From Guptibacillus hwajinpoensis (lineage in GTDB: Bacteria > Bacillota > Bacilli > Bacillales > Guptibacillaceae), in NCBI RefSeq assembly GCF_020171785.1, contig NZ_JAIVAE010000002.1, forward strand, positions 372,001-436,000: 64,000 nucleotides of DNA, written 5' to 3'. Below the pieces are notes generated by a model. It saw only the letters and a program-made list of their open reading frames with translations, was not told the DNA's origin and did not search any database. Positions within the stretch are counted from its first letter, which is position 1, and every line of letters begins with the position of its first letter. Of the stretch, positions 1-64,000 are shown in pieces. The position numbers and the translations under genes are program-made.

Positions 1-1455
1 ATGGAAAACGCATTAAATGAAGCGCAGGAGAAATATAATCCTGAGCGAATGACGGCCATCGTTGCTGATCCGGATACGGGTAAGATATTAGCAATGGGAA
101 ATCGTCCAACGTTTGATCCCAATTTAAGAGATGTTTCGAATTATACAAATATGGCATTAACTGCTTTTGAACCAGGCTCTACAATGAAAGTCTTTACGGC
201 TGCAGCAGCTATTGAAGAGGGCGTGTACAACGGAGATGAACTTTTTCAATCAGGACAATATTCTGTACCAGGTGGTCGGGTAAGTGATCACAACGCTGGA
301 GAAGGTTGGGGCATGATTAGCTTTGATGAGGGGATTCGTCAATCCTCTAACGTAGCAGCATCCATTTTAGTAAAAGAAAAACTAGGTTATGACAAATACG
401 AAGACTATTTAACGAAATTTGGATTAGATGCTAAAACGGGGATTGATCTTCCTGGTGAAGCTTCTTCAAGAATTACTTATAGTGGAGAGCTTGAACGGAT
501 AACGACTGGCTTCGGTCAAGGGTCTACCATTACACCAATTCAACAAGTTCAAGCGATTACGGCAATTGCAAACGGTGGAAAGATGATGCAACCTTATGTA
601 ATTGAGAAAATTGTTGATCCTGAATCAAATGAAGTGAAACTTAATCACGAGCCAAAAGTAGCGGGAGAGCCAATTTCGAAAGAAACAGCAACACAAACGC
701 GCGATCTACTTCGCACGGTTGTGACAGATGGTACGGGAACACCATATAACATTGAAGGTTACGAGATTGCTGGGAAAACAGGTACAGCACAAATTTCTGA
801 AGGGTCAAAAGGATATATGAGTGGATACGGAAACAACATCTTCTCATTTATTGGAATGGCCCCTGCAGATGATCCCGAATTAATTGTTTATGTAGCCGTT
901 GATCGACCTGAACTGGAGTATCCGGAACTAGGAAGTGACCCTGTTTCTCTCATCTTTAACACGGTTATGAAGAATAGCCTTCAATATTTGAATATCGATC
1001 CGATTGAGAAGGAAGATAATACTTCTGAGGAAGCTGAAGAGACAGAATCCGGTCAACTATTAAAAGATGTAACGGGCATGAGTGTAAAAGAAGCTAAAAA
1101 GCAGCTTGAAGACAAGGACTTATCTGTCACATCACTTGGCGAGGGAGAGGTTGTTGGCCAATCACCTAGGCCGAGTACGAAAATTCTCAATGGTGAACGA
1201 ATTATTTTGCAAACGGAAGGTAACGCCACAATGCCTGATATAACAGGTTGGTCTCTTGCAGACGTAATGAAGCTCGTCGAGTTGGTTGAGTTAAAACCAA
1301 ATGTGATGGGGTCAGGTTATGTAGTGAAGCAAGGGATTGAAACGGGAAGTACGATCAAAAAAGATGACTACCTTGTAGCCGAATTAAAGACGCCTTCTTC
1401 TGAAACGGAAGAGGAAGAAGAGCCAGAAGAAGAACCAGAACCAATTACGGACTAG
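1..1455 (+). CDS. pbpB: Penicillin-binding protein 2B, C-terminal part (5' end outside window)
   Basis: Class B transpeptidase that cross-links septal peptidoglycan as part of the divisome; membrane-anchored with the catalytic domain outside the cell. The visible 484 residues hold the three active-site motifs: STMK (60-63, nucleophile Ser60), SSN (115-117) and KTGT (259-262). Two PASTA-type repeats follow (about 350-465), then an acidic Glu/Pro tail. The N-terminal anchor and dimerisation domain lie upstream of base 1, so the first ATG is only the window edge and not a demonstrated start. A paralogue (SpoVD) follows 62 bases later, the usual pbpB-spoVD order of Bacillus. Identification as PBP2B rather than another class B enzyme rests on this position and the paired PASTA repeats. 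Confidence 0.93.
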   Translation: MENALNEAQEKYNPERMTAIVADPDTGKILAMGNRPTFDPNLRDVSNYTNMALTAFEPGSTMKVFTAAAAIEEGVYNGDELFQSGQYSVPGGRVSDHNAGEGWGMISFDEGIRQSSNVAASILVKEKLGYDKYEDYLTKFGLDAKTGIDLPGEASSRITYSGELERITTGFGQGSTITPIQQVQAITAIANGGKMMQPYVIEKIVDPESNEVKLNHEPKVAGEPISKETATQTRDLLRTVVTDGTGTPYNIEGYEIAGKTGTAQISEGSKGYMSGYGNNIFSFIGMAPADDPELIVYVAVDRPELEYPELGSDPVSLIFNTVMKNSLQYLNIDPIEKEDNTSEEAEETESGQLLKDVTGMSVKEAKKQLEDKDLSVTSLGEGEVVGQSPRPSTKILNGERIILQTEGNATMPDITGWSLADVMKLVELVELKPNVMGSGYVVKQGIETGSTIKKDDYLVAELKTPSSETEEEEEPEEEPEPITD

Positions 1456-1517
1456 CAGGTCTATCCTTCGAACCGAACACATATAGTGAAACGAGCATAA
1501 TCAGGGAGGATGAGTTT

Positions 1518-3437
1518 ATGCGCGTTTCGAATGTCACTGTTCGAAGAAGACTTGTGATCGCACTTATTGTGGGGCTATTTGTATTTGCTGTAGTTGTTGT
1601 AAGACTCGGTTATGTACAGCTTGTAATGGGGAGTTGGCTTAGTGAGAAAGCGAAGGATTCGTGGAGCCGAAATATCCCGTTTGAACCTAGCAGAGGAGAA
1701 ATCCTGGATCGTAACGGTGTAGCTCTTGCCACAAACGTGAGTGCTCCGTCTGTTTTGATTGTTCCTAGACAGCTCCAAAATCCAGCTGCCACTGCCGAAG
1801 CTCTAGCGGCGTCCCTCAATACTAGCAAGGAAAAAGTTTATGAAACAATCACTCAGAATGAATCAATGGTCTGGATTCGACCTGAAGGTAAGAAAATGAC
1901 GAACGAGAAAGCAAATGAGATCCGCAAATTGAACCTATCTGGCGTTTATATTGCAGAAGATAACAAACGCCACTATCCAAATGGCGATTTTTTAGCTCAT
2001 GTGCTTGGGTTTAGTGGCATTGATAATCAAGGGTTAACTGGGATCGAGCTCTATTATGACGCTGAATTAAGTGGGGAAAAAGGGCAGGTGGAATATTACG
2101 CTGATGCGAAAGGAAAGCGAATGCCATCGCTCGCAGATGATTATACAGAACCTGTTGATGGACTTGATCTTCGGTTAACGATTGATTCCCAAATACAGAC
2201 GATTATGGAAAGAGAGTTAGATATCGCTGAAGCAACTTATCATCCAGATGGCGCAGCGGCCATCGCAATGGATCCAAATACAGGTGAGATTCTTGGAATG
2301 TCTTCAAGGCCAGATTTTAATCCAGAAGAATTCCAGGAAGTATCTCCTGATGTTTGGAACCAGAATAAGCCAGTTTGGAGTACGTATGAACCGGGATCAA
2401 CCTTTAAAATCATTACGCTTGCTGCAGCACTTGAAGAGGGAGAGGTGGATCTTGAGGAAGATCATTTCCATGATCCAGGTAGCATTGAAGTGGCAGGAAC
2501 AAAATTAAGGTGCTGGAAAGCTGGAGGTCATGGAAGTCAGACGTTTTTAGAAGGTGTACAAAATTCCTGTAACCCTGGTTTTGTTCTTTTAGGTGAGCGT
2601 CTTGGCAAAGAAAAGCTTTTTTCCTATATTGATAAATTTGGCTTTGGTGACAAAACGGGAATTGATTTACAAGGAGAAGCGAGCGGGATTCTTTTTGATG
2701 TTGAAAATGTCGGGCCACTTGAACTAGCCACGACTGCATTCGGGCAGGGCGTTTCCGTCACGCCTATCCAGCAAGTGACGGCTGTTTCTGCGGCAGTGAA
2801 TGGTGGCACGCTTTATGAACCATATATCGCCAAAGAATGGCTAGACCCAGAAACAGGGGCGGTTGTAAGCAAAAACACGCCACAAGCGAAGCGACAGGTG
2901 ATTTCTGAGGAAACTTCCAAGGAAGTAAGGCATGCGCTTGAAACGGTTGTTGCGCTAGGGACTGGAAAGAACGCCTATGTGGACGGTTATCGCGTCGGAG
3001 GAAAGACAGGAACAGCTCAAAAGGCTAAAGACGGAGCGTATCTTAAAAATAATCATATCGTTTCCTTTATCGGTTTTGCTCCGGCTGACGACCCACAAAT
3101 TGTCGTATACGTTGCGATCGATAATCCTAAAGATACCCTTCAATTTGGAGGGATTGTAGCGGCACCAATTGTAGGTAATATACTCCAGGATAGTTTGACG
3201 GTTATGGGTGTTGAAAAAAGGGAAGACCAGATTGAGAAAGAAACGACATGGCAGGATGAAGAGATGATTGAAATGCCGGATTTAGTGGGTATGTCTTCAA
3301 AAGAAATTCGTGAAGCGATGTATAATTTGAAAATTGATTCGAGTGGGGAAGGCGATATTGTTGTCGCCCAGGCCCCAGAACCTGGTGTGAAATTACCGGT
3401 TGGTTCAGAAATTCGGCTTTATATGGGTGACAAATAA
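1518..3437 (+). CDS. spoVD: Sporulation-specific penicillin-binding protein SpoVD
   Basis: Class B transpeptidase needed for spore cortex peptidoglycan, acting with the SEDS protein SpoVE in the mother-cell-derived outer forespore membrane. One N-terminal membrane segment (about 11-33) is followed by the dimerisation domain, then a transpeptidase domain with STFK (294-297), SCN (350-352) and KTGT (496-499), and a single C-terminal PASTA repeat. Cys332 and Cys351 occupy the positions of the redox-active pair described in B. subtilis SpoVD, whose disulfide is reduced by StoA. At 639 residues it is close to the B. subtilis protein (about 646). The ATG start is preceded by GGGAGGATG. A terminator follows directly. 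Confidence 0.95.
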   Translation: MRVSNVTVRRRLVIALIVGLFVFAVVVVRLGYVQLVMGSWLSEKAKDSWSRNIPFEPSRGEILDRNGVALATNVSAPSVLIVPRQLQNPAATAEALAASLNTSKEKVYETITQNESMVWIRPEGKKMTNEKANEIRKLNLSGVYIAEDNKRHYPNGDFLAHVLGFSGIDNQGLTGIELYYDAELSGEKGQVEYYADAKGKRMPSLADDYTEPVDGLDLRLTIDSQIQTIMERELDIAEATYHPDGAAAIAMDPNTGEILGMSSRPDFNPEEFQEVSPDVWNQNKPVWSTYEPGSTFKIITLAAALEEGEVDLEEDHFHDPGSIEVAGTKLRCWKAGGHGSQTFLEGVQNSCNPGFVLLGERLGKEKLFSYIDKFGFGDKTGIDLQGEASGILFDVENVGPLELATTAFGQGVSVTPIQQVTAVSAAVNGGTLYEPYIAKEWLDPETGAVVSKNTPQAKRQVISEETSKEVRHALETVVALGTGKNAYVDGYRVGGKTGTAQKAKDGAYLKNNHIVSFIGFAPADDPQIVVYVAIDNPKDTLQFGGIVAAPIVGNILQDSLTVMGVEKREDQIEKETTWQDEEMIEMPDLVGMSSKEIREAMYNLKIDSSGEGDIVVAQAPEPGVKLPVGSEIRLYMGDK

Positions 3438-3463
3438 GCGACCGGTGAGTACAATAAGTAGTG

Positions 3464-3497
3464 AACAAGCCAAGGCGTATGCTCTTGGCTTGTTTTC
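3464..3497 (+). terminator. Intrinsic terminator after spoVD
   Basis: An 11-bp perfect stem (3464-3474 with 3484-3494), a 9-base loop and a short T run. It separates pbpB-spoVD from the mur genes. Only 38 bases remain before the murE start and no clear promoter is visible there, so partial read-through is likely. Confidence 0.75.
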
Positions 3498-3534
3498 TGA
3501 AAATATGTCAGCAAACTAGAAAGGTTTGAAAGAA

Positions 3535-4998
3535 ATGAAATTAAATGATCTTCTTCATGCATTACTTACATATAAACAGGTAGGAAAAGGCGATCCAGAA
3601 ATAAAAACGATTGAAAGTGATAGTCGTGCCGTAACAGATGGCAGTCTCTTCGTTTGCATTCCGGGTTATACAGTAGATGGGCATGATTTTGCAGAGCAGG
3701 CTGTTCAACAGGGAGCTGTTGCTCTTATATCAGAAAAAGAGATTCATGTTTCAGTACCCGTTATTCTCGTTCGTGATGCGCATCGCGCCTTAGCTGAACT
3801 TGCAAATCGTTTCTATCAACATCCGACGAAATCATTTTCATTAATTGGCATCACAGGAACGAATGGGAAGACAACCGTTTCTCATTTAATAGAACAGATA
3901 CATAGAGATAAAAAGCAAACAACAGGGTTAATCGGAACAATTAATATGAAAATAGCCGATGAAGAATTTGAAACGAAAAACACAACGCCAGAACCACTCT
4001 TGCTTCAAAAGCAATTTGCTAAAATGCGCGATCGTCATGTGGACACGGCCGTTATGGAGGTCTCTTCTCATGCCTTAACGCTAGGACGCGTGAGAGGTTG
4101 TGATTATGATATTGCTGTGTTTACAAACTTGACGCAGGATCATCTGGATTACCATGGTACGATGGAAGAATACCGTCAAGCAAAAGGTCTTCTTTTTTCA
4201 CAGTTAGGTAATACATATGATACAGGGAGAAAAAAGGTAGCCGTCCTTAATGGAGATGATGACGCTGCACAGCAGTATGAACAAATGACATCTGCTCATA
4301 TTTTAAGATATGGCATCGATCGTCCTGCAGATATTAAGGCAGATCACATCTCTTTTTCTGCGAATGGGACAAGGTTTCGCTTAAGTACCCCAGAAGAAAA
4401 CCGTGACGTTAAATTGATGCTAACAGGCAAATTCAGCGTATACAACGCACTTGCAGCAATTGCAGCTTGTCTTGCAAATGGTTTAGATCTTGATCATATT
4501 TTGAACAGCCTAGAGAAAATCGCAGGCGTGCCTGGACGTTTTGAACTTGTAGATGAGGGGCAAGGGTTCCCAGTGATCGTTGATTATGCTCATACTCCAG
4601 ATAGTCTTGAAAATGTCTTATTGACAGTAAAAGAAATGACCGAAGGAAACGTTTTTGCAGTGGTTGGTTGCGGGGGAGATCGTGATCGAACAAAACGACC
4701 ACTCATGGCTAAGATTGCAACTGAAATAGCGGATACTGCTGTACTAACATCAGACAATCCACGAAGTGAAGACCCAGAACGCATTTTAGATGATATGGTC
4801 GAAGGTGTGAAAGGTCACTATGTGAGGATAACGGATCGGTCAGAAGCGATTCGACATGCGATTCAAAATGCTGTTAATGGAGATGTCGTCCTTATCGCAG
4901 GAAAAGGACATGAAACCTATCAAATCGTTGGTGATCAAGTTCTTGATTTTGATGACCGAGAAATCGCACGTCAAGCAATAAAGGAGCGAAAAGGATGA
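3535..4998 (+). CDS. murE: UDP-MurNAc-L-Ala-D-Glu:meso-diaminopimelate ligase
   Basis: Cytoplasmic ATP-dependent ligase that adds the third peptide residue to the UDP-MurNAc precursor. It shows the Mur ligase layout: an N-terminal UDP-binding domain, the P-loop GTNGKTT (about 108-114) in the central domain, and a C-terminal domain carrying DNPR, the motif that marks meso-diaminopimelate (not lysine) specificity. A TTG at 3526 in the same frame is possible, but AGAAAGG at 3518-3524 is one base from it and 10 bases from the ATG at 3535. The ATG also gives the N-terminus typical of Bacillus MurE, so I chose 3535 (487 residues). The stop overlaps murF by four bases (ATGA). Confidence 0.95.
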
Positions 4999-6350
4999 AA
5001 TTTTCATCGGAATTACTAAACAAAATTAGTCAAGGACCAGTTGATCACGAACTGGTCTTTGAAGGTGTGGCAACCGATACGCGTAAGGACTGCACAAATA
5101 AACTATTCGTACCTATCGTTGGCGAAGTTTTCGATGGCCATCGTTTTATCGATGCTGCCATCGTTAATGGTGCTACCGGAACACTTTGGGATAAAAACAA
5201 ACCGTTTCCTATAGACCTTGTCGGGAAAATCCATGTTTACGAAGTGGAGGATACGACAGTTGGATTCCAGGAATTAGCGAAACAGGTTCTAAAACAGCAA
5301 AAACCTTATGTGATTGGTGTTACAGGGAGTAACGGGAAAACGACCGTTAAAGATATGCTTGAGGCTGTTCTAAGTCCGAAATATAAAACATTTAAAACGC
5401 AAGGTAATTTAAATAATCATTGGGGACTGCCAATGACCGTGCTTGCGATGCCTGAAGACACAGACGTGTTGATTTTGGAGATGGGAATGAGCGGTCTCGG
5501 AGAAATCTCCCTTCTTACTCAAATCGCACAGCCTGATGTAGCGGTTATTACAAATATCGGGGAGTCACATTTACTTCAACTCGGTAGCCGCGAAAATATT
5601 GCTAAAGCAAAGATGGAAATTGCAGAAGGACTTAAGTCTGAAGGTGTTCTCGTTATTGATGGCGATGAGCCACTCCTGACACCAGATCACAAAAATGTGA
5701 TTTCTTGTGGCTATGAAGACAAAAACGACCTTCAAATTGATCGTATTCAAAAGAGAGAAAATGGCTATGTATTTACATTGAAAAATGAAAAAGAGCCGTT
5801 CGAAATACCTTTGTTAGGTAAACATAATATAAAAAATGCTGTGTATAGCATCGCTTCAGCAAGAAAACTAGGGATGACGGACGATCAAATTCGCAAATCG
5901 TTGTCTTCCTTAACGTTAACTGGGATGAGGCTTGAAAAATTCCGGTCATCTACTGGTGCGTTAATTATTAACGATGCATATAACGCAAGTCCAACCTCAA
6001 TGAAAGCAGCGCTAGAAACGCTCGCTGAGTTAGAAGGCTTTAATAAAAAAATTGCTATTCTTGGTGATATGTATGAACTTGGTGATCAGGAAGAATTTCT
6101 TCACCGGGACATTGCAACCGCGGTAAAACCGTCTATTACAGAAGTGATTACCGTTGGTGAGAAAGCAAAATGGATTTATGATGGGATGACGGAAAATGAA
6201 ACGCAAGTATCTGCTGTTTCCTTTGACAACAAAGAAGATGCCGCATCATATTTATCGGGTCGACTTGATGATCAAACAGCTGTTTTATTAAAAGCATCAA
6301 GAGGGCTTGGACTCGAAACCATACTACAGGCATTAGGGAAAGAATCATAA
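4995..6350 (+). CDS. murF: UDP-MurNAc-tripeptide:D-Ala-D-Ala ligase
   Basis: Last cytoplasmic Mur ligase; joins D-Ala-D-Ala to the UDP-MurNAc tripeptide using ATP. The P-loop GSNGKTT is at 111-117, followed by the central ATPase domain (conserved [10 protein letters not shown] near 136) and the C-terminal domain beginning around the NDAYNASP motif. Length (451) is normal. It overlaps murE by four bases, which implies translational coupling, and mraY begins 12 bases downstream. In B. subtilis murF lies elsewhere beside ddl; its place here between murE and mraY matches the order in Escherichia coli. Confidence 0.95.
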
Positions 6351-6362
6351 GGAGGCAGTACA

Positions 6363-7337
6363 GTGATTGAACAATTATTAATCTTTAGTTTGCTAACATC
6401 ATTTATAATAGCGGTGCTTGTATCACCGGTATTTATCCCTTATTTAAGAAGACTTAAATTTGGACAGAGTATTCGAGAAGAGGGACCGAAATCACACCAA
6501 AAGAAATCTGGAACGCCGACCATGGGTGGTTTAATTATTATTCTCTCGATTATATTAGGAACGATAATTATTGCCCTAAAATATGACGAAATTTCAACCC
6601 AGATTTGGCTTCTCTTATTTGTGACCGTTGGATATGGTCTTATTGGTTTCTTAGATGATTTTATTAAAGTAGTGAAGAAACGTAACCTTGGTTTAACCTC
6701 AAAGCAGAAGTTACTAGGTCAAATGGTTATCGCTATTCTCGTATACTTTGGTTTAAGAACGATTGGCTTTGATACGGCGATTCGCGTTCCTGGTACTGAA
6801 ATCAGTTTTGATATTGGCGTAGGGTATGTAGTGTTACTATTTGTAATGCTTGTTGGCGCATCGAATGCGGTTAACTTAACGGACGGATTAGACGGTCTTG
6901 TCGCAGGAACAGCAGCCATAGCTTTCGGAGCTTTTGCCATCTTAGCAGCTTCGGTTTATATGTACGACGTAGCTATTTTCTCAGTAAGTGTCGTTGGTGC
7001 TGTTCTTGGATTTCTTGTTTTCAATGCACACCCAGCAAAAGTATTTATGGGTGATACCGGGTCACTTGCTCTTGGCGGCGCGCTTGCCGCTGTAGCCATT
7101 ATGACCAAGCTTGAGCTTCTCCTCGTGATTATTGGTGGTGTCTTTGTTATTGAGACATTGTCAGTTATTATTCAGGTGGCATCATTTAAAACAACTGGGA
7201 AGCGTGTGTTTAAGATGAGTCCGCTTCATCACCACTACGAACTTTCTGGTTGGACGGAATGGCGCGTAGTCGCTACATTCTGGACTGTAGGTCTACTTTG
7301 TGCAGCATTTGGAATCTATCTTGAGGTGTGGATGTAA
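6363..7337 (+). CDS. mraY: Phospho-MurNAc-pentapeptide transferase (lipid I synthase)
   Basis: Integral membrane enzyme that transfers phospho-MurNAc-pentapeptide to undecaprenyl phosphate, making lipid I. About ten hydrophobic segments are visible. Catalytic and substrate motifs are present: the Asp pair in GFLDDFIK (98-99), NLTDGLDG (171-178) and the HHHYE motif near residue 288. Start is GTG after AAGGAGGCAG. The TAA stop shares its last base with the murD ATG (TAATG). Confidence 0.96.
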
Positions 7338-8677
7338 TGAAAAAAGTAAATTATGAAAATAAATGTGTACTCGTATTAGGCATAGCGAAAAGTGGATTTG
7401 CAGCAGCAAAATTGCTTCGTTCTCTTGGCGCAACCGTTACAGTCAATGATCGAGAGCAAGTTGAGAACAATCCAAAAGCTATTGAACTTCAGGAATTAGG
7501 TTTTGAAGTGATAGGTGGGGGACACCCGCTCGAGCTGCTTGACGGAATTGACTTAATTGTAAAAAATCCTGGGATTCCATATCAAAACCCGCTCCTTGTA
7601 GAAGCAGTAAAAAGAGATATCCCAATCGTAACTGAAGTGGAAATTGCCGGAGAGATTTCTGAAGCGCCATTTATTGCGATTACTGGTTCAAACGGAAAAA
7701 CAACAACGACGACTTTAATTGGTCAACTATTAAATCAAACGCCTGCTAATCCTATTGTCGCTGGAAATATCGGAACGGTTGTTTGTGAAGTAGCAGCCGA
7801 AGCAACACCTGATCAAACACTTGTAACGGAGCTATCAAGCTTTCAATTACAAGGTACGGTAAATTTCCATCCGCATATTTCGGTTCTTCTTAATCTTTAT
7901 GAAGCGCATCTTGATTATCATGGTACAAAAGAAGCTTACGCAGCAGCGAAAGCACGTATGTTCCGAAATCAAACGAACGAGGATTTTGCTGTTTATAATG
8001 CAGATGATTCGCTAGTTTCCTCGTTTGCAGAAGCTTCAAAAGCTTCTCTTGTTCCATTTTCAGCTACTAAAATACTTGATGATGGTGTTTTTATTGAAGA
8101 TAGTTGGATTGTCTTTAGAAAAGAAAAAGTGATCAAAATAGATGAGCTATCCATGAAGCAGAACATTGAGAATACACTTGCCGCTATAGCTGTAGCGAAG
8201 TTATCCGGTGTGTCGAACGAAAAAATTCATCAAGAACTTACGAATTTTCACGGTGTGAAACATCGCCTTCAATTTGTTGGCGAAGTAAGTGGACGTAAAT
8301 TCTTCAATGATTCAAAAGCAACGAACTCAATCGCTACAAAAAAAGCGTTAGATTCGTTTGAAAAGCCAGTAATCCTTCTCGCAGGTGGCCTGGACCGTGG
8401 AAATGACTTTGATGATTTAAATACCTATTTTAAAACAAAAGTAAAGCATTTGATTACGTTTGGGGAAACCTCCTTGAAATTGAAACAAACGGCTAACCAA
8501 GCAGGACTGAATTCCGTCACAGTTGTCGATAATGTAGAAGAAGCTGTTTCAACAGCGTATCATCTATCCGGAACGGGAGATGTTATTCTTCTTTCACCAG
8601 CTTGCGCAAGCTGGGATCAATTCAAAACGTTTGAAGAGCGAGGAGACATCTTTATTGAGGCAATGCATAGACTCTAA
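7337..8677 (+). CDS. murD: UDP-MurNAc-L-alanine:D-glutamate ligase
   Basis: Cytoplasmic ligase adding D-Glu to UDP-MurNAc-L-Ala. A Rossmann-like N-terminal domain (VLVLGIAKSG) precedes the ATPase P-loop GSNGKTTT (about 117-124); the C-terminal domain carries NDSKATN and the LLSPACASWDQF motif. A GTG nine bases upstream is in frame, but GAGGTG at 7323-7328 sits eight bases before the ATG at 7337 and covers that GTG, so the ATG is preferred (446 residues). One-base overlap with mraY indicates coupling. Confidence 0.95.
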   Translation: MKKVNYENKCVLVLGIAKSGFAAAKLLRSLGATVTVNDREQVENNPKAIELQELGFEVIGGGHPLELLDGIDLIVKNPGIPYQNPLLVEAVKRDIPIVTEVEIAGEISEAPFIAITGSNGKTTTTTLIGQLLNQTPANPIVAGNIGTVVCEVAAEATPDQTLVTELSSFQLQGTVNFHPHISVLLNLYEAHLDYHGTKEAYAAAKARMFRNQTNEDFAVYNADDSLVSSFAEASKASLVPFSATKILDDGVFIEDSWIVFRKEKVIKIDELSMKQNIENTLAAIAVAKLSGVSNEKIHQELTNFHGVKHRLQFVGEVSGRKFFNDSKATNSIATKKALDSFEKPVILLAGGLDRGNDFDDLNTYFKTKVKHLITFGETSLKLKQTANQAGLNSVTVVDNVEEAVSTAYHLSGTGDVILLSPACASWDQFKTFEERGDIFIEAMHRL

Positions 8678-8744
8678 TGAAGGGTTGTCTTGCTTATCCG
8701 CGAAGTTCGGTTAGGTAAAATCGACATAACGGAGTGTGGGTCCA

Positions 8745-9845
8745 TTGCCGAAAACAAAATCAACGCCAGACCTGGTCTTTTTAACTGCAACACTTGTCCT
8801 GTTAGCAATTGGATTAATCATGGTTTACAGTGCAAGCGCCGTATGGGCCTCTTATAAATTTGACGATGCGTTTTTCTTTGCAAAGAGGCAGCTTCTTTTT
8901 GCAGGCGTAGGTGTGGCTGCCATGTTCTTCGTTATGAACGTTGAATATTGGACGTGGCGGACATGGTCAAAAGTAGGGGTGCTCATCTGCTTTATCCTGC
9001 TTGTTTTAGTACTTATTCCAGGAGTAGGACTTGTTCGTGGAGGAGCGAGAAGCTGGCTTGGTGTTGGTGCGTTTTCAATTCAGCCTTCTGAATTCACAAA
9101 GCTTGCCATGATTGCTTTTCTTGCGAAATACTTATCTGAAAATCAGAAACGTATTACGTCGTTTAAAAAAGGTCTAGTTCCGTCACTCGGACTTGTCTTT
9201 GTTGCATTTGGCATGATTATGCTTCAACCAGATCTAGGGACAGGAGCCGTGATGGTTGGAACGTGCGTTGTGATGATTTTTATTTCGGGCGCTAGAATTG
9301 CACATTTCGTGTGGCTTGGTATGCTTGGGTTGGTAGGGTTTGCAGTACTCATTTTATCTGCGCCATACCGAATTGCGAGAATTACATCTTACCTCGATCC
9401 GTGGAGTGACCCATTAGGTAGTGGGTTCCAAATTATTCAGTCCTTATATGCAATAGGACCTGGAGGGTTGATGGGGCTTGGTCTAGGGCAGAGTAGACAG
9501 AAGTTCTATTATTTACCTGAGCCACAAACGGACTTTATCTTTGCAATATTATCAGAAGAACTTGGGTTTATTGGCGGAAGCTTTGTGATCCTTTTATTTG
9601 CTCTTCTTCTCTGGCGAGGAATACGGATTGCCTTACGAGCACCTGATTTGTTCGGAAGCCTCCTTGCGGTTGGAATTATTGGCATGCTAGCGATCCAAGT
9701 CATGATCAATATCGGAGTTGTGACCGGTTTAATGCCTGTTACAGGGATCACCTTACCTTTTCTTAGCTATGGAGGTTCTTCCTTAACCTTAATGCTTGTT
9801 GCGATGGGCGTCTTATTAAATATTAGTCGATATGCAAAGTTCTAA
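8745..9845 (+). CDS. spoVE: SEDS-family lipid II flippase/glycosyltransferase SpoVE
   Basis: Polytopic membrane protein (ten hydrophobic segments) of the FtsW/RodA/SpoVE family that polymerises spore cortex peptidoglycan together with SpoVD. Family landmarks are QPDLGTG, the PEPQTDFIFAILSEE loop and the C-terminal GITLPFLSYGGSS. Nearly every segment matches what I know of B. subtilis SpoVE, including the long identical run from the DPLGSGFQI region to the end, so SpoVE is favoured over FtsW. A GTG at 8736 is in frame, but the ribosome site (CGGAGTG, 8730-8736) covers it and is eight bases from the TTG at 8745, which gives 366 residues. A terminator follows, where murG would be expected. Confidence 0.93.
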   Translation: MPKTKSTPDLVFLTATLVLLAIGLIMVYSASAVWASYKFDDAFFFAKRQLLFAGVGVAAMFFVMNVEYWTWRTWSKVGVLICFILLVLVLIPGVGLVRGGARSWLGVGAFSIQPSEFTKLAMIAFLAKYLSENQKRITSFKKGLVPSLGLVFVAFGMIMLQPDLGTGAVMVGTCVVMIFISGARIAHFVWLGMLGLVGFAVLILSAPYRIARITSYLDPWSDPLGSGFQIIQSLYAIGPGGLMGLGLGQSRQKFYYLPEPQTDFIFAILSEELGFIGGSFVILLFALLLWRGIRIALRAPDLFGSLLAVGIIGMLAIQVMINIGVVTGLMPVTGITLPFLSYGGSSLTLMLVAMGVLLNISRYAKF

Positions 9846-9859
9846 GTAGTATAAGTCGT

Positions 9860-9887
9860 AAAAGCGCTCATTTTGAGCGCTTTTTTC
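9860..9887 (+). terminator. Intrinsic terminator after spoVE
   Basis: Ten-base-pair stem (9861-9870 with 9874-9883), a three-base loop and a run of six T. It ends the mur transcription unit exactly where murG and murB follow in B. subtilis. Confidence 0.85.
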
Positions 9888-9992
9888 AATGTTTTTGTAA
9901 CTGTTTTTTCCATTGACTGAACCATTTATAACAAAGAAATATTAGATGAGGGAATGCGTTGATATTTCTCTGGGATGAATTTCCTTCAAGAG

Positions 9993-10021
9993 GATAATAA
10001 GTGTTAAACTTATGCTATAAT
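9993..10021 (+). promoter_or_regulatory. Candidate SigA promoter for divIB (extended -10)
   Basis: TATAAT at 10016-10021 with TGC immediately upstream makes an extended -10. The hexamer 17 bases further upstream (GATAAT, 9993-9998) is a poor -35, so recognition would depend on the extended -10. It lies after the spoVE terminator and about 110 bases before the divIB start, leaving a long leader with no obvious structure. Confidence 0.5.
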
Positions 10022-10130
10022 GATTGAAATAAGAACTATCTGCTGGATCATGCCGTTCGGTTGCCATGATAAGCGTTTATACATCTTAAGGGTAGACAGA
10101 AGTTCAATCACCGGAGACGGAGGCAAGACA

Positions 10131-10916
10131 ATGGAAGATCGCAAAGTTGTAACAATTGAAGACCGGATCCCCACTCTGAAAGCACAGCGGAAGCAACGTG
10201 CGAATCGAAGGTTGGTTGTATATCTATCAATCTTTTTCTTTCTTATTTTGCTGATTATTTACTTCCAATCTTCCTTAAGTCATATTCGGAACGTAGAAGT
10301 TTCTGGAAACAATTACGTTTCTGATCAAGAAATTATTCAGTTGAGCGAACTAGATAATAGCGTGAGCTTTTGGAACTTAAACACTGAGAAAGTAGAAATG
10401 AAGGTTGAGGAGTCGAAAGAAATTGCCAATGTAACTGTGTCAAGACAATTTCCTGCGACTGCCAAAGTAAAAGTTGTTGAAAATGCGCGTGTAGCCTATT
10501 TAAAAAAGGGTAGTCAGTATTTCCCGATCTTACAATCTGGGGCGATTCTTGATGCGCTTCCTAAAGGAGATACGCCAGTAAGCGCTCCGATTTTAATGCA
10601 GTGGAATGAAAGCACAGAGCTATCTGACATGGCAGGAGAGCTTCGGAAGGTGAATTTAAGTATCATTAATCGTATTTCTGAAATACACTACACGCCAGAT
10701 GGTGATAAAGCGTTTAATTTAACGCTTTATATGACAGATGGTTATGAAGTTAAAACTAGTATTGCTGATTTTTCAGAGAAAATGAATAGTTACCCACTAA
10801 TTGTAGAGAAGCTTAAGGATAAAGCTAAAGGAGTTCTTTATTTGAATGAGGGTAGTTGGCTAGAGCCATACGAAGAAGTTCCTACAAATGATGAAGAGAA
10901 GAAAGAGTCTTCATAA
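10131..10916 (+). CDS. divIB: Cell division protein DivIB (FtsQ)
   Basis: Single-pass divisome protein that stabilises the FtsL-DivIC-PBP2B complex at the septum. Charged cytoplasmic N-terminus (1-28), one membrane segment (about 28-46), an extracellular POTRA domain beginning at HIRNVEVSGN, and a beta domain to about 240 with an acidic tail. The reading frame is open back to 10020, but GGAGG at 10119-10123 sits seven bases before the ATG at 10131 and gives 261 residues, against about 263 in B. subtilis. It stands alone here, between a terminator and a 475-base gap, rather than directly behind murB. Confidence 0.93.
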   Translation: MEDRKVVTIEDRIPTLKAQRKQRANRRLVVYLSIFFFLILLIIYFQSSLSHIRNVEVSGNNYVSDQEIIQLSELDNSVSFWNLNTEKVEMKVEESKEIANVTVSRQFPATAKVKVVENARVAYLKKGSQYFPILQSGAILDALPKGDTPVSAPILMQWNESTELSDMAGELRKVNLSIINRISEIHYTPDGDKAFNLTLYMTDGYEVKTSIADFSEKMNSYPLIVEKLKDKAKGVLYLNEGSWLEPYEEVPTNDEEKKESS

Positions 10917-11197
10917 AAATGTGCGATAATACTCATTCGAATGGACAGGGAATGATTTTCATTAACGAACGGTTATAAGCAGGGTATCGCATAAGAAAAC
11001 TGCTTTATAACATAGCAGAATGAAAGAAAACAACAAATTTCTTTTAATTACCTGAAACAGTGACTTTTCTACTGCTTTCACATGGTGTAGACTAATACGT
11101 ATGCACTGCTTTAGACTAACTCTTCTTGTAAATGGAAAGTAGGCGAGGAGAGTAGGGGTTTGTTACCCAAAAAAATGAGAGTAATTCTCGTATAAAA

Positions 11198-11226
11198 GAA
11201 GGGAAATAACCGGATTTGTGGAATAG
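11198..11226 (+). promoter_or_regulatory. Candidate SigH promoter upstream of ftsAZ
   Basis: GAAGGGAAA (11198-11206) differs at one position from the SigH -35 pattern RnAGGAwWW, and GTGGAATAG (11218-11226) fits RnnGAATww in all but the last base. The 11-base spacer is within the SigH range. One of the B. subtilis ftsAZ promoters is SigH-dependent and supports the switch to polar septation, so a site here has precedent. Confidence 0.5.
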
Positions 11227-11312
11227 AGTCCTTATATCATATTCTTCCTGGGACTTCATGAAGCAAGGCTTGAGGAAGTTTAGTTTGAATCAATGTTGTG
11301 TATATAAAGGTG

Positions 11313-11340
11313 TTGGACATTTTTTCAACCCTATTATAGA
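11313..11340 (+). promoter_or_regulatory. Candidate SigA promoter for ftsAZ
   Basis: TTGGAC (11313-11318) and TATAGA (11335-11340) are separated by 16 bases, about 50 bases before the ftsA start. A vegetative promoter is needed here because divIB is far upstream. Confidence 0.45.
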
Positions 11341-11391
11341 GAAACTATTAATACCTGAATATGGTAGCATTTTGAAGGAGGTGCCAGGAGA

Positions 11392-12672
11392 ATGAACAGC
11401 AATGAGATTTATGTGAGTCTAGACATCGGTACATCCAATGTGAAAGTAATCATTGGCCAGATGACGAACGATTCTTTAAATATACTAGGAGTTGGCAGTG
11501 CGCCTTCCGATGGGATTCGAAAAGGATCGATTGTGGATATAGATGAAACTGTTCGTTCAATTAAACAGGCAGTAGAAAACGCAGAAAGAATGGTAGGTTT
11601 ATCGGTTCGTTCTGTGATTGTGGGGATCAACGGCAATCACGTCCAGCTACAGCCCTGTCATGGGGTAGTAGCGGTATCAAGTGAGGATCGTGAAATTCAT
11701 GATGAAGATATTGCTAGAGTAATTGACGCAGCACAGGTTGTTTCTATCCCTCCTGAGCGAGAAATTATTGATGTAATTCCAGGTCAATTCGTAGTTGATG
11801 GACTGGATGGCATTACGGATCCACGTGGCATGATTGGTGTGCGCCTTGAAATGGAAGGGACAATCATTACAGGTTCTAAAACAGTATTACATAATTTATT
11901 AAGATGCGTAGAAAAAGCGGGTCTTGAAATTGCTGATATTTGTCTACAACCGCTTGCATGTGGATCAATGGCTTTATCAAAGGATGAGCGTAATCTTGGC
12001 GTAGCTCTCGTTAACATGGGTGCCGGTTCGACGACGATTTCCATCTTTGAAGAAGGGAACCTGAAAGCCACGTCCGTTTTACAAATTGGTGGCGATCATG
12101 TAACTAAAGATATTTCGATTGGTCTTAGAACAACGACTGAAGAAGCTGAGCGAATTAAGATCAAGCATGGCAATGCTTTCGTTGATCTTGCTTCAGAAGA
12201 GGAAGCTTTCACTGTATCGACTATTGGCAGTTCGGCTGAACAAGAATTTAATCAGTACGAATTAGCTCATATTATAGAACCTCGGATCGAAGAGATGTTA
12301 GAATTGATAGAAGACGAAATTAAGCGAATGGGAATTCGTGAATTGCCGGGCGGATTTGTTCTAACCGGTGGTATGGTCGGAATGGATGGCGTACTTGAAC
12401 TTGCTCGTGAAATTCTGCAGCATAACGTACGTGTTGCTGTCCCTGACTATATCGGCGTACGCGAACCGCAATATACAACTGGCATTGGTCTTATCCAATT
12501 CACGTATAAAAACGTGAAGATTCAGGGGAAAGAAGTGGCAGCATCACTTAACCCTGAAGAAGAAGTGAAGCCCAAGCGTAGAACAAAAGCCGAACCTCAA
12601 CCAGGTGAGAAATCTTCTTCACCAGGTATGAAAGAGAAAGTAAAGAATTTCTTTAATCTATTTGTTGAATAA
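11392..12672 (+). CDS. ftsA: Cell division protein FtsA
   Basis: Actin-like ATPase that tethers FtsZ filaments to the membrane and recruits later divisome proteins. The N-terminal phosphate loop SLDIGTSNVK (9-18) and the second ATP motif region GAGSTTISIF are present, with the 1C (SHS2) domain between. The C-terminal helix (KEKVKNFFNLFVE) is the amphipathic membrane anchor, reached by a charged linker. The ATG start follows AAGGAGGTGCCAGGAG. ftsZ begins 30 bases downstream in the same unit. Confidence 0.97.
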   Translation: MNSNEIYVSLDIGTSNVKVIIGQMTNDSLNILGVGSAPSDGIRKGSIVDIDETVRSIKQAVENAERMVGLSVRSVIVGINGNHVQLQPCHGVVAVSSEDREIHDEDIARVIDAAQVVSIPPEREIIDVIPGQFVVDGLDGITDPRGMIGVRLEMEGTIITGSKTVLHNLLRCVEKAGLEIADICLQPLACGSMALSKDERNLGVALVNMGAGSTTISIFEEGNLKATSVLQIGGDHVTKDISIGLRTTTEEAERIKIKHGNAFVDLASEEEAFTVSTIGSSAEQEFNQYELAHIIEPRIEEMLELIEDEIKRMGIRELPGGFVLTGGMVGMDGVLELAREILQHNVRVAVPDYIGVREPQYTTGIGLIQFTYKNVKIQGKEVAASLNPEEEVKPKRRTKAEPQPGEKSSSPGMKEKVKNFFNLFVE

Positions 12673-12702
12673 AGGGCTATTACAAGATTAGGAGGACCTG
12701 AG

Positions 12703-13845
12703 ATGTTAGAGTTTGATATGAATATGGAACAATTAGCACAGATAAAAGTAATCGGTGTCGGCGGAGGCGGAAGCAACGCTGTCAATCGTATGATTGAAAA
12801 TGGTGTACAAGGTGTTGAATTTATTGCTGTTAACACGGATGCACAGGCATTAAACCTTGCGAAGGCAGAGGTGAAGATGCAAATTGGTGGTAAATTAACA
12901 AGAGGTCTTGGAGCTGGAGCTAATCCTGAGATTGGCAAGAAAGCTGCAGAGGAAAGCAAAGAACAGATCCAGGAAGCACTTAGTGGTGCGGATATGGTAT
13001 TCGTCACGGCAGGAATGGGTGGCGGAACAGGTACTGGAGCAGCACCTGTTATTGCTGAAATCGCAAAAGAGCTTGGCGCATTAACAGTAGGTGTTGTGAC
13101 ACGTCCATTTACATTTGAAGGTAAAAAGCGGTCAACACAAGCTGTTACTGGTATAGCCATGCTAAAAGAAAAAGTCGATACGTTGATTGTGATTCCTAAC
13201 GATCGTCTACTTGAAATTGTAGACAAGAATACGCCAATGCTTGAAGCGTTCCGTGAAGCGGACAACGTTCTTCGTCAGGGTGTTCAAGGTATTTCTGATC
13301 TTATTGCAGTACCAGGACTGATTAACCTTGACTTTGCGGATGTAAAAACCATTATGACTGAACGAGGTTCTGCTCTAATGGGTATCGGTATTGCAACTGG
13401 TGAAAATCGCGCATCTGAAGCGGCTAAGAAAGCTATATCAAGTCCACTTCTTGAAACATCAATTGATGGAGCAAAAGGTGTTCTAATGAACATTACAGGT
13501 GGTTCTAACCTGAGTCTTTATGAAGTAAACGAAGCGGCTGATATCGTTTCTTCCGCATCTGATGAAAATGTGAACATGATTTTCGGTTCGGTTATTAATG
13601 AAGATCTAAAAGATGAAATTCTCGTTACTGTGATTGCGACAGGATTTGACGAGAATGAGAATAAGAAAAAGACGGTTCCACGTCCTTCTGCTCAGTCGAA
13701 GCAAAGCACTCCAATTCAGCAACCTAAGCACGAAGAAGAAGAAGCACAGCCGGAACCATCCAAATTTGGCGCGCGCGCTGACGAATCCAATGACACATTG
13801 GACATCCCTACGTTCTTACGTAATCGTAAACGCAATCGACGCTAA
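12703..13845 (+). CDS. ftsZ: Cell division GTPase FtsZ
   Basis: Tubulin-like GTPase that forms the Z ring. The tubulin signature GGGTGTGA is at 106-113, preceded by the [11 protein letters not shown] nucleotide loop near 20. The globular domain ends about residue 315, followed by a disordered Gln/Glu-rich linker and the conserved C-terminal peptide DIPTFLRNR (367-375) with a basic tail. This peptide binds FtsA, SepF and other partners; sepF is encoded nearby. Length (380) is typical. An ATG eight codons in is possible, but GGAGGACC sits at the right distance from 12703. Confidence 0.98.
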
Positions 13846-13850
13846 TATGA

Positions 13851-13882
13851 AAAACCAGCTCTTTTTTGAGCTGGTTTTTTTA
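13851..13882 (+). terminator. Intrinsic terminator after ftsZ
   Basis: Stem of about 11 bp (13851-13861 with 13868-13878), a T-rich loop and a T run. It ends the ftsAZ unit. Confidence 0.88.
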
Positions 13883-14017
13883 TTGGAGAAATTTGGCATC
13901 ACCCATAATTAGTTACGGAGTCTTAAAATGATTGCGCTTTCTAATAAAAATGTGAGTTGCTTTCCTCTTCTAACATTTGTTAACATAGTAAAAATTATAT
14001 TTTTTCTGAAAATGGTG

Positions 14018-14046
14018 TTGTGTTCATGGGCAATCACACGTATAAT
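14018..14046 (+). promoter_or_regulatory. SigA promoter for hom-thrC-thrB
   Basis: TTGTGT (14018-14023), 17-base spacer, then a perfect TATAAT (14041-14046). Transcription would start near 14053 and give a roughly 50-base leader. Upstream at 13971-13982 is a short inverted repeat (TAAC ATTT GTTA) that could bind a regulator, and the leader carries a 6-bp hairpin. Confidence 0.68.
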
Positions 14047-14066
14047 GTCCATTATATAAAAACAAG

Positions 14067-14085
14067 TGTCCTCACCAGAAGGACA
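14067..14085 (+). other. Leader hairpin just before the hom ribosome site
   Basis: TGTCCT (14067-14072) pairs perfectly with AGGACA (14080-14085) around a 7-base loop, and the hom ribosome site begins at its 3' foot. There is no T run, so it is not a terminator. It could affect translation initiation or mRNA stability; no known riboswitch is recognised. Confidence 0.35.
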
Positions 14086-14101
14086 AAGGAGTGGAGAGAA
14101 A

Positions 14102-15394
14102 ATGAAGAATTGCGTATCAGTTGGATTATTAGGACTAGGAACAGTTGGTAGTGGTGTCGTACATATGATTGATTCTCATCAAAAGGAATTGCAGCAACGA
14201 GTTGGCTGTGAAGTGAAAGTAGCTAAAGTTCTTGTAAGAGATATGGATAAAGCACGAGGCGTAGATTTAGATGAAAGTGTTCTAACACTTGATCCAGATG
14301 ATGTCATCAATAATCCCGAAGTTGACGTAGTGATTGAAGTCATTGGTGGAATTGATCAAGCAAAAGAATTTATTCTATCATCACTTCAAAATCATAAGCA
14401 CGTTGTGACTGCAAATAAAGATTTGATGGCCATTCATGGAAGAGAGTTACTAAGCGCTGCGGTTGAGAATGAAAGTGATCTTTTCTATGAAGCTAGCGTA
14501 GCAGGTGGGATTCCGATCCTTAGAAGTTTAGTAGAAGGATTATCTTCCGACCGCATTACGAAATTAATGGGGATCGTAAATGGGACAACAAACTATATTT
14601 TAACCAAGATGACAAAAAACAATGTTCCTTACGATAGCGTATTAAAAGAAGCACAGGAGCTAGGCTTTGCAGAAGCAGATCCTACAGCGGATGTAGAAGG
14701 ACTTGATGCTGCTAGGAAGATGGTTATTCTTGGAACGCTCGGTTTTTCAATGAAAGTAGGTTTAGACGACGTTAAGGTAGAAGGCATTACTCGAGTAGAT
14801 GAAGAAGATATTGCCTATAGTAAAAAGCTAGGTTACACCATTAAATTATTGGGAATTGCAAGTTCAACAGATGGTTCGATTGAGTTATCCGTTCAGCCAA
14901 CCTTGCTTCCGTCAAGGCACCCATTAGCTTCCGTTAACGATGAGTACAATGCTGTCTATGTATACGGTGAAGCCGTTGGAGAAACGATGTTCTACGGCCC
15001 TGGTGCTGGCCAGTTGCCAACCGCAACGGCTGTTGTATCGGATCTTGTTGCAGTGATTAAGAACATGAGACTAGGCGTGAATGGAAAAAGTGTTATTCTT
15101 CCACAGCATGATCGTAAGCTTAAAGATGATGAACAAATCAAAAGTAAGCATTTTATTCGCTTGATTGTAAAAGATGAACCTGGAGCTTTTTCTAAGATCT
15201 CACATCTCTTCCAGGACCGTGGACTAAGTTTAGAAAAATTAATTCAAGAACCTGTTGTCAATAAAGGAACTGCAGAACTTGTCATCATCACACATGAAAC
15301 AAATCAGAGAGCATTTGAGGACGTTCATAATCGATTAAGAGATCTGGACGTTGTTGTAGAAGTGAAAAGTCGCTACCGCGTGGAGGGAATGTAA
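14102..15394 (+). CDS. hom: Homoserine dehydrogenase
   Basis: NAD(P)H-dependent reduction of aspartate semialdehyde to homoserine, the branch point to threonine and methionine. Rossmann motif GLGTVGSG at 11-18, catalytic domain motifs including [10 protein letters not shown] and the [10 protein letters not shown] segment, and a C-terminal ACT domain (about 350-430), the usual feedback site for threonine. The frame extends upstream to 14066, but AAAGGAGTGGAG sits just before the ATG at 14102, giving 430 residues, close to the B. subtilis enzyme. Its last base is the first base of thrC (TAATG). It is not a normal neighbour of ftsZ in Bacillus. Confidence 0.95.
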
Positions 15395-16449
15395 TGAGCT
15401 GGAACGGACTAATTAAGCATTATAAAGAATATTTACCTCTTACAGAGGAAACGCCGCAGCTCACTTTAAATGAAGGGAATACCCCTCTCTTAAAGCTTGA
15501 TCAGCTGTCAGATGAACTTGGGATCTCTCTACACGTTAAAATTGAAGGGGCGAACCCGACTGGCTCTTTTAAAGATCGTGGTATGGTGATGGCGGTTGCG
15601 AAAGCAAAGGAAGAAGGCAGTGATGCGATCATTTGCGCATCAACTGGCAACACAGCAGCCGCAGCAGCAGCTTATGGAGCAAGGGCAGGTTTACGCTGTA
15701 TCATCGTTATTCCAAAAGGAAAAGTAGCGCTTGGAAAGCTAGCTCAGGCAATGATTTATGGTGCAGAAATTTTTGAGATTGATGGAAATTTTGATGAAGC
15801 GTTACGAATGGTTCGTGATATTGCTGAAACAGAACCGATTGCACTCGTAAACTCTGTTAATCCTTATCGTTTAGAAGGGCAAAAAACAGCGGCTTTTGAA
15901 GTCTGTGACCAGCTAGGTGAGGCTCCAGATGTGCTAGCTATTCCTGTTGGAAATGCGGGTAACATTTCAGCTTATTGGAAAGGCTTCAAAGAATATGTCT
16001 CAGAAGAAAATCGCCCGCAAATGCGAGGATTCGAGGCTGAAGGGTCAGCAGCAATTGTTCAAAAGAAAATCATTCCGAATCCAGAAACAATTGCTACGGC
16101 GATCCGGATCGGAAATCCGGCTAGCTGGCATCTGGCTGAGGAGGCTGTTATCGAGTCAAAGGGGAAAATTGATAGTGTAACGGATGATGAAATCCTGCAT
16201 GCTTATCAGGAACTTGCTAAAAAAGAGGGTGTCTTTGCAGAACCAGCTTCTTGTGCTTCAGTGGCAGGAGTTATGAAACAAGTCGCTTCTGGCGAGATTG
16301 AGAAAGGAACAAAAGTAGTTGCGGTCTTAACAGGTAATGGATTGAAAGATCCTGCAACTGCGATGGAAAATGTGATCGCGAAACCACGCGTTGTCGCAGC
16401 AGATAAAACAGCGTTTCTTGAAGAACTTAAGGGATGTGTCAGCCATTGA
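15394..16449 (+). CDS. thrC: Threonine synthase
   Basis: Pyridoxal-phosphate enzyme converting O-phosphohomoserine to threonine. The PLP lysine is Lys60 in GSFKDRGM, with the [13 protein letters not shown] substrate loop and the glycine-rich PVGNAGN phosphate-binding loop. At 351 residues it belongs to the short bacterial threonine synthase type found in Bacillus. One-base overlap with hom and a short overlap with thrB indicate a tightly coupled operon. Confidence 0.96.
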
Positions 16450-17369
16450 TAAAAGACGAATGTCTTTACTTAAAAGTTCCAGGAAGCACGTCAAACCTTG
16501 GACCGGGATTTGATTCAATTGGTCTTGCCATCAATCGTTATTTACATGTAAAAATTGAACCTTCGACAGAATGGTCTTTTCACTACATTGATTTTGATGA
16601 CCGTTTTCCATCTGGAAAAGACAATATGATCTATCAAACAGTTGAAGAAATTGGGAGAAAGTATGGGGAAGGGAGAGAGCCGAGGCCTTTCACTGTCACG
16701 ATGACGAGCGAGCTTCCTTTAGAAAGAGGGCTGGGGAGTAGTGCTGCAGCGATTGTAGCGGCTGTAGAAATAGCAGATTACGCAATGGCACTTGGTCTAA
16801 CGCTAGAGAAAAAAGTGCAAATTGCGACGGCGTTTGAAGGCCATGCTGATAACGTTGCTGCCTCTCTTTATGGTGGTTTAGTCATCGCTGCAGGGCAAGA
16901 GGGTTTAGACACGATATCACATAAAGTAATGGATTTAGAAATGGTCGCCTTAATTCCTAATCATAAATTGAAAACAACAGATTCTCGTTCTGTTCTTCCT
17001 AATATGTTACCTTATGAGGAAGCGGTGGAAGCGAGTAGTATTGCAAATCTTTTTATTGGGGCTGCACTCCAAAACAATTGGAAGTTAGCTGGTAAATTAA
17101 TGGCGCGTGATCTTTTTCATCAGCCATATCGAAAGCACCTTGTACCTGATCTTGAACAAGTCCATGAATTTGCAATAAGTCATGGTGGCTATGGTGCTGC
17201 GTTAAGTGGAGCTGGACCAACATTAATTGTCTTTGCTCCAAGTGGCTCCTCAGAGTATCTTCAACAATCACTAGCAAAGCGTTTTCCGATTTACCAATGC
17301 GAAGTGCTTCGCCCAACGTCTACCGGGATAGAAGTAACCGTTGGAGCTTATGAAAATCAATCAATCTAA
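16446..17369 (+). CDS. thrB: Homoserine kinase
   Basis: GHMP-family kinase phosphorylating homoserine for threonine synthase. Motif 1 ([14 protein letters not shown]) and the ATP loop [10 protein letters not shown] are clear, as is the C-terminal [10 protein letters not shown] motif. Two starts are possible: ATG at 16434, with AAGG only one base away, or TTG at 16446, which overlaps the thrC stop as TTGA and has the AAGGG site about 11-12 bases upstream. I prefer 16446 (307 residues) on spacing. A terminator follows, closing a hom-thrC-thrB operon in the same order as B. subtilis but at a different chromosomal place. Confidence 0.93.
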
Positions 17370-17373
17370 GAAG

Positions 17374-17403
17374 AAGTCGCCCTCAAAAAGGGCGGCTTTT
17401 TCT
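17374..17403 (+). terminator. Intrinsic terminator after thrB
   Basis: Ten-base-pair stem with one G-U pair (17374-17383 with 17389-17398), a five-base loop and a T run. Confidence 0.85.
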
Positions 17404-17426
17404 ATTTGAGAGTAATAGTTGATGAC

Positions 17427-17511
17427 TGACAAAACTAGTGATAATTATCCAAAATAACCTCAGTCTAACCGGCACAATCTGACAGGTTTATCTGTCAAAT
17501 TAGTCTATACT
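17427..17511 (+). promoter_or_regulatory. Candidate Spo0A-activated promoter of spoIIGA-sigE
   Basis: A -10 TATACT (17506-17511) lies 21 bases from a -35-like CTGACA (17479-17484). This recalls the unusually long spacer known for the B. subtilis spoIIG promoter, which SigA uses only with Spo0A~P. Two sequences one mismatch from the 0A box TGNCGAA are nearby: TGACAAA (17427-17433) and TGTCAAA (17493-17499). A perfect 6-6-6 inverted repeat (TGACAG, CTGTCA; 17480-17497) overlaps the promoter. Confidence 0.5.
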
Positions 17512-17543
17512 TAGAATCAAAATCGCAAGGGGGGAGGTACTTA

Positions 17544-18461
17544 GTGGCAGTATACCTTGATGTGATTTGGCTATTGAATTTTTGTTTCGATTATATGCTA
17601 CTTGCCCTAACCGGGATACTGCTAAAGAAACAAGTTAAGAAAAGACGACTTGCGACAGGTGCATTGGTTGCTTCCTTTTACGTTCTTTTTCTTTTTGTGC
17701 CATCACTGAGTTTTATGACACTTCCGCTGATGAAACTCCTTTACTCCTTCGTAATTGTTTTCATGACGTTTGGATTTACTCGATTCCGTAGTTTTTTCCA
17801 GTGTTGGCTTCTTTTCTACTTTGTGACGTTTATGATCGGCGGAGGAATGATGGGGGCTCATTACTTTTTTCAGCAAGACATGACGGTCGTTAACGGAGCA
17901 ATCGCGACAAAAAGTACTGGATTTGGTGATCCGATAAGTTGGGCATTTGTCTTAATCGGCTTTCCAGTAGTCTGGCTTTTTTCAAAAAGGAGAGTTGAGA
18001 AACTTGAAACAACACGCATACATTTTGATCAATTGGCCAATGTGTTAATCCGAATTGATGAGGTAACAATTTCCGCAATTGGATTGATCGATAGTGGCAA
18101 TCAGCTTCAAGATCCATTAAGTAACTCACCGGTAATGATTCTTGATATGACCGTACATGAATCAAACTTTCCGCCAGCATTAATTGAGAAAGCAAAAAAC
18201 ATCACGGATTTTCAAGAAGAGGGAGAGGGGGATCGTTGGGAACACAGGTTACGAATTGTTCCGTTTCGAGCAGTCGGACAAGATCACCAATTCTTGTGTG
18301 CTGTAAAGCCGGATGAAGTGATGATCTCATTAGAAGATCGTTCGTTAACAGTAAAGAAAGTGCTTATTGGGTTAAGTTTTCATTCCATTTCTGGAGAAAA
18401 AGATTATTCGTGCATACTTCATCCGAAAATGCTGACAGGACATAAGGCGACTGCGTCATAG
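17544..18461 (+). CDS. spoIIGA: Pro-SigE processing peptidase SpoIIGA
   Basis: Membrane-embedded aspartic protease that removes the pro-sequence of SigE in the mother cell on a signal from the forespore. Five hydrophobic segments fill residues 1-145. The soluble C-terminal half carries the catalytic DSGN, with Asp183 at the same position as in B. subtilis; the protease acts as a dimer. GTG start preceded by GGGGGGAGG. sigE, encoding its substrate, begins 34 bases downstream, presumably in the same transcript. Confidence 0.95.
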   Translation: MAVYLDVIWLLNFCFDYMLLALTGILLKKQVKKRRLATGALVASFYVLFLFVPSLSFMTLPLMKLLYSFVIVFMTFGFTRFRSFFQCWLLFYFVTFMIGGGMMGAHYFFQQDMTVVNGAIATKSTGFGDPISWAFVLIGFPVVWLFSKRRVEKLETTRIHFDQLANVLIRIDEVTISAIGLIDSGNQLQDPLSNSPVMILDMTVHESNFPPALIEKAKNITDFQEEGEGDRWEHRLRIVPFRAVGQDHQFLCAVKPDEVMISLEDRSLTVKKVLIGLSFHSISGEKDYSCILHPKMLTGHKATAS

Positions 18462-18495
18462 AAGATAATTCAAGACGATCAAGGAGGAGTTTTGG

Positions 18496-19215
18496 ATGGG
18501 GAAAATAAGAATTAAGATTGTTCTCTGGTGGCAGCGGATATTATTGAAATTAGGAATTAAACCTGATGAAATTTATTACATAGGAGGAAGCGAAGCGCTT
18601 CCTCCTCCTCTATCCAAAGACGAAGAAGCACATTTGTTGATTCAATTACCTAAAGGAGATAAAGCGGCAAGGTCGATCTTAATTGAACGGAACCTTCGTT
18701 TGGTCGTTTATATAGCGCGCAAATTTGAGAATACGGGAATTAATATTGAAGATTTGATAAGCATAGGAACAATAGGATTAATTAAAGCTGTGAACACGTT
18801 TAATCCTGAGAAAAAAATCAAACTTGCTACTTACGCTTCACGGTGTATTGAAAATGAGATTTTGATGTTCTTGAGAAGAAATAATAAAATCCGATCTGAA
18901 GTATCGTTTGATGAGCCGCTTAATGTGGACTGGGATGGGAATGAACTGCTTCTATCAGACGTTCTCGGGACAGATGAAGATATTATTACGAAAGGAATTG
19001 AAGCTCGCGTAGATCGTCGTCTGCTTGTTAAAGCGTTAGAAACACTAAATCCACGAGAAAAACAAATCATGGAGTTAAGATTTGGTCTAGCGGGTGAAGA
19101 AGAGAAAACGCAAAAAGATGTCGCAGATCTTCTCGGTATATCTCAATCTTATATTTCCAGGCTTGAAAAACGCATCATAAAACGTCTTCGAAAAGAATTC
19201 AATAAAATGGTCTAA
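18496..19215 (+). CDS. sigE: RNA polymerase sigma-E (early mother-cell sigma factor), pro-form
   Basis: Directs mother-cell transcription after asymmetric division. The N-terminus is an amphipathic, basic pro-sequence; Tyr27-Tyr28 followed by [10 protein letters not shown] matches the B. subtilis processing site position exactly. Regions 2 (LIEIGTIGLI-like core with the [13 protein letters not shown] segment) and 4 (the helix-turn-helix around [17 protein letters not shown]) are intact. Length 239 is standard. Ribosome site AAGGAGG precedes the ATG. Confidence 0.97.
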
Positions 19216-19234
19216 GCATGTTAAGAGAATAGAT

Positions 19235-19263
19235 GCATAAAATTCCCACTCGCGGAGATACTT
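19235..19263 (+). promoter_or_regulatory. Candidate SigF-type promoter for sigG
   Basis: GCATA (19235-19239) fits the SigF -35, and GGAGATACTT (19254-19263) fits the SigF -10 pattern GGnrAnAnTw at every fixed position. The spacer is 14 bases, slightly short of the usual 15-16. sigG is known to be switched on by SigF in the forespore, so the placement makes sense. Confidence 0.5.
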
Positions 19264-19282
19264 TACTTTGACAGCATCTCCG
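19253..19282 (+). other. Inverted repeat in the sigE-sigG gap
   Basis: CGGAGAT (19253-19259) pairs with ATCTCCG (19276-19282) across a 16-base loop, just before the GAGGAGGG ribosome site of sigG. No T run follows, so it is not a normal terminator. In read-through RNA from spoIIGA-sigE it could mask or space the sigG ribosome site. Confidence 0.35.
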
Positions 19283-19298
19283 ATGAGGAGGGAATGAG

Positions 19299-20078
19299 TT
19301 GACACGAAACAAAGTCGAGATTTGTGGAGTAGATACCTCCAAACTTCCTGTGCTTAAAAATGAGAAGATGAGAATTCTTTTTAAGCAGATGCAGGAAGGG
19401 GATATATCTGCACGTGAAGAATTAGTTAACGGAAATTTAAGGCTAGTTCTAAGCGTGATCCAACGATTCAATAATCGAGGAGAATATGTGGATGATCTTT
19501 TTCAGGTAGGGTGTATTGGCCTGATGAAATCCATAGATAACTTTGATTTAGGGCAAAACGTGAAATTCTCTACTTATGCAGTGCCGATGATTATCGGTGA
19601 AATTCGTAGATATCTCCGTGACAATAACCCGATTCGGGTTTCGCGATCATTACGAGATATCGCTTATAAGTCTCTCCAGATTAGAGATAAGTTAATGACG
19701 AAGAATTCTAAAGAACCAAATCCCACTGAAATTGCAAAAGAGCTAGGCGTCACGAAAGAAGAGGTTGTCTTTGCTCTTGACGCGATTCAGGATCCCGTTT
19801 CATTATTTGAACCGATCTATAATGATGGCGGTGATCCGATCTTTGTAATGGATCAAATCAGCGACGATAAACAAAAGGATATTCAGTGGTTAGAGGATAT
19901 TGCACTTAAAGAAGCGATGACTCGATTAAATCAGCGAGAAAATATGATTTTACAAATGCGGTTTTTCCAGGGGAAAACCCAAATGGAAGTAGCGGATGAG
20001 ATCGGGATATCACAAGCCCAGGTATCTCGTCTTGAAAAAGCCGCGATCCATCAAATGAATAAAAATATTCAAAGTTAG
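19299..20078 (+). CDS. sigG: RNA polymerase sigma-G (late forespore sigma factor)
   Basis: Controls late forespore genes such as ssp and germination genes. No pro-sequence is present. The N-terminal RNKVEICGVDTSKLPVL segment, the region 2 block FNNRGEYVDDLFQVGCIGLM and the region 4 block QMEVADEIGISQAQVSRLEK are nearly identical to B. subtilis SigG. The TTG start with GAGGAGGGAATGAG upstream is a weak initiation codon, in line with the tight control of this gene. A terminator follows. Confidence 0.97.
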   Translation: MTRNKVEICGVDTSKLPVLKNEKMRILFKQMQEGDISAREELVNGNLRLVLSVIQRFNNRGEYVDDLFQVGCIGLMKSIDNFDLGQNVKFSTYAVPMIIGEIRRYLRDNNPIRVSRSLRDIAYKSLQIRDKLMTKNSKEPNPTEIAKELGVTKEEVVFALDAIQDPVSLFEPIYNDGGDPIFVMDQISDDKQKDIQWLEDIALKEAMTRLNQRENMILQMRFFQGKTQMEVADEIGISQAQVSRLEKAAIHQMNKNIQS

Positions 20079-20082
20079 AATG

Positions 20083-20108
20083 AGACCTGAGAAACAGGTC
20101 TTTTCTTT
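20083..20108 (+). terminator. Intrinsic terminator after sigG
   Basis: Seven-base-pair stem (20083-20089 with 20095-20101), a five-base loop and a T-rich tail. Confidence 0.75.
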
Positions 20109-20148
20109 TGCCTGCATTTCATATAATGAGTTGAAAGGTGGGTGCGTC

Positions 20149-20418
20149 ATGATAAAAATTTCTGAATTTCAGGTTAAAGATGTTGTGAACGTATCGAACG
20201 GACGAAAATTAGGTCACATCGCTGATCTGGAAATTAATTTAACTACAGGTAAAATAGAAGCGATTGTGATTCCGGGTGCAGGTAAGATGATGGGCTTATT
20301 CGCAAGAGAAAGCGATGTTGTTATTCCATGGCGAAACATTGTTAAGATTGGTTCAGACGTGATTTTAGTACGACATCACGATACGGCAGATGGCGAATCT
20401 TTTCAGAAAGAATCGTAA
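20149..20418 (+). CDS. ylmC: PRC-barrel domain protein YlmC/YmxH family
   Basis: Small (89-residue) PRC-barrel protein of the YlmC/YmxH sporulation-associated family; its molecular role is not established. The barrel covers almost the whole protein (FQVKDVVNVSNGRKLGHIAD to the IPWRNIVKIG segment). The frame extends upstream through the sigG terminator, but AAAGGTGGG at 20134-20142 fits the ATG at 20149 and the resulting N-terminus matches the family. It sits where B. subtilis has ylmA-ylmC; ylmA is absent. Confidence 0.85.
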   Translation: MIKISEFQVKDVVNVSNGRKLGHIADLEINLTTGKIEAIVIPGAGKMMGLFARESDVVIPWRNIVKIGSDVILVRHHDTADGESFQKES

Positions 20419-20511
20419 GCTCAGAAAGATGTAACAATCTATCTCCCTTAGCTTCAACATATTATGATAAAATAAGGTATAAACTGTATCATGGTATAAA
20501 GGGGTGCAATT

Positions 20512-21339
20512 GTGGCGAACGAACCATTTCATGCAACAATGAAACAAACTTCACTGGAACTGAAATTTCCAGATCAAGCTGAGCGAAAAAATCAACCAAT
20601 TGCAGGTTTTTCGACTCGCAGAAACGGAGTTAGCCAGACTCCGTTTTCTAGCTTGAATCTTGGATTTCACGTACCAGATGAAGCGAAAGATGTGCTCAAG
20701 AACCGAGAAATTCTTGCTGGTGATATTGAGCGACCACTACATCAGTGGGTCGTTGGAGAACAAATCCACGGCGCGGCTCTTGCAGAGGTTGTTTCAAAAG
20801 ATAAAGGACGTGGATCAACGGATCATCACGATGCGATTTCGAGCGTCGACGGGTTATATACAGATGATCAGGATGTTTTATTAACGGCTCTTTATGCAGA
20901 TTGTGTTCCATTATATTTTTATGCTCCAAAAGCGAATCGGGTTGGTCTTGCCCACGCAGGGTGGAAAGGAACGACGAAGAATATTGCTGGAGAGATGATC
21001 AATGCTTGGAAGCAAGATGGTATAAAGGCTGAGGATATTTATGCAGCGATAGGACCGTCTATTGGGAAGTGCTGTTACGAAGTTGATGATGGAGTAGTCA
21101 ATCAGGTCAATTCACTCCTTTTAAATAAAGCTACACTGTATGAAGAGACGTCAAAAGGAAAATATCAGCTTGATTTAAAAGCTGTTAATCGGGAATTGCT
21201 TCTAAAGGCTGGTGTTCAATTAAGTCATCTATCAATTAGTAGCTACTGTACAAGCTGCAGCAATCTGTTTTTTTCTCACCGAAAGGAAGAAGGGAAAACA
21301 GGAAGAATGATGGCATACATAGGACTCGGGGAGGTATAG
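20512..21339 (+). CDS. ylmD: Laccase-domain protein YlmD (PgeF-type peptidoglycan editing factor)
   Basis: Multicopper-oxidase-like, purine-nucleoside-type fold of the YfiH/PgeF family; in Escherichia coli the homologue removes misincorporated L-Ser from peptidoglycan precursors. The conserved metal ligands are visible in QIHG, the ADCVPLYF segment, LAHAGWKGT and the IGPSIGKCCYEV segment. The GTG start follows AAAGGGGTG at 20498-20506. Length (275) is normal. ylmE begins seven bases downstream, a pairing conserved in Bacillus. Confidence 0.9.
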   Translation: MANEPFHATMKQTSLELKFPDQAERKNQPIAGFSTRRNGVSQTPFSSLNLGFHVPDEAKDVLKNREILAGDIERPLHQWVVGEQIHGAALAEVVSKDKGRGSTDHHDAISSVDGLYTDDQDVLLTALYADCVPLYFYAPKANRVGLAHAGWKGTTKNIAGEMINAWKQDGIKAEDIYAAIGPSIGKCCYEVDDGVVNQVNSLLLNKATLYEETSKGKYQLDLKAVNRELLLKAGVQLSHLSISSYCTSCSNLFFSHRKEEGKTGRMMAYIGLGEV

Positions 21340-21346
21340 CATTAAC

Positions 21347-22024
21347 GTGGATGTAAGAGAAAGTTTCACTACGATTAAAAAACAAATAAACGCAGCAGCC
21401 GAAGCTTCTAGTCGAAATCCAGAGCGTGTCAACGTGGTAGCCGTTACAAAATACGTAAGTGTTAAACGGACAAAAGAAGCGCTTGATGCAGGATTGACGC
21501 ATTTTGGTGAAAGTCGTGATGAAGGACTTTTAGAAAAAGTGGAAGCACTTGGCACAACGCCCTCCTGGCACTTTATCGGCACGCTACAATCACGTAAAGT
21601 AAAAGAAGTTCTTCCATTTGTAGATTATATTCATTCACTTGATCGTCGTTCTTTAGCAAAAGAAATACAGAAACGAGCCGATCGTGAAATTAACTGTTTT
21701 GTACAGGTGAACGTATCCGGTGAGGATTCCAAGCATGGCTTATCATTAGATGATACGATTCCTTTTATTGAATCGCTGAAAGAGTTCTCATCGATTAAAG
21801 TGATTGGGTTAATGACAATGGCGCCGCATACAGATAATCGTAATGAAATTCGATCAGTCTTTAAGCAACTCCGGGAGCTTGGAGAACGTATTCAAAACCT
21901 TTCACTCAGTCATGCACCTTGTAACGAGCTTTCGATGGGCATGTCTAACGATTATGAAATTGCAGTTGAAGAAGGTGCAACTTACGTTCGAATTGGATCG
22001 TCACTTGTCGGTAATGAAAAATAA
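21347..22024 (+). CDS. ylmE: YggS/PLPBP family pyridoxal-phosphate homeostasis protein
   Basis: PLP-binding protein with the fold-type III alanine racemase barrel but no known enzymatic activity; it buffers PLP and affects amino acid balance. The PLP lysine lies in VVAVTKYVSV near the N-terminus, and NELSMGMSNDYEIAVEEGATYVRIG marks the phosphate-binding end of the barrel. GTG start with GGGGAGG upstream. Close spacing to ylmD and sepF indicates one operon. Length (225) is typical of the family. Confidence 0.92.
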   Translation: MDVRESFTTIKKQINAAAEASSRNPERVNVVAVTKYVSVKRTKEALDAGLTHFGESRDEGLLEKVEALGTTPSWHFIGTLQSRKVKEVLPFVDYIHSLDRRSLAKEIQKRADREINCFVQVNVSGEDSKHGLSLDDTIPFIESLKEFSSIKVIGLMTMAPHTDNRNEIRSVFKQLRELGERIQNLSLSHAPCNELSMGMSNDYEIAVEEGATYVRIGSSLVGNEK

Positions 22025-22051
22025 ATTAAGCTCTCCAGGAGGTGCAGGGAA

Positions 22052-22483
22052 TTGGGTATTAAGACGAAATTCAAACAGTTCTTTGAACTTGATGATGAGA
22101 CAATAGAATTGGATGAGCAGCAGGAGAACGAAGCCTATATGGAAGAAGAAGAGCCTGAAGTAAGCAGGGCAAATCGAAAAAGCAAACAAAATGTTGTCAG
22201 TCTTCAAAGCGTTCATAAGAACTCAAGAGTTGTGCTAGTGGAACCTAGAGTGTATGCTGAAGCTCAGGATATTGCTGATCATGTGAAGAATCGGAAGTCC
22301 GTTGTCATGAATCTTCAACGTATTCCGCAGGATCAGGCAAGACGAATTGTCGACTTTTTAAGTGGAACCGTCTATGCTGTTGGGGGCGATATTCAAAAGC
22401 TTGGTCCGGAGACATTCTTATGTACGCCGGATAACGTTGAAATTTCAGGAAATATCACAGATGAAATTTATGAAGACGAGTAA
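22052..22483 (+). CDS. sepF: Cell division protein SepF
   Basis: Binds the FtsZ C-terminal peptide and the membrane and aligns Z-ring filaments; partly redundant with FtsA in B. subtilis. A short amphipathic N-terminus ([12 protein letters not shown]) serves as membrane anchor, an acidic linker follows (about 14-45), then the SepF domain (about 55-135) with the [12 protein letters not shown] core. TTG start with CCAGGAGGTG at the correct distance. Length 143, slightly shorter than B. subtilis (about 152), the difference lying in the acidic linker. Confidence 0.94.
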
Positions 22484-22502
22484 GTAAGAAAGGGTGAAGA
22501 GT

Positions 22503-22766
22503 TTGAACATTGCTTCAATCTTAATTTCAGCAGTACAAATTTATACGTGGATTCTCATCATTTACATTTTTATGTCATGGATTCCAAATGCAAGAGAATC
22601 TTCAATTGGCCAGATGATTGCTTCGATTGCAGAGCCATATCTTGCACCGTTTCGCAAATTCATTCCACCAATCGGAGGTATGCTTGACATTTCACCGATT
22701 GTTGCGATCTTTGCGCTTCAATTCGTCCAATACGGAATCGCTGCTCTCTTTAGTTTCGTAAGTTAA
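22503..22766 (+). CDS. ylmG: YggT-family membrane protein YlmG
   Basis: Small protein with two hydrophobic segments separated by the conserved EPYLAPFRKFIPPIGG loop. YggT proteins are linked to division and nucleoid or chromosome organisation, but the mechanism is unclear. A GTG at 22494 is in frame but overlaps the ribosome site AAAGGGTG; the TTG at 22503 has proper spacing and gives 87 residues. The stop shares a base with the ylmH ATG. Confidence 0.88.
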   Translation: MNIASILISAVQIYTWILIIYIFMSWIPNARESSIGQMIASIAEPYLAPFRKFIPPIGGMLDISPIVAIFALQFVQYGIAALFSFVS

Positions 22767-23539
22767 TGTCGATTTACGAACATTACCGCCCTGAAGAACG
22801 GACCTTTGTGGATCGCGTTTTGCAGTGGCAAGATGAGGTTCAGGAAAGATATGCGCCCAGATTAACAGATTTTCTAGATCCGCGAGAGCAGGATATGGTG
22901 AGACAAATCATAGGAAATCATCCTGATGTGGGAGTGTTTTTCTCAGGTGGAGTGGTAGGGTCTGAACGTCAAAGGGCTCTTCTTGTTCCACCTTACTTTG
23001 AGCCTTCAATCGAAGATTTCGAAATAACAGCATTTGAAATTACATATCCAGCTAAGTTCGTTACACTTACGCACCCTGATTTGCTTGGTGCAATGATGGG
23101 CCTCGGGATAAAACGAGAGAAGTTTGGGGATATCATCGTAAATGAAAGTCTTGCACATCTTATTGTCGCAAAGGAAATTGCAGACTTTGTTCAAATGAAT
23201 TTGACGCAAGCTGGTAAAGCTTCTCTTTCTCCAGTAGAAATTTCACTTGAACATTTACATTTACCTGAAGCAGTATGGGACGAGCAGGCAGGGACGGTAA
23301 CTAGTCTTAGACTAGATACTGTTCTGGCTGAAGTTTATAACCTCTCAAGAGGTAAAGTTAGTACGATGATTGAACATGATCGTGCGAAATTAAACTGGAA
23401 GATTGTTAGTCAACCTTCTGCTGAAGTGAAAGAGGGAGATTACTTATCTCTTAGAGGCTCAGGTAGAAGTAAAGTTGTTTCAATCGATGGGAAAACAAAG
23501 CGAGATAAATGGCGAATCACTTATCAAATTCGTAAATAG
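22766..23539 (+). CDS. ylmH: S4-domain RNA-binding protein YlmH
   Basis: RNA-binding protein of the YlmH family. The B. subtilis homologue has been linked to ribosome-associated quality control, binding stalled 50S subunits; the rqcH gene for that pathway is also in this window (41333-43030). The N-terminal domain of about 180 residues is family-specific; the C-terminal S4 domain starts near LRLDTVLAEVYNLSRGKVSTMI. Length 257 equals the B. subtilis protein. One-base overlap with ylmG. Confidence 0.92.
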   Translation: MSIYEHYRPEERTFVDRVLQWQDEVQERYAPRLTDFLDPREQDMVRQIIGNHPDVGVFFSGGVVGSERQRALLVPPYFEPSIEDFEITAFEITYPAKFVTLTHPDLLGAMMGLGIKREKFGDIIVNESLAHLIVAKEIADFVQMNLTQAGKASLSPVEISLEHLHLPEAVWDEQAGTVTSLRLDTVLAEVYNLSRGKVSTMIEHDRAKLNWKIVSQPSAEVKEGDYLSLRGSGRSKVVSIDGKTKRDKWRITYQIRK

Positions 23540-23628
23540 TTTGTCACATATAGAAGGAATATCCAAATCGCTGTCGAAATAGGATTAAGCCGGGTATATG
23601 AAATGAGAGTAAATCGGAGGTGGCTGAA

Positions 23629-24141
23629 TTGCCTTTAACACCATTAGATATTCATAACAAAGAGTTTACTCGCGGTTTCCGCGGTTATGATGAAGATGAG
23701 GTCAATGAATTTCTCGATCAGGTAATTAAAGATTATGAAACGGTAATCAGAGAAAAGAAAGAATTGAATGAGAGAGTGAAACTATTAGAAGAACGACTAG
23801 GACATTTCTCTAACCTGGAAGAAACGTTAAACAAGTCGATCTTAGTTGCACAAGAATCAGCAGAAGAAGTAAGACAGAATGCCAAAAAAGAATCTCAGCT
23901 TATTGTGAAAGAAGCAGAAAAAAATGCCGATCGCATTATTAATGATTCACTTGCAAAAGCGCGTAAGATTTCAATGGATAACGAAGAGCTAAAGAAACAA
24001 GCTGCCGTTTATCGCACGCGTTTTCGTATGCTAGTTGAAGCTCAACTCGAAATGCTTAATAACGAAGACTGGGATGGTCTTGTAGCTCGATTTGAAGAAG
24101 AGGAAGAAGAGCAGCAGGAACAAATCGAAGAAAAAGCGTAA
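23629..24141 (+). CDS. divIVA: Septum-site and pole-organising protein DivIVA
   Basis: Coiled-coil protein that binds negatively curved membrane at septa and poles and recruits MinJ and, in sporulation, RacA. The N-terminal membrane-binding domain carries Phe17 and Arg18 in FTRGFRGYDEDEVNEFL, the exposed pair shown to contact lipid in B. subtilis. The rest is coiled coil with an acidic tail. A GTG at 23620 is in frame, but CGGAGGTGG spans it and fits TTG at 23629, which produces the canonical MPLTP N-terminus (170 residues). Confidence 0.95.
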   Translation: MPLTPLDIHNKEFTRGFRGYDEDEVNEFLDQVIKDYETVIREKKELNERVKLLEERLGHFSNLEETLNKSILVAQESAEEVRQNAKKESQLIVKEAEKNADRIINDSLAKARKISMDNEELKKQAAVYRTRFRMLVEAQLEMLNNEDWDGLVARFEEEEEEQQEQIEEKA

Positions 24142-24169
24142 TGCACTTATTTATTTTTTTGTCATTTCC

Positions 24170-24199
24170 TTGACTTCTTATTTTTATTTAAACTATACT
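24170..24199 (+). promoter_or_regulatory. SigA promoter for the T-box-ileS transcript
   Basis: TTGACT (24170-24175), 18-base spacer, TATACT (24194-24199). Start of transcription near 24206, immediately before the T-box stem I. Confidence 0.72.
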
Positions 24200-24207
24200 T
24201 CTAGTAA

Positions 24208-24448
24208 TAGCAATAACGATCGACGAAGATGGGAAGAGTACCTAATTCTTACTTAACAAAGCGAGCCGGGTATGGTGTGAGCCGGTGTTAAACAATTAGG
24301 GAAGATCGTCCCTGAGTCCCGTGCTGAACGATAAGTAAGCCTCGGCGAATCATTCACGTTACGAATGCAAAGTGAGCGTAAAGCTTAATTTGGGTGGTAC
24401 CACGGGAAAAACCTTCTCGTCCCTATTCGGGGACGAGAAGGTTTTTTT
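24208..24448 (+). promoter_or_regulatory. Isoleucine T-box leader with terminator
   Basis: tRNA-sensing transcription attenuator controlling ileS. The T-box sequence GGGTGGTACCACGG (24392-24405) is intact and would pair with the acceptor end of uncharged tRNA-Ile. Stem I closes through CCTAATT (24241-24247) and AATTAGG (24294-24300); its specifier loop has the AGTA S-turn on the 5' side and the codon ATC (24305-24307) on the 3' side. The terminator stem is about 13 bp (24411-24423 with 24429-24442) followed by seven T. About 75 bases separate it from the ileS start. Confidence 0.95.
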
Positions 24449-24522
24449 GTATGTGACAAAAGTGATGCCGAGGATATTCGCGCTACGGATGTTGGTCGTT
24501 ATAAGTTGAAGGAGGAAACCTC

Positions 24523-27279
24523 ATGAGCTTTAAAGAAACGCTCTTAATGCCAAAAACTAAATTTCCGATGAGAGGAAATTTACCAAATAAAGAGCCTGAT
24601 ATGCAAAAAGAATGGGAAAACATCAATCTTTATGAAAAAGTACAGGAAAGAACGAAAGATCGTCCTTTGTTTGTGCTACATGATGGCCCTCCATATGCGA
24701 ATGGTGACATTCATATGGGGCACGCTGAAAACAAAGTGTTGAAGGATATTATCGTTCGTTATAAATCAATGAACGGTTTCAATGCCCCTTACGTTCCTGG
24801 TTGGGATACACACGGCCTTCCAATTGAGCAGGCGTTAACAAAAAAAGGCGTTGATCGTAAAAAGTTAACAGTAGCTGAATTTAGAAAGAAATGTGAAGAG
24901 TACGCATTAAAACAAGTCGATCGTCAGCGCGAGCAGTTTAAGCGTCTTGGTGTTCGAGGCGATTGGGATAACCCGTACATCACACTTCATAAAGGCTACG
25001 AAGCGCAACAAATCAAAGTGTTTGGTGAAATGGCGAAGCGCGGTTATATCTACAAAGATAAGAAAACCGTTTACTGGTCTCCAACTTCTGAATCTGCATT
25101 AGCAGAAGCTGAAATCGAGTATCATGATAAGCGCTCTCCTTCCATCTATGTTGCATTTGATGTTAAAGACGGTAAAGGTGTGCTTGCAGGTGATGAGAAG
25201 TTTATTATCTGGACTACAACACCATGGACGATCCCTTCTAACCTTGCGATTGCATTAAACGAGAAATTTGAGTACAGCGTTGTTGATGCTGACGGAACAA
25301 AATACGTCGTTGCAACAGAGCTTGTTGATCAGTTAAAAGAAGAGTTTGAATGGACGAACGTAAGTGAAGTAAAGCGCGTTAAAGGTAGCGAGCTTGAATA
25401 CGTAACAGCTCAGCATCCGATCTATGACCGGGAGTCTCTTGTTATTCTTGGTGATCATGTCACGCTTGACGCTGGTACAGGATGCGTTCATACGGCTCCT
25501 GGACACGGGGAAGATGACTACTTGATTGGACGAAAGTATAAACTTGATATCCTTTGCCCGGTTGATGAGAAAGGCGTCTTTACAGATGAAGCTCCTGGTT
25601 TTGAAGGAATGTTTTATGATAAAGCGAATAAGCCAATAACAGAGAAGCTTGAAGAAGCAGGCGCTCTCGTAAAGCTTACGTTCTTCACTCACTCTTATCC
25701 ACATGATTGGCGTACGAAGAAACCAATTATCTTCCGTGCAACAGAACAATGGTTTGCTTCTATTAAAGAGTTTCGTCCAGAGCTACTTCAAGCTGTGGCA
25801 GATGTGAATTGGTTCCCTACTTGGGGCGAGATTCGCCTTCACAATATGGTGAAGGATCGTGAAGATTGGTGTATCTCTCGTCAACGTGCGTGGGGCGTTC
25901 CGATTCCGGTATTTTATGGCGAGAATAATGAGCCAATCATCACAGATGAAACAATTTCTCACGTATCAGACCTATTCCGTGAACACGGATCTAACATCTG
26001 GTTTGAGTGGGATGCAAAAGACCTTCTTCCTGAAGGATTTACTTCAGAGCACAGTCCGAACGGAGAATTCCGGAAAGAAATGGACATCATGGACGTTTGG
26101 TTTGATTCAGGTTCATCTCACCAGGCTGTACTAGAAGAGCGTAGTGATCTCGTTCGTCCTGCTGACTTGTATCTTGAAGGTTCTGATCAGTATCGTGGAT
26201 GGTTTAACTCATCTCTTTCAACAGCTGTAGCTGTAACTGGAAAAGCACCTTATAAAGCGGTTCTAAGCCACGGCTTTATCCTCGATGGTGAAGGAAAGAA
26301 AATGAGTAAATCGCTTGGAAACACGATGGTACCAAACGATGTGATGAAGCAATTAGGCGCAGATATCCTTCGTCTTTGGGTTTCATCAGCTGATTACCAG
26401 GCTGACGTGAGAGTCTCAGATGATATTTTAAAACAAGTAGCTGAAGTGTATCGTAAAATCCGTAACACATTCCGCTTTATGCTTGGTAACTTGGAAGGCT
26501 TTGATCCAACTCAGCATCAAGTCGCTTATGAAAATCTAGGTGAACTTGATCAATATATGCTTGTGAAGCTAAACAACTTAGTATCAAAAGTGAAGAAAGC
26601 TTACGATGAGTATCAATTCTTAACGGTTTACAACACCATTCATAACTTCTTCACAATTGAAATGAGTTCCTTCTACCTTGATATTGCAAAAGATACGCTT
26701 TATATCGAGCATGAAGATCATCCAAAACGCCGTGCGATTCAAACTGTTCTTTATCAGACGGCTGTAGCGTTAACAAAACTTCTTTCTCCAATTATCCCGC
26801 ATACAGCTGAGGAAGTTTGGCAGTATGTTCCTGGTGAGAAGGAAGAGTATGTACAGCTTTCTGATATGCCGGAAGTGAAAAACTTTGAAGGCACTGCAGA
26901 TCTAGAGCAAAAATGGGATCATGTTATGGAACTTCGCGATGAAGTGCTTAAAGCATTAGAAGAAGCACGTAACGAGAAAGTAATCGGGAAATCATTAACA
27001 GCTCAGCTTCATATTTACGCTGATAAGGGCACGAAGCAGTTGCTTGAAGGCGTAGCTAATCTTGAGAAGCTCTTTATCGTATCTGGTGCTACAGTTGCCG
27101 GTACGAAGGCTGAAGCACCTGCAGAAGCGAAAGTATATGAAGAACTAGCAATCGCTGTTTCACCTGCTGAAGGAGAAACGTGTGAGCGCTGCTGGCAAGT
27201 GAAAACAGATGTTGGCACTGATAGCGAGTACCCAACTCTTTGTGCTAGCTGTGCTGAAACGGTTAAAAATCATTACTAA
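24523..27279 (+). CDS. ileS: Isoleucyl-tRNA synthetase
   Basis: Class Ia synthetase charging tRNA-Ile. HMGH (64-67) is the HIGH motif and KMSKS is at 593-597. The editing (CP1) domain lies between, including the [11 protein letters not shown] motif and the THSYPHDWR segment. The C-terminal zinc site has Cys887, Cys890, Cys907 and Cys910, as in bacterial type 1 IleRS. Length 918 is standard. Expression is controlled by the isoleucine T-box upstream. B. subtilis has ylyA between ileS and lspA; it is absent here. Confidence 0.98.
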
Positions 27280-27294
27280 TCGTGATCGTTAACG

Positions 27295-27327
27295 AAAAGA
27301 CGCTTTGCAATTGCAAAGCGTCTTTTC
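27295..27327 (+). terminator. Intrinsic terminator after ileS
   Basis: A perfect 32-base palindrome (27295-27326) that can fold into a long stem with an AATT loop, flanked by A and T runs so it could work in both directions. Confidence 0.88.
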
Positions 27328-27349
27328 TATATGGCAATCGCAGTTTCGA

Positions 27350-27378
27350 TTGTCTGCTGAAGCAAGCTGTGCTAAACT
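27350..27378 (+). promoter_or_regulatory. Candidate SigA promoter for lspA
   Basis: TTGTCT (27350-27355), 17-base spacer, TAAACT (27373-27378) with TGC just upstream (extended -10). It lies between the ileS terminator and the lspA start. Confidence 0.6.
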
Positions 27379-27413
27379 TTCATAGGAAGTAACATTTGAT
27401 CGGAGGAGCGCTC

Positions 27414-27875
27414 GTGTGGAAATATCTCATAGCCATTGGCATCATTGTACTTGATCAGTGGACCAAATGGCTTGTTGTGAAGTATATGGAATATGGTGAA
27501 AACATAACATTGATCGATGGTTTTCTTTCTCTCACATCTCATCGAAACCGGGGCGCGGCCTTCGGAATCCTTCAAGGACAGATGATTTTCTTTTATATTA
27601 TAACGATTTTCGTTATTGGAGCGGTTATTTATTATATGAGACAGTATAAACATAGCCGTTTCGTTAGTGTAACGCTCGCACTCATACTTGGTGGTGCAAT
27701 TGGGAACTTTATTGATCGAGTCCTTCGAGGAGAAGTAGTGGATTTTGTAAACACGTTCATCTTTTCTTATGACTTCCCGATTTTTAACGTTGCTGATGCA
27801 TCCCTTGTTGTAGGAGTTATTCTCATTTTTATCGGAACTATTTTTGAAAGTAAGCAGGCTAAAGGGGAAAACTAA
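27414..27875 (+). CDS. lspA: Lipoprotein signal peptidase (signal peptidase II)
   Basis: Membrane aspartic protease that cleaves the signal peptide of prolipoproteins after Lgt modification. Four hydrophobic segments; catalytic aspartates are in GNFIDR and NVADAS, with the conserved DQWTKW and [11 protein letters not shown] motifs. The frame extends upstream to a TTG at 27396, but GGAGGAG (27402-27408) fits the GTG at 27414 and gives 153 residues, as in B. subtilis. The stop overlaps the next start by one base. Confidence 0.95.
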
Positions 27876-28789
27876 TGGAAAAATTCACATTTAAAGTAGC
27901 AGAAGAAGAAAAAGGTGAGCGAATTGATAAGCTCATTACTTCTTATGAAAGTGACTGGTCACGTAGCCAGGTTCAAACTTGGATTAAAGAAAAAAACATT
28001 CAAGTAAATGGTGAAGCAGTAAAAGGCAATTATAAAGCAACAGCTGGCGATGAAATTGAAGTAACCGTTCCAGAGCCTGAGGAGTTAGAAATTGTTGCGG
28101 AGAACTTAAATCTTGAGATCGTTTATGAAGATGCAGATGTACTTGTCGTGAACAAGCCTCGTGGTATGGTTGTTCATCCTGCACCGGGACACGCTAGCGG
28201 CACGCTTGTAAATGGACTAATGTATCAAGTAAATGACCTAAGCGGCATTAATGGCGTTGTTCGCCCTGGAATTGTGCACAGAATTGATAAAGATACATCA
28301 GGTTTGTTGATGGTTGCTAAAAACGATAAGGCGCATGAATCACTCGTAAAGCAACTGCAAGCCAAAACAGTTAACAGACTGTATACGGCCATTGTACATG
28401 GCAATATTCAGCATGATGTAGGCACGATTGATGCTCCAATCGGACGAGATCGTCAAGATCGTCAAAAAATGACGGTGACGGATGAGAATAGTCGCGATGC
28501 TGTTACACATTTTCGTGTGCTTGAGCGGTATAAGCAATATACGTATGTGGAGTGTAAGCTTGAAACAGGTCGGACGCATCAAATTCGCGTGCACATGAAG
28601 TATATCGATCATCCTGTCGCAGGAGACCCGAAATACGGACCAAGAAGAAAGTCGCTTCCAATTGACGGTCAGGCGCTCCATGCAGGAGTACTTGGTTTTC
28701 GTCACCCTGTAACGGAAGAGTGGCTTGAATTCTCTGCGCCTATTCCCGAAGACATTGAACGCTTATTAAAAAGACTTAGACAAGATTAA
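27875..28789 (+). CDS. ylyB: RluA-family 23S rRNA pseudouridine synthase (YlyB)
   Basis: Converts uridine to pseudouridine in RNA, probably in 23S rRNA as for RluD-type enzymes. An N-terminal S4 domain (about 13-75) is followed by the catalytic domain with HRIDKDTSGL, whose first Asp is the nucleophile, and the LETGRTHQIRVH motif. Length (304) fits the RluD/YlyB group. The exact target uridines cannot be told from sequence. Coupled to lspA by a one-base overlap, as in B. subtilis. Confidence 0.92.
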   Translation: MEKFTFKVAEEEKGERIDKLITSYESDWSRSQVQTWIKEKNIQVNGEAVKGNYKATAGDEIEVTVPEPEELEIVAENLNLEIVYEDADVLVVNKPRGMVVHPAPGHASGTLVNGLMYQVNDLSGINGVVRPGIVHRIDKDTSGLLMVAKNDKAHESLVKQLQAKTVNRLYTAIVHGNIQHDVGTIDAPIGRDRQDRQKMTVTDENSRDAVTHFRVLERYKQYTYVECKLETGRTHQIRVHMKYIDHPVAGDPKYGPRRKSLPIDGQALHAGVLGFRHPVTEEWLEFSAPIPEDIERLLKRLRQD

Positions 28790-28791
28790 GG

Positions 28792-28820
28792 TTGACTTTC
28801 AAGAAGATCTCTGCGATACT
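28792..28820 (+). promoter_or_regulatory. SigA promoter of the pyr operon
   Basis: TTGACT (28792-28797), 17-base spacer, GATACT (28815-28820) preceded by TGC as an extended -10. It starts within three bases of the ylyB stop and precedes the first PyrR attenuator. Confidence 0.75.
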
Positions 28821-28849
28821 CTTTGTAGACAACAGCATACCCTTTAACG

Positions 28850-28947
28850 ACAGTCCCGTGAGGCTGCAAAGGAAAATCGTCTGCGTACGAACGCTACATT
28901 TGTATGCCCAAGAACCCTTTTGCCCTCATGGCGAAAGGGTTTTTTTA
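28850..28947 (+). promoter_or_regulatory. PyrR-dependent attenuator 1 (pyr leader)
   Basis: The PyrR-binding anti-antiterminator loop ACAGTCCCGTGAGGCTG (28850-28866) contains the conserved TCCNGNGAGGYT core. A 12-bp terminator stem (28913-28924 with 28930-28941) and T run follow. UMP-bound PyrR stabilises the first hairpin and allows termination; without it an antiterminator forms. Confidence 0.92.
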
Positions 28948-28961
28948 CTGCTTAGGAATAG

Positions 28962-29525
<564 letters not shown>

Positions 29526-29530
29526 ATCGT

Positions 29531-29629
29531 GCTCCCTTTAATTCCGTCCAGAGAGACGGCCAAGGGAGGAGACGCGTTCCATTTAAGGAGACGCGTGTAC
29601 CTCCTTGCGGCCATGCAAGGAGTTTTTTT
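29531..29629 (+). promoter_or_regulatory. PyrR-dependent attenuator 2 (pyrR-pyrP)
   Basis: The anti-antiterminator stem CTCCCTT/AAGGGAG (29532-29538, 29562-29568) encloses the PyrR loop CGTCCAGAGAGACGG. A terminator stem of 8 bp (29601-29608 with 29615-29622) and seven T follow. Confidence 0.92.
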
Positions 29630-29671
29630 GTAAGCATGGCCGGGACACGCACATTCAAGGAGGAAAACATC

Positions 29672-30988
29672 ATGAAACAAGTACTAGGTATTCGAGACGT
29701 TCCAAAACCATCAAGTTGGCTCACATTAAGCTTACAGCATTTATTCGCCATGTTTGGCGCAACGATATTAGTTCCATTCCTCGTCGGACTTGATCCGGCC
29801 GTCGCTCTTGTTTCAAGTGGACTTGGTACACTTGCGTATCTTTTCATTACGAAAGGTCGGATTCCTGCTTATCTCGGCTCATCATTCGCCTTCATCGCGC
29901 CAATCATATCAGCAGTATCCTTACACGGCCCTGAAGGAGCGATGATCGGAAGTTTCTTTGCAGGAATTGTTTATGGATTAGTTGCAATCGGCATTCGAAC
30001 ACTTGGCTTAAACTGGCTCTTAAAGCTGCTGCCGCCGATCGTTGTAGGACCGGTCATTATGGTGATTGGGCTTGGACTTGCGGGAACGGCGATTGACATG
30101 GCCATGAACAACCCGGCAACGGAAGCTTATAGCGGCACACACTTTACTGTCGCGCTTGTTACGCTTGGGATCACCATTCTTGCTTCAATGTTTTTAAGAG
30201 GATTTTTCAGCCTGATCCCGATCTTAATCGGCATCGTATCAGGATATACATTTGCTTACTTTATGGGCATTGTGGACTTAACACCGATTAAAGAAGCTTC
30301 ATTCTTTCAAATGCCCGACTTTATCATCCCGTTTGCAGATTACAACCCAGTAGACGTCTTCTCTTGGGAAATTCTGTTCATCATGGTTCCCATTGCGGTT
30401 GTCACAATCGCTGAACACATTGGCGATCAGATGGTCTTAAGTAAAGTAGCCGGAAAAAATTTCTTAAAAACACCAGGTCTTCATCGTTCTATTCTTGGTG
30501 ATGGCGTAGCGACAATGATTGCCTCTTGCCTTGGTGGACCGCCAAACACAACTTACGGCGAAAACATCGGCGTGCTTGCGATTACACGAGTATTCAGCGT
30601 GTTTGTTATCGGAGGAGCTGCTGTGCTCGCACTCATGTTCGGCTTTGTAGGAAAAATAACAGCGCTTATTTCAACAATTCCAACGGCCGTCATGGGCGGA
30701 GTATCAATCCTTCTTTTCGGAATTATTGCTTCATCTGGATTACGCATGCTGATTGATAACAAAATTGATCTCGGTGAAAAGCGCAACTTGATTATCTCTT
30801 CCGTAATCCTAGTCATTGGTGTAGGCGGCGCCTTCATCCAGGTTAGTGATAACTTGCAAATTGCAGGAATGGCTCTTGCAACAATCATCGGTATTACGCT
30901 CAACCTGATCTTGCCTGGTGGAAGCTCACAGCAAGCAGTCGAAAAAATGTTTGAAGAAGATCTTGAAAATAACGAACCAGCTGCATAG
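29672..30988 (+). CDS. pyrP: Uracil permease
   Basis: Uracil:proton symporter of the NCS2 (nucleobase:cation symporter-2) family with about 12-14 membrane segments. The N-terminal QHLFAMFGATILVP and the GGPPNTTYGENIG substrate motif are characteristic of UraA-type permeases. The frame is open to 29636, but AAGGAGG at 29657-29663 fits ATG 29672, giving 438 residues (B. subtilis about 435). Lying behind attenuator 2, its uptake function is regulated separately from pyrR. Confidence 0.95.
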   Translation: MKQVLGIRDVPKPSSWLTLSLQHLFAMFGATILVPFLVGLDPAVALVSSGLGTLAYLFITKGRIPAYLGSSFAFIAPIISAVSLHGPEGAMIGSFFAGIVYGLVAIGIRTLGLNWLLKLLPPIVVGPVIMVIGLGLAGTAIDMAMNNPATEAYSGTHFTVALVTLGITILASMFLRGFFSLIPILIGIVSGYTFAYFMGIVDLTPIKEASFFQMPDFIIPFADYNPVDVFSWEILFIMVPIAVVTIAEHIGDQMVLSKVAGKNFLKTPGLHRSILGDGVATMIASCLGGPPNTTYGENIGVLAITRVFSVFVIGGAAVLALMFGFVGKITALISTIPTAVMGGVSILLFGIIASSGLRMLIDNKIDLGEKRNLIISSVILVIGVGGAFIQVSDNLQIAGMALATIIGITLNLILPGGSSQQAVEKMFEEDLENNEPAA

Positions 30989-31003
30989 CATCATCCTTTA
31001 AAA

Positions 31004-32027
<1,024 letters not shown>

Positions 32028-32028
<1 letters not shown>

Positions 32029-33308
32029 TGCTAATCCAAAATGCGAAACTACTTAACGAAGCTGGAGATTTGATCGAGCGGGATGTTCTTATCAATGAGG
32101 ATGGACGAATTGAAAAAATCGAAAAAAAGTTTGAAGTTGAAGCGCACCAAACATTTGATGCAAAAGGGAATCTCTTAGCTCCAGGTCTCGTTGATCTTCA
32201 CGTGCATCTAAGAGAACCTGGCGGCGAGCATAAAGAAACGATTGAGACTGGAACCAAAGCAGCAGCAAAAGGTGGATTTACAACAATTGCGGCCATGCCG
32301 AATACGAGGCCCGTGCCTGACAATGAAGAAACGATGCAAGCGTTAATGAATCGAATCAAAGAAACCGCAAGCGTTCGCGTGTTGCCATATGGAGCGATTA
32401 CAACCAGACAGCTAGGCGAAGAGCTGACAAATTTTGAAGGGTTAAAAACAAACGGAGCATTCGCCTTAACAGACGATGGGGTTGGGGTTCAAAACGCTGG
32501 AATGATGCTAGAAGCAATGAAGCGTGCGGCAGCTAGTAACCTAGCAATTGTTGCCCACTGTGAAGAAAACACGTTGATCAACGGAGGAAGCGTTCATGAA
32601 GGTCATTTCTCAAAAGAGAATGGACTAAATGGTATTCCATCGGTTTGTGAAGCGGTACATATTGCAAGAGACGTTCTGCTCGCTGAAGCAGCAGGCGTTC
32701 ATTATCATGTTTGCCACATTAGTACGAAGGAGTCCGTTCGTACCGTACGCGATGCGAAGCGGGCTGGCATTAACGTAACAGCTGAAGTAACACCACATCA
32801 TCTCCTCTTATCAGAAGATGATATACCGGGACTTGATACGCATTACAAAATGAACCCGCCTCTTCGATCAAAAGAAGATCGAGATGCCCTCCTTGAAGGA
32901 CTGCTCGACGGCACAATTGACTTTATTGCAACGGATCATGCCCCTCATTCAGAGGAAGAAAAAGCACAGTCAATGGAAAAAGCGCCATTCGGCATAGTAG
33001 GACTGGAAACGGCTTTTCCGCTGTTATACACCCATTTTGTTGAGAAAGGGACCTTTACACTTAAGCAACTTGTGGATTGGTTAACGGTGAAACCTGCGCG
33101 TGCATTTGGACTTGAATACGGCACTCTAGAAATAGGCGCATTAGCAGATATGACAATCATCGATTTAACAGAGCAAAAGGACATTAATCCAGAGTCATTT
33201 GTTTCGAAAGGGAAGAATACTCCATTTAATGGATGGACTTGTAAAGGATGGCCAACGGCAACAGTTGTAAATGGCAAAATCGTGTTTGAAAAGGGGAGCG
33301 ATCAATGA
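32028..33308 (+). CDS. pyrC: Dihydroorotase
   Basis: Zinc amidohydrolase that cyclises carbamoyl aspartate to dihydroorotate. Metal ligands His58 and His60 lie in [10 protein letters not shown], with further His ligands in VAHCEEN and CHISTKESV, and the catalytic Asp in ATDHAPHS. At 426 residues it is a type I dihydroorotase, as in B. subtilis. It overlaps pyrB by one base and carA by four. Confidence 0.96.
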
Positions 33309-34396
33309 TGAAAAGACAGCTAATTCTAGAAGATGGATCCATTTTTGTAGGAAAAGCATTTGGTAGTGACATCGAAAAAAGCGGTGAAGTAGTTTTTAAC
33401 ACAGGAATGACGGGCTATCAGGAAATTTTATCAGATCCTTCTTACTGTGCTCAAATCGTCACGCTAACCTATCCGTTAATCGGAAACTACGGCATAAACC
33501 GAGATGATTTCGAATCAATAAACCCATCTGTACACGGTCTAATCGTTAAAGAAGCAACGGCTGTGCCAAGCTACTGGAGAAATGAAATGACGCTTGATGA
33601 ACTGCTTCGTGTGAAGGGCATTCCCGGCCTAGAAGGAATTGATACAAGAAAGCTCACAAAGCTGATTCGTTCAAATGGTACGTTAAAAGGAAAAATGTGT
33701 AGCATGGATGTCGATCCAGAGAAAATTGCGCGTGATCTAAGAGATACGCCATTGAAAAGAGATCAAGTACAGCAGGTATCCATCAAAGCGCCTTATGCAA
33801 GTCCAGGTCGGGGATTCCGCATCGTTCTTGTCGATTTTGGGATGAAGCACGGCATCTTAAGAGAACTAACAAAACGGAAATGTGATGTGGTTGTTGTCCC
33901 ATACAATACGTCAGCAGAAGAAATTCTTCGTCTCAATCCTGATGGGGTGATGCTTAGTAACGGCCCTGGAGATCCGAAAGACGTACCTGAGGCTGTAGAA
34001 ATGATCAACGGAATTCTTGGTAAAATTCCACTCTTTGGCATCTGCCTGGGTCATCAGCTATTTGCTCTTGCATGTGGAGCTGATTCAGAAAAAATGAAGT
34101 TCGGACATAGAGGATCCAATCACCCCGTGATGGATTTAACAACAAAACGTGTCGCCATTACTTCGCAAAATCATGGCTACACGATTGCACCTGAAACGCT
34201 AGAGAATACGGAGTTAGTGGTCACACATGTTGCAGTAAACGATGGTTCAATTGAAGGTGTGAAACATAAGGAATATGCCGCTTTCAGTGTGCAGTATCAT
34301 CCAGAAGCATCACCTGGCCCTGAAGATTCCAATGAACTTTTTGACGACTTTATCGCGATGATTACAACATTCAAGGGGGAAAAAACATATGCCTAA
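33305..34396 (+). CDS. pyrAA: Carbamoyl-phosphate synthase (pyrimidine-specific), small subunit
   Basis: Glutaminase subunit that delivers ammonia to the large subunit (CarA family). The class I glutamine amidotransferase nucleophile is Cys247 in [13 protein letters not shown]; the His/Glu partners are in [13 protein letters not shown]. The N-terminal CPSase small-subunit domain covers residues 1-130. Two adjacent ATG codons (33305, 33308) could start it. It lies in the pyr operon, so this is the pyrimidine-regulated enzyme; no arginine-type copy is in the window. Confidence 0.96.
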
Positions 34397-37300
34397 ACGT
34401 ACAGATATCCAAAAAATCCTTGTGATCGGATCCGGACCGATTGTGATCGGGCAAGCAGCAGAATTTGACTACGCAGGAACGCAGGCGTGTCAGGCGTTAA
34501 AAGAAGAGGGTTATGAAGTGATTCTCGTAAACTCAAATCCTGCAACAATTATGACGGATACCACAATCGCGGATGAAGTATACATCGAGCCACTTACGCT
34601 TGATTTTGTTAGTCGCATCATTCGAAAAGAACGACCAGATGCTCTTCTTGCGACACTTGGAGGACAAACTGGACTGAATATGGCAATGGAATTATCAGAA
34701 GCTGGCGTTTTAAAAGACTATGAAGTAGAACTGTTAGGTACGAAACTTGATGCGATTCAGCAGGCAGAGGATCGTGATTTGTTTCGTACGCTCATGAATG
34801 AGCTAAACGAGCCAGTACCGGAAAGTGATATTATTCATAATCTCGAAGAAGCCTATCGATTTGTGAAACGAATAGGCTACCCGGTAATCGTTCGCCCTGC
34901 CTATACGCTCGGAGGAACAGGCGGCGGAATTGTAAACAATGATGAAGAGCTAGAAGAAATTGTATCAAGTGGACTGAAATACAGCCCTGTGACCCAATGT
35001 CTACTCGAGAAAAGCATTGCTGGATTCAAAGAAGTGGAATATGAAGTGATGCGTGACGGTCAGGATCAGGCGATCGTCGTTTGTAACATGGAAAACATCG
35101 ACCCAGTTGGGATTCACACAGGTGACTCCATCGTTGTGGCACCGAGTCAAACGCTATCAGATCGCGACTATCAAATGCTACGAAACGTCGCGTTAAAAGT
35201 CATTCGCGCCTTGAAAATTGAGGGAGGCTGTAACATTCAGCTTGCGCTTGACCCATATAGCTTCCAATACTACATCATTGAAGTAAATCCAAGGGTTAGC
35301 CGTTCCTCCGCACTTGCATCGAAAGCAACGGGCTATCCCATTGCCAAGCTTGCAGCGAAAATTGCAGTAGGACTGTCTCTAGCGGAAATGAAAAACCCGG
35401 TTACAGGAAAAACGTATGCTAGCTTCGAACCGGCTTTAGACTATGTCGTATCTAAGATTCCAAGATGGCCATTTGATAAATTTGAAAGTGCCAATCGTAA
35501 ACTAGGAACGCAAATGAAGGCAACGGGTGAAGTGATGGCGATCGGCCGTACGCTAGAAGAGTCACTGTTAAAAGCAGTGCGTTCACTTGAGTCAAATGTT
35601 AGTCATTTATCCATTCCAGAGTTAGTGGATCTTGATGACGAAACGCTAGAGAAACGAATTCGCTTCGCAGATGATGAGCGCATCTTCGTTGTAGCGGAAG
35701 CATTTAGAAGAGGAAAGACAATGAAACAAATTCATGACTGGAGCATGATTGATCATTATTTCCTCGTAAAGATCCAAGGAATGATTGAGCTTGAAAACAA
35801 GCTAAAAGAAAATAAAGGGAATCTTGATCTTTTACTTGAAGCAAAACAAAAAGGGTTCTCAGATGACATCATAGCAACCCTCTGGGATCAAACAGAACTT
35901 GAAATTTATAAACTCAGAACAAAAGAATCCATTCGCCCTGTCTATAAAATGGTTGATACCTGTGCAGGTGAATTTGAATCGGAGACCCCTTATTACTATT
36001 CAACGTATGAGGAAGAAAATGAGTCGCTAGAAACGCCGAAAGAGAGTGTGCTTGTACTTGGTTCAGGACCAATTCGAATCGGGCAAGGAATTGAGTTTGA
36101 CTACGCAACCGTGCACAGCGTTTGGGCCATTCGTGAAGCGGGATATGAAGCCATTATTATTAATAATAATCCAGAAACGGTTTCAACGGATTTCAGTATT
36201 TCAGATAAGCTATACTTTGAACCATTAACAGTGGAAGATGTGATGCACGTTATCGATCTTGAAAAGCCTAAAGGCGTAGTCGTTCAGTTCGGAGGACAGA
36301 CGGCAATTAATCTCGCAGACGAACTAGCAGCTCGTGGAGTGAAAATTCTTGGAACATCTTTAGAAGATATGGATCGCGCTGAGAACCGAGATAAATTTGA
36401 AATGGCGATGGCTGAGCTGAACATCCCGCAACCAGAAGGAAAGACAGCAACATCCGTTGATCAAGCCGTCACGATCGCTGAGCGAATTGGCTATCCAGTC
36501 CTTGTTCGCCCATCCTATGTACTCGGCGGAAGAGCGATGGAAATTGTGTATAAGGAAAGCGAACTGCTTCATTACATGGAAAATGCGGTAAAAGTGAATC
36601 CGCAGCATCCTGTCTTAATCGATCGCTATTTGATGGGGAAAGAGATCGAAGTTGATGCGATCTCTGACGGAGATACCGTGTTTATTCCAGGGATTATGGA
36701 ACACATCGAACGAGCAGGAATTCACTCAGGGGATTCGATTGCGGTGTATCCTCCACAGAGCTTATCAAGTGAAGTAAAACAGACGCTTATTGACCAAACG
36801 ATCACGCTTGCGAGAGGTTTGAAAATCAAAGGTCTTCTAAATATCCAATATGTTATTCAGAACGACCAGGTTTATGTGCTCGAAGTAAATCCGCGTTCAA
36901 GTCGCACCGTCCCATTCCTAAGTAAGATCACAGGGGTACCAATGGCGAATCTCGCAACGAAAGTCATTTTAGGAGCATCCCTTACTTCTCTAGGTTATGA
37001 AACGGGGTATGGAACGGAACGAGATGATGTGTATGTAAAAGTACCGGTCTTCTCTTTTGCGAAACTGCGTCGCGTGGATATTATGCTTGGGCCAGAAATG
37101 AAGTCAACCGGTGAGGTAATGGGTCGCGATTATACGCTTGAGAAAGCTCTTTATAAAGGGCTTGTTGCTTCGGGGATGAAGATTCCTACGCATGGATCAG
37201 TCTTGTTCACGATCGCTGATAAAGATAAAGAAGAAGCAATCGATCTTGTAAAACGGTTCAATGCAATCGGCTACCACATTCTTGCGACAGAAGGAACAGC

Positions 37301-37594
37301 TGACATTATTCGAGAACTCGGAATTCCTGTAACAGTGGTGAATAAAATTGGAGCTGAAAAACCGAATTTGTTACACGTCATTCGTGAAGGACAGGCGCAA
37401 TTTGTCATCAATACGCTTACAAGAGGAAAGCAGCCAGCTCGTGACGGCTTCCGCATCCGACGCGAGTCAGTCGAAAATGGTGTCGTATGTTTCACATCAC
37501 TTGATACAGCAAAAGCGTTGCTACGGGTTATTGAAACGATGACGTTTACGAGCACAAGCATGCCGAAGTTTCACGAAAAAGAAGTGGTTCGTTC

Positions 37595-37598
<4 letters not shown>
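34389..37598 (+). CDS. pyrAB: Carbamoyl-phosphate synthase (pyrimidine-specific), large subunit
   Basis: Makes carbamoyl phosphate from bicarbonate, ammonia and two ATP (CarB family). The two homologous synthetase halves are obvious: [20 protein letters not shown] near the N-terminus and a second such motif ([20 protein letters not shown]) near residue 555, each followed by an ATP-grasp domain. The C-terminal allosteric (MGS-like) domain begins near residue 930. Length 1069 is normal. Overlaps carA (pyrAA) by eight bases and pyrK by four. Confidence 0.97.
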
Positions 37599-39981
<2,383 letters not shown>

Positions 39982-39998
<17 letters not shown>

Positions 39999-40629
39999 AG
40001 CACTTTTAGAAATTGAAGCCGTCAGCCTTCAACCAAATAACCCTTTTACGTGGTCATCAGGTTTATTATCACCGATTTACTGTGATAATCGTTTAACCCT
40101 CTCTTATCCAAAGGTAAGAAAGGAAATTGCGCGTGGGCTAGCCGCTATGGTGAAAGAAAAATACGCTGATGCAGAAGTGATTGCCGGAACAGCAACCGCT
40201 GGTATTCCTCACGCTGCCTGGGTAAGCGACCTTCTCGATCTTCCGATGGTATATGTTCGGGGAAGTGCAAAAGGCCATGGAAAAGGAAATGTGATTGAAG
40301 GAAAAGTAGAGGAAGGACAAAAGGTTGTTGTAATTGAAGATTTGGTTTCAACAGGAGGCAGTGCGATCGAGGCTGTGAAACAATTAGAAGCTGCTGGCGC
40401 TAACGTGCTCGGTGTTGCCGCCATCTTTACATATGGAATGAAAAAGGGAGCAGAGCAGTTCGCGAGCGCGGAAATTGCCTGGGATACGCTTACGAATTTC
40501 GATGAATTATTAACATGTGCCGTAGAAACAGGTATGATTGAAGAAAGAGAGGTTCAATCACTGCTTCACTGGCGCGACAATCCATCCTCAAAAGAATGGT
40601 TGGAGCAGTTGAAAGATCTCTCCGTTTAG
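39982..40629 (+). CDS. pyrE: Orotate phosphoribosyltransferase
   Basis: Adds ribose-5-phosphate from PRPP to orotate. PRPP motif [13 protein letters not shown] and the orotate-binding N-terminal segment ([18 protein letters not shown]) are clear. GGAGG at 39970-39974 fits the ATG. It is the last pyrimidine gene; no terminator is visible directly behind it and the next gene begins ten bases later, so that gene is likely co-transcribed. Confidence 0.96.
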
Positions 40630-40639
40630 GAGGGGTAAG

Positions 40640-41296
40640 ATGAGAAAAATGCAGGGAGAAGAGTTCGATTCACTCGTATCCTTTTTTGATGATATGGCAC
40701 GAACCAAATGGCTTGGGGCCGTTCATGATGAATTAAAGCAAGCTTCCGGTTCATGGGAAGAAAAATCCGTTCTCGATGTAGGGTGTGGAACAGGGAGACT
40801 TCTTCTTCGTGGTGTTGAGGAAGCGAGCATGCTGACAGGTGTGGATCTATCTTCTGAAATGGTAAAGGCAAGCAAACAGAATTTCTTCTTTTTGAATCGA
40901 TCGAATAAAAGTCACTTTTCAGAAGGTGACGCATGCAACCTGGTGTTTGAGGATGACTCGTTTGATTTGTCTCTATCAACGTGCGTCATGTTTCTTTTAC
41001 CTGAGCCTGAAGCAGGCATGAAAGAGATGATTCGTGTAACAAAAGAAGGCGGGAAGGTTGTGATGTTAAATCCGTCTTTACAAATGGACCAAATGGCAGC
41101 TTTCTCATATGCAAAAAAGCATAATATGAGCGGTTTTGAACAAACTTCTTTGCTAAAATGGTCGAATGTATCAACAAAAAGGCACCGCTACTCACCAGAT
41201 CAGTTAAGTGAAAAGCTTAAAGGTTTAGGTGCGAAGGAAACAAAACATGTTGAAGTGCTGGATGGTTTGGCCATTATTACAGTAGCATCGCTATAA
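40640..41296 (+). CDS. Class I SAM-dependent methyltransferase, substrate unknown
   Basis: Methyltransferase type 11/UbiE-like fold. The SAM-binding motif I is VLDVGCGTGRLL (about residues 40-51), followed by the acidic LTGVDLSSEM strand and the motif GGKVVMLNPS. Substrate cannot be inferred; quinone/menaquinone-type and small-molecule enzymes look similar at this level. It has its own ribosome site (AGGAGGGG) and lies ten bases behind pyrE, so it should be expressed with the pyr genes. In B. subtilis the cysH-cysP-sat operon follows pyrE instead. Confidence 0.8.
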   Translation: MRKMQGEEFDSLVSFFDDMARTKWLGAVHDELKQASGSWEEKSVLDVGCGTGRLLLRGVEEASMLTGVDLSSEMVKASKQNFFFLNRSNKSHFSEGDACNLVFEDDSFDLSLSTCVMFLLPEPEAGMKEMIRVTKEGGKVVMLNPSLQMDQMAAFSYAKKHNMSGFEQTSLLKWSNVSTKRHRYSPDQLSEKLKGLGAKETKHVEVLDGLAIITVASL

Positions 41297-41330
41297 AAAA
41301 GGTTCCCGCTACATTTAGCGGGAACCTTTT
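41297..41330. terminator. Bidirectional terminator between the methyltransferase gene and rqcH
   Basis: A 15-bp perfect stem (41297-41311 with 41316-41330) and a four-base loop, with T runs on both strands. It ends the pyr operon on the plus strand and rqcH on the minus strand. Confidence 0.92.
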
Positions 41331-41332
41331 CA

Positions 41333-43030
41333 TTACTTCTTCATCCTAAAAACAAGATCCTGGTCAGGTGTTACATATAACGTATTTTGCTGATCATATG
41401 TTACAAACCCGGGTTTAGCCCCATTTGGTTTTTTAACGTGACGCACTTCCGTGTAATCAACTGGAACAGAGCCAGACTCACGAGCTTTACTGAAGTAGGC
41501 AGCGAGATTAGCTGCTTCAAGTAGCGTCTCCTCTGTATATTCCTTATTTCGAATGACAACGTGTGATCCAGGAATATCTTTCGTATGGAGCCACGTTTCG
41601 CTTCGAGCGGCCAACTTATTCGTTAAATACTCATTTTGTTTATTATTCTTCCCAACCAGAATTTCTGTACCGTCAGAAGAAAGGTAAACATCAAGCTGAG
41701 GTTTGGTTGGCTTTGATTTTTTCTTTTTGCGTCGCTTTTTAATGTACCCTTCTTCTTCAAGCTCTTCCCGAATTTCCTCGATATCTCGAGGTGAAGCGGA
41801 AGTTAATTGCTGAATGAGCTGTTCAAGGTAAGCAATTTCTTGATGAGCCATCGTAATCTGCTCTTCAAGAACGGAAATAGAATTTTTTGCTTTACTGTAG
41901 CGCTTGAAATAAGCTTGCGCATTCTCAGACGGCGTTTTTTGTGGATTCAGCTCGATCTGAACTGTTCCACCATCTTCATCATAATAGTTTTGAACTTCTA
42001 CTTGCTTATCGCCTCGTTTTACTACATGCATATTTGCGGTTAACAGCTCGCCAAGCAGTTGGTATGTGTCAGCTTCCTGGGCTTGTTCAATTGTACGTGA
42101 TAACTTCTTAATTTTTTTCTCGTTTTTCTTTAATTCATTCGATAGAAAACGCTCCAGATCATTTGACTGCTGTTTCACGCGATCACGATCGGCTTTTCCG
42201 TAATAGAAACGGTCGAGCAGTTCACTAGCGGAGTCAAAAGCTCTTTTCTCACCAGCTAAGTGGGTAAGCTCAACGACTGAAAAGAATTCTTTTGAACTTG
42301 TCACCATTTGCGGCGCATAGTCGTGTTGCTCTAGTTTTTGAAAAACATCGAAGAAAGCTTCAGGAAGCGTTGAGCGATTTGCAAGGCCAGCTCGATGAAT
42401 CACTTCACTTGCGATGAGAGGTGAAAGTCCACCAAAAGCTTGCACGAGCTGCTGGCTCAATTTCCCTGCGTTAAAATCGATTTGTCTTAGAAAATCATCT
42501 CTTGTTAATCCAAACGGCGAAACTTTATTTTGCGCAGGGGGAGCGATATAATCCTGCCCTGGGAGTACCGTTCGATGTCTGTTTACAGACGGAGAAAGGT
42601 GCTTAATACTATCTAAAATCATGTTCGATTCATTTAATAGAATCACGTTACTATGGCGTCCCATTATTTCAGCAACTAATGTTCTTGTCGTTAAATCGCC
42701 AAGGTCATTTCGAGCTTTAAACGTAACGTGGATGATTCGCTCATTTTCAATTTGTTTAATATCTTCCACAATACTACCTTCTAAGTGCTTACGTAGCAGC
42801 ATGCAGAACATTGGTGGTTCTTTTGGATTCGCATAAGATTCCTGCGTAATTTGAATTCTTGCATAAGATGGGTTAGCTGATAAAAGCAACTGATGGTTTT
42901 TTCCACCAGAACGAATCACAAGTAATAAATCAGTTGCATAGGGCTGATAGATTTTTGTTACGCGCCCACCTTTTAATTGTTCGTTCGTTTCATGTGCAAC
43001 GGCTCTCATTACCATACCGTCAAAAGACAT
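41333..43030 (-). CDS. rqcH: Ribosome quality control protein RqcH (NFACT/FbpA family, YloA)
   Basis: Binds stalled 50S-peptidyl-tRNA complexes and directs addition of C-terminal alanine tails (Rqc2/NEMF homologue). Family members were earlier annotated as fibronectin-binding proteins. NFACT-N domain at the N-terminus ([14 protein letters not shown] start, GRHSNVIL near 135), a central coiled coil (about 290-450), then the NFACT-R domain with [23 protein letters not shown] and [16 protein letters not shown] nine bases further out is in frame, but the AGGTG ribosome site overlaps it and fits the ATG at 43030 (565 residues). Only this gene and rpmB are on the minus strand. Confidence 0.94.
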
Positions 43031-43068
43031 ATCGTTCACCTACATTCCTATCACTAGACATTATTCTT

Positions 43069-43097
43069 AGTATAGCATTTTTTTGAGCTTGTCTGAA
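43069..43097 (-). promoter_or_regulatory. Candidate SigA promoter of rqcH
   Basis: On the minus strand, TTCAGA (43097-43092), 17-base spacer and TATACT (43074-43069) preceded by TGC as an extended -10. It lies about 40 bases before the rqcH start. Confidence 0.55.
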
Positions 43098-43145
43098 TAT
43101 AGTTGAATTATTAGCGACATTACGTGCAGGATCGGGGTGTAGATC

Positions 43146-45830
43146 ATGAACTGGTATAACATGACAAAAGGAGAAGTTGTTGAGGAATTGGAGACAAGCG
43201 AGGGGGGAATTAGTTCCGATGAAGTAGAGAGAAGAAGAAAAGTTTTTGGTCTAAATCAATTAGATGAAGCAGAACGACCATCGATGATCTTAATGTTTTT
43301 AGCCCAATTCAAAGACTTTATGGTCGTCGTCCTCCTGGCGGCTACGCTTATATCCGGATTACTTGGAGAATATCTTGATGCGATCGCCATTATCCTAATC
43401 ATCCTAATGAACGGGATTCTTGGCTTTGTACAAGAACGAAAAGCAGAAAAATCCCTCCAGGCATTAAAACAGTTATCATCACCAAAGATGAAGGTCCTTC
43501 GTGATGGTGATTGGACGACCATCCCTGCATTAGAAGCCGTTGTAGGGGATATTGTTCGAGTTGAAAGCGGAGACCGGATTGGGGCTGATTTACGCCTTTT
43601 AACTTGTCAGGGGTTACAAATTGAAGAATCAGCGCTTACCGGAGAATCATTACCTGTAAACAAGCACCCAGAGGCGATACGAGATGAACAACCTGGTCCT
43701 GGTGATCAGCAAAACATGGGTTTTATGGGGACACTTGTAACGAAAGGAAAAGGTGTTGGGGTTGTGACAGCAACTGGGATGAAAACAGAGATGGGAAAAA
43801 TCGCTCATCTCATTCAATCCGCTGATACAATGGAAACACCTCTTCAAAATCGATTAGAACAGTTAGGTAAAGTGCTAATAGCTGCAGCTCTTCTGTTAAC
43901 GGCACTAGTTGTCGTGCTTGGGATTATTCAGGGACGAGATGTTTATAGTATGTTCTTAGCTGGAGTATCCCTTGCAGTCGCGGCCATTCCTGAAGGATTG
44001 CCGGCAATCGTTACGATTGCCCTTGCGATTGGCATGCAAAAAATGAGTAAACGAAAAGCCATTGTTCGAAAGCTCCCCTCTGTCGAAACACTCGGATGTG
44101 CGACCGTTATTTGTTCAGATAAGACCGGAACACTCACGCAAAATAAAATGATGGTTACAAAGCTTTGGGCAGGCGGAGAGACGTGGGATGTTACCGGGTC
44201 TGGCTATTCTCCTTATGGCGACTTCTTTAAAGGCAATACGCGCGTTTATTCTGATGAGGAACGTTCGCTGAAGCAGCTGCTTACTTTTGGGTTGCTTTGT
44301 AGCAATGCGAGGGTGATGGAAAAAAGCGGCGAATACGTTCTTGACGGTGATCCAACGGAAGGGGCACTCGTTGCCGCAGCAATGAAGGCAGGATTAACAG
44401 TAGATGTGAGGGAAGAGGAATTTACAATCATTCAGGAATTTCCATTTGACTCCAACCGAAAAATGATGAGCATAGTAGTTGAAGATTCAGTTGGAAAACG
44501 GTACGTGATCGCAAAAGGTGCACCGGATATTGTTCTTAAGCAGTGTGAATCGGTGTTATGGAGTGAGAAAAAAGCGCCGCTTCGCAAAAGCTATGAAAGA
44601 GAAATTCAGGAGCAGTTAAATGCGTTTGGTGAATTGGCTCTAAGAACGATCGCCGTCGCTTTTAAACCGATCCAAAATGAAGACAATATGCTTCATAGCG
44701 TACAAGCCGAATCTCGCTTAACCTTTGTTGGCTTAGAGGGAATGATTGATCCGCCACGTGAAGAAGTGAAGCAGGCTGTAGCTGATTGCAAAACCGCCGG
44801 GATTAAAACGATTATGATTACTGGTGATCATGTGACAACAGCTAAAGCAATTGCCCTTAATTTAGGAATTTTACCTGAGCGTGGCAAAGTTATGGAAGGA
44901 AGTAAGCTCTCTTCTCTGAGCGTAGAGGAACTAGAAAATCAAGTAGAAGACATTTACGTGTTTGCACGTGTATCACCGGAACACAAATTAAAAATTGTGA
45001 AAGCTCTTCAAAATAAAGGTCACATCGTTGCGATGACAGGAGATGGGGTGAATGATGCCCCAGCGATTAAAGCTTCCAATATCGGTATTTCAATGGGAGT
45101 GACAGGGACAGACGTAGCAAAAGAATCATCATCGCTCATATTAAGCGACGACAATTTCACAACAATTAGAGCGGCGGTAGAGGAAGGACGAAATATCTAT
45201 GAAAATATTCGAAAATTCATCCGCTATATGCTAGCCTCAAACGTTGGCGAAATTCTTGTTATGCTTTTTGCGATATTACTGATGCTGCCACTTCCGCTCG
45301 TACCGATTCAAATTCTTTGGGTCAATCTCGTGACGGATGGACTGCCAGCAATGGCGCTTGGACTTGACCCTGCAGAGGGGAATGTGATGAGGCGAGATCC
45401 CCGTAAGCCAAAAGAAGGCGTTTTTGCTAGAGGATTAGGATGGAAAATCATTTCTCGGGGTATCATGATAGGAGCCTGTACACTTGCTGCCTTTATGATT
45501 TGCTATAGTGAAAACCCGAATGATTTAGTTCAGGCACAAACTGTTGCATTCTCAACACTCGTGCTCGCTCAATTGATTCATGTGTTTGACTGTCGTAGTG
45601 AACGATCGATCTTTCATCGTAACCCTTTTGAGAATAAAGCCCTTGTCCTTGCGGTGCTCTCTTCGGTTGGATTACTGCTCGCAGTCATCTATTATGAACC
45701 TCTTCAACCGATTTTCCACACTACTTATTTATCGATGAGAGAATGGATGCTTATATTAGTCTTTTCTAGTATTCCAACGTTCCTATTAGCAGGTACAACC
45801 TTTTTTAAAAGACAACGCCGCAGAGGGTAA
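43146..45830 (+). CDS. yloB: Type IIA P-type ATPase, calcium-transporting (YloB)
   Basis: Cation pump of the SERCA/PMR1 type, probably exporting Ca2+. The phosphorylated Asp325 lies in [11 protein letters not shown]; the TGES actuator motif, KGAPD nucleotide-domain motif and [10 protein letters not shown] hinge are present. About ten membrane segments, with the M4 PEGLP ([10 protein letters not shown]) and M6 NLVTDGLPA motifs of calcium pumps. Length 894 matches B. subtilis YloB (about 890), which is reported as a spore-associated Ca-ATPase. Substrate is inferred from motifs. It is divergent from rqcH with a 115-base gap. Confidence 0.9.
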
Positions 45831-45846
45831 AGACCCTCTGTTTTTT
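45821..45846 (+). terminator. Intrinsic terminator after yloB
   Basis: An 8-bp stem (45821-45828 with 45833-45840), a tetraloop and six T; it begins within the last codons of the gene. Confidence 0.85.
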
Positions 45847-45881
45847 CTATTCAAGATTCATAATAAGAAAGAGATATCCCT

Positions 45882-45919
45882 TTGTTTCAGTTTGATGAAG
45901 TGGTACAATTGGTTAGAAT
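45882..45919 (+). promoter_or_regulatory. Two overlapping SigA-like promoters upstream of yloC
   Basis: TTGTTT (45882) with TACAAT (45904-45909, TGG extended -10), and TTGATG (45892) with TAGAAT (45914-45919). Both have 16-base spacers and are offset by ten bases. Either would place the start 20-30 bases before the coding region. Confidence 0.55.
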
Positions 45920-45938
45920 AGCTATTGGATGTGATAAT

Positions 45939-46814
45939 ATGGTTAAGAGTATGACCGGATTTGGGAGAGCATCGCATGAGGAAGAAGATGTTCAAATAAC
46001 GGTAGAAATAAAATCCGTTAACCATCGTTACTTCGATGGTACATTTCGCATGCCAAAAGCGCTCCTTCATCTCGAAGGTAGAATGAAGAAGGCCATTCAG
46101 CGCACGATTGCGCGCGGGAAAGTGGAGCTTTATTTAACCATTGATGGAGCTGGGTTTCGATCATCGGACGTAAAGGTGGATTGGAATCTGCTTGACCAAT
46201 ACATAACGATTTTAAAACAAGCCTCCGAACGATACGATTTGCGAGAAGATTTGTCTGCCTCTAAGCTTTTAAATATGGATGTCTATCAAGTGACTGAGAA
46301 AGAACAAAATATCAATCAGCTAGAGGATGCAATTTTTGCTACGATGAATGTAGCGGTCGCTCGACTTGTTGAAATGCGAGAAATTGAAGGGGAAGCCCTT
46401 GAGCAAGATATAAGGACAAAGCTTCAAGAAGTGACAGAAGTCTTATCTTCCATCTCAATGCTATCAAGTGAAGTAACATCTTCATTTGAAGCTCGAATAC
46501 GCACGAAACTTGAAGGTTTTAAAGAACTTGAAGCAATCGATGAGGCGCGTATTCTAACGGAAGTGGCCTATCTTGCAGATAAAGCGAGTATCGATGAAGA
46601 AATCACGCGGCTCCGTAGTCACCTAGCCCAATTCCATGATATTCTTAGTAATGATGGTGTCGTAGGAAGGAAACTTGATTTCTTAGTGCAGGAAATGAAT
46701 AGGGAGCTGAATACGATCGGTTCCAAGTCTCAACACCATAAGATCAGCCAACATGTGATTGATCTTAAGAGCGAAGTGGAAAAGGTTCGTGAGCAGGTTC
46801 AAAATATTGAATAG
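45939..46814 (+). CDS. yloC: YicC/YloC-family endoribonuclease
   Basis: YicC-like protein; the Escherichia coli member is an endoribonuclease acting on small RNAs. The N-terminal YicC domain starts with VKSMTGFGRA and includes EIKSVNHRYFD; the C-terminal DUF1732 domain has ISQHVIDLKSEVEKVREQVQNIE, the typical end. An in-frame upstream extension exists but lies over the promoter; the ATG at 45939 gives the family N-terminus (291 residues) with GGATGTG as a weak ribosome site. First gene of the yloC-remA-gmk-rpoZ group. Confidence 0.9.
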   Translation: MVKSMTGFGRASHEEEDVQITVEIKSVNHRYFDGTFRMPKALLHLEGRMKKAIQRTIARGKVELYLTIDGAGFRSSDVKVDWNLLDQYITILKQASERYDLREDLSASKLLNMDVYQVTEKEQNINQLEDAIFATMNVAVARLVEMREIEGEALEQDIRTKLQEVTEVLSSISMLSSEVTSSFEARIRTKLEGFKELEAIDEARILTEVAYLADKASIDEEITRLRSHLAQFHDILSNDGVVGRKLDFLVQEMNRELNTIGSKSQHHKISQHVIDLKSEVEKVREQVQNIE

Positions 46815-46883
46815 CCTTAGCGCTTTGTTTAAAATCACCCTACTGGTGTAAAAATAGAATCGTGATTCCTGGGAGGAACGACC

Positions 46884-47144
46884 ATGAGTATTAAATTAAT
46901 CAATATCGGATTCGGTAACATAGTGAATGCGAATCGAATTGTTTCAATTGTTAGTCCAGAGTCGGCACCAATCAAACGAATTATCACTGTTGCAAGGGAC
47001 CGCAATATGCTTGTTGACGCAACATATGGAAGAAGAACGCGTGCCGTTATTATTTCTGATAGCGACCATGTTATTCTTTCGGCAGTCCAGCCTGAAACAG
47101 TCGCGCAGCGTCTCGGGAACAAAGACGAGCTTTCAGACGAGTAG
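46884..47144 (+). CDS. remA: Extracellular matrix regulatory protein RemA
   Basis: DUF370 family DNA-binding protein; in B. subtilis RemA activates biofilm matrix and osmoprotection operons. The 86 residues begin with [17 protein letters not shown] and include the [23 protein letters not shown] core. The GGGAGG ribosome site fits the ATG. It precedes gmk by 22 bases, the conserved Bacillus arrangement. Whether the regulon is the same here cannot be seen. Confidence 0.93.
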
Positions 47145-47166
47145 CATCTATAAAGTGGAGGTTAGT

Positions 47167-47781
47167 ATGGAAAAAGAACGTGGGTTGTTAATTGTTCTCT
47201 CTGGCCCTTCTGGTGTTGGAAAAGGAACAGTAAGAAAAGCTTTCATGCATAATGCGGACGAGGTACAGTATTCCATTTCTGTTACAACACGCAAACCGCG
47301 TGAAGGTGAAGTAAACGGAGTGGATTATTTCTTTAAATCTCATGAAGAATTTGAAGATATGATCGAAAACAATAAGCTGCTTGAGTATGCTCATTACGTT
47401 GGGAACTACTATGGCACGCCTGTTGACTATGTAGAAGAAACCTTGCAGTCTGGGAAAGATGTGTTGCTTGAGATTGAAGTGCAAGGAGCAAAGCAAGTTC
47501 GCAAGCATTTTCCTGAAGGAGCTTTTATTTTTTTAATGCCTCCTAGCTTAACAGAACTTCGCAATCGTATCGTTAACCGTGGTACGGAATCGAATGATTT
47601 AATTGATAACCGTATGGGCGTTGCGAAAGAAGAAATCGAATTGATTGATGAATACGATTATATCGTTGAAAATGATCAAGTAGAATTAGCTTGTGAGCGA
47701 ATTCGTGCTATTATTACAGCAGAGCACTTAAGACGTGATCGTCTTGCCCATAAATATAAGAATGTAACGGAGGTTAACTAA
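47167..47781 (+). CDS. gmk: Guanylate kinase
   Basis: Phosphorylates GMP to GDP with ATP. P-loop GPSGVGKGT (about 13-21), GMP-binding segments STTRKPR-like ([16 protein letters not shown]) and [13 protein letters not shown]. The frame is open further upstream inside remA, but GGAGG at 47157-47161 fits the ATG at 47167, giving the standard 204 residues. One-base overlap with rpoZ. Confidence 0.97.
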
Positions 47782-47987
47782 TGATTTTATACCCATCGAT
47801 TGACTCACTAATGGACCGCATTGATTCAAAGTACACACTTGCAACACTTTCAGCTAAGCGTGCGCGCACGATTCAACAAACTGGTAATGTTTATGTGGAT
47901 CGTCCAAAGTCAGTAAAGGCTGTTGGGAAAGCACTTGAAGAAGTACTTGATGGCAAACTACTTGCAGACGGCATGATAGAAGACTGA
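47781..47987 (+). CDS. rpoZ: RNA polymerase omega subunit
   Basis: Small RNA polymerase subunit that helps fold beta-prime. The 68 residues contain the typical omega core ([21 protein letters not shown]-like helix region, then [14 protein letters not shown]). Coupled to gmk by TAATG. A terminator follows. Confidence 0.94.
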
Positions 47988-47995
47988 GTGAAAAG

Positions 47996-48028
47996 TAACA
48001 ACCTATGAGAATAGGTTGTTATTTTTTT
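47996..48028 (+). terminator. Intrinsic terminator after rpoZ
   Basis: Eleven-base-pair perfect stem (47996-48006 with 48011-48021), a GAGA tetraloop and seven T. Confidence 0.9.
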
Positions 48029-48092
48029 CTTAAATTAGCTTCTCTTTACTATATTTATATTATGTTAACTATTTGGACGGAAGGTGAAACTT

Positions 48093-49301
48093 ATGAGTCT
48101 AAAGGGAAAGAAGATATTGCTTTGTGTTAGTGGTGGGATTGCTGTATTTAAGGCAGCCGCTCTCACAAGTAAGCTGTATCAAACGGGTGCGGAAGTGAAG
48201 GTGTTAATGACAAAATCAGCTACTGAATTTGTTACACCATTAACGTTTCAAACGCTTTCCAGAAATGATGTTTATAAGGATACTTTTGAAGAAAAGGACC
48301 CAACAGCAGTGGCCCATATTGACGTAGCGGATTGGGCAGACATCGTTCTGATCGCGCCTGCTACAGCAAACATCATTGGTAAGCTTGCGAACGGAATCTC
48401 AGACGATATGATGTCAACGACGTTACTTGCTACTGAAGCTCCCGTATGGATAGCCCCAGCGATGAATGTTCACATGTACGACCATCCTGCTGTTAAGAAA
48501 AACATGGACATCCTCCGCTCGTTTGGCTGTCATTTTCTTGAACCTGGAGAAGGGTTACTTGCATGTGGCTATGTTGGTAAAGGACGCATGGCGGAGCCTG
48601 AAGATATCCTGGCAACGTTAGAAACGTATTTTAAGGAAGATACGAACGATTTAGCTGGGAAAAAAGTAGTCGTCACGGCAGGTCCTACGCGAGAACCGGT
48701 TGATCCTGTTCGCTATTTTACAAACTATTCCTCCGGAAAAATGGGATTTGCATTAGCAGAGCAGGCGGCGAAACGTGGTGCGGATGTCACATTGGTGGCA
48801 GGTCCAGTCTCTCTTCCCACTCCTCAAGGTGTTGAACGTATTGATGTGGTTACCGCAGAAGAAATGTTTGAGTCTGTTCTACAGGCAGCTGAGACGGCTG
48901 ATATTGTCATAAAAGCAGCCGCCGTTGCCGACTATCGACCTGCTACAATTGCTTCAGAAAAAGTGAAGAAATCTGAGGGTGAAATGGTGATTGAGATGGA
49001 GCGGACGAAAGACATTCTTTGGACGCTTGGGCAAAAAAAGAAAAATCAAATTCTTGTTGGATTTGCAGCAGAGTCAGAGCGGTTGGATGAATTTGCACAG
49101 AAAAAGCTAGTAAAGAAAAATTTGGATTTGATTTGTGCGAACAATATTAAAGCAGAGGGTGCAGGCTTCGATAAAGATACCAATGTCATGACGCTTCTTC
49201 ATCGTGATGGGGAACGCGTTGAACTTCCCTTGCAATCCAAGCATGAGGCAGCGAATCGCATTCTCGATGAAGTGAATCGATTGGACGTGACACGTTCATG
49301 A
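48093..49301 (+). CDS. coaBC: Bifunctional phosphopantothenoylcysteine decarboxylase/synthase (Dfp)
   Basis: Two consecutive CoA biosynthesis steps. The N-terminal flavoprotein decarboxylase domain (1-190) shows the flavin loop SGGIAVFKA, PATANIIGKLANGI and the PAMNVHMY motif with the downstream flexible-flap Cys (ACGYVGKGRMAE). The C-terminal synthetase domain starts at KKVVVTAGPTREPVDPVRY. A GTG at 48084 is in frame but overlaps the GGAAGGTG ribosome site; ATG 48093 is preferred (402 residues). ATGA overlap with priA. Confidence 0.95.
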   Translation: MSLKGKKILLCVSGGIAVFKAAALTSKLYQTGAEVKVLMTKSATEFVTPLTFQTLSRNDVYKDTFEEKDPTAVAHIDVADWADIVLIAPATANIIGKLANGISDDMMSTTLLATEAPVWIAPAMNVHMYDHPAVKKNMDILRSFGCHFLEPGEGLLACGYVGKGRMAEPEDILATLETYFKEDTNDLAGKKVVVTAGPTREPVDPVRYFTNYSSGKMGFALAEQAAKRGADVTLVAGPVSLPTPQGVERIDVVTAEEMFESVLQAAETADIVIKAAAVADYRPATIASEKVKKSEGEMVIEMERTKDILWTLGQKKKNQILVGFAAESERLDEFAQKKLVKKNLDLICANNIKAEGAGFDKDTNVMTLLHRDGERVELPLQSKHEAANRILDEVNRLDVTRS

Positions 49302-51697
49302 TTGCAAAAGTCATAGTCGATGTACCGGCGAATCAAACTGATCGCCTGTTTGATTATGCGATTCCGGATGAATGGGAAGAAATGATAGAGCCTGGAATGA
49401 GGGTTGTGGTTCCTTTTGGACCGAGAAAAATTCAGGGGTTTGTGATCTCGGTCGCGAATGAATCAGAGCATGCTAAATTAAAAGAATTAAGTGAAGTAAA
49501 AGATGTTACTCCCATATTAACGCAGGAGTTACTTGATCTAGGGTTCTGGCTTACAGAAAAGGCACTTTGTTATGCAGTATCAGCCCTTCAGGCTATGTTA
49601 CCAGCTGCGATGAAAGCAAACGTGACGAAAACAGTTGTGCTTGGAAATCGTCCCAATCAAGAAGCTCCATGGCATCGGATGGTATCCTCTAACGGAGTGA
49701 AATGGGACGATTTTCTTTCGCATATTAGTCATAAAGAATTAAACCGGGCCATCAAAAACGATGAGCTTGAGGTACGGTATGATGTAAAGGAAAAGACCGC
49801 TCCTAAAACCATTCTCTCTGTATCAGCGGCACTTCAGAAGGACGAGCTTCAACAAGAAAAGGAAAAGATGGGAAATCGCGCATTGAAGCAACAGGAAATC
49901 ATCGCGCATTTCATAGAGAATGAAGGGGCTGTTTCGTACAAAGAGCTCATGGATATGCTTGATACAACGCGGTCAACGATCAAATCACTCGTCTCAAAAG
50001 AAATATTAAAAGAAGAAGAAGTTGAGCTTTACCGTGATCCTTATAAGGGGCGCGAATTTACTCCTTCGACAGCTCTTGAGCTCACAGACTTGCAACAACA
50101 AGCGATAACCCCTATTTTAACAAGTATTGAAGAACATCATCATGAGACATTTCTTATTCATGGCGTAACAGGGAGCGGGAAGACAGAAATTTATTTGCAG
50201 TCGATTCACCGCGTGCTAGAGCAGGGCAAGGAAGCCATTGTGCTTGTTCCCGAAATCTCATTAACACCACAAATGGTGACCAGGTTTAAAAGTCGATTCG
50301 GTTCCGAGGTAGCGGTCTTACATAGTGGGCTTTCCCGTGGAGAAAAGTACGATGAGTGGCGAAAAATTCATCGGAAAGAAGTTAAAGTTGTTGTTGGCGC
50401 ACGTTCAGCCGTTTTTGCTCCATTTACGAATCTTGGCATTATCATCATTGATGAAGAGCATGAGAGTAGCTATAAACAAGAAGAAAATCCAAGGTATCAT
50501 GCAAGGGATGTAGCAATTAAGCGTGGCGAATATTACAACTGTCCGGTTGTATTAGGGAGCGCAACGCCATCGCTTGAATCGTATGCACGCGCATCAAAAG
50601 GCGTTTATACCCTTCTTGAATTGTTGCACAGAGTAAATAAGCAGGCTATGCCGACTGTCTCAATTGTTGATATGAGAGAAGAATTACGAGCCGGTAACCG
50701 CTCGATGTTCTCAAACGATCTTTATGACAAATTAAAAGATCGATTGGAGAAGAAAGAGCAAACGGTGCTTTTTTTAAACCGCCGAGGTTATTCTACTTTC
50801 GTGATGTGTCGGGACTGCGGGTATGTAGCAGAGTGTCCTCATTGTGACATTAGCTTAACGTATCACAAGATCAACGGCACGATGCGGTGTCACTATTGTG
50901 GCCATGAAGAGCGTTTTCCAACTCAATGCCCTGAGTGTGAAAGTGAGCACATTCGCTTTTTCGGTACAGGTACACAGCGCGTTGAGGAAGAACTAACAAA
51001 AATTCTTCCAGAGGCACGGGTGGTGCGGATGGACGTTGATACAACGAGACGTAAGGGAGCACATGAGAAGCTCTTGAATCAATTCGGAGAAGGAAAAGCA
51101 GATATCCTACTCGGAACACAAATGATTGCCAAAGGTCTTGATTTTCCAAATGTTACCCTTGTTGGGGTATTAGCAGGAGATGCCATGCTCCATATTCCTG
51201 ACTTCCGAGCTTCGGAGAAAACGTTCCAGTTGCTAACGCAAGTAAGTGGACGTGCAGGACGTCATTTGCTACCAGGTGAAGTAATTGTTCAATCCTATAC
51301 ACCTGAACATTACAGCATTGAAATGGCTGCCGAACACGACTATCAGTCCTTTTATCAGCGTGAAATGGTCACACGAAAACAATTTGGTTATCCTCCTTTT
51401 TATTTTCTTGCCATGGTGAATGTTTCGCATGAAGAGTTAACCAAAACAGTTGATGTGACAGAGAAAATTGCAGCTTATTTAAAGGAGCACTTATCAAACC
51501 AAAGTGTTGTGTTAGGTCCTGTAGCTTCACCGATCCCACGGATCAAAGATAGATATCGCTATCAATGCATGATAAAATACAAAACTGAACCGAACTTAAC
51601 TCATCATTTAAAAGAAATTCAAAAGCATTTTTCAAAGGAAATAAGTCGTGGTGGTTTACAGCTATCCATCGATACACAACCTTATATGATGATGTAG
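49298..51697 (+). CDS. priA: Primosomal helicase PriA
   Basis: 3'-5' DNA helicase that reloads the replisome at stalled forks. N-terminal DNA-binding domains (1-250), Walker A GVTGSGKTE with Lys295, the DEEH Walker B box, and a zinc-binding insert with eight cysteines (from CRDCGYVAECPHC to CPEC). The C-terminal helicase lobe has GTQMIAKGLDFPNV and QVSGRAGR. Length 799 is close to the B. subtilis protein. It overlaps coaBC by four bases. Confidence 0.96.
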   Translation: MIAKVIVDVPANQTDRLFDYAIPDEWEEMIEPGMRVVVPFGPRKIQGFVISVANESEHAKLKELSEVKDVTPILTQELLDLGFWLTEKALCYAVSALQAMLPAAMKANVTKTVVLGNRPNQEAPWHRMVSSNGVKWDDFLSHISHKELNRAIKNDELEVRYDVKEKTAPKTILSVSAALQKDELQQEKEKMGNRALKQQEIIAHFIENEGAVSYKELMDMLDTTRSTIKSLVSKEILKEEEVELYRDPYKGREFTPSTALELTDLQQQAITPILTSIEEHHHETFLIHGVTGSGKTEIYLQSIHRVLEQGKEAIVLVPEISLTPQMVTRFKSRFGSEVAVLHSGLSRGEKYDEWRKIHRKEVKVVVGARSAVFAPFTNLGIIIIDEEHESSYKQEENPRYHARDVAIKRGEYYNCPVVLGSATPSLESYARASKGVYTLLELLHRVNKQAMPTVSIVDMREELRAGNRSMFSNDLYDKLKDRLEKKEQTVLFLNRRGYSTFVMCRDCGYVAECPHCDISLTYHKINGTMRCHYCGHEERFPTQCPECESEHIRFFGTGTQRVEEELTKILPEARVVRMDVDTTRRKGAHEKLLNQFGEGKADILLGTQMIAKGLDFPNVTLVGVLAGDAMLHIPDFRASEKTFQLLTQVSGRAGRHLLPGEVIVQSYTPEHYSIEMAAEHDYQSFYQREMVTRKQFGYPPFYFLAMVNVSHEELTKTVDVTEKIAAYLKEHLSNQSVVLGPVASPIPRIKDRYRYQCMIKYKTEPNLTHHLKEIQKHFSKEISRGGLQLSIDTQPYMMM

Positions 51698-51718
51698 AAT
51701 GTGAAAGGGAGTATACGC

Positions 51719-52201
51719 GTGGCTATGAGAGAAATTGTGTTGCATCCAAATGAGGTGCTTGAAGTTGAATGCGATCCTGTAGAGGAATTCGATAAAGAGT
51801 TGCATCAGCTACTCGATGATATGTTTGAGACAATGTACGCAGCAGAGGGCGTTGGACTCGCTGCACCACAAATCGGTATTCGAAAACAAGTTGCCGTTGT
51901 TGATACGAGAGAAGAAGAGGCATTAGAACTAATCAATCCAACGATTATTAAATCATCCGGAAAAGAAGTCGACCTTGAAGGTTGCTTAAGTTTCCCGGGT
52001 CTATTTGGCGAAGTTGAGCGACCATATACCATCACGTTAAAAGCGTTGAACCGTTTTGGTAAACCGTTTAAATTAAAAGCGGAAGGGTTCTTTGCAAGAG
52101 CGATTCAGCATGAGATTGATCATCTTCACGGTGTATTGTTTACAGAGAAAGTCATTCGCTACATTGACCCTGAGCAGGAAGGAGACGGTGAAGAACAATG
52201 A
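51719..52201 (+). CDS. def: Peptide deformylase
   Basis: Metalloenzyme removing the formyl group from nascent N-terminal methionine. The three defining motifs are present: [18 protein letters not shown] (metal Cys) and QHEIDHLHG (two metal His and the catalytic Glu). A GTG at 51701 is in frame, but AAAGGGAG at 51704-51711 follows it and fits the GTG at 51719; this gives 160 residues and the expected MAxxxIV-type N-terminus. Overlaps fmt by four bases. Confidence 0.95.
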
Positions 52202-53136
52202 CAAAAATCGTATTTATGGGGACACCGGATTTTTCTGTTCCTGTTCTTGATATGCTTGTAGAAGAAGGGTATACGATCGTCGGTGTCGTGACGCAACCAG
52301 ACCGTCCAAAAGGGAGAAAAAGAGTGTTAACGCCGCCTCCTGTTAAGGTTGCTGCTGAGAAGCATGGTCTTCCGGTGCTACAACCTGAGAAAGTGAAAGA
52401 TCCGGCTCAACTTCAACCGATTCTAGATTTAAATCCAGATTTGATCGTAACGGCTGCCTTCGGCCAAATCTTACCAAATCAGCTTCTTGAAGCACCGAAG
52501 CACGGTTGTATTAATGTCCATGCGTCACTGTTACCGGAACTTCGCGGTGGTGCACCAATTCATTATTCAATCCTGCAAGGAAAAAAAGAGACGGGCATTA
52601 CGATTATGTATATGGTGGAGAAACTAGATGCGGGTGATATTTTAACTCAGTCAATCGTACCAATTGAAGAACGCGACCATACTGGGAGCCTTCATGATAA
52701 ATTAAGTGCTTCTGGGTCAGAGCTTTTAAAAGAAACGTTGCCAAAGCTTCTTAACGGTGAATTAACGCCTGTGAAGCAAAAGGATGATGAGGCGACGTTT
52801 GCCCCTAATATTAAACGGGAGCAAGAGCGAATCGACTGGACAAAAACGGGTGAAGAAATTTATAACCACATTCGCGGCTTACACCCATGGCCAGTGGCCT
52901 TTACACAATATGAAGGTAAAGTAATGAAAGTCTGGTGGGGAGAGAAGATCGAAAGTGCTGAGAAGGCTGAGCCAGGCTCTGTCCTGTATACAGACGCGGA
53001 TGGACCTGTTGTTGCAACAGGAAACACGACCGCGATTAAGTTAACGGAAATCCAACCAGCAGGCAAGAAGCGCATGACATCTGCGCAGTATTTACAAGGT
53101 AGAACATTCGAGAAAAATGAGAGATTTGGTGAATAG
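52198..53136 (+). CDS. fmt: Methionyl-tRNA formyltransferase
   Basis: Formylates initiator Met-tRNA with 10-formyltetrahydrofolate; functionally paired with def just upstream. The N-terminal formyltransferase domain has [10 protein letters not shown] at the start and the catalytic segment [18 protein letters not shown]; the C-terminal OB domain begins around residue 205. Length 312 is typical. GGAGACGG-type ribosome site inside def. Confidence 0.97.
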
Positions 53137-53137
53137 T

Positions 53138-54472
53138 ATGACAAACGTAAGAGAAGCAGCACTTGATGTAATTGAAAAAATCAATAAAAACCAGGCATAT
53201 AGCAACCTCTTGTTAAATGAAACAATTAAAAAGCACCAGTTAAGTCGCAAAGATACGGGCTTGTTAACCGAAATCGTATACGGAACGATTCAGCGAAAGA
53301 GTACTCTTGACTTCTATCTCGATGATTTTCTAACAAATCGAAAAAGAATTCAGACGTGGGTCATTTCTCTTTTACAACTTTCCCTTTATCAAATGGTTTA
53401 TCTTGACCGTGTACCGGATCGTGCCATTATTCATGAAGCAGTTGAAATAGCTAAAAAACGAGGACATAAAGGCATCAGTGGTATGGTGAACGGAGTGCTT
53501 CGGAATACCCAACGCAAAGGACTTAAGAACCCTGAAGCGATAGAGGATGTTGCAGAACGCATTTCGATCGCAAAAAGTCACCCACTCTGGCTCGTGCAAC
53601 GTTGGATCGACCAACTTGGTGTTGAAGCAACGGAAGCAATGTGTGAAGAGAACCTACTTTCCCCATATGTAACGGCTCGTGTAAATGTGACACGAACATC
53701 TGTTAATCAAGTGATCGACGATCTTGCAAAGGTAGGCGTAGAAGCGGTTCCAGGAAGTCTATCAGAAGATGCCATTAAAGTCATTCAAGGGAAGGTCCTT
53801 GATACAGACGTTTATAAGCGCGGTGACTTAACGATTCAAGACGAAAGTTCGATGCTTGTAGCACGAGCACTTGGCGTTGAACCTGGCCATAAAGTTCTTG
53901 ATGCGTGCGCAGCACCAGGTGGGAAATCAACTCACATCGCAGAGCGACTTAATGGATCTGGACACGTAAATTCTCTTGATCTTCATGCGCATAAAGTGAA
54001 ATTAATCAAGAAGCAGGCCCAGCGTTTGAACTTACGTGCGATTGAAGCAGAGACGCTAGACAGCCGAAATGTAGGTGAACGCTTTAAAGCCAAATCATTT
54101 GATCGCATTCTCGTTGACGCTCCATGTACTGGTTTTGGTGTGTTACGAAGAAAGCCTGATATTAAATGGTCGAAAAAAGAGGAAGATATTGAGCGCATTA
54201 CGGTTGTGCAAAAAGGAATTCTCGAAGCTCAAGCGTCTCTTTTAAAACCAGGTGGAAAATTGGTTTACAGTACGTGTACAATAGAAGGAGCGGAAAACCA
54301 GGAAGTGGTAAAACAATTCTTGGAAGAACATCCTGAATTCACCATAGACAAAACACTCGCTAACCGTTTGCCTAAGAATGTGGCGGAGTACTGTGAAGAA
54401 GGACAACTTCAGCTTCTTCCACATTATTTTGGCACGGATGGTTTTTATATCGCATGTTTAGTTAAAAAATAA
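53138..54472 (+). CDS. rsmB: 16S rRNA (cytosine-967-C5) methyltransferase
   Basis: Methylates C967 of 16S rRNA. An N-terminal NusB-like RNA-binding domain (about 1-140) precedes the methyltransferase domain with the SAM loop DACAAPGGKSTH, the DAPCTGFGVLRRKPD motif (catalytic PC) and YSTCTIEGAENQ (second catalytic Cys). An in-frame ATG at 53117 lies inside fmt; the ATG at 53138 matches the family N-terminus (444 residues). In B. subtilis rlmN follows; here prpC does. Confidence 0.94.
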   Translation: MTNVREAALDVIEKINKNQAYSNLLLNETIKKHQLSRKDTGLLTEIVYGTIQRKSTLDFYLDDFLTNRKRIQTWVISLLQLSLYQMVYLDRVPDRAIIHEAVEIAKKRGHKGISGMVNGVLRNTQRKGLKNPEAIEDVAERISIAKSHPLWLVQRWIDQLGVEATEAMCEENLLSPYVTARVNVTRTSVNQVIDDLAKVGVEAVPGSLSEDAIKVIQGKVLDTDVYKRGDLTIQDESSMLVARALGVEPGHKVLDACAAPGGKSTHIAERLNGSGHVNSLDLHAHKVKLIKKQAQRLNLRAIEAETLDSRNVGERFKAKSFDRILVDAPCTGFGVLRRKPDIKWSKKEEDIERITVVQKGILEAQASLLKPGGKLVYSTCTIEGAENQEVVKQFLEEHPEFTIDKTLANRLPKNVAEYCEEGQLQLLPHYFGTDGFYIACLVKK

Positions 54473-54486
54473 TGCTGGATGCTGGT

Positions 54487-54513
54487 GAATCGTCTGTTTA
54501 CAGGCGATTCTTC
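54487..54513 (+). terminator. Hairpin between rsmB and prpC, weak terminator or attenuator
   Basis: A 10-bp stem with one G-U pair (54487-54496 with 54501-54510) and a TTTA loop, followed only by TTC, so termination would be inefficient. It could tune prpC-prkC expression relative to the upstream genes. Confidence 0.4.
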
Positions 54514-54549
54514 CCGCATTCTTGTGATAAGAGGAGACGGGGTAATCAC

Positions 54550-55308
54550 ATGCAAGCAATCGCATTGACAGATCAAGGCCAAGTAAGGGCATACAATGAA
54601 GATAGCACCACATTTCTCCGCAATCACCTAGACGAATATTTAGTCATTGTAGCAGATGGTATGGGTGGTCATCAGGCAGGTGACGTGGCAAGTGCACTCG
54701 CAGTCGAATCATTGGAGAGAAGTTGGAAAGATGAAAAAGCAGGATTTCGCCCGGGAAGAGCGGAAGCTTGGCTTTTACATACGATTCGAAAAGCAAATGA
54801 AACGATCCTTGCCTTTTCAAAAGAAAAACCTGAATATGCCGGGATGGGCACAACGCTTGTCGCCGCAGTTTGTACTAATGAATTTATTACGATTGGCCAC
54901 GTTGGAGACAGCCGGGCTTATTTATTTGGAGATCGTGTTCTTAATCAAAAAACAAGTGATCATTCTCTTGTCAATGAACTCGTGAAGAGCGGTCAGCTTT
55001 CAGCTGAAGAAGCAGAAGATCACCCACGGAAAAACGTTCTCTTGCGTGCACTTGGAACAGATGATGATGTGAAAGTAGACGTTCACACGTTCGAGTGGGA
55101 TGAACATGAAGCAGCGCTTTTTTGCTCTGATGGGTTAACGAATAAAGTATCAGACAATGACTTGGAAAAAGTAATGAACTCTGAAGGTTCTCTTAAAGAG
55201 AAGGCAACAGAGCTTATACGCTTAGCGAACGAAGCAGGTGGAGAGGATAACATTACAGTTGCAATAATCGAGAACTCTTCAGCTTCTGGAAGTGAAACCT
55301 CATGCTAG
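54550..55308 (+). CDS. prpC: PP2C-type serine/threonine protein phosphatase PrpC
   Basis: Metal-dependent phosphatase that reverses PrkC phosphorylation. Metal-binding motifs: the N-terminal EDS (YNEDSTTFL), VADGMGGHQAGD, GHVGDSRAYL, CSDGLTNKV and GGEDNITV. The frame extends upstream to 54472 over the hairpin, but GAGGAGACGGGG fits ATG 54550, giving 252 residues (B. subtilis about 254). It overlaps prkC by seven bases, so kinase and phosphatase are made together. Confidence 0.95.
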   Translation: MQAIALTDQGQVRAYNEDSTTFLRNHLDEYLVIVADGMGGHQAGDVASALAVESLERSWKDEKAGFRPGRAEAWLLHTIRKANETILAFSKEKPEYAGMGTTLVAAVCTNEFITIGHVGDSRAYLFGDRVLNQKTSDHSLVNELVKSGQLSAEEAEDHPRKNVLLRALGTDDDVKVDVHTFEWDEHEAALFCSDGLTNKVSDNDLEKVMNSEGSLKEKATELIRLANEAGGEDNITVAIIENSSASGSETSC

Positions 55309-57359
55309 GTAAGCATATTAATGGACGTTACAAACTGCTTGAAGTCATTGGAGACGGCGGGATGGCTATCGTCTATCGAGCTTTAGATTTAATCCTGGAT
55401 CGGACGGTTGCTGTAAAGCTGCTTCGTCCAGAATTCTCCCAAGATGATGATTTTATCAAGCGATTTCGTCGCGAAGCTGAATCTGCGACCAGCCTGGCGC
55501 ATCCGAACGTAGTGTCAATCTATGACGTTGGGGAAGAAGAAGATTTTTACTACATCGTTATGGAATACGTAGCAGGAACCACGCTCAAGCAGAAGATTCG
55601 TGATCGTGGTGCTCTGCCTATTGAAGAAGCGCTAGATATTATGAAACAAATGACGTCTGCTATTGAGCATGCCCATGAGAATCACATCATTCACCGGGAC
55701 ATTAAGCCCCATAATATTCTTATTGATGAGTATGGAGATGCAAAAGTAACGGATTTTGGAATCGCGATGGCGATGACTTCCGCAACGATTACGCATACCA
55801 ATTCGGTACTAGGCTCTGTTCATTATTTCTCGCCTGAACAGGCCCGTGGGGCATTGGCGAATGAACGCTCAGATATTTATTCTCTTGGAGTCGTGCTATA
55901 CGAAATGGTAACAGGAGTACTTCCTTTTTCAGGGGACTCTCCGGTTTCTGTCGCGTTAAAGCACCTACAAGATCGTTTTCCTAAACCTAGTTTAATCAAT
56001 ACCTCTCTACCAAGAAATGTCGAGCATATTATTATGAAGGCAATGGCCAAAGAACCTGTCCAACGTTATCAAAGTGCACTAGAAATGTATGAAGCGCTCG
56101 ATATGGCTCTCGACCCGACAAAAGTTTATGAAAAACCACCCGAACAGGATGATGAAGAAGCGACAAAAGTCTTAACACCTGTCACACCTGATAGTCGAGG
56201 TGTAGAACAGAATACGGCGCCGCAACAACCTATTCATAATGATGAATCTAGTGAACCTCCAAAAAAGAAAAAGAAGGCAGGAAAGATCGCAATACTTGTG
56301 ATGCTCCTACTCTTACTTCTTGGCGGAGCAGGTGCGCTAGCCTTCACATTTATGCCTGATCTCTTCTATGTGAGTGACGTGGAAGTTCCAGATGTAACGG
56401 GAATGGAATACGAGGAAGCAAGATCCGCATTAATTGATCAAAAACTTGATGTAAAAAAAGAAGACCAGTTTAGTGAAGAAGTAGAGGAAGATCAGGTTAT
56501 CAGTCAGGATCCTACTGCTGGGACCATGGTGAAAGAAGATAGTACGGTCACACTTTATGTTAGTATAGGAGCTGAAAAAACAGAGCTTGGCGATTATATA
56601 GGGAAACAGAAAGATGAAGTGGAAGCTTTATTAAAAGAACAGGGATTTGAGAACATTAAATTCGAAGACGAATACCGTGACGATGCTCCTGAAGGTGAAA
56701 TCTTTGATCAAAGTCCTGAATCTGGGAAAATGGTCCTGCCAACAGAGGATGCGATCGTGATATGGTATAGCTTAGGTTCAGAATCATTTCCTCTCGAAGA
56801 TTTAAAAGATAAAACGAAAGCCGAAGTGGAAGAATATGCAGGGGATGAAGAGTTAAAGCTCGCATATAGTGAGCCAGAATTTAGCGACTCTGTCGAAGAA
56901 GGATCTGTTGTTTCTCATTCTCCAAGTACAGCTGCTCAAGTGAAAAAAGGCGATGAGATTACAATTACCTTATCCAAAGGTCCTGAGCCGGAACCAGAGC
57001 CGGAGCCCGAACCAGAACCAGAACCGGAGCCAGAACCGGAGCCCGAACCAGAACCGGAGCCCGAACTAGAACCAGAACCTTCTCCTGAAGAGGAAGCGAT
57101 TGTTGTTCCTAACTCCTTTAAGATCGATGTGAAAAAGGGTGAAGAACATTTAATTGAAATCCTTTACACTGATTCGACAACAGAAGGCGAAGAAATCTCT
57201 GAAACCATTACTGAAACAAAGGAAATTAATTTTGATTTAACGATCTATCCTGGTGAGGAAGCTTCGTATAAAACCTTTGTGGATAATAAAGAGAAAAAAG
57301 AAAACTCGAAAACCATCACATATGAAGAAGCAAAACAAAAATACGGTAAAAATGAGTAA
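55302..57359 (+). CDS. prkC: Membrane serine/threonine kinase PrkC with PASTA repeats
   Basis: Eukaryotic-type kinase sensing muropeptides; involved in spore germination and stationary-phase physiology. Kinase domain 1-270 with Lys39, HRDIKPHN (Asp133) and TDFGIA; a basic juxtamembrane segment; one membrane helix (about 327-350); three PASTA repeats (about 360-558). Then, unusually, a tract of 16 Glu-X dipeptides (15 Glu-Pro and one Glu-Leu, residues 562-593), followed by a C-terminal domain of about 90 residues. Total 685 against about 648 in B. subtilis, the excess lying mostly in the Glu-Pro tract. The short domain after it resembles the end of other Bacillus PrkC proteins only loosely. 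Confidence 0.94.
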   Translation: MLGKHINGRYKLLEVIGDGGMAIVYRALDLILDRTVAVKLLRPEFSQDDDFIKRFRREAESATSLAHPNVVSIYDVGEEEDFYYIVMEYVAGTTLKQKIRDRGALPIEEALDIMKQMTSAIEHAHENHIIHRDIKPHNILIDEYGDAKVTDFGIAMAMTSATITHTNSVLGSVHYFSPEQARGALANERSDIYSLGVVLYEMVTGVLPFSGDSPVSVALKHLQDRFPKPSLINTSLPRNVEHIIMKAMAKEPVQRYQSALEMYEALDMALDPTKVYEKPPEQDDEEATKVLTPVTPDSRGVEQNTAPQQPIHNDESSEPPKKKKKAGKIAILVMLLLLLLGGAGALAFTFMPDLFYVSDVEVPDVTGMEYEEARSALIDQKLDVKKEDQFSEEVEEDQVISQDPTAGTMVKEDSTVTLYVSIGAEKTELGDYIGKQKDEVEALLKEQGFENIKFEDEYRDDAPEGEIFDQSPESGKMVLPTEDAIVIWYSLGSESFPLEDLKDKTKAEVEEYAGDEELKLAYSEPEFSDSVEEGSVVSHSPSTAAQVKKGDEITITLSKGPEPEPEPEPEPEPEPEPEPEPEPEPEPELEPEPSPEEEAIVVPNSFKIDVKKGEEHLIEILYTDSTTEGEEISETITETKEINFDLTIYPGEEASYKTFVDNKEKKENSKTITYEEAKQKYGKNE
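56985..57080 (+). repeat. Hexanucleotide repeat encoding a Glu-Pro tract in PrkC
   Basis: Sixteen tandem six-base units of the form GAR-CCN (one is GAACTA), all in frame. The third codon positions vary between units, which suggests selection on the protein rather than recent slippage, although two 24-base blocks (ending in GAGCCC) look like a duplication. Confidence 0.9.
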
Positions 57360-57369
57360 GGAGTCCTAC

Positions 57370-58257
57370 ATGGCAGATGGAAGAATAATTAAAGCATTAA
57401 GCGGCTTTTATTACGTGCAGGATGAAGTGAATAAAGAAATTTACCAATGTCGAGGAAGAGGGAACTTCAGAAAGCGGAAGATCACCCCTCTTGTTGGTGA
57501 CTTTGTTGTATATGAAGCAGAAAATAAAACGGATGGTTACGTTCTTGAAATTAAAGAAAGAGAAAATGAATTGGTACGTCCTCCAATAGCCAATGTTGAT
57601 CAGGCATTTCTTGTATTTTCAGCAACTCAACCGACGTTTAATACGCAGCTTCTTGACAAATTTCTTGTTCATATTGAAGCGAGTGATATTCGACCGATCA
57701 TCTGCATTTCGAAGATCGATCTTGTTTCAAATGCTGAAGAAAATGAAATTATGGCTTATGCAGATGATTACCGGGAAGTAGGGTACGATGTGGTTGTTTC
57801 ATCTGCCCAGAGTCTTTCAGGCGTAGCAGAAATCGAACCCTATTTTCAAGAAAAAGTGACAGTATTTGCGGGACAATCTGGAGTTGGGAAGTCCTCACTC
57901 TTAAATGCCATAAATCCTGACCTTGAGCTTGATACAAGTGATATCTCTACGCATCTTGGTCGTGGAAAGCATACGACGAGACATGTTGAACTTATCCCTT
58001 TTGGATCTGGACTTGTAGCTGACACGCCTGGTTTTAGTTCACTCGACTTTAGAGGAATTGAAGCAGACGACCTATGGCTTTATTTTCCGGAGATACAAGA
58101 AAAAAGTAGTGAATGTAAGTTTCGAGCATGTACCCATCAATCAGAACCAGGCTGCGCGGTTAAAGTAGCGGTAGAAAAAGAAGAAATTAAAGCGTATCGT
58201 TACGATCATTATTCTTCTTTTTTCCAGGAAATCAAGGATCAAAAACGGAGGTACTAA
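57370..58257 (+). CDS. rsgA: Ribosome small-subunit biogenesis GTPase RsgA (CpgA, YloQ)
   Basis: Circularly permuted GTPase that checks late 30S maturation; B. subtilis CpgA also affects wall metabolism and is a PrkC substrate, which fits its position behind prkC. N-terminal OB domain (1-65), then G4 (ISKID) before the P-loop GQSGVGKSS (168-176), and DTPGF. The C-terminal zinc site is Cys249, Cys254, His256 and Cys262. The frame continues upstream inside prkC, but AAGGAG at 57358-57363 fits ATG 57370 (295 residues). Confidence 0.95.
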   Translation: MADGRIIKALSGFYYVQDEVNKEIYQCRGRGNFRKRKITPLVGDFVVYEAENKTDGYVLEIKERENELVRPPIANVDQAFLVFSATQPTFNTQLLDKFLVHIEASDIRPIICISKIDLVSNAEENEIMAYADDYREVGYDVVVSSAQSLSGVAEIEPYFQEKVTVFAGQSGVGKSSLLNAINPDLELDTSDISTHLGRGKHTTRHVELIPFGSGLVADTPGFSSLDFRGIEADDLWLYFPEIQEKSSECKFRACTHQSEPGCAVKVAVEKEEIKAYRYDHYSSFFQEIKDQKRRY

Positions 58258-58258
58258 C

Positions 58259-58906
58259 ATGATAAAAATTGCCCCTTCTATTCTAGCTTCAGATTTTGCC
58301 AGATTAGGTGAGGAAGTAAAAGACGTCGAAGCAGCAGGAGCTGACTACATTCACGTTGATGTGATGGATGGACACTTTGTGCCTAATATTACAATTGGTG
58401 CCCCAATTGTACGCGCACTACGTCCGGTAACTTCACTACCGTTAGATGTTCATCTTATGATTGAAAATCCCGATCAGTACATTGAAGAATTTGCGGAGGC
58501 TGGCGCCGATATTCTTACGGTTCACGCTGAAGCTTGCCCGCATCTTCATCGGACGATTCAACTAATTAAAAGCAAAGGTGTTAAAGCTGGTGTTGTCATT
58601 AACCCAGCCACACCTGTTGATGCCATTAAACACGTTATTGAGGACGTCGACTTAGTCTTACTAATGACGGTAAATCCTGGCTTCGGAGGACAGGCGTTTA
58701 TTGACCGTGTGCTTTCTAAGATTACAGAAACGAAACAGCTTGCCGATTCATTAGGCGTCTCCCCTGAAATTGAAGTGGATGGTGGAGTGAACGCGGAGAC
58801 GGCTCGTGCATGTATTGAAGCAGGAGCTACTGTGCTCGTTGCGGGGTCAGCAATTTATAGTCAATCTGATCGGAAAGCGGCCATTGAACAAATACGTCAA
58901 TCATAA
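58259..58906 (+). CDS. rpe: Ribulose-phosphate 3-epimerase
   Basis: Pentose phosphate pathway enzyme interconverting ribulose-5-P and xylulose-5-P. TIM barrel with the metal and catalytic residues in HVDVMDGHFVPN, LDVHLMIE, MTVNPGFGGQ and IEVDGGVN. Length 215 is standard. It begins one base after rsgA, so the two are co-transcribed. Confidence 0.96.
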   Translation: MIKIAPSILASDFARLGEEVKDVEAAGADYIHVDVMDGHFVPNITIGAPIVRALRPVTSLPLDVHLMIENPDQYIEEFAEAGADILTVHAEACPHLHRTIQLIKSKGVKAGVVINPATPVDAIKHVIEDVDLVLLMTVNPGFGGQAFIDRVLSKITETKQLADSLGVSPEIEVDGGVNAETARACIEAGATVLVAGSAIYSQSDRKAAIEQIRQS

Positions 58907-58934
58907 AACAGCGGGGCTCTTCCCGCTGTTTTTT
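58906..58934 (+). terminator. Intrinsic terminator after rpe
   Basis: A 9-bp stem (58907-58915 with 58922-58930), six-base loop and T run. It separates rsgA-rpe from thiT-thiN. Confidence 0.85.
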
Positions 58935-58972
58935 CATAAGACAAAGCTTAGGTAATGGAGGAATTAGGATTC

Positions 58973-59524
58973 ATGAAGAAAGATAATCGGCTTCTTTTGC
59001 TTGTAGAGATCGCTTTAATGGCTGCCGTTGGCGTGATACTAGATTTATTGTCAATCAGGTTATGGCCAAATGGTGGTTCCGTGTCGCTAGCCATGGTGCC
59101 CATTTTTTTAATCGCTTACCGAAGAGGGCTAGGTGCAGGTTTAACAACTGGATTATTAGTTGGGATTTTGCAACCTCTGATCGTCCCGCCTTTTTATGTT
59201 CATCCCATTCAATTTTTACTAGATTATCCTATCGCCTTTATGATTGTTGGTATGGCTGGGATTTTCAGCGTGACAGTGGACGCACCAAAACGAAAGCGCA
59301 TGATGATGATCGTTCTGGGGTGCTTAACTGGATCACTTCTTCGGTTGGTCAGTCATTTTATTTCTGGAGTGATCTGGTTCGGTGATATGGCACCAGAAGG
59401 AACACCTGTGGCATTATATTCATTCCTTTATAACGCGTCTTATTTACTGCCAACTGCTGCTGTCTCGATCATCGTTCTTGCCTTGCTCTCAAATCAAGCA
59501 CCTAAGTTGGTGCATAAACAATGA
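58973..59524 (+). CDS. thiT: Energy-coupled thiamine transporter substrate-binding subunit ThiT (YuaJ family)
   Basis: Six-helix membrane S-component of an ECF transporter; it binds thiamine and needs the shared EcfAAT module, which is not in this window. Family motifs include GGSVSLAMVP, the RRGLGAGLTTGLLVGILQ segment, the QFLLDYP segment and HFISGVIWFG. An ATG at 58955 is in frame, but GGAGG at 58957-58961 and AGGA nearer the start favour 58973 (183 residues). The stop overlaps thiN by four bases. No TPP riboswitch is visible in the short upstream region, although thiT genes in Bacillus usually have one. Confidence 0.88.
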   Translation: MKKDNRLLLLVEIALMAAVGVILDLLSIRLWPNGGSVSLAMVPIFLIAYRRGLGAGLTTGLLVGILQPLIVPPFYVHPIQFLLDYPIAFMIVGMAGIFSVTVDAPKRKRMMMIVLGCLTGSLLRLVSHFISGVIWFGDMAPEGTPVALYSFLYNASYLLPTAAVSIIVLALLSNQAPKLVHKQ

Positions 59525-60180
59525 GAGCAAATCACATTTATATTGTGGCAGGAGGACCGGAAGAGGACCTTCCAGCTCATCTTCTTAAAGAAAAAGACGT
59601 TAGGTGGATTGGGGTAGATCGTGGCGTCTATACACTATTAAAAAATGGTGTTATTCCTGAACATGGATTTGGGGATTTTGACTCAGTAAGCGCGGAAGAA
59701 CGGAAATGGATGGAAACGCATGATTTGCCTTTTACCGTTTATCCATCAGAAAAAGATCACACAGATCTAGAAATTGCACTCGATTGGGCAATCGATGAAA
59801 AGCCTGATGCGATTACGATGTTTGGAGTAACAGGGGGAAGGCTTGATCATAGCTGGATGAACGTTCAAATGTTAATCAAGGGTGTGAAAGCAAACGTATC
59901 ACTTTCCATTGAGGATAAATTAAACCGATTAGAAATGAAAGAGCCTGGTACATACTCTGCTCAAAAGGATGCTCGTTTTCCATATATGTCCTTTCTTTCT
60001 TTTACTCCTGAAGTAACTGGTTTAACGCTTGTTGGCTACCGTTATCCATTGATAGAAAGGCACATATCCTGGGGATCCAGTCTTTGCATTAGCAATGAAC
60101 TGGTCGAGGAAAATGGGTCTTATTCATTTAGTAGTGGCATACTATTGGTGGTAAGAAGTTCGGACGCCGAGCAGGTTTAG
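59521..60180 (+). CDS. thiN: Thiamine pyrophosphokinase
   Basis: Converts thiamine to thiamine pyrophosphate. The catalytic domain carries GDFDSVS and the DHTDLEIALDWA metal-binding motif, followed by GVTGGRLDHSW; the C-terminal thiamine-binding domain has GSSLCISNELV near the end. Length 219 matches the family. Translationally coupled to thiT, so imported thiamine can be pyrophosphorylated at once. thiN at this place, before spoVM, is conserved in Bacillus. Confidence 0.94.
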   Translation: MRANHIYIVAGGPEEDLPAHLLKEKDVRWIGVDRGVYTLLKNGVIPEHGFGDFDSVSAEERKWMETHDLPFTVYPSEKDHTDLEIALDWAIDEKPDAITMFGVTGGRLDHSWMNVQMLIKGVKANVSLSIEDKLNRLEMKEPGTYSAQKDARFPYMSFLSFTPEVTGLTLVGYRYPLIERHISWGSSLCISNELVEENGSYSFSSGILLVVRSSDAEQV

Positions 60181-60227
60181 GTACTATTTCAATTTCGGCG
60201 AATATAATAGTAATGCATCTTATATTC

Positions 60228-60257
60228 TCATATTGTTCATCCTGGGGTCCATCTTTG
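60228..60257 (+). promoter_or_regulatory. Possible SigE promoter for spoVM
   Basis: TCATATT (60228-60234) is a full match to the SigE -35 pattern kmATATT. The -10 at the correct spacing (60250-60257) matches only CAT of CATACAnT, so the call is weak. spoVM is known to be SigE-dependent. Confidence 0.3.
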
Positions 60258-60278
60258 ACTTTCTGAGGAGGGGGAAAT

Positions 60279-60362
60279 ATGAAGTTTTATACGATTAAAT
60301 TACCAAAATTTCTCGGTGGTTTTGTGAGAGCTGTGCTCGGGTCTTTTAAAAAAAATGAGTAG
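60279..60362 (+). CDS. spoVM: Stage V sporulation protein M
   Basis: A 27-residue amphipathic helix peptide that recognises the convex forespore membrane and anchors the SpoIVA coat basement layer. The translated peptide begins MKFYTIKLPKFLGGFVRAVL and ends GSFKKNE; it differs only slightly from the 26-residue B. subtilis peptide, and Pro9, needed for membrane curvature recognition, is kept. A strong GAGGAGGGGG ribosome site lies eight bases before the ATG. It sits between thiN and rpmB as in B. subtilis. Confidence 0.95.
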   Translation: MKFYTIKLPKFLGGFVRAVLGSFKKNE

Positions 60363-60370
60363 TTGAAATG

Positions 60371-60400
60371 AAAAAAAGCACCCGATTGGGTGCTTTTTTT
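60371..60400. terminator. Bidirectional terminator between spoVM and rpmB
   Basis: A 13-bp stem including the A/T runs (60371-60383 with 60388-60400) and a GATT loop. It serves spoVM on the plus strand and rpmB on the minus strand. Confidence 0.9.
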
Positions 60401-60408
60401 TACGTTTA

Positions 60409-60594
60409 CTATGCGCGTTCGATTTTGCCTGATTTAAGAGCACGAGCAGATACATAAACTTTCTTAGGTTTACCATCTACCATGATGCGTACCTTTTGAA
60501 GGTTAGCACCAAATTTACGTTTTGTTGTATTCAACGCGTGAGAACGCTTGTTACCAAACGAAGTCTTGCGTCCAGTGATTGCACATTTAGCCAT
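60409..60594 (-). CDS. rpmB: Ribosomal protein L28
   Basis: Large-subunit ribosomal protein, 61 residues. It starts [20 protein letters not shown], has the [12 protein letters not shown] core and lacks a full CXXC zinc pair (one Cys only), so it is probably the zinc-independent form. The ribosome site AAGGAGGT is nine bases before the ATG. Minus-strand orientation between spoVM and yloU is the conserved Bacillus arrangement. Confidence 0.96.
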
Positions 60595-60652
60595 TGTTTC
60601 TACCTCCTTACTGTCCTACATTGCACAAAAAGTGCAGGATAAATCCTCCACT

Positions 60653-60681
60653 ATAGTATCATGTAGGTGTAGTGAATGCAA
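60653..60681 (-). promoter_or_regulatory. SigA promoter of rpmB
   Basis: On the minus strand, TTGCAT (60681-60676), 17-base spacer and TACTAT (60658-60653) with TGA just upstream as an extended -10. The leader is about 50 bases. Confidence 0.65.
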
Positions 60682-60795
60682 GATGTTTAACACGTCTTAT
60701 CAAGAAAAAAACTTAACAGTAAAAGCTTATCATAATAGAGGTTTTAAATGATGAACTTTTATTATATGTGATATTGTAGTAAAATAACGTTAGCT

Positions 60796-60824
60796 CTGCA
60801 AAGGATTTATTTTTTCTTTATAAT
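60796..60824 (+). promoter_or_regulatory. Candidate SigA promoter of yloU
   Basis: A perfect TATAAT (60819-60824) with CTGCAA 17 bases upstream as a weak -35. It is about 75 bases before the yloU start. Confidence 0.45.
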
Positions 60825-60897
60825 GTTATGAATAGAATCTTATTGAGGATAAAACTGTTAAGTGGTCAGTTCTTAAATCGCTAAGGGAGGAAATATA

Positions 60898-61260
60898 ATG
60901 GCAATTGAAATGAAAACCCAGTACGGACAAATTGATATTTCGACGGAAGTAGTCGCTGCGATTGCAGGTGGCGCAGCAATTGATTGTTATGGTATCGTTG
61001 GAATGGCTTCGCAAAAGCAATTAAAAGACGGCATCACTGAACTATTGGGGAAAGATAACTTTAGCAGAGGGATTGTCGTACGTAAAGATGAAGATGACCT
61101 TAACATTGACATGTACATTATCGTAAGCTACGGCACTAAAATTTCAGAAGTAGCTCATAACGTGCAAACAAAAGTAAAATATCAGCTTGATCAAATGCTC
61201 GGGCTATCAGTTGATTCAGTAAACATTTACGTCCAAGGGGTTAGAGTGACCAACCCATAA
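60898..61260 (+). CDS. yloU: Asp23/Gls24-family protein YloU
   Basis: A 120-residue Asp23-family protein. Members are linked to envelope stress, and Staphylococcus aureus Asp23 is membrane-associated through a partner. The family core is seen in GQIDISTEVVAAIAGGAAIDCYG and VNIYVQGVRV. A strong GGGAGG site precedes the ATG. The function in Bacillus is not settled; it is always next to yloV, 22 bases downstream. Confidence 0.88.
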   Translation: MAIEMKTQYGQIDISTEVVAAIAGGAAIDCYGIVGMASQKQLKDGITELLGKDNFSRGIVVRKDEDDLNIDMYIIVSYGTKISEVAHNVQTKVKYQLDQMLGLSVDSVNIYVQGVRVTNP

Positions 61261-61282
61261 GTGGAGTTAGGAGGAAAAGTCT

Positions 61283-62959
61283 GTGACGATTCAAAAGATT
61301 GATGGGAAGCGTTTTGCGCACATGGTTCTTGAAGGAGCAAATAATCTTTCAAAGAATGCCAAAATGGTAGATGCGCTAAATGTTTTCCCTGTACCAGATG
61401 GAGATACTGGTACAAATATGAACTTAACAATTACATCTGGAGCAGCTGAAGTACGATCCAGCAGCTCTGATAAAGTAGGAGACGTAGCATCTCTTTTTGC
61501 AAGAGGCTTATTGATGGGCGCACGCGGGAACTCTGGCGTTATTTTGTCTCAGCTATTTCGAGGGTTTTCAAAGTCAATTGAAGGAAAGTCTGAGATTACA
61601 AGCGTCGAGTTAGCTGCCGCACTTGAGAATGGCGTGGATTCTGCCTATAAAGCTGTTATGAAGCCAGTAGAAGGTACTATTCTTACCGTTGCAAAGGATG
61701 CTGCTCGTAAAGCAGTGAAGTCTGCCAAGAAAATATCAGACGTTGTCGAGCTGATGCAGGTGGTTGTAAAAGAAGGAAAAGAGTCTTTAAACCGTACGCC
61801 TGATCTCCTTCCTGTACTAAAAGAAGTTGGCGTCGTTGATTCTGGCGGTCAAGGTTTATTGTTAATCTATGAAGGATTCCTTGCTGTACTTGAAGGAAAA
61901 GAAACACCTGATTCTTCCGTTGATGAAGAGAAGATGGATGAGCTTGTGCGAGCTGAGCACCACAAAAGTGCACAGGGTCATATGAAAACAGAAGACATTG
62001 AATTTGGCTACTGTACAGAGTTCATGGTTCAATTTGAAGAAGAAAAGCTTGCCAAATCACCTTATGACGAGGAAGCATTTCGAAATGAACTTGATAAGCA
62101 TGGTGACTCCTTGCTAGTTGTCTCTGACGATGATCTCGTTAAAGTACATATGCATACTGAATATCCGGGAAACATTATGACGTATGCACAAAATTACGGG
62201 AGCTTAATTAAGATTAAAATTGAGAATATGCGAGAGCAGCACTCAACAATCATGAAAGAAGAGCGTCCGAAGCAGGAGAAGAAAGAGAAACCTGCTGAAC
62301 GTAAAGAGTATGGGATTATTACGGTGTCAATGGGCGAAGGAATCGCAACGTTGTTTGAGAGCCTTGGCGCTCATTACGTCATCCCAGGTGGACAGACGAT
62401 GAATCCGAGCACAGAAGATATTATCAAGGCAATTGAAGAAGTGTACGCTAATAATATCATTATTTTGCCAAACAATAGCAATATTGTGATGACTGCACAG
62501 CAGGCTGCTTCTGTTGTTGATGAGAACGTCATTGTTATTCCATCTAAGACGGTGCCACAGGGTATTTCGAGTCTCCTTGGCTTTAACCCTTCTGCTAGTG
62601 CTCAAGCAAATGAAGAAGCGATGAAAGATAGTCTTTCAGCTGTAAAATCAGGTCAAGTAACGTTTGCTGTACGCGATACGAAGATTGACGGGATTGATAT
62701 CGCAAAAGACGACTTTATGGGAATCGCGGACGGTAAAATTGTGGTTTCTGAACAAGAACGTCTTGAAGTAGCTAAGGCGCTTTTAGCATCTATGATTACT
62801 GAAGACGATGAAATTGTTACGATTATTTACGGGGAAGACGCTGAGCAGGAAGAAGCAGAAACCCTTGCAGCATATATCGAAGAGCAGTTTGAAGAAGTTG
62901 AAGTTGAGCTTCATGAAGGTAAACAACCGATCTATGCCTATATTATGGCCGTGGAGTAG
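61283..62959 (+). CDS. yloV: DAK2/DegV-associated fatty acid kinase FakA-like protein YloV
   Basis: Kinase family with an N-terminal DhaL (DAK2) ATP-binding domain: NVFPVPDGDTGTNM near 35-48 and GARGNSGVILSQ. A middle domain (about 220-330) and a C-terminal DegV-like domain (from REYGIITVSMGEG-type segment) follow. In S. aureus FakA phosphorylates fatty acids presented by FakB (DegV) proteins for phospholipid synthesis; no fakB is in the window. GTG start with TAGGAGG upstream. Length 558 is typical. Confidence 0.9.
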   Translation: MTIQKIDGKRFAHMVLEGANNLSKNAKMVDALNVFPVPDGDTGTNMNLTITSGAAEVRSSSSDKVGDVASLFARGLLMGARGNSGVILSQLFRGFSKSIEGKSEITSVELAAALENGVDSAYKAVMKPVEGTILTVAKDAARKAVKSAKKISDVVELMQVVVKEGKESLNRTPDLLPVLKEVGVVDSGGQGLLLIYEGFLAVLEGKETPDSSVDEEKMDELVRAEHHKSAQGHMKTEDIEFGYCTEFMVQFEEEKLAKSPYDEEAFRNELDKHGDSLLVVSDDDLVKVHMHTEYPGNIMTYAQNYGSLIKIKIENMREQHSTIMKEERPKQEKKEKPAERKEYGIITVSMGEGIATLFESLGAHYVIPGGQTMNPSTEDIIKAIEEVYANNIIILPNNSNIVMTAQQAASVVDENVIVIPSKTVPQGISSLLGFNPSASAQANEEAMKDSLSAVKSGQVTFAVRDTKIDGIDIAKDDFMGIADGKIVVSEQERLEVAKALLASMITEDDEIVTIIYGEDAEQEEAETLAAYIEEQFEEVEVELHEGKQPIYAYIMAVE

Positions 62960-62982
62960 ATTGACTAAATAGTTGCGGAAAA

Positions 62983-63014
62983 AGAAACGTGGCATGAGCC
63001 AGGTTTTCTTTTTC
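62983..63014 (+). terminator. Imperfect terminator after yloV
   Basis: TGGC (62990-62993) pairs with GCCA (62998-63001), extended by A/T-rich pairing between AGAAAC and GTTTTCT with a mismatch, then a T-rich tail. Confidence 0.6.
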
Positions 63015-63064
63015 TGTATAGAACTCCTTTTATTAAATAAAGCAAGTTGAGAGGTGGCGTCAAC

Positions 63065-63727
63065 GTGAAGTTTCGCAGTGTATTCGATATTATTGGGCCT
63101 GTAATGATTGGTCCATCAAGCTCTCATACAGCTGGAGCAGCTAGAATAGGTCGTGTGGCAAGACATTTGTTTGGTCGTGAGCCAAAGTCGATCACCGTTT
63201 CACTATATGGGTCGTTTGCAAGAACCTACAAAGGACATGGTACTGACGTGGCGCTAATCGGTGGCGTTCTCGATTTTGATACATATGACGAGAGAATCGT
63301 GAATGCGCTTACAATAGCGAAGGAAAAGAAAATCAAAGTTCGCTTTACGGAAGAAGATGCGATCACAGATCATCCAAATACTGCGCGCATTCACCTATCA
63401 GACGAAAAGGGAGAACTGGAGCTTGTTGGAATCTCCATCGGCGGTGGTAAAATCGAGGTTATTGAACTTAATGGATTTGCGCTAGGACTTTCAGGGAATA
63501 GTCCAGCGATTCTCGTTGTTCACAATGATCGATTCGGCGCGATTGCAGGTGTATCAAACACGTTAGCCAAACATGAGATTAACATTGGGCACATGAATGT
63601 ATCGCGAAAAGAGAAGGGTAAAGAAGCGCTAATGACGATTGAAGTGGACCAAAACATTCCACAAATTGTATTAGATGAAGTGGAATCGTTGCCGAACATT
63701 ATACAAGTTGCAAAAATTAGCGATTAA
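63065..63727 (+). CDS. sdaAB: L-serine dehydratase, beta subunit
   Basis: Regulatory/beta half of the two-subunit iron-sulfur L-serine deaminase (serine to pyruvate and ammonia). The MIGPSSSHTAGAARIG motif and a C-terminal ACT domain (from LVVHNDRFGAIAGVSN) are clear. A TTG at 63047 is in frame, but GAGAGGTGG follows it and fits the GTG at 63065, giving 220 residues as in B. subtilis. Confidence 0.94.
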   Translation: MKFRSVFDIIGPVMIGPSSSHTAGAARIGRVARHLFGREPKSITVSLYGSFARTYKGHGTDVALIGGVLDFDTYDERIVNALTIAKEKKIKVRFTEEDAITDHPNTARIHLSDEKGELELVGISIGGGKIEVIELNGFALGLSGNSPAILVVHNDRFGAIAGVSNTLAKHEINIGHMNVSRKEKGKEALMTIEVDQNIPQIVLDEVESLPNIIQVAKISD

Positions 63728-63747
63728 GCCATAGAGGAGGAAAAGGT

Positions 63748-64000
63748 ATGTTTCGTAACGTAGCAGAATTAGTAGAATTGGCGCAATCGAAAAATAAGCC
63801 AATTTCAGAAATAATGATTGAACAAGAAATGGATTTCAGAGGCAGTACACGTGAAGATGTTTACAATCAAATGAAAAATAATCTTGTTGTCATGGAGCAG
63901 GCGGTTGAAAGAGGAATTAATGAAGATGTTAAATCACATTCCGGCTTAACAGGTGGAGACGCTGTTCTTCTTCAAAACTATATGAAGTCTGGAAACTCGT
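63748..64000 (+). CDS. sdaAA: L-serine dehydratase, alpha subunit, N-terminal part (3' end outside window)
   Basis: Catalytic iron-sulfur half of L-serine dehydratase. The visible 84 codons begin MFRNVAELVELAQ and include SHSGLTGGDAVLLQNYM, the conserved N-terminal segment of alpha subunits. The cluster cysteines lie beyond the window end. AGAGGAGG precedes the ATG, 20 bases after the sdaAB stop, so the two are co-transcribed. Confidence 0.9.
   Translation, partial: MFRNVAELVELAQSKNKPISEIMIEQEMDFRGSTREDVYNQMKNNLVVMEQAVERGINEDVKSHSGLTGGDAVLLQNYMKSGNS

Follow-up and report, generated by a model that had tools for sequence, protein, structure and literature searches.

How did a long run of alternating Glu and Pro codons come to lie between the PASTA repeats and the C-terminal domain of PrkC in Guptibacillus hwajinpoensis, and what does selection preserve in it? 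The window that we analysed is the whole 64,000-nucleotide stretch of DNA carrying the gene, and its relevant features are listed in Table 1. By family model and domain content, the window protein is a bona fide PrkC. It passes the curated cut-off of the Stk1/PrkC family model, and its translation contains the Hanks-type kinase motifs HRDIKPHN and DFG. One hydrophobic stretch at approximately residues 331-352, identified by eye as a single transmembrane helix, precedes the three PASTA stretches, and the ectodomain has a computed net charge of -63. The gene order prpC-prkC-rsgA is the usual one.

Table 1 Features of the prkC locus, with positions counted from the first nucleotide of the window
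Feature	Position	Strand	Evidence and remarks
PP2C-type phosphatase ORF upstream (prpC position)	54472..55308	+	Pfam PF13672, E 1e-14; overlaps the prkC start; ORF limits mechanical
prkC, PASTA Ser/Thr kinase, 685 aa	55302..57359	+	NCBIfam NF033483, 660.7 bits (curated cut-off 450)
PrkC kinase domain, residues 10-257	55329..56072	+	Pfam PF00069, E 5.3e-55
Three PASTA repeats, about residues 360-559	56379..56978	+	Pfam PF03793, three stretches, best 360-421; outer limit of the block drawn by eye from alignment and model
(Glu-Pro) tract, codons 562-593, 16 hexamers (15 EP + 1 EL)	56985..57080	+	Codon reading, Tandem Repeats Finder, relatives
C-terminal Ig-like domain, residues 596-685	57087..57356	+	AlphaFold2 mean pLDDT 88.9; top PDB hit 3py9 (S. 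aureus PrkC)
rsgA GTPase gene downstream	57370..58257	+	Pfam PF03193, E 3.9e-61; start taken at ATG 57370

This tract directly follows PASTA repeat 3 and precedes the C-terminal domain, and together with the end domain (residues 594-685) it makes up the span 56985-57359. The original prediction, made from the sequence, described a 16-unit Glu-Pro stalk. The 16 hexamer units are indeed there, but one of them, unit 14 (GAA CTA at 57063-57068), encodes Glu-Leu, and the longest pure Glu-Pro run is 13 units. In 10,000 shuffles of the PrkC protein the longest such run was never more than 3. Codon reading and domain calls bear out the broader claim of a long acidic tract between the PASTA repeats and the end domain, with a computed net charge of -16 over the 32 residues. 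Tandem Repeats Finder gave its best score, 129, at a period of 18, and also reported periods of 6 and 24. In the ectodomain model, where the tract occupies residues 207-238, mean pLDDT is 67, 48, and 40 for model residues 211-220, 221-230, and 231-240, with confident flanks on either side.

Judging by fold and profile, the domain beyond the tract corresponds to the incomplete Ig-like domain already described in PrkC of S. aureus. Modelled alone, residues 596-685 form six strands and a terminal helix. A Foldseek search with this model returned 3py9 as the sole row below 0.001 (E 2.8e-4), and VIA gave Z 10.3 with an rmsd of 2.3 over 75 residues for the same structure, the next row having Z 6.5. 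A profile built from ten ectodomains also matched 3py9 (E 1.1e-43), with an alignment spanning both the PASTA repeats and the Ig-like domain. Given these matches, the last 90 residues are an already known part of the PrkC family. A review assigns the fourth domain of S. aureus PrkC an incomplete Ig-like fold with possible peptidoglycan binding (PMC3601408), and the same architecture is given for B. subtilis PrkC (PMC5786024). Pfam PF21160, the PrkC-like C-terminal PASTA-like domain, missed its gathering threshold on the end domain (16.1 bits against 27, E 0.016). An origin from Pfam PPC was also considered; that match (E 0.014) stayed under the cut-off, and the fold comparison decided the assignment instead. 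Purifying selection acts on the end domain as well, with omega at 0-0.22 in the 12 of 14 pairs where it was computable. Three PrkCs from other families (L076, L131, and L165) have Asn-Gly repeats, such as (NG)n, early in the end domain, which makes this another hot spot of low complexity in PrkC proteins.

Within the family, the tract is always retained and its length turns over fast. All 15 family genomes carry it (14 of 14 in the genus and one from a sister genus), at 4 to 19 units. The counts in the genus are 16, 15, 12, 11, 14, 14, 11, 13, 19, 17, 11, 7, 5, and 4, with seven imperfect units in the 19-unit tract, and the sister genus has 5. The 16 units of the window PrkC compare with 15, 12, and 11 in three PrkCs sharing 96, 96, and 97% identity with it. 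The proposal that the hexamer repeat could change length between strains is borne out among close relatives at the level of species, one genome having been compared per species (4-19 units overall, 11-16 at 96-97% identity). The near relatives with names are Pseudalkalibacillus (L017, L018) and Bacillus sp. (L019). The shortest tracts in the genus, 5 units in G001 and 4 in G012, sit in linkers of 20 and 18 aa, near the median for the order.

That median is 13 aa. It was taken from the best 143 of 192 order genomes outside the genus, ranked by score and covering 42 of 46 other families, with linker lengths read from one automatic MAFFT alignment. In these 143 PrkCs the linker from PASTA3 to the Ig-like domain is mostly plain, and it reaches at least 20 aa in 29, with mixed compositions. 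A run of at least four EP or DP units occurs in nine (L039, L041, L043, L045, L048, L051, L061, L069, and L098), which belong to five families and reach at most 8 units. Such a tract is thus neither common in the order nor, at 4-19 units, invariant in the family, the two properties in Bacillus PrkC that the original prediction had named as counting against it. The counts leave out L002 and L003 (not PrkC) and L021 (a true relative), where no PrkC was found by motif, and include L119, L122, and L169, whose N-termini were clipped by the start-finding rule. The longest PASTA3-Ig linker that we saw, 53 aa in L070 (G065), is Glu-rich with irregularly placed Pro and no strict Glu-Pro.

We also placed the carriers on a FastTree phylogeny of the kinase and PASTA parts with the linker excluded (161 rows, 24 carriers). 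All 15 rows from the family group together in a single clade (support 99). The EP state takes 7 changes, at least 6 of them forced by starred branches, although the tree is a quick one with some long rows and its change counts are blind to gain versus loss. The three clipped PrkCs are out of this tree, as are L017-L019, which are near-copies of genus genomes, and the far L027. Based on this topology, the EP/DP runs in the five other families probably arose separately.

The codons of the tract suggest that selection maintains Glu/Pro identity and leaves unit number to drift, likely by slippage. Between adjacent units in the 15 tracts, single-base codon differences comprise 165 synonymous ones and 10 that change the amino acid; a further 15 codon comparisons were multi-base and residue-changing, bringing the amino-acid changes to 25. 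Given the codon content of the tracts, 2.5-3.25 amino-acid changes would be expected for each synonymous one. Synonymous changes therefore far exceed amino-acid changes, the reverse of expectation, which argues for selection on Glu/Pro identity. Expressed as omega, the tract is at approximately 0.02 of neutral, or 0.05-0.06 with the multi-base changes, in an estimate that compares units within one tract sharing descent by slippage. Overall, 159 of the 174 units are EP and 15 are not.

Hexamer identity between units lies above that of shuffles at lags 1, 2, and 3 (P 0.015, 0.03, and 0.0015) and not at lags 4-6, with 33 of 129 pairs identical at lag 3 against 21.5 in the shuffles. This excess fits duplications of 6 to 18 bases, the lag-3 part pointing to those of 18 bases; in the window tract alone it is slight at lag 3 (3 of 13 pairs). 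When the tract is aligned as orthologous, its synonymous distance is near saturation, whereas dS is 0.09 for the kinase domain in that same closest pair, which suggests that the units are non-orthologous and that turnover is fast. Because the units are not orthologous, tract dS is inflated, and this applies to the comparison with the juxtamembrane cytoplasmic linker, where omega is 0.07-0.52 against 0-0.04 for the tract in the 7 of 14 pairs with both computable.

A second Glu-Pro protein in the same genome serves as a control. This membrane protein of the ABC2_membrane_3 type (L003/L186, contig C12:86312-88567), which we take to be YhgE-like, contains a pure (GAACCA)7 tract. The ortholog in G011, at 96% identity, has a single GAACCA unit instead of seven. 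Of the 14 genomes searched, four yielded no match; in the eight further relatives recovered, four of them at just 27% identity, no run reaches three units. The pattern identifies (GAACCA)7 as a fresh hexamer expansion. Unlike it, the PrkC tract is older, codon-diversified, and filtered.

The window PrkC shares its kinase, three PASTA repeats, and incomplete Ig-like end domain with the PrkC/Stk1 proteins of B. subtilis and S. aureus (3py9). It differs in the linker, which in S. aureus is short, at roughly 13 residues as judged by eye in the 3py9 alignment, and lacks EP repeats, and which here aligns at 44 residues with 16 EP-type units. The nine EP/DP-bearing PrkCs elsewhere in Bacillales also have their runs, 4-8 units long, between PASTA3 and the Ig-like domain, but these are shorter than most in the genus and lie outside the family clade on the kinase-PASTA tree. 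Outside PrkC, the tract resembles the TonB spacer in layout: there too, alternating Glu-Pro residues link a membrane-anchored part to a globular binding domain at the far end (PMC10771500). The Glu-Pro/Lys-Pro stretches of TonB are described in that paper as polyproline II helices resembling two static rods with some flexibility. The alternating array of that type is present in 15 of 16 units of the window tract, and codon reading found no Lys-Pro array in the window PrkC linker. TonB is a Gram-negative energy transducer whose spacer spans about 70 residues and includes a Lys-Pro half, and we claim no homology. The PASTA repeats of StkP of S. pneumoniae are reported to control septal wall thickness, as cited in PMC5786024; ectodomain geometry is likewise a possible wall gauge here, though for StkP the gauge is the PASTA repeats and not a low-complexity arm. 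Our literature search, mostly of papers outside subscription, found no title on a Glu-Pro spacer in PrkC and no paper that brings PrkC and PASTA together with Glu-Pro.

We propose that the tract is an extended acidic spacer, under selection yet tolerant in length, with a probability of roughly 0.62. It would be a lineage-specific enlargement of the normal short PASTA3-Ig linker, in which hexamer and 18-base slippage adds or removes Glu-Pro units and selection purges changes that disrupt the Glu/Pro alternation. The product is most likely an extended, strongly negative, non-folding, polyproline-II-like arm. Polyproline rises 0.31 nm per residue, and at this rise the 32 residues span at most 9.9 nm, with a computed genus range of 2.5-11.8 nm; the arm could thus place as much as about 10 nm between the PASTA rod and the Ig-like domain. 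With a charge of -16, it should stay extended and may avoid sticking to anionic wall teichoic acids. A precise ruler role is unlikely because length varies freely among sister species, and the variation between 16 and 15, 12, or 11 units at 96-97% identity may be enough for length to matter little. According to PMC5786024, PASTA deletions in B. subtilis leave PrkC localisation and exponential-phase activity unchanged, and a section heading there states that stationary-phase activation requires the PASTA domains. Fine ectodomain geometry may therefore be unimportant in growing cells, and a strong role there should not be assumed.

The main rival to a selected spacer is that the linker simply accepts any soluble low-complexity sequence, the EP array having grown from a PEPEP seed by hexamer slippage with solubility as its only benefit. 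Such tolerance would be in keeping with the long linkers of mixed composition in 29 of the best 143 of 192 order PrkCs, with the fast length change, and with the fresh expansion in the ABC2_membrane_3 protein. It accounts for the length drift but not for the codon pattern, in which Glu/Pro identity is far better conserved than the synonymous codons. The tract is also better conserved than the juxtamembrane linker in the 7 of 14 comparable pairs and is kept in 15 of 15 genomes, and we consider plain tolerance unlikely. A different departure from the spacer reading is that unit number changes within species by replication slippage and sets the wall or spore-cortex depth sampled by the Ig-like domain, so that siblings would differ heritably in how they sense muropeptides or germinate; this slippage-tunable arm is quite improbable. 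Repeats can be miscounted in short-read assemblies, so the tract could in principle be an artefact of repeat assembly. However, since it occurs in 15 genomes, two of them single-contig (G008 and G009), this is effectively excluded; the frames are open and the codons mixed, and we give such an error a negligible chance.

The remaining alternative is adaptation to cations or salt, with the acidic arm acting as a buffer for Na+, Mg2+, or protons close to the sensor where the habitat is marine or alkaline. The genus is associated with alkaline or marine environments, and the acidity of both tract and ectodomain is high. However, ectodomain acidity, computed without the linker and a crude proxy, is not correlated with the length of the EP run in a comparison of 43 families (rho 0.22, P 0.15), which fails to support the suggested link to salt or pH tolerance. 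Five Evansella and Amphibacillus relatives (L020, L022-L025), presumably alkaliphiles, have no EP array. PBP2B, whose Glu/Pro tail had been put forward as a hint of a shared adaptation, also offers no parallel: in 14 of 14 genus genomes its tail is short and acidic, holding two consecutive EP pairs at most and never an array. We therefore regard a cation or salt role as very unlikely. The PBP2B of the window ends in a short Glu/Pro-rich acidic tail (1408-1443). All 14 genus PBP2Bs end in ITD, and this conserved end may be more important than the acidic run.

The window PrkC thus looks like a modest variant of a known protein, one whose end domain was already known. With a nearly constant chemistry and a distance between PASTA rod and end domain that varies naturally from 4 to 19 units, the clade forms a comparative series. 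This series bears on the role of the Ig-like end domain and on whether ectodomain reach matters for sensing. The tract is also a clean case of selection acting on low-complexity composition while length is left free.
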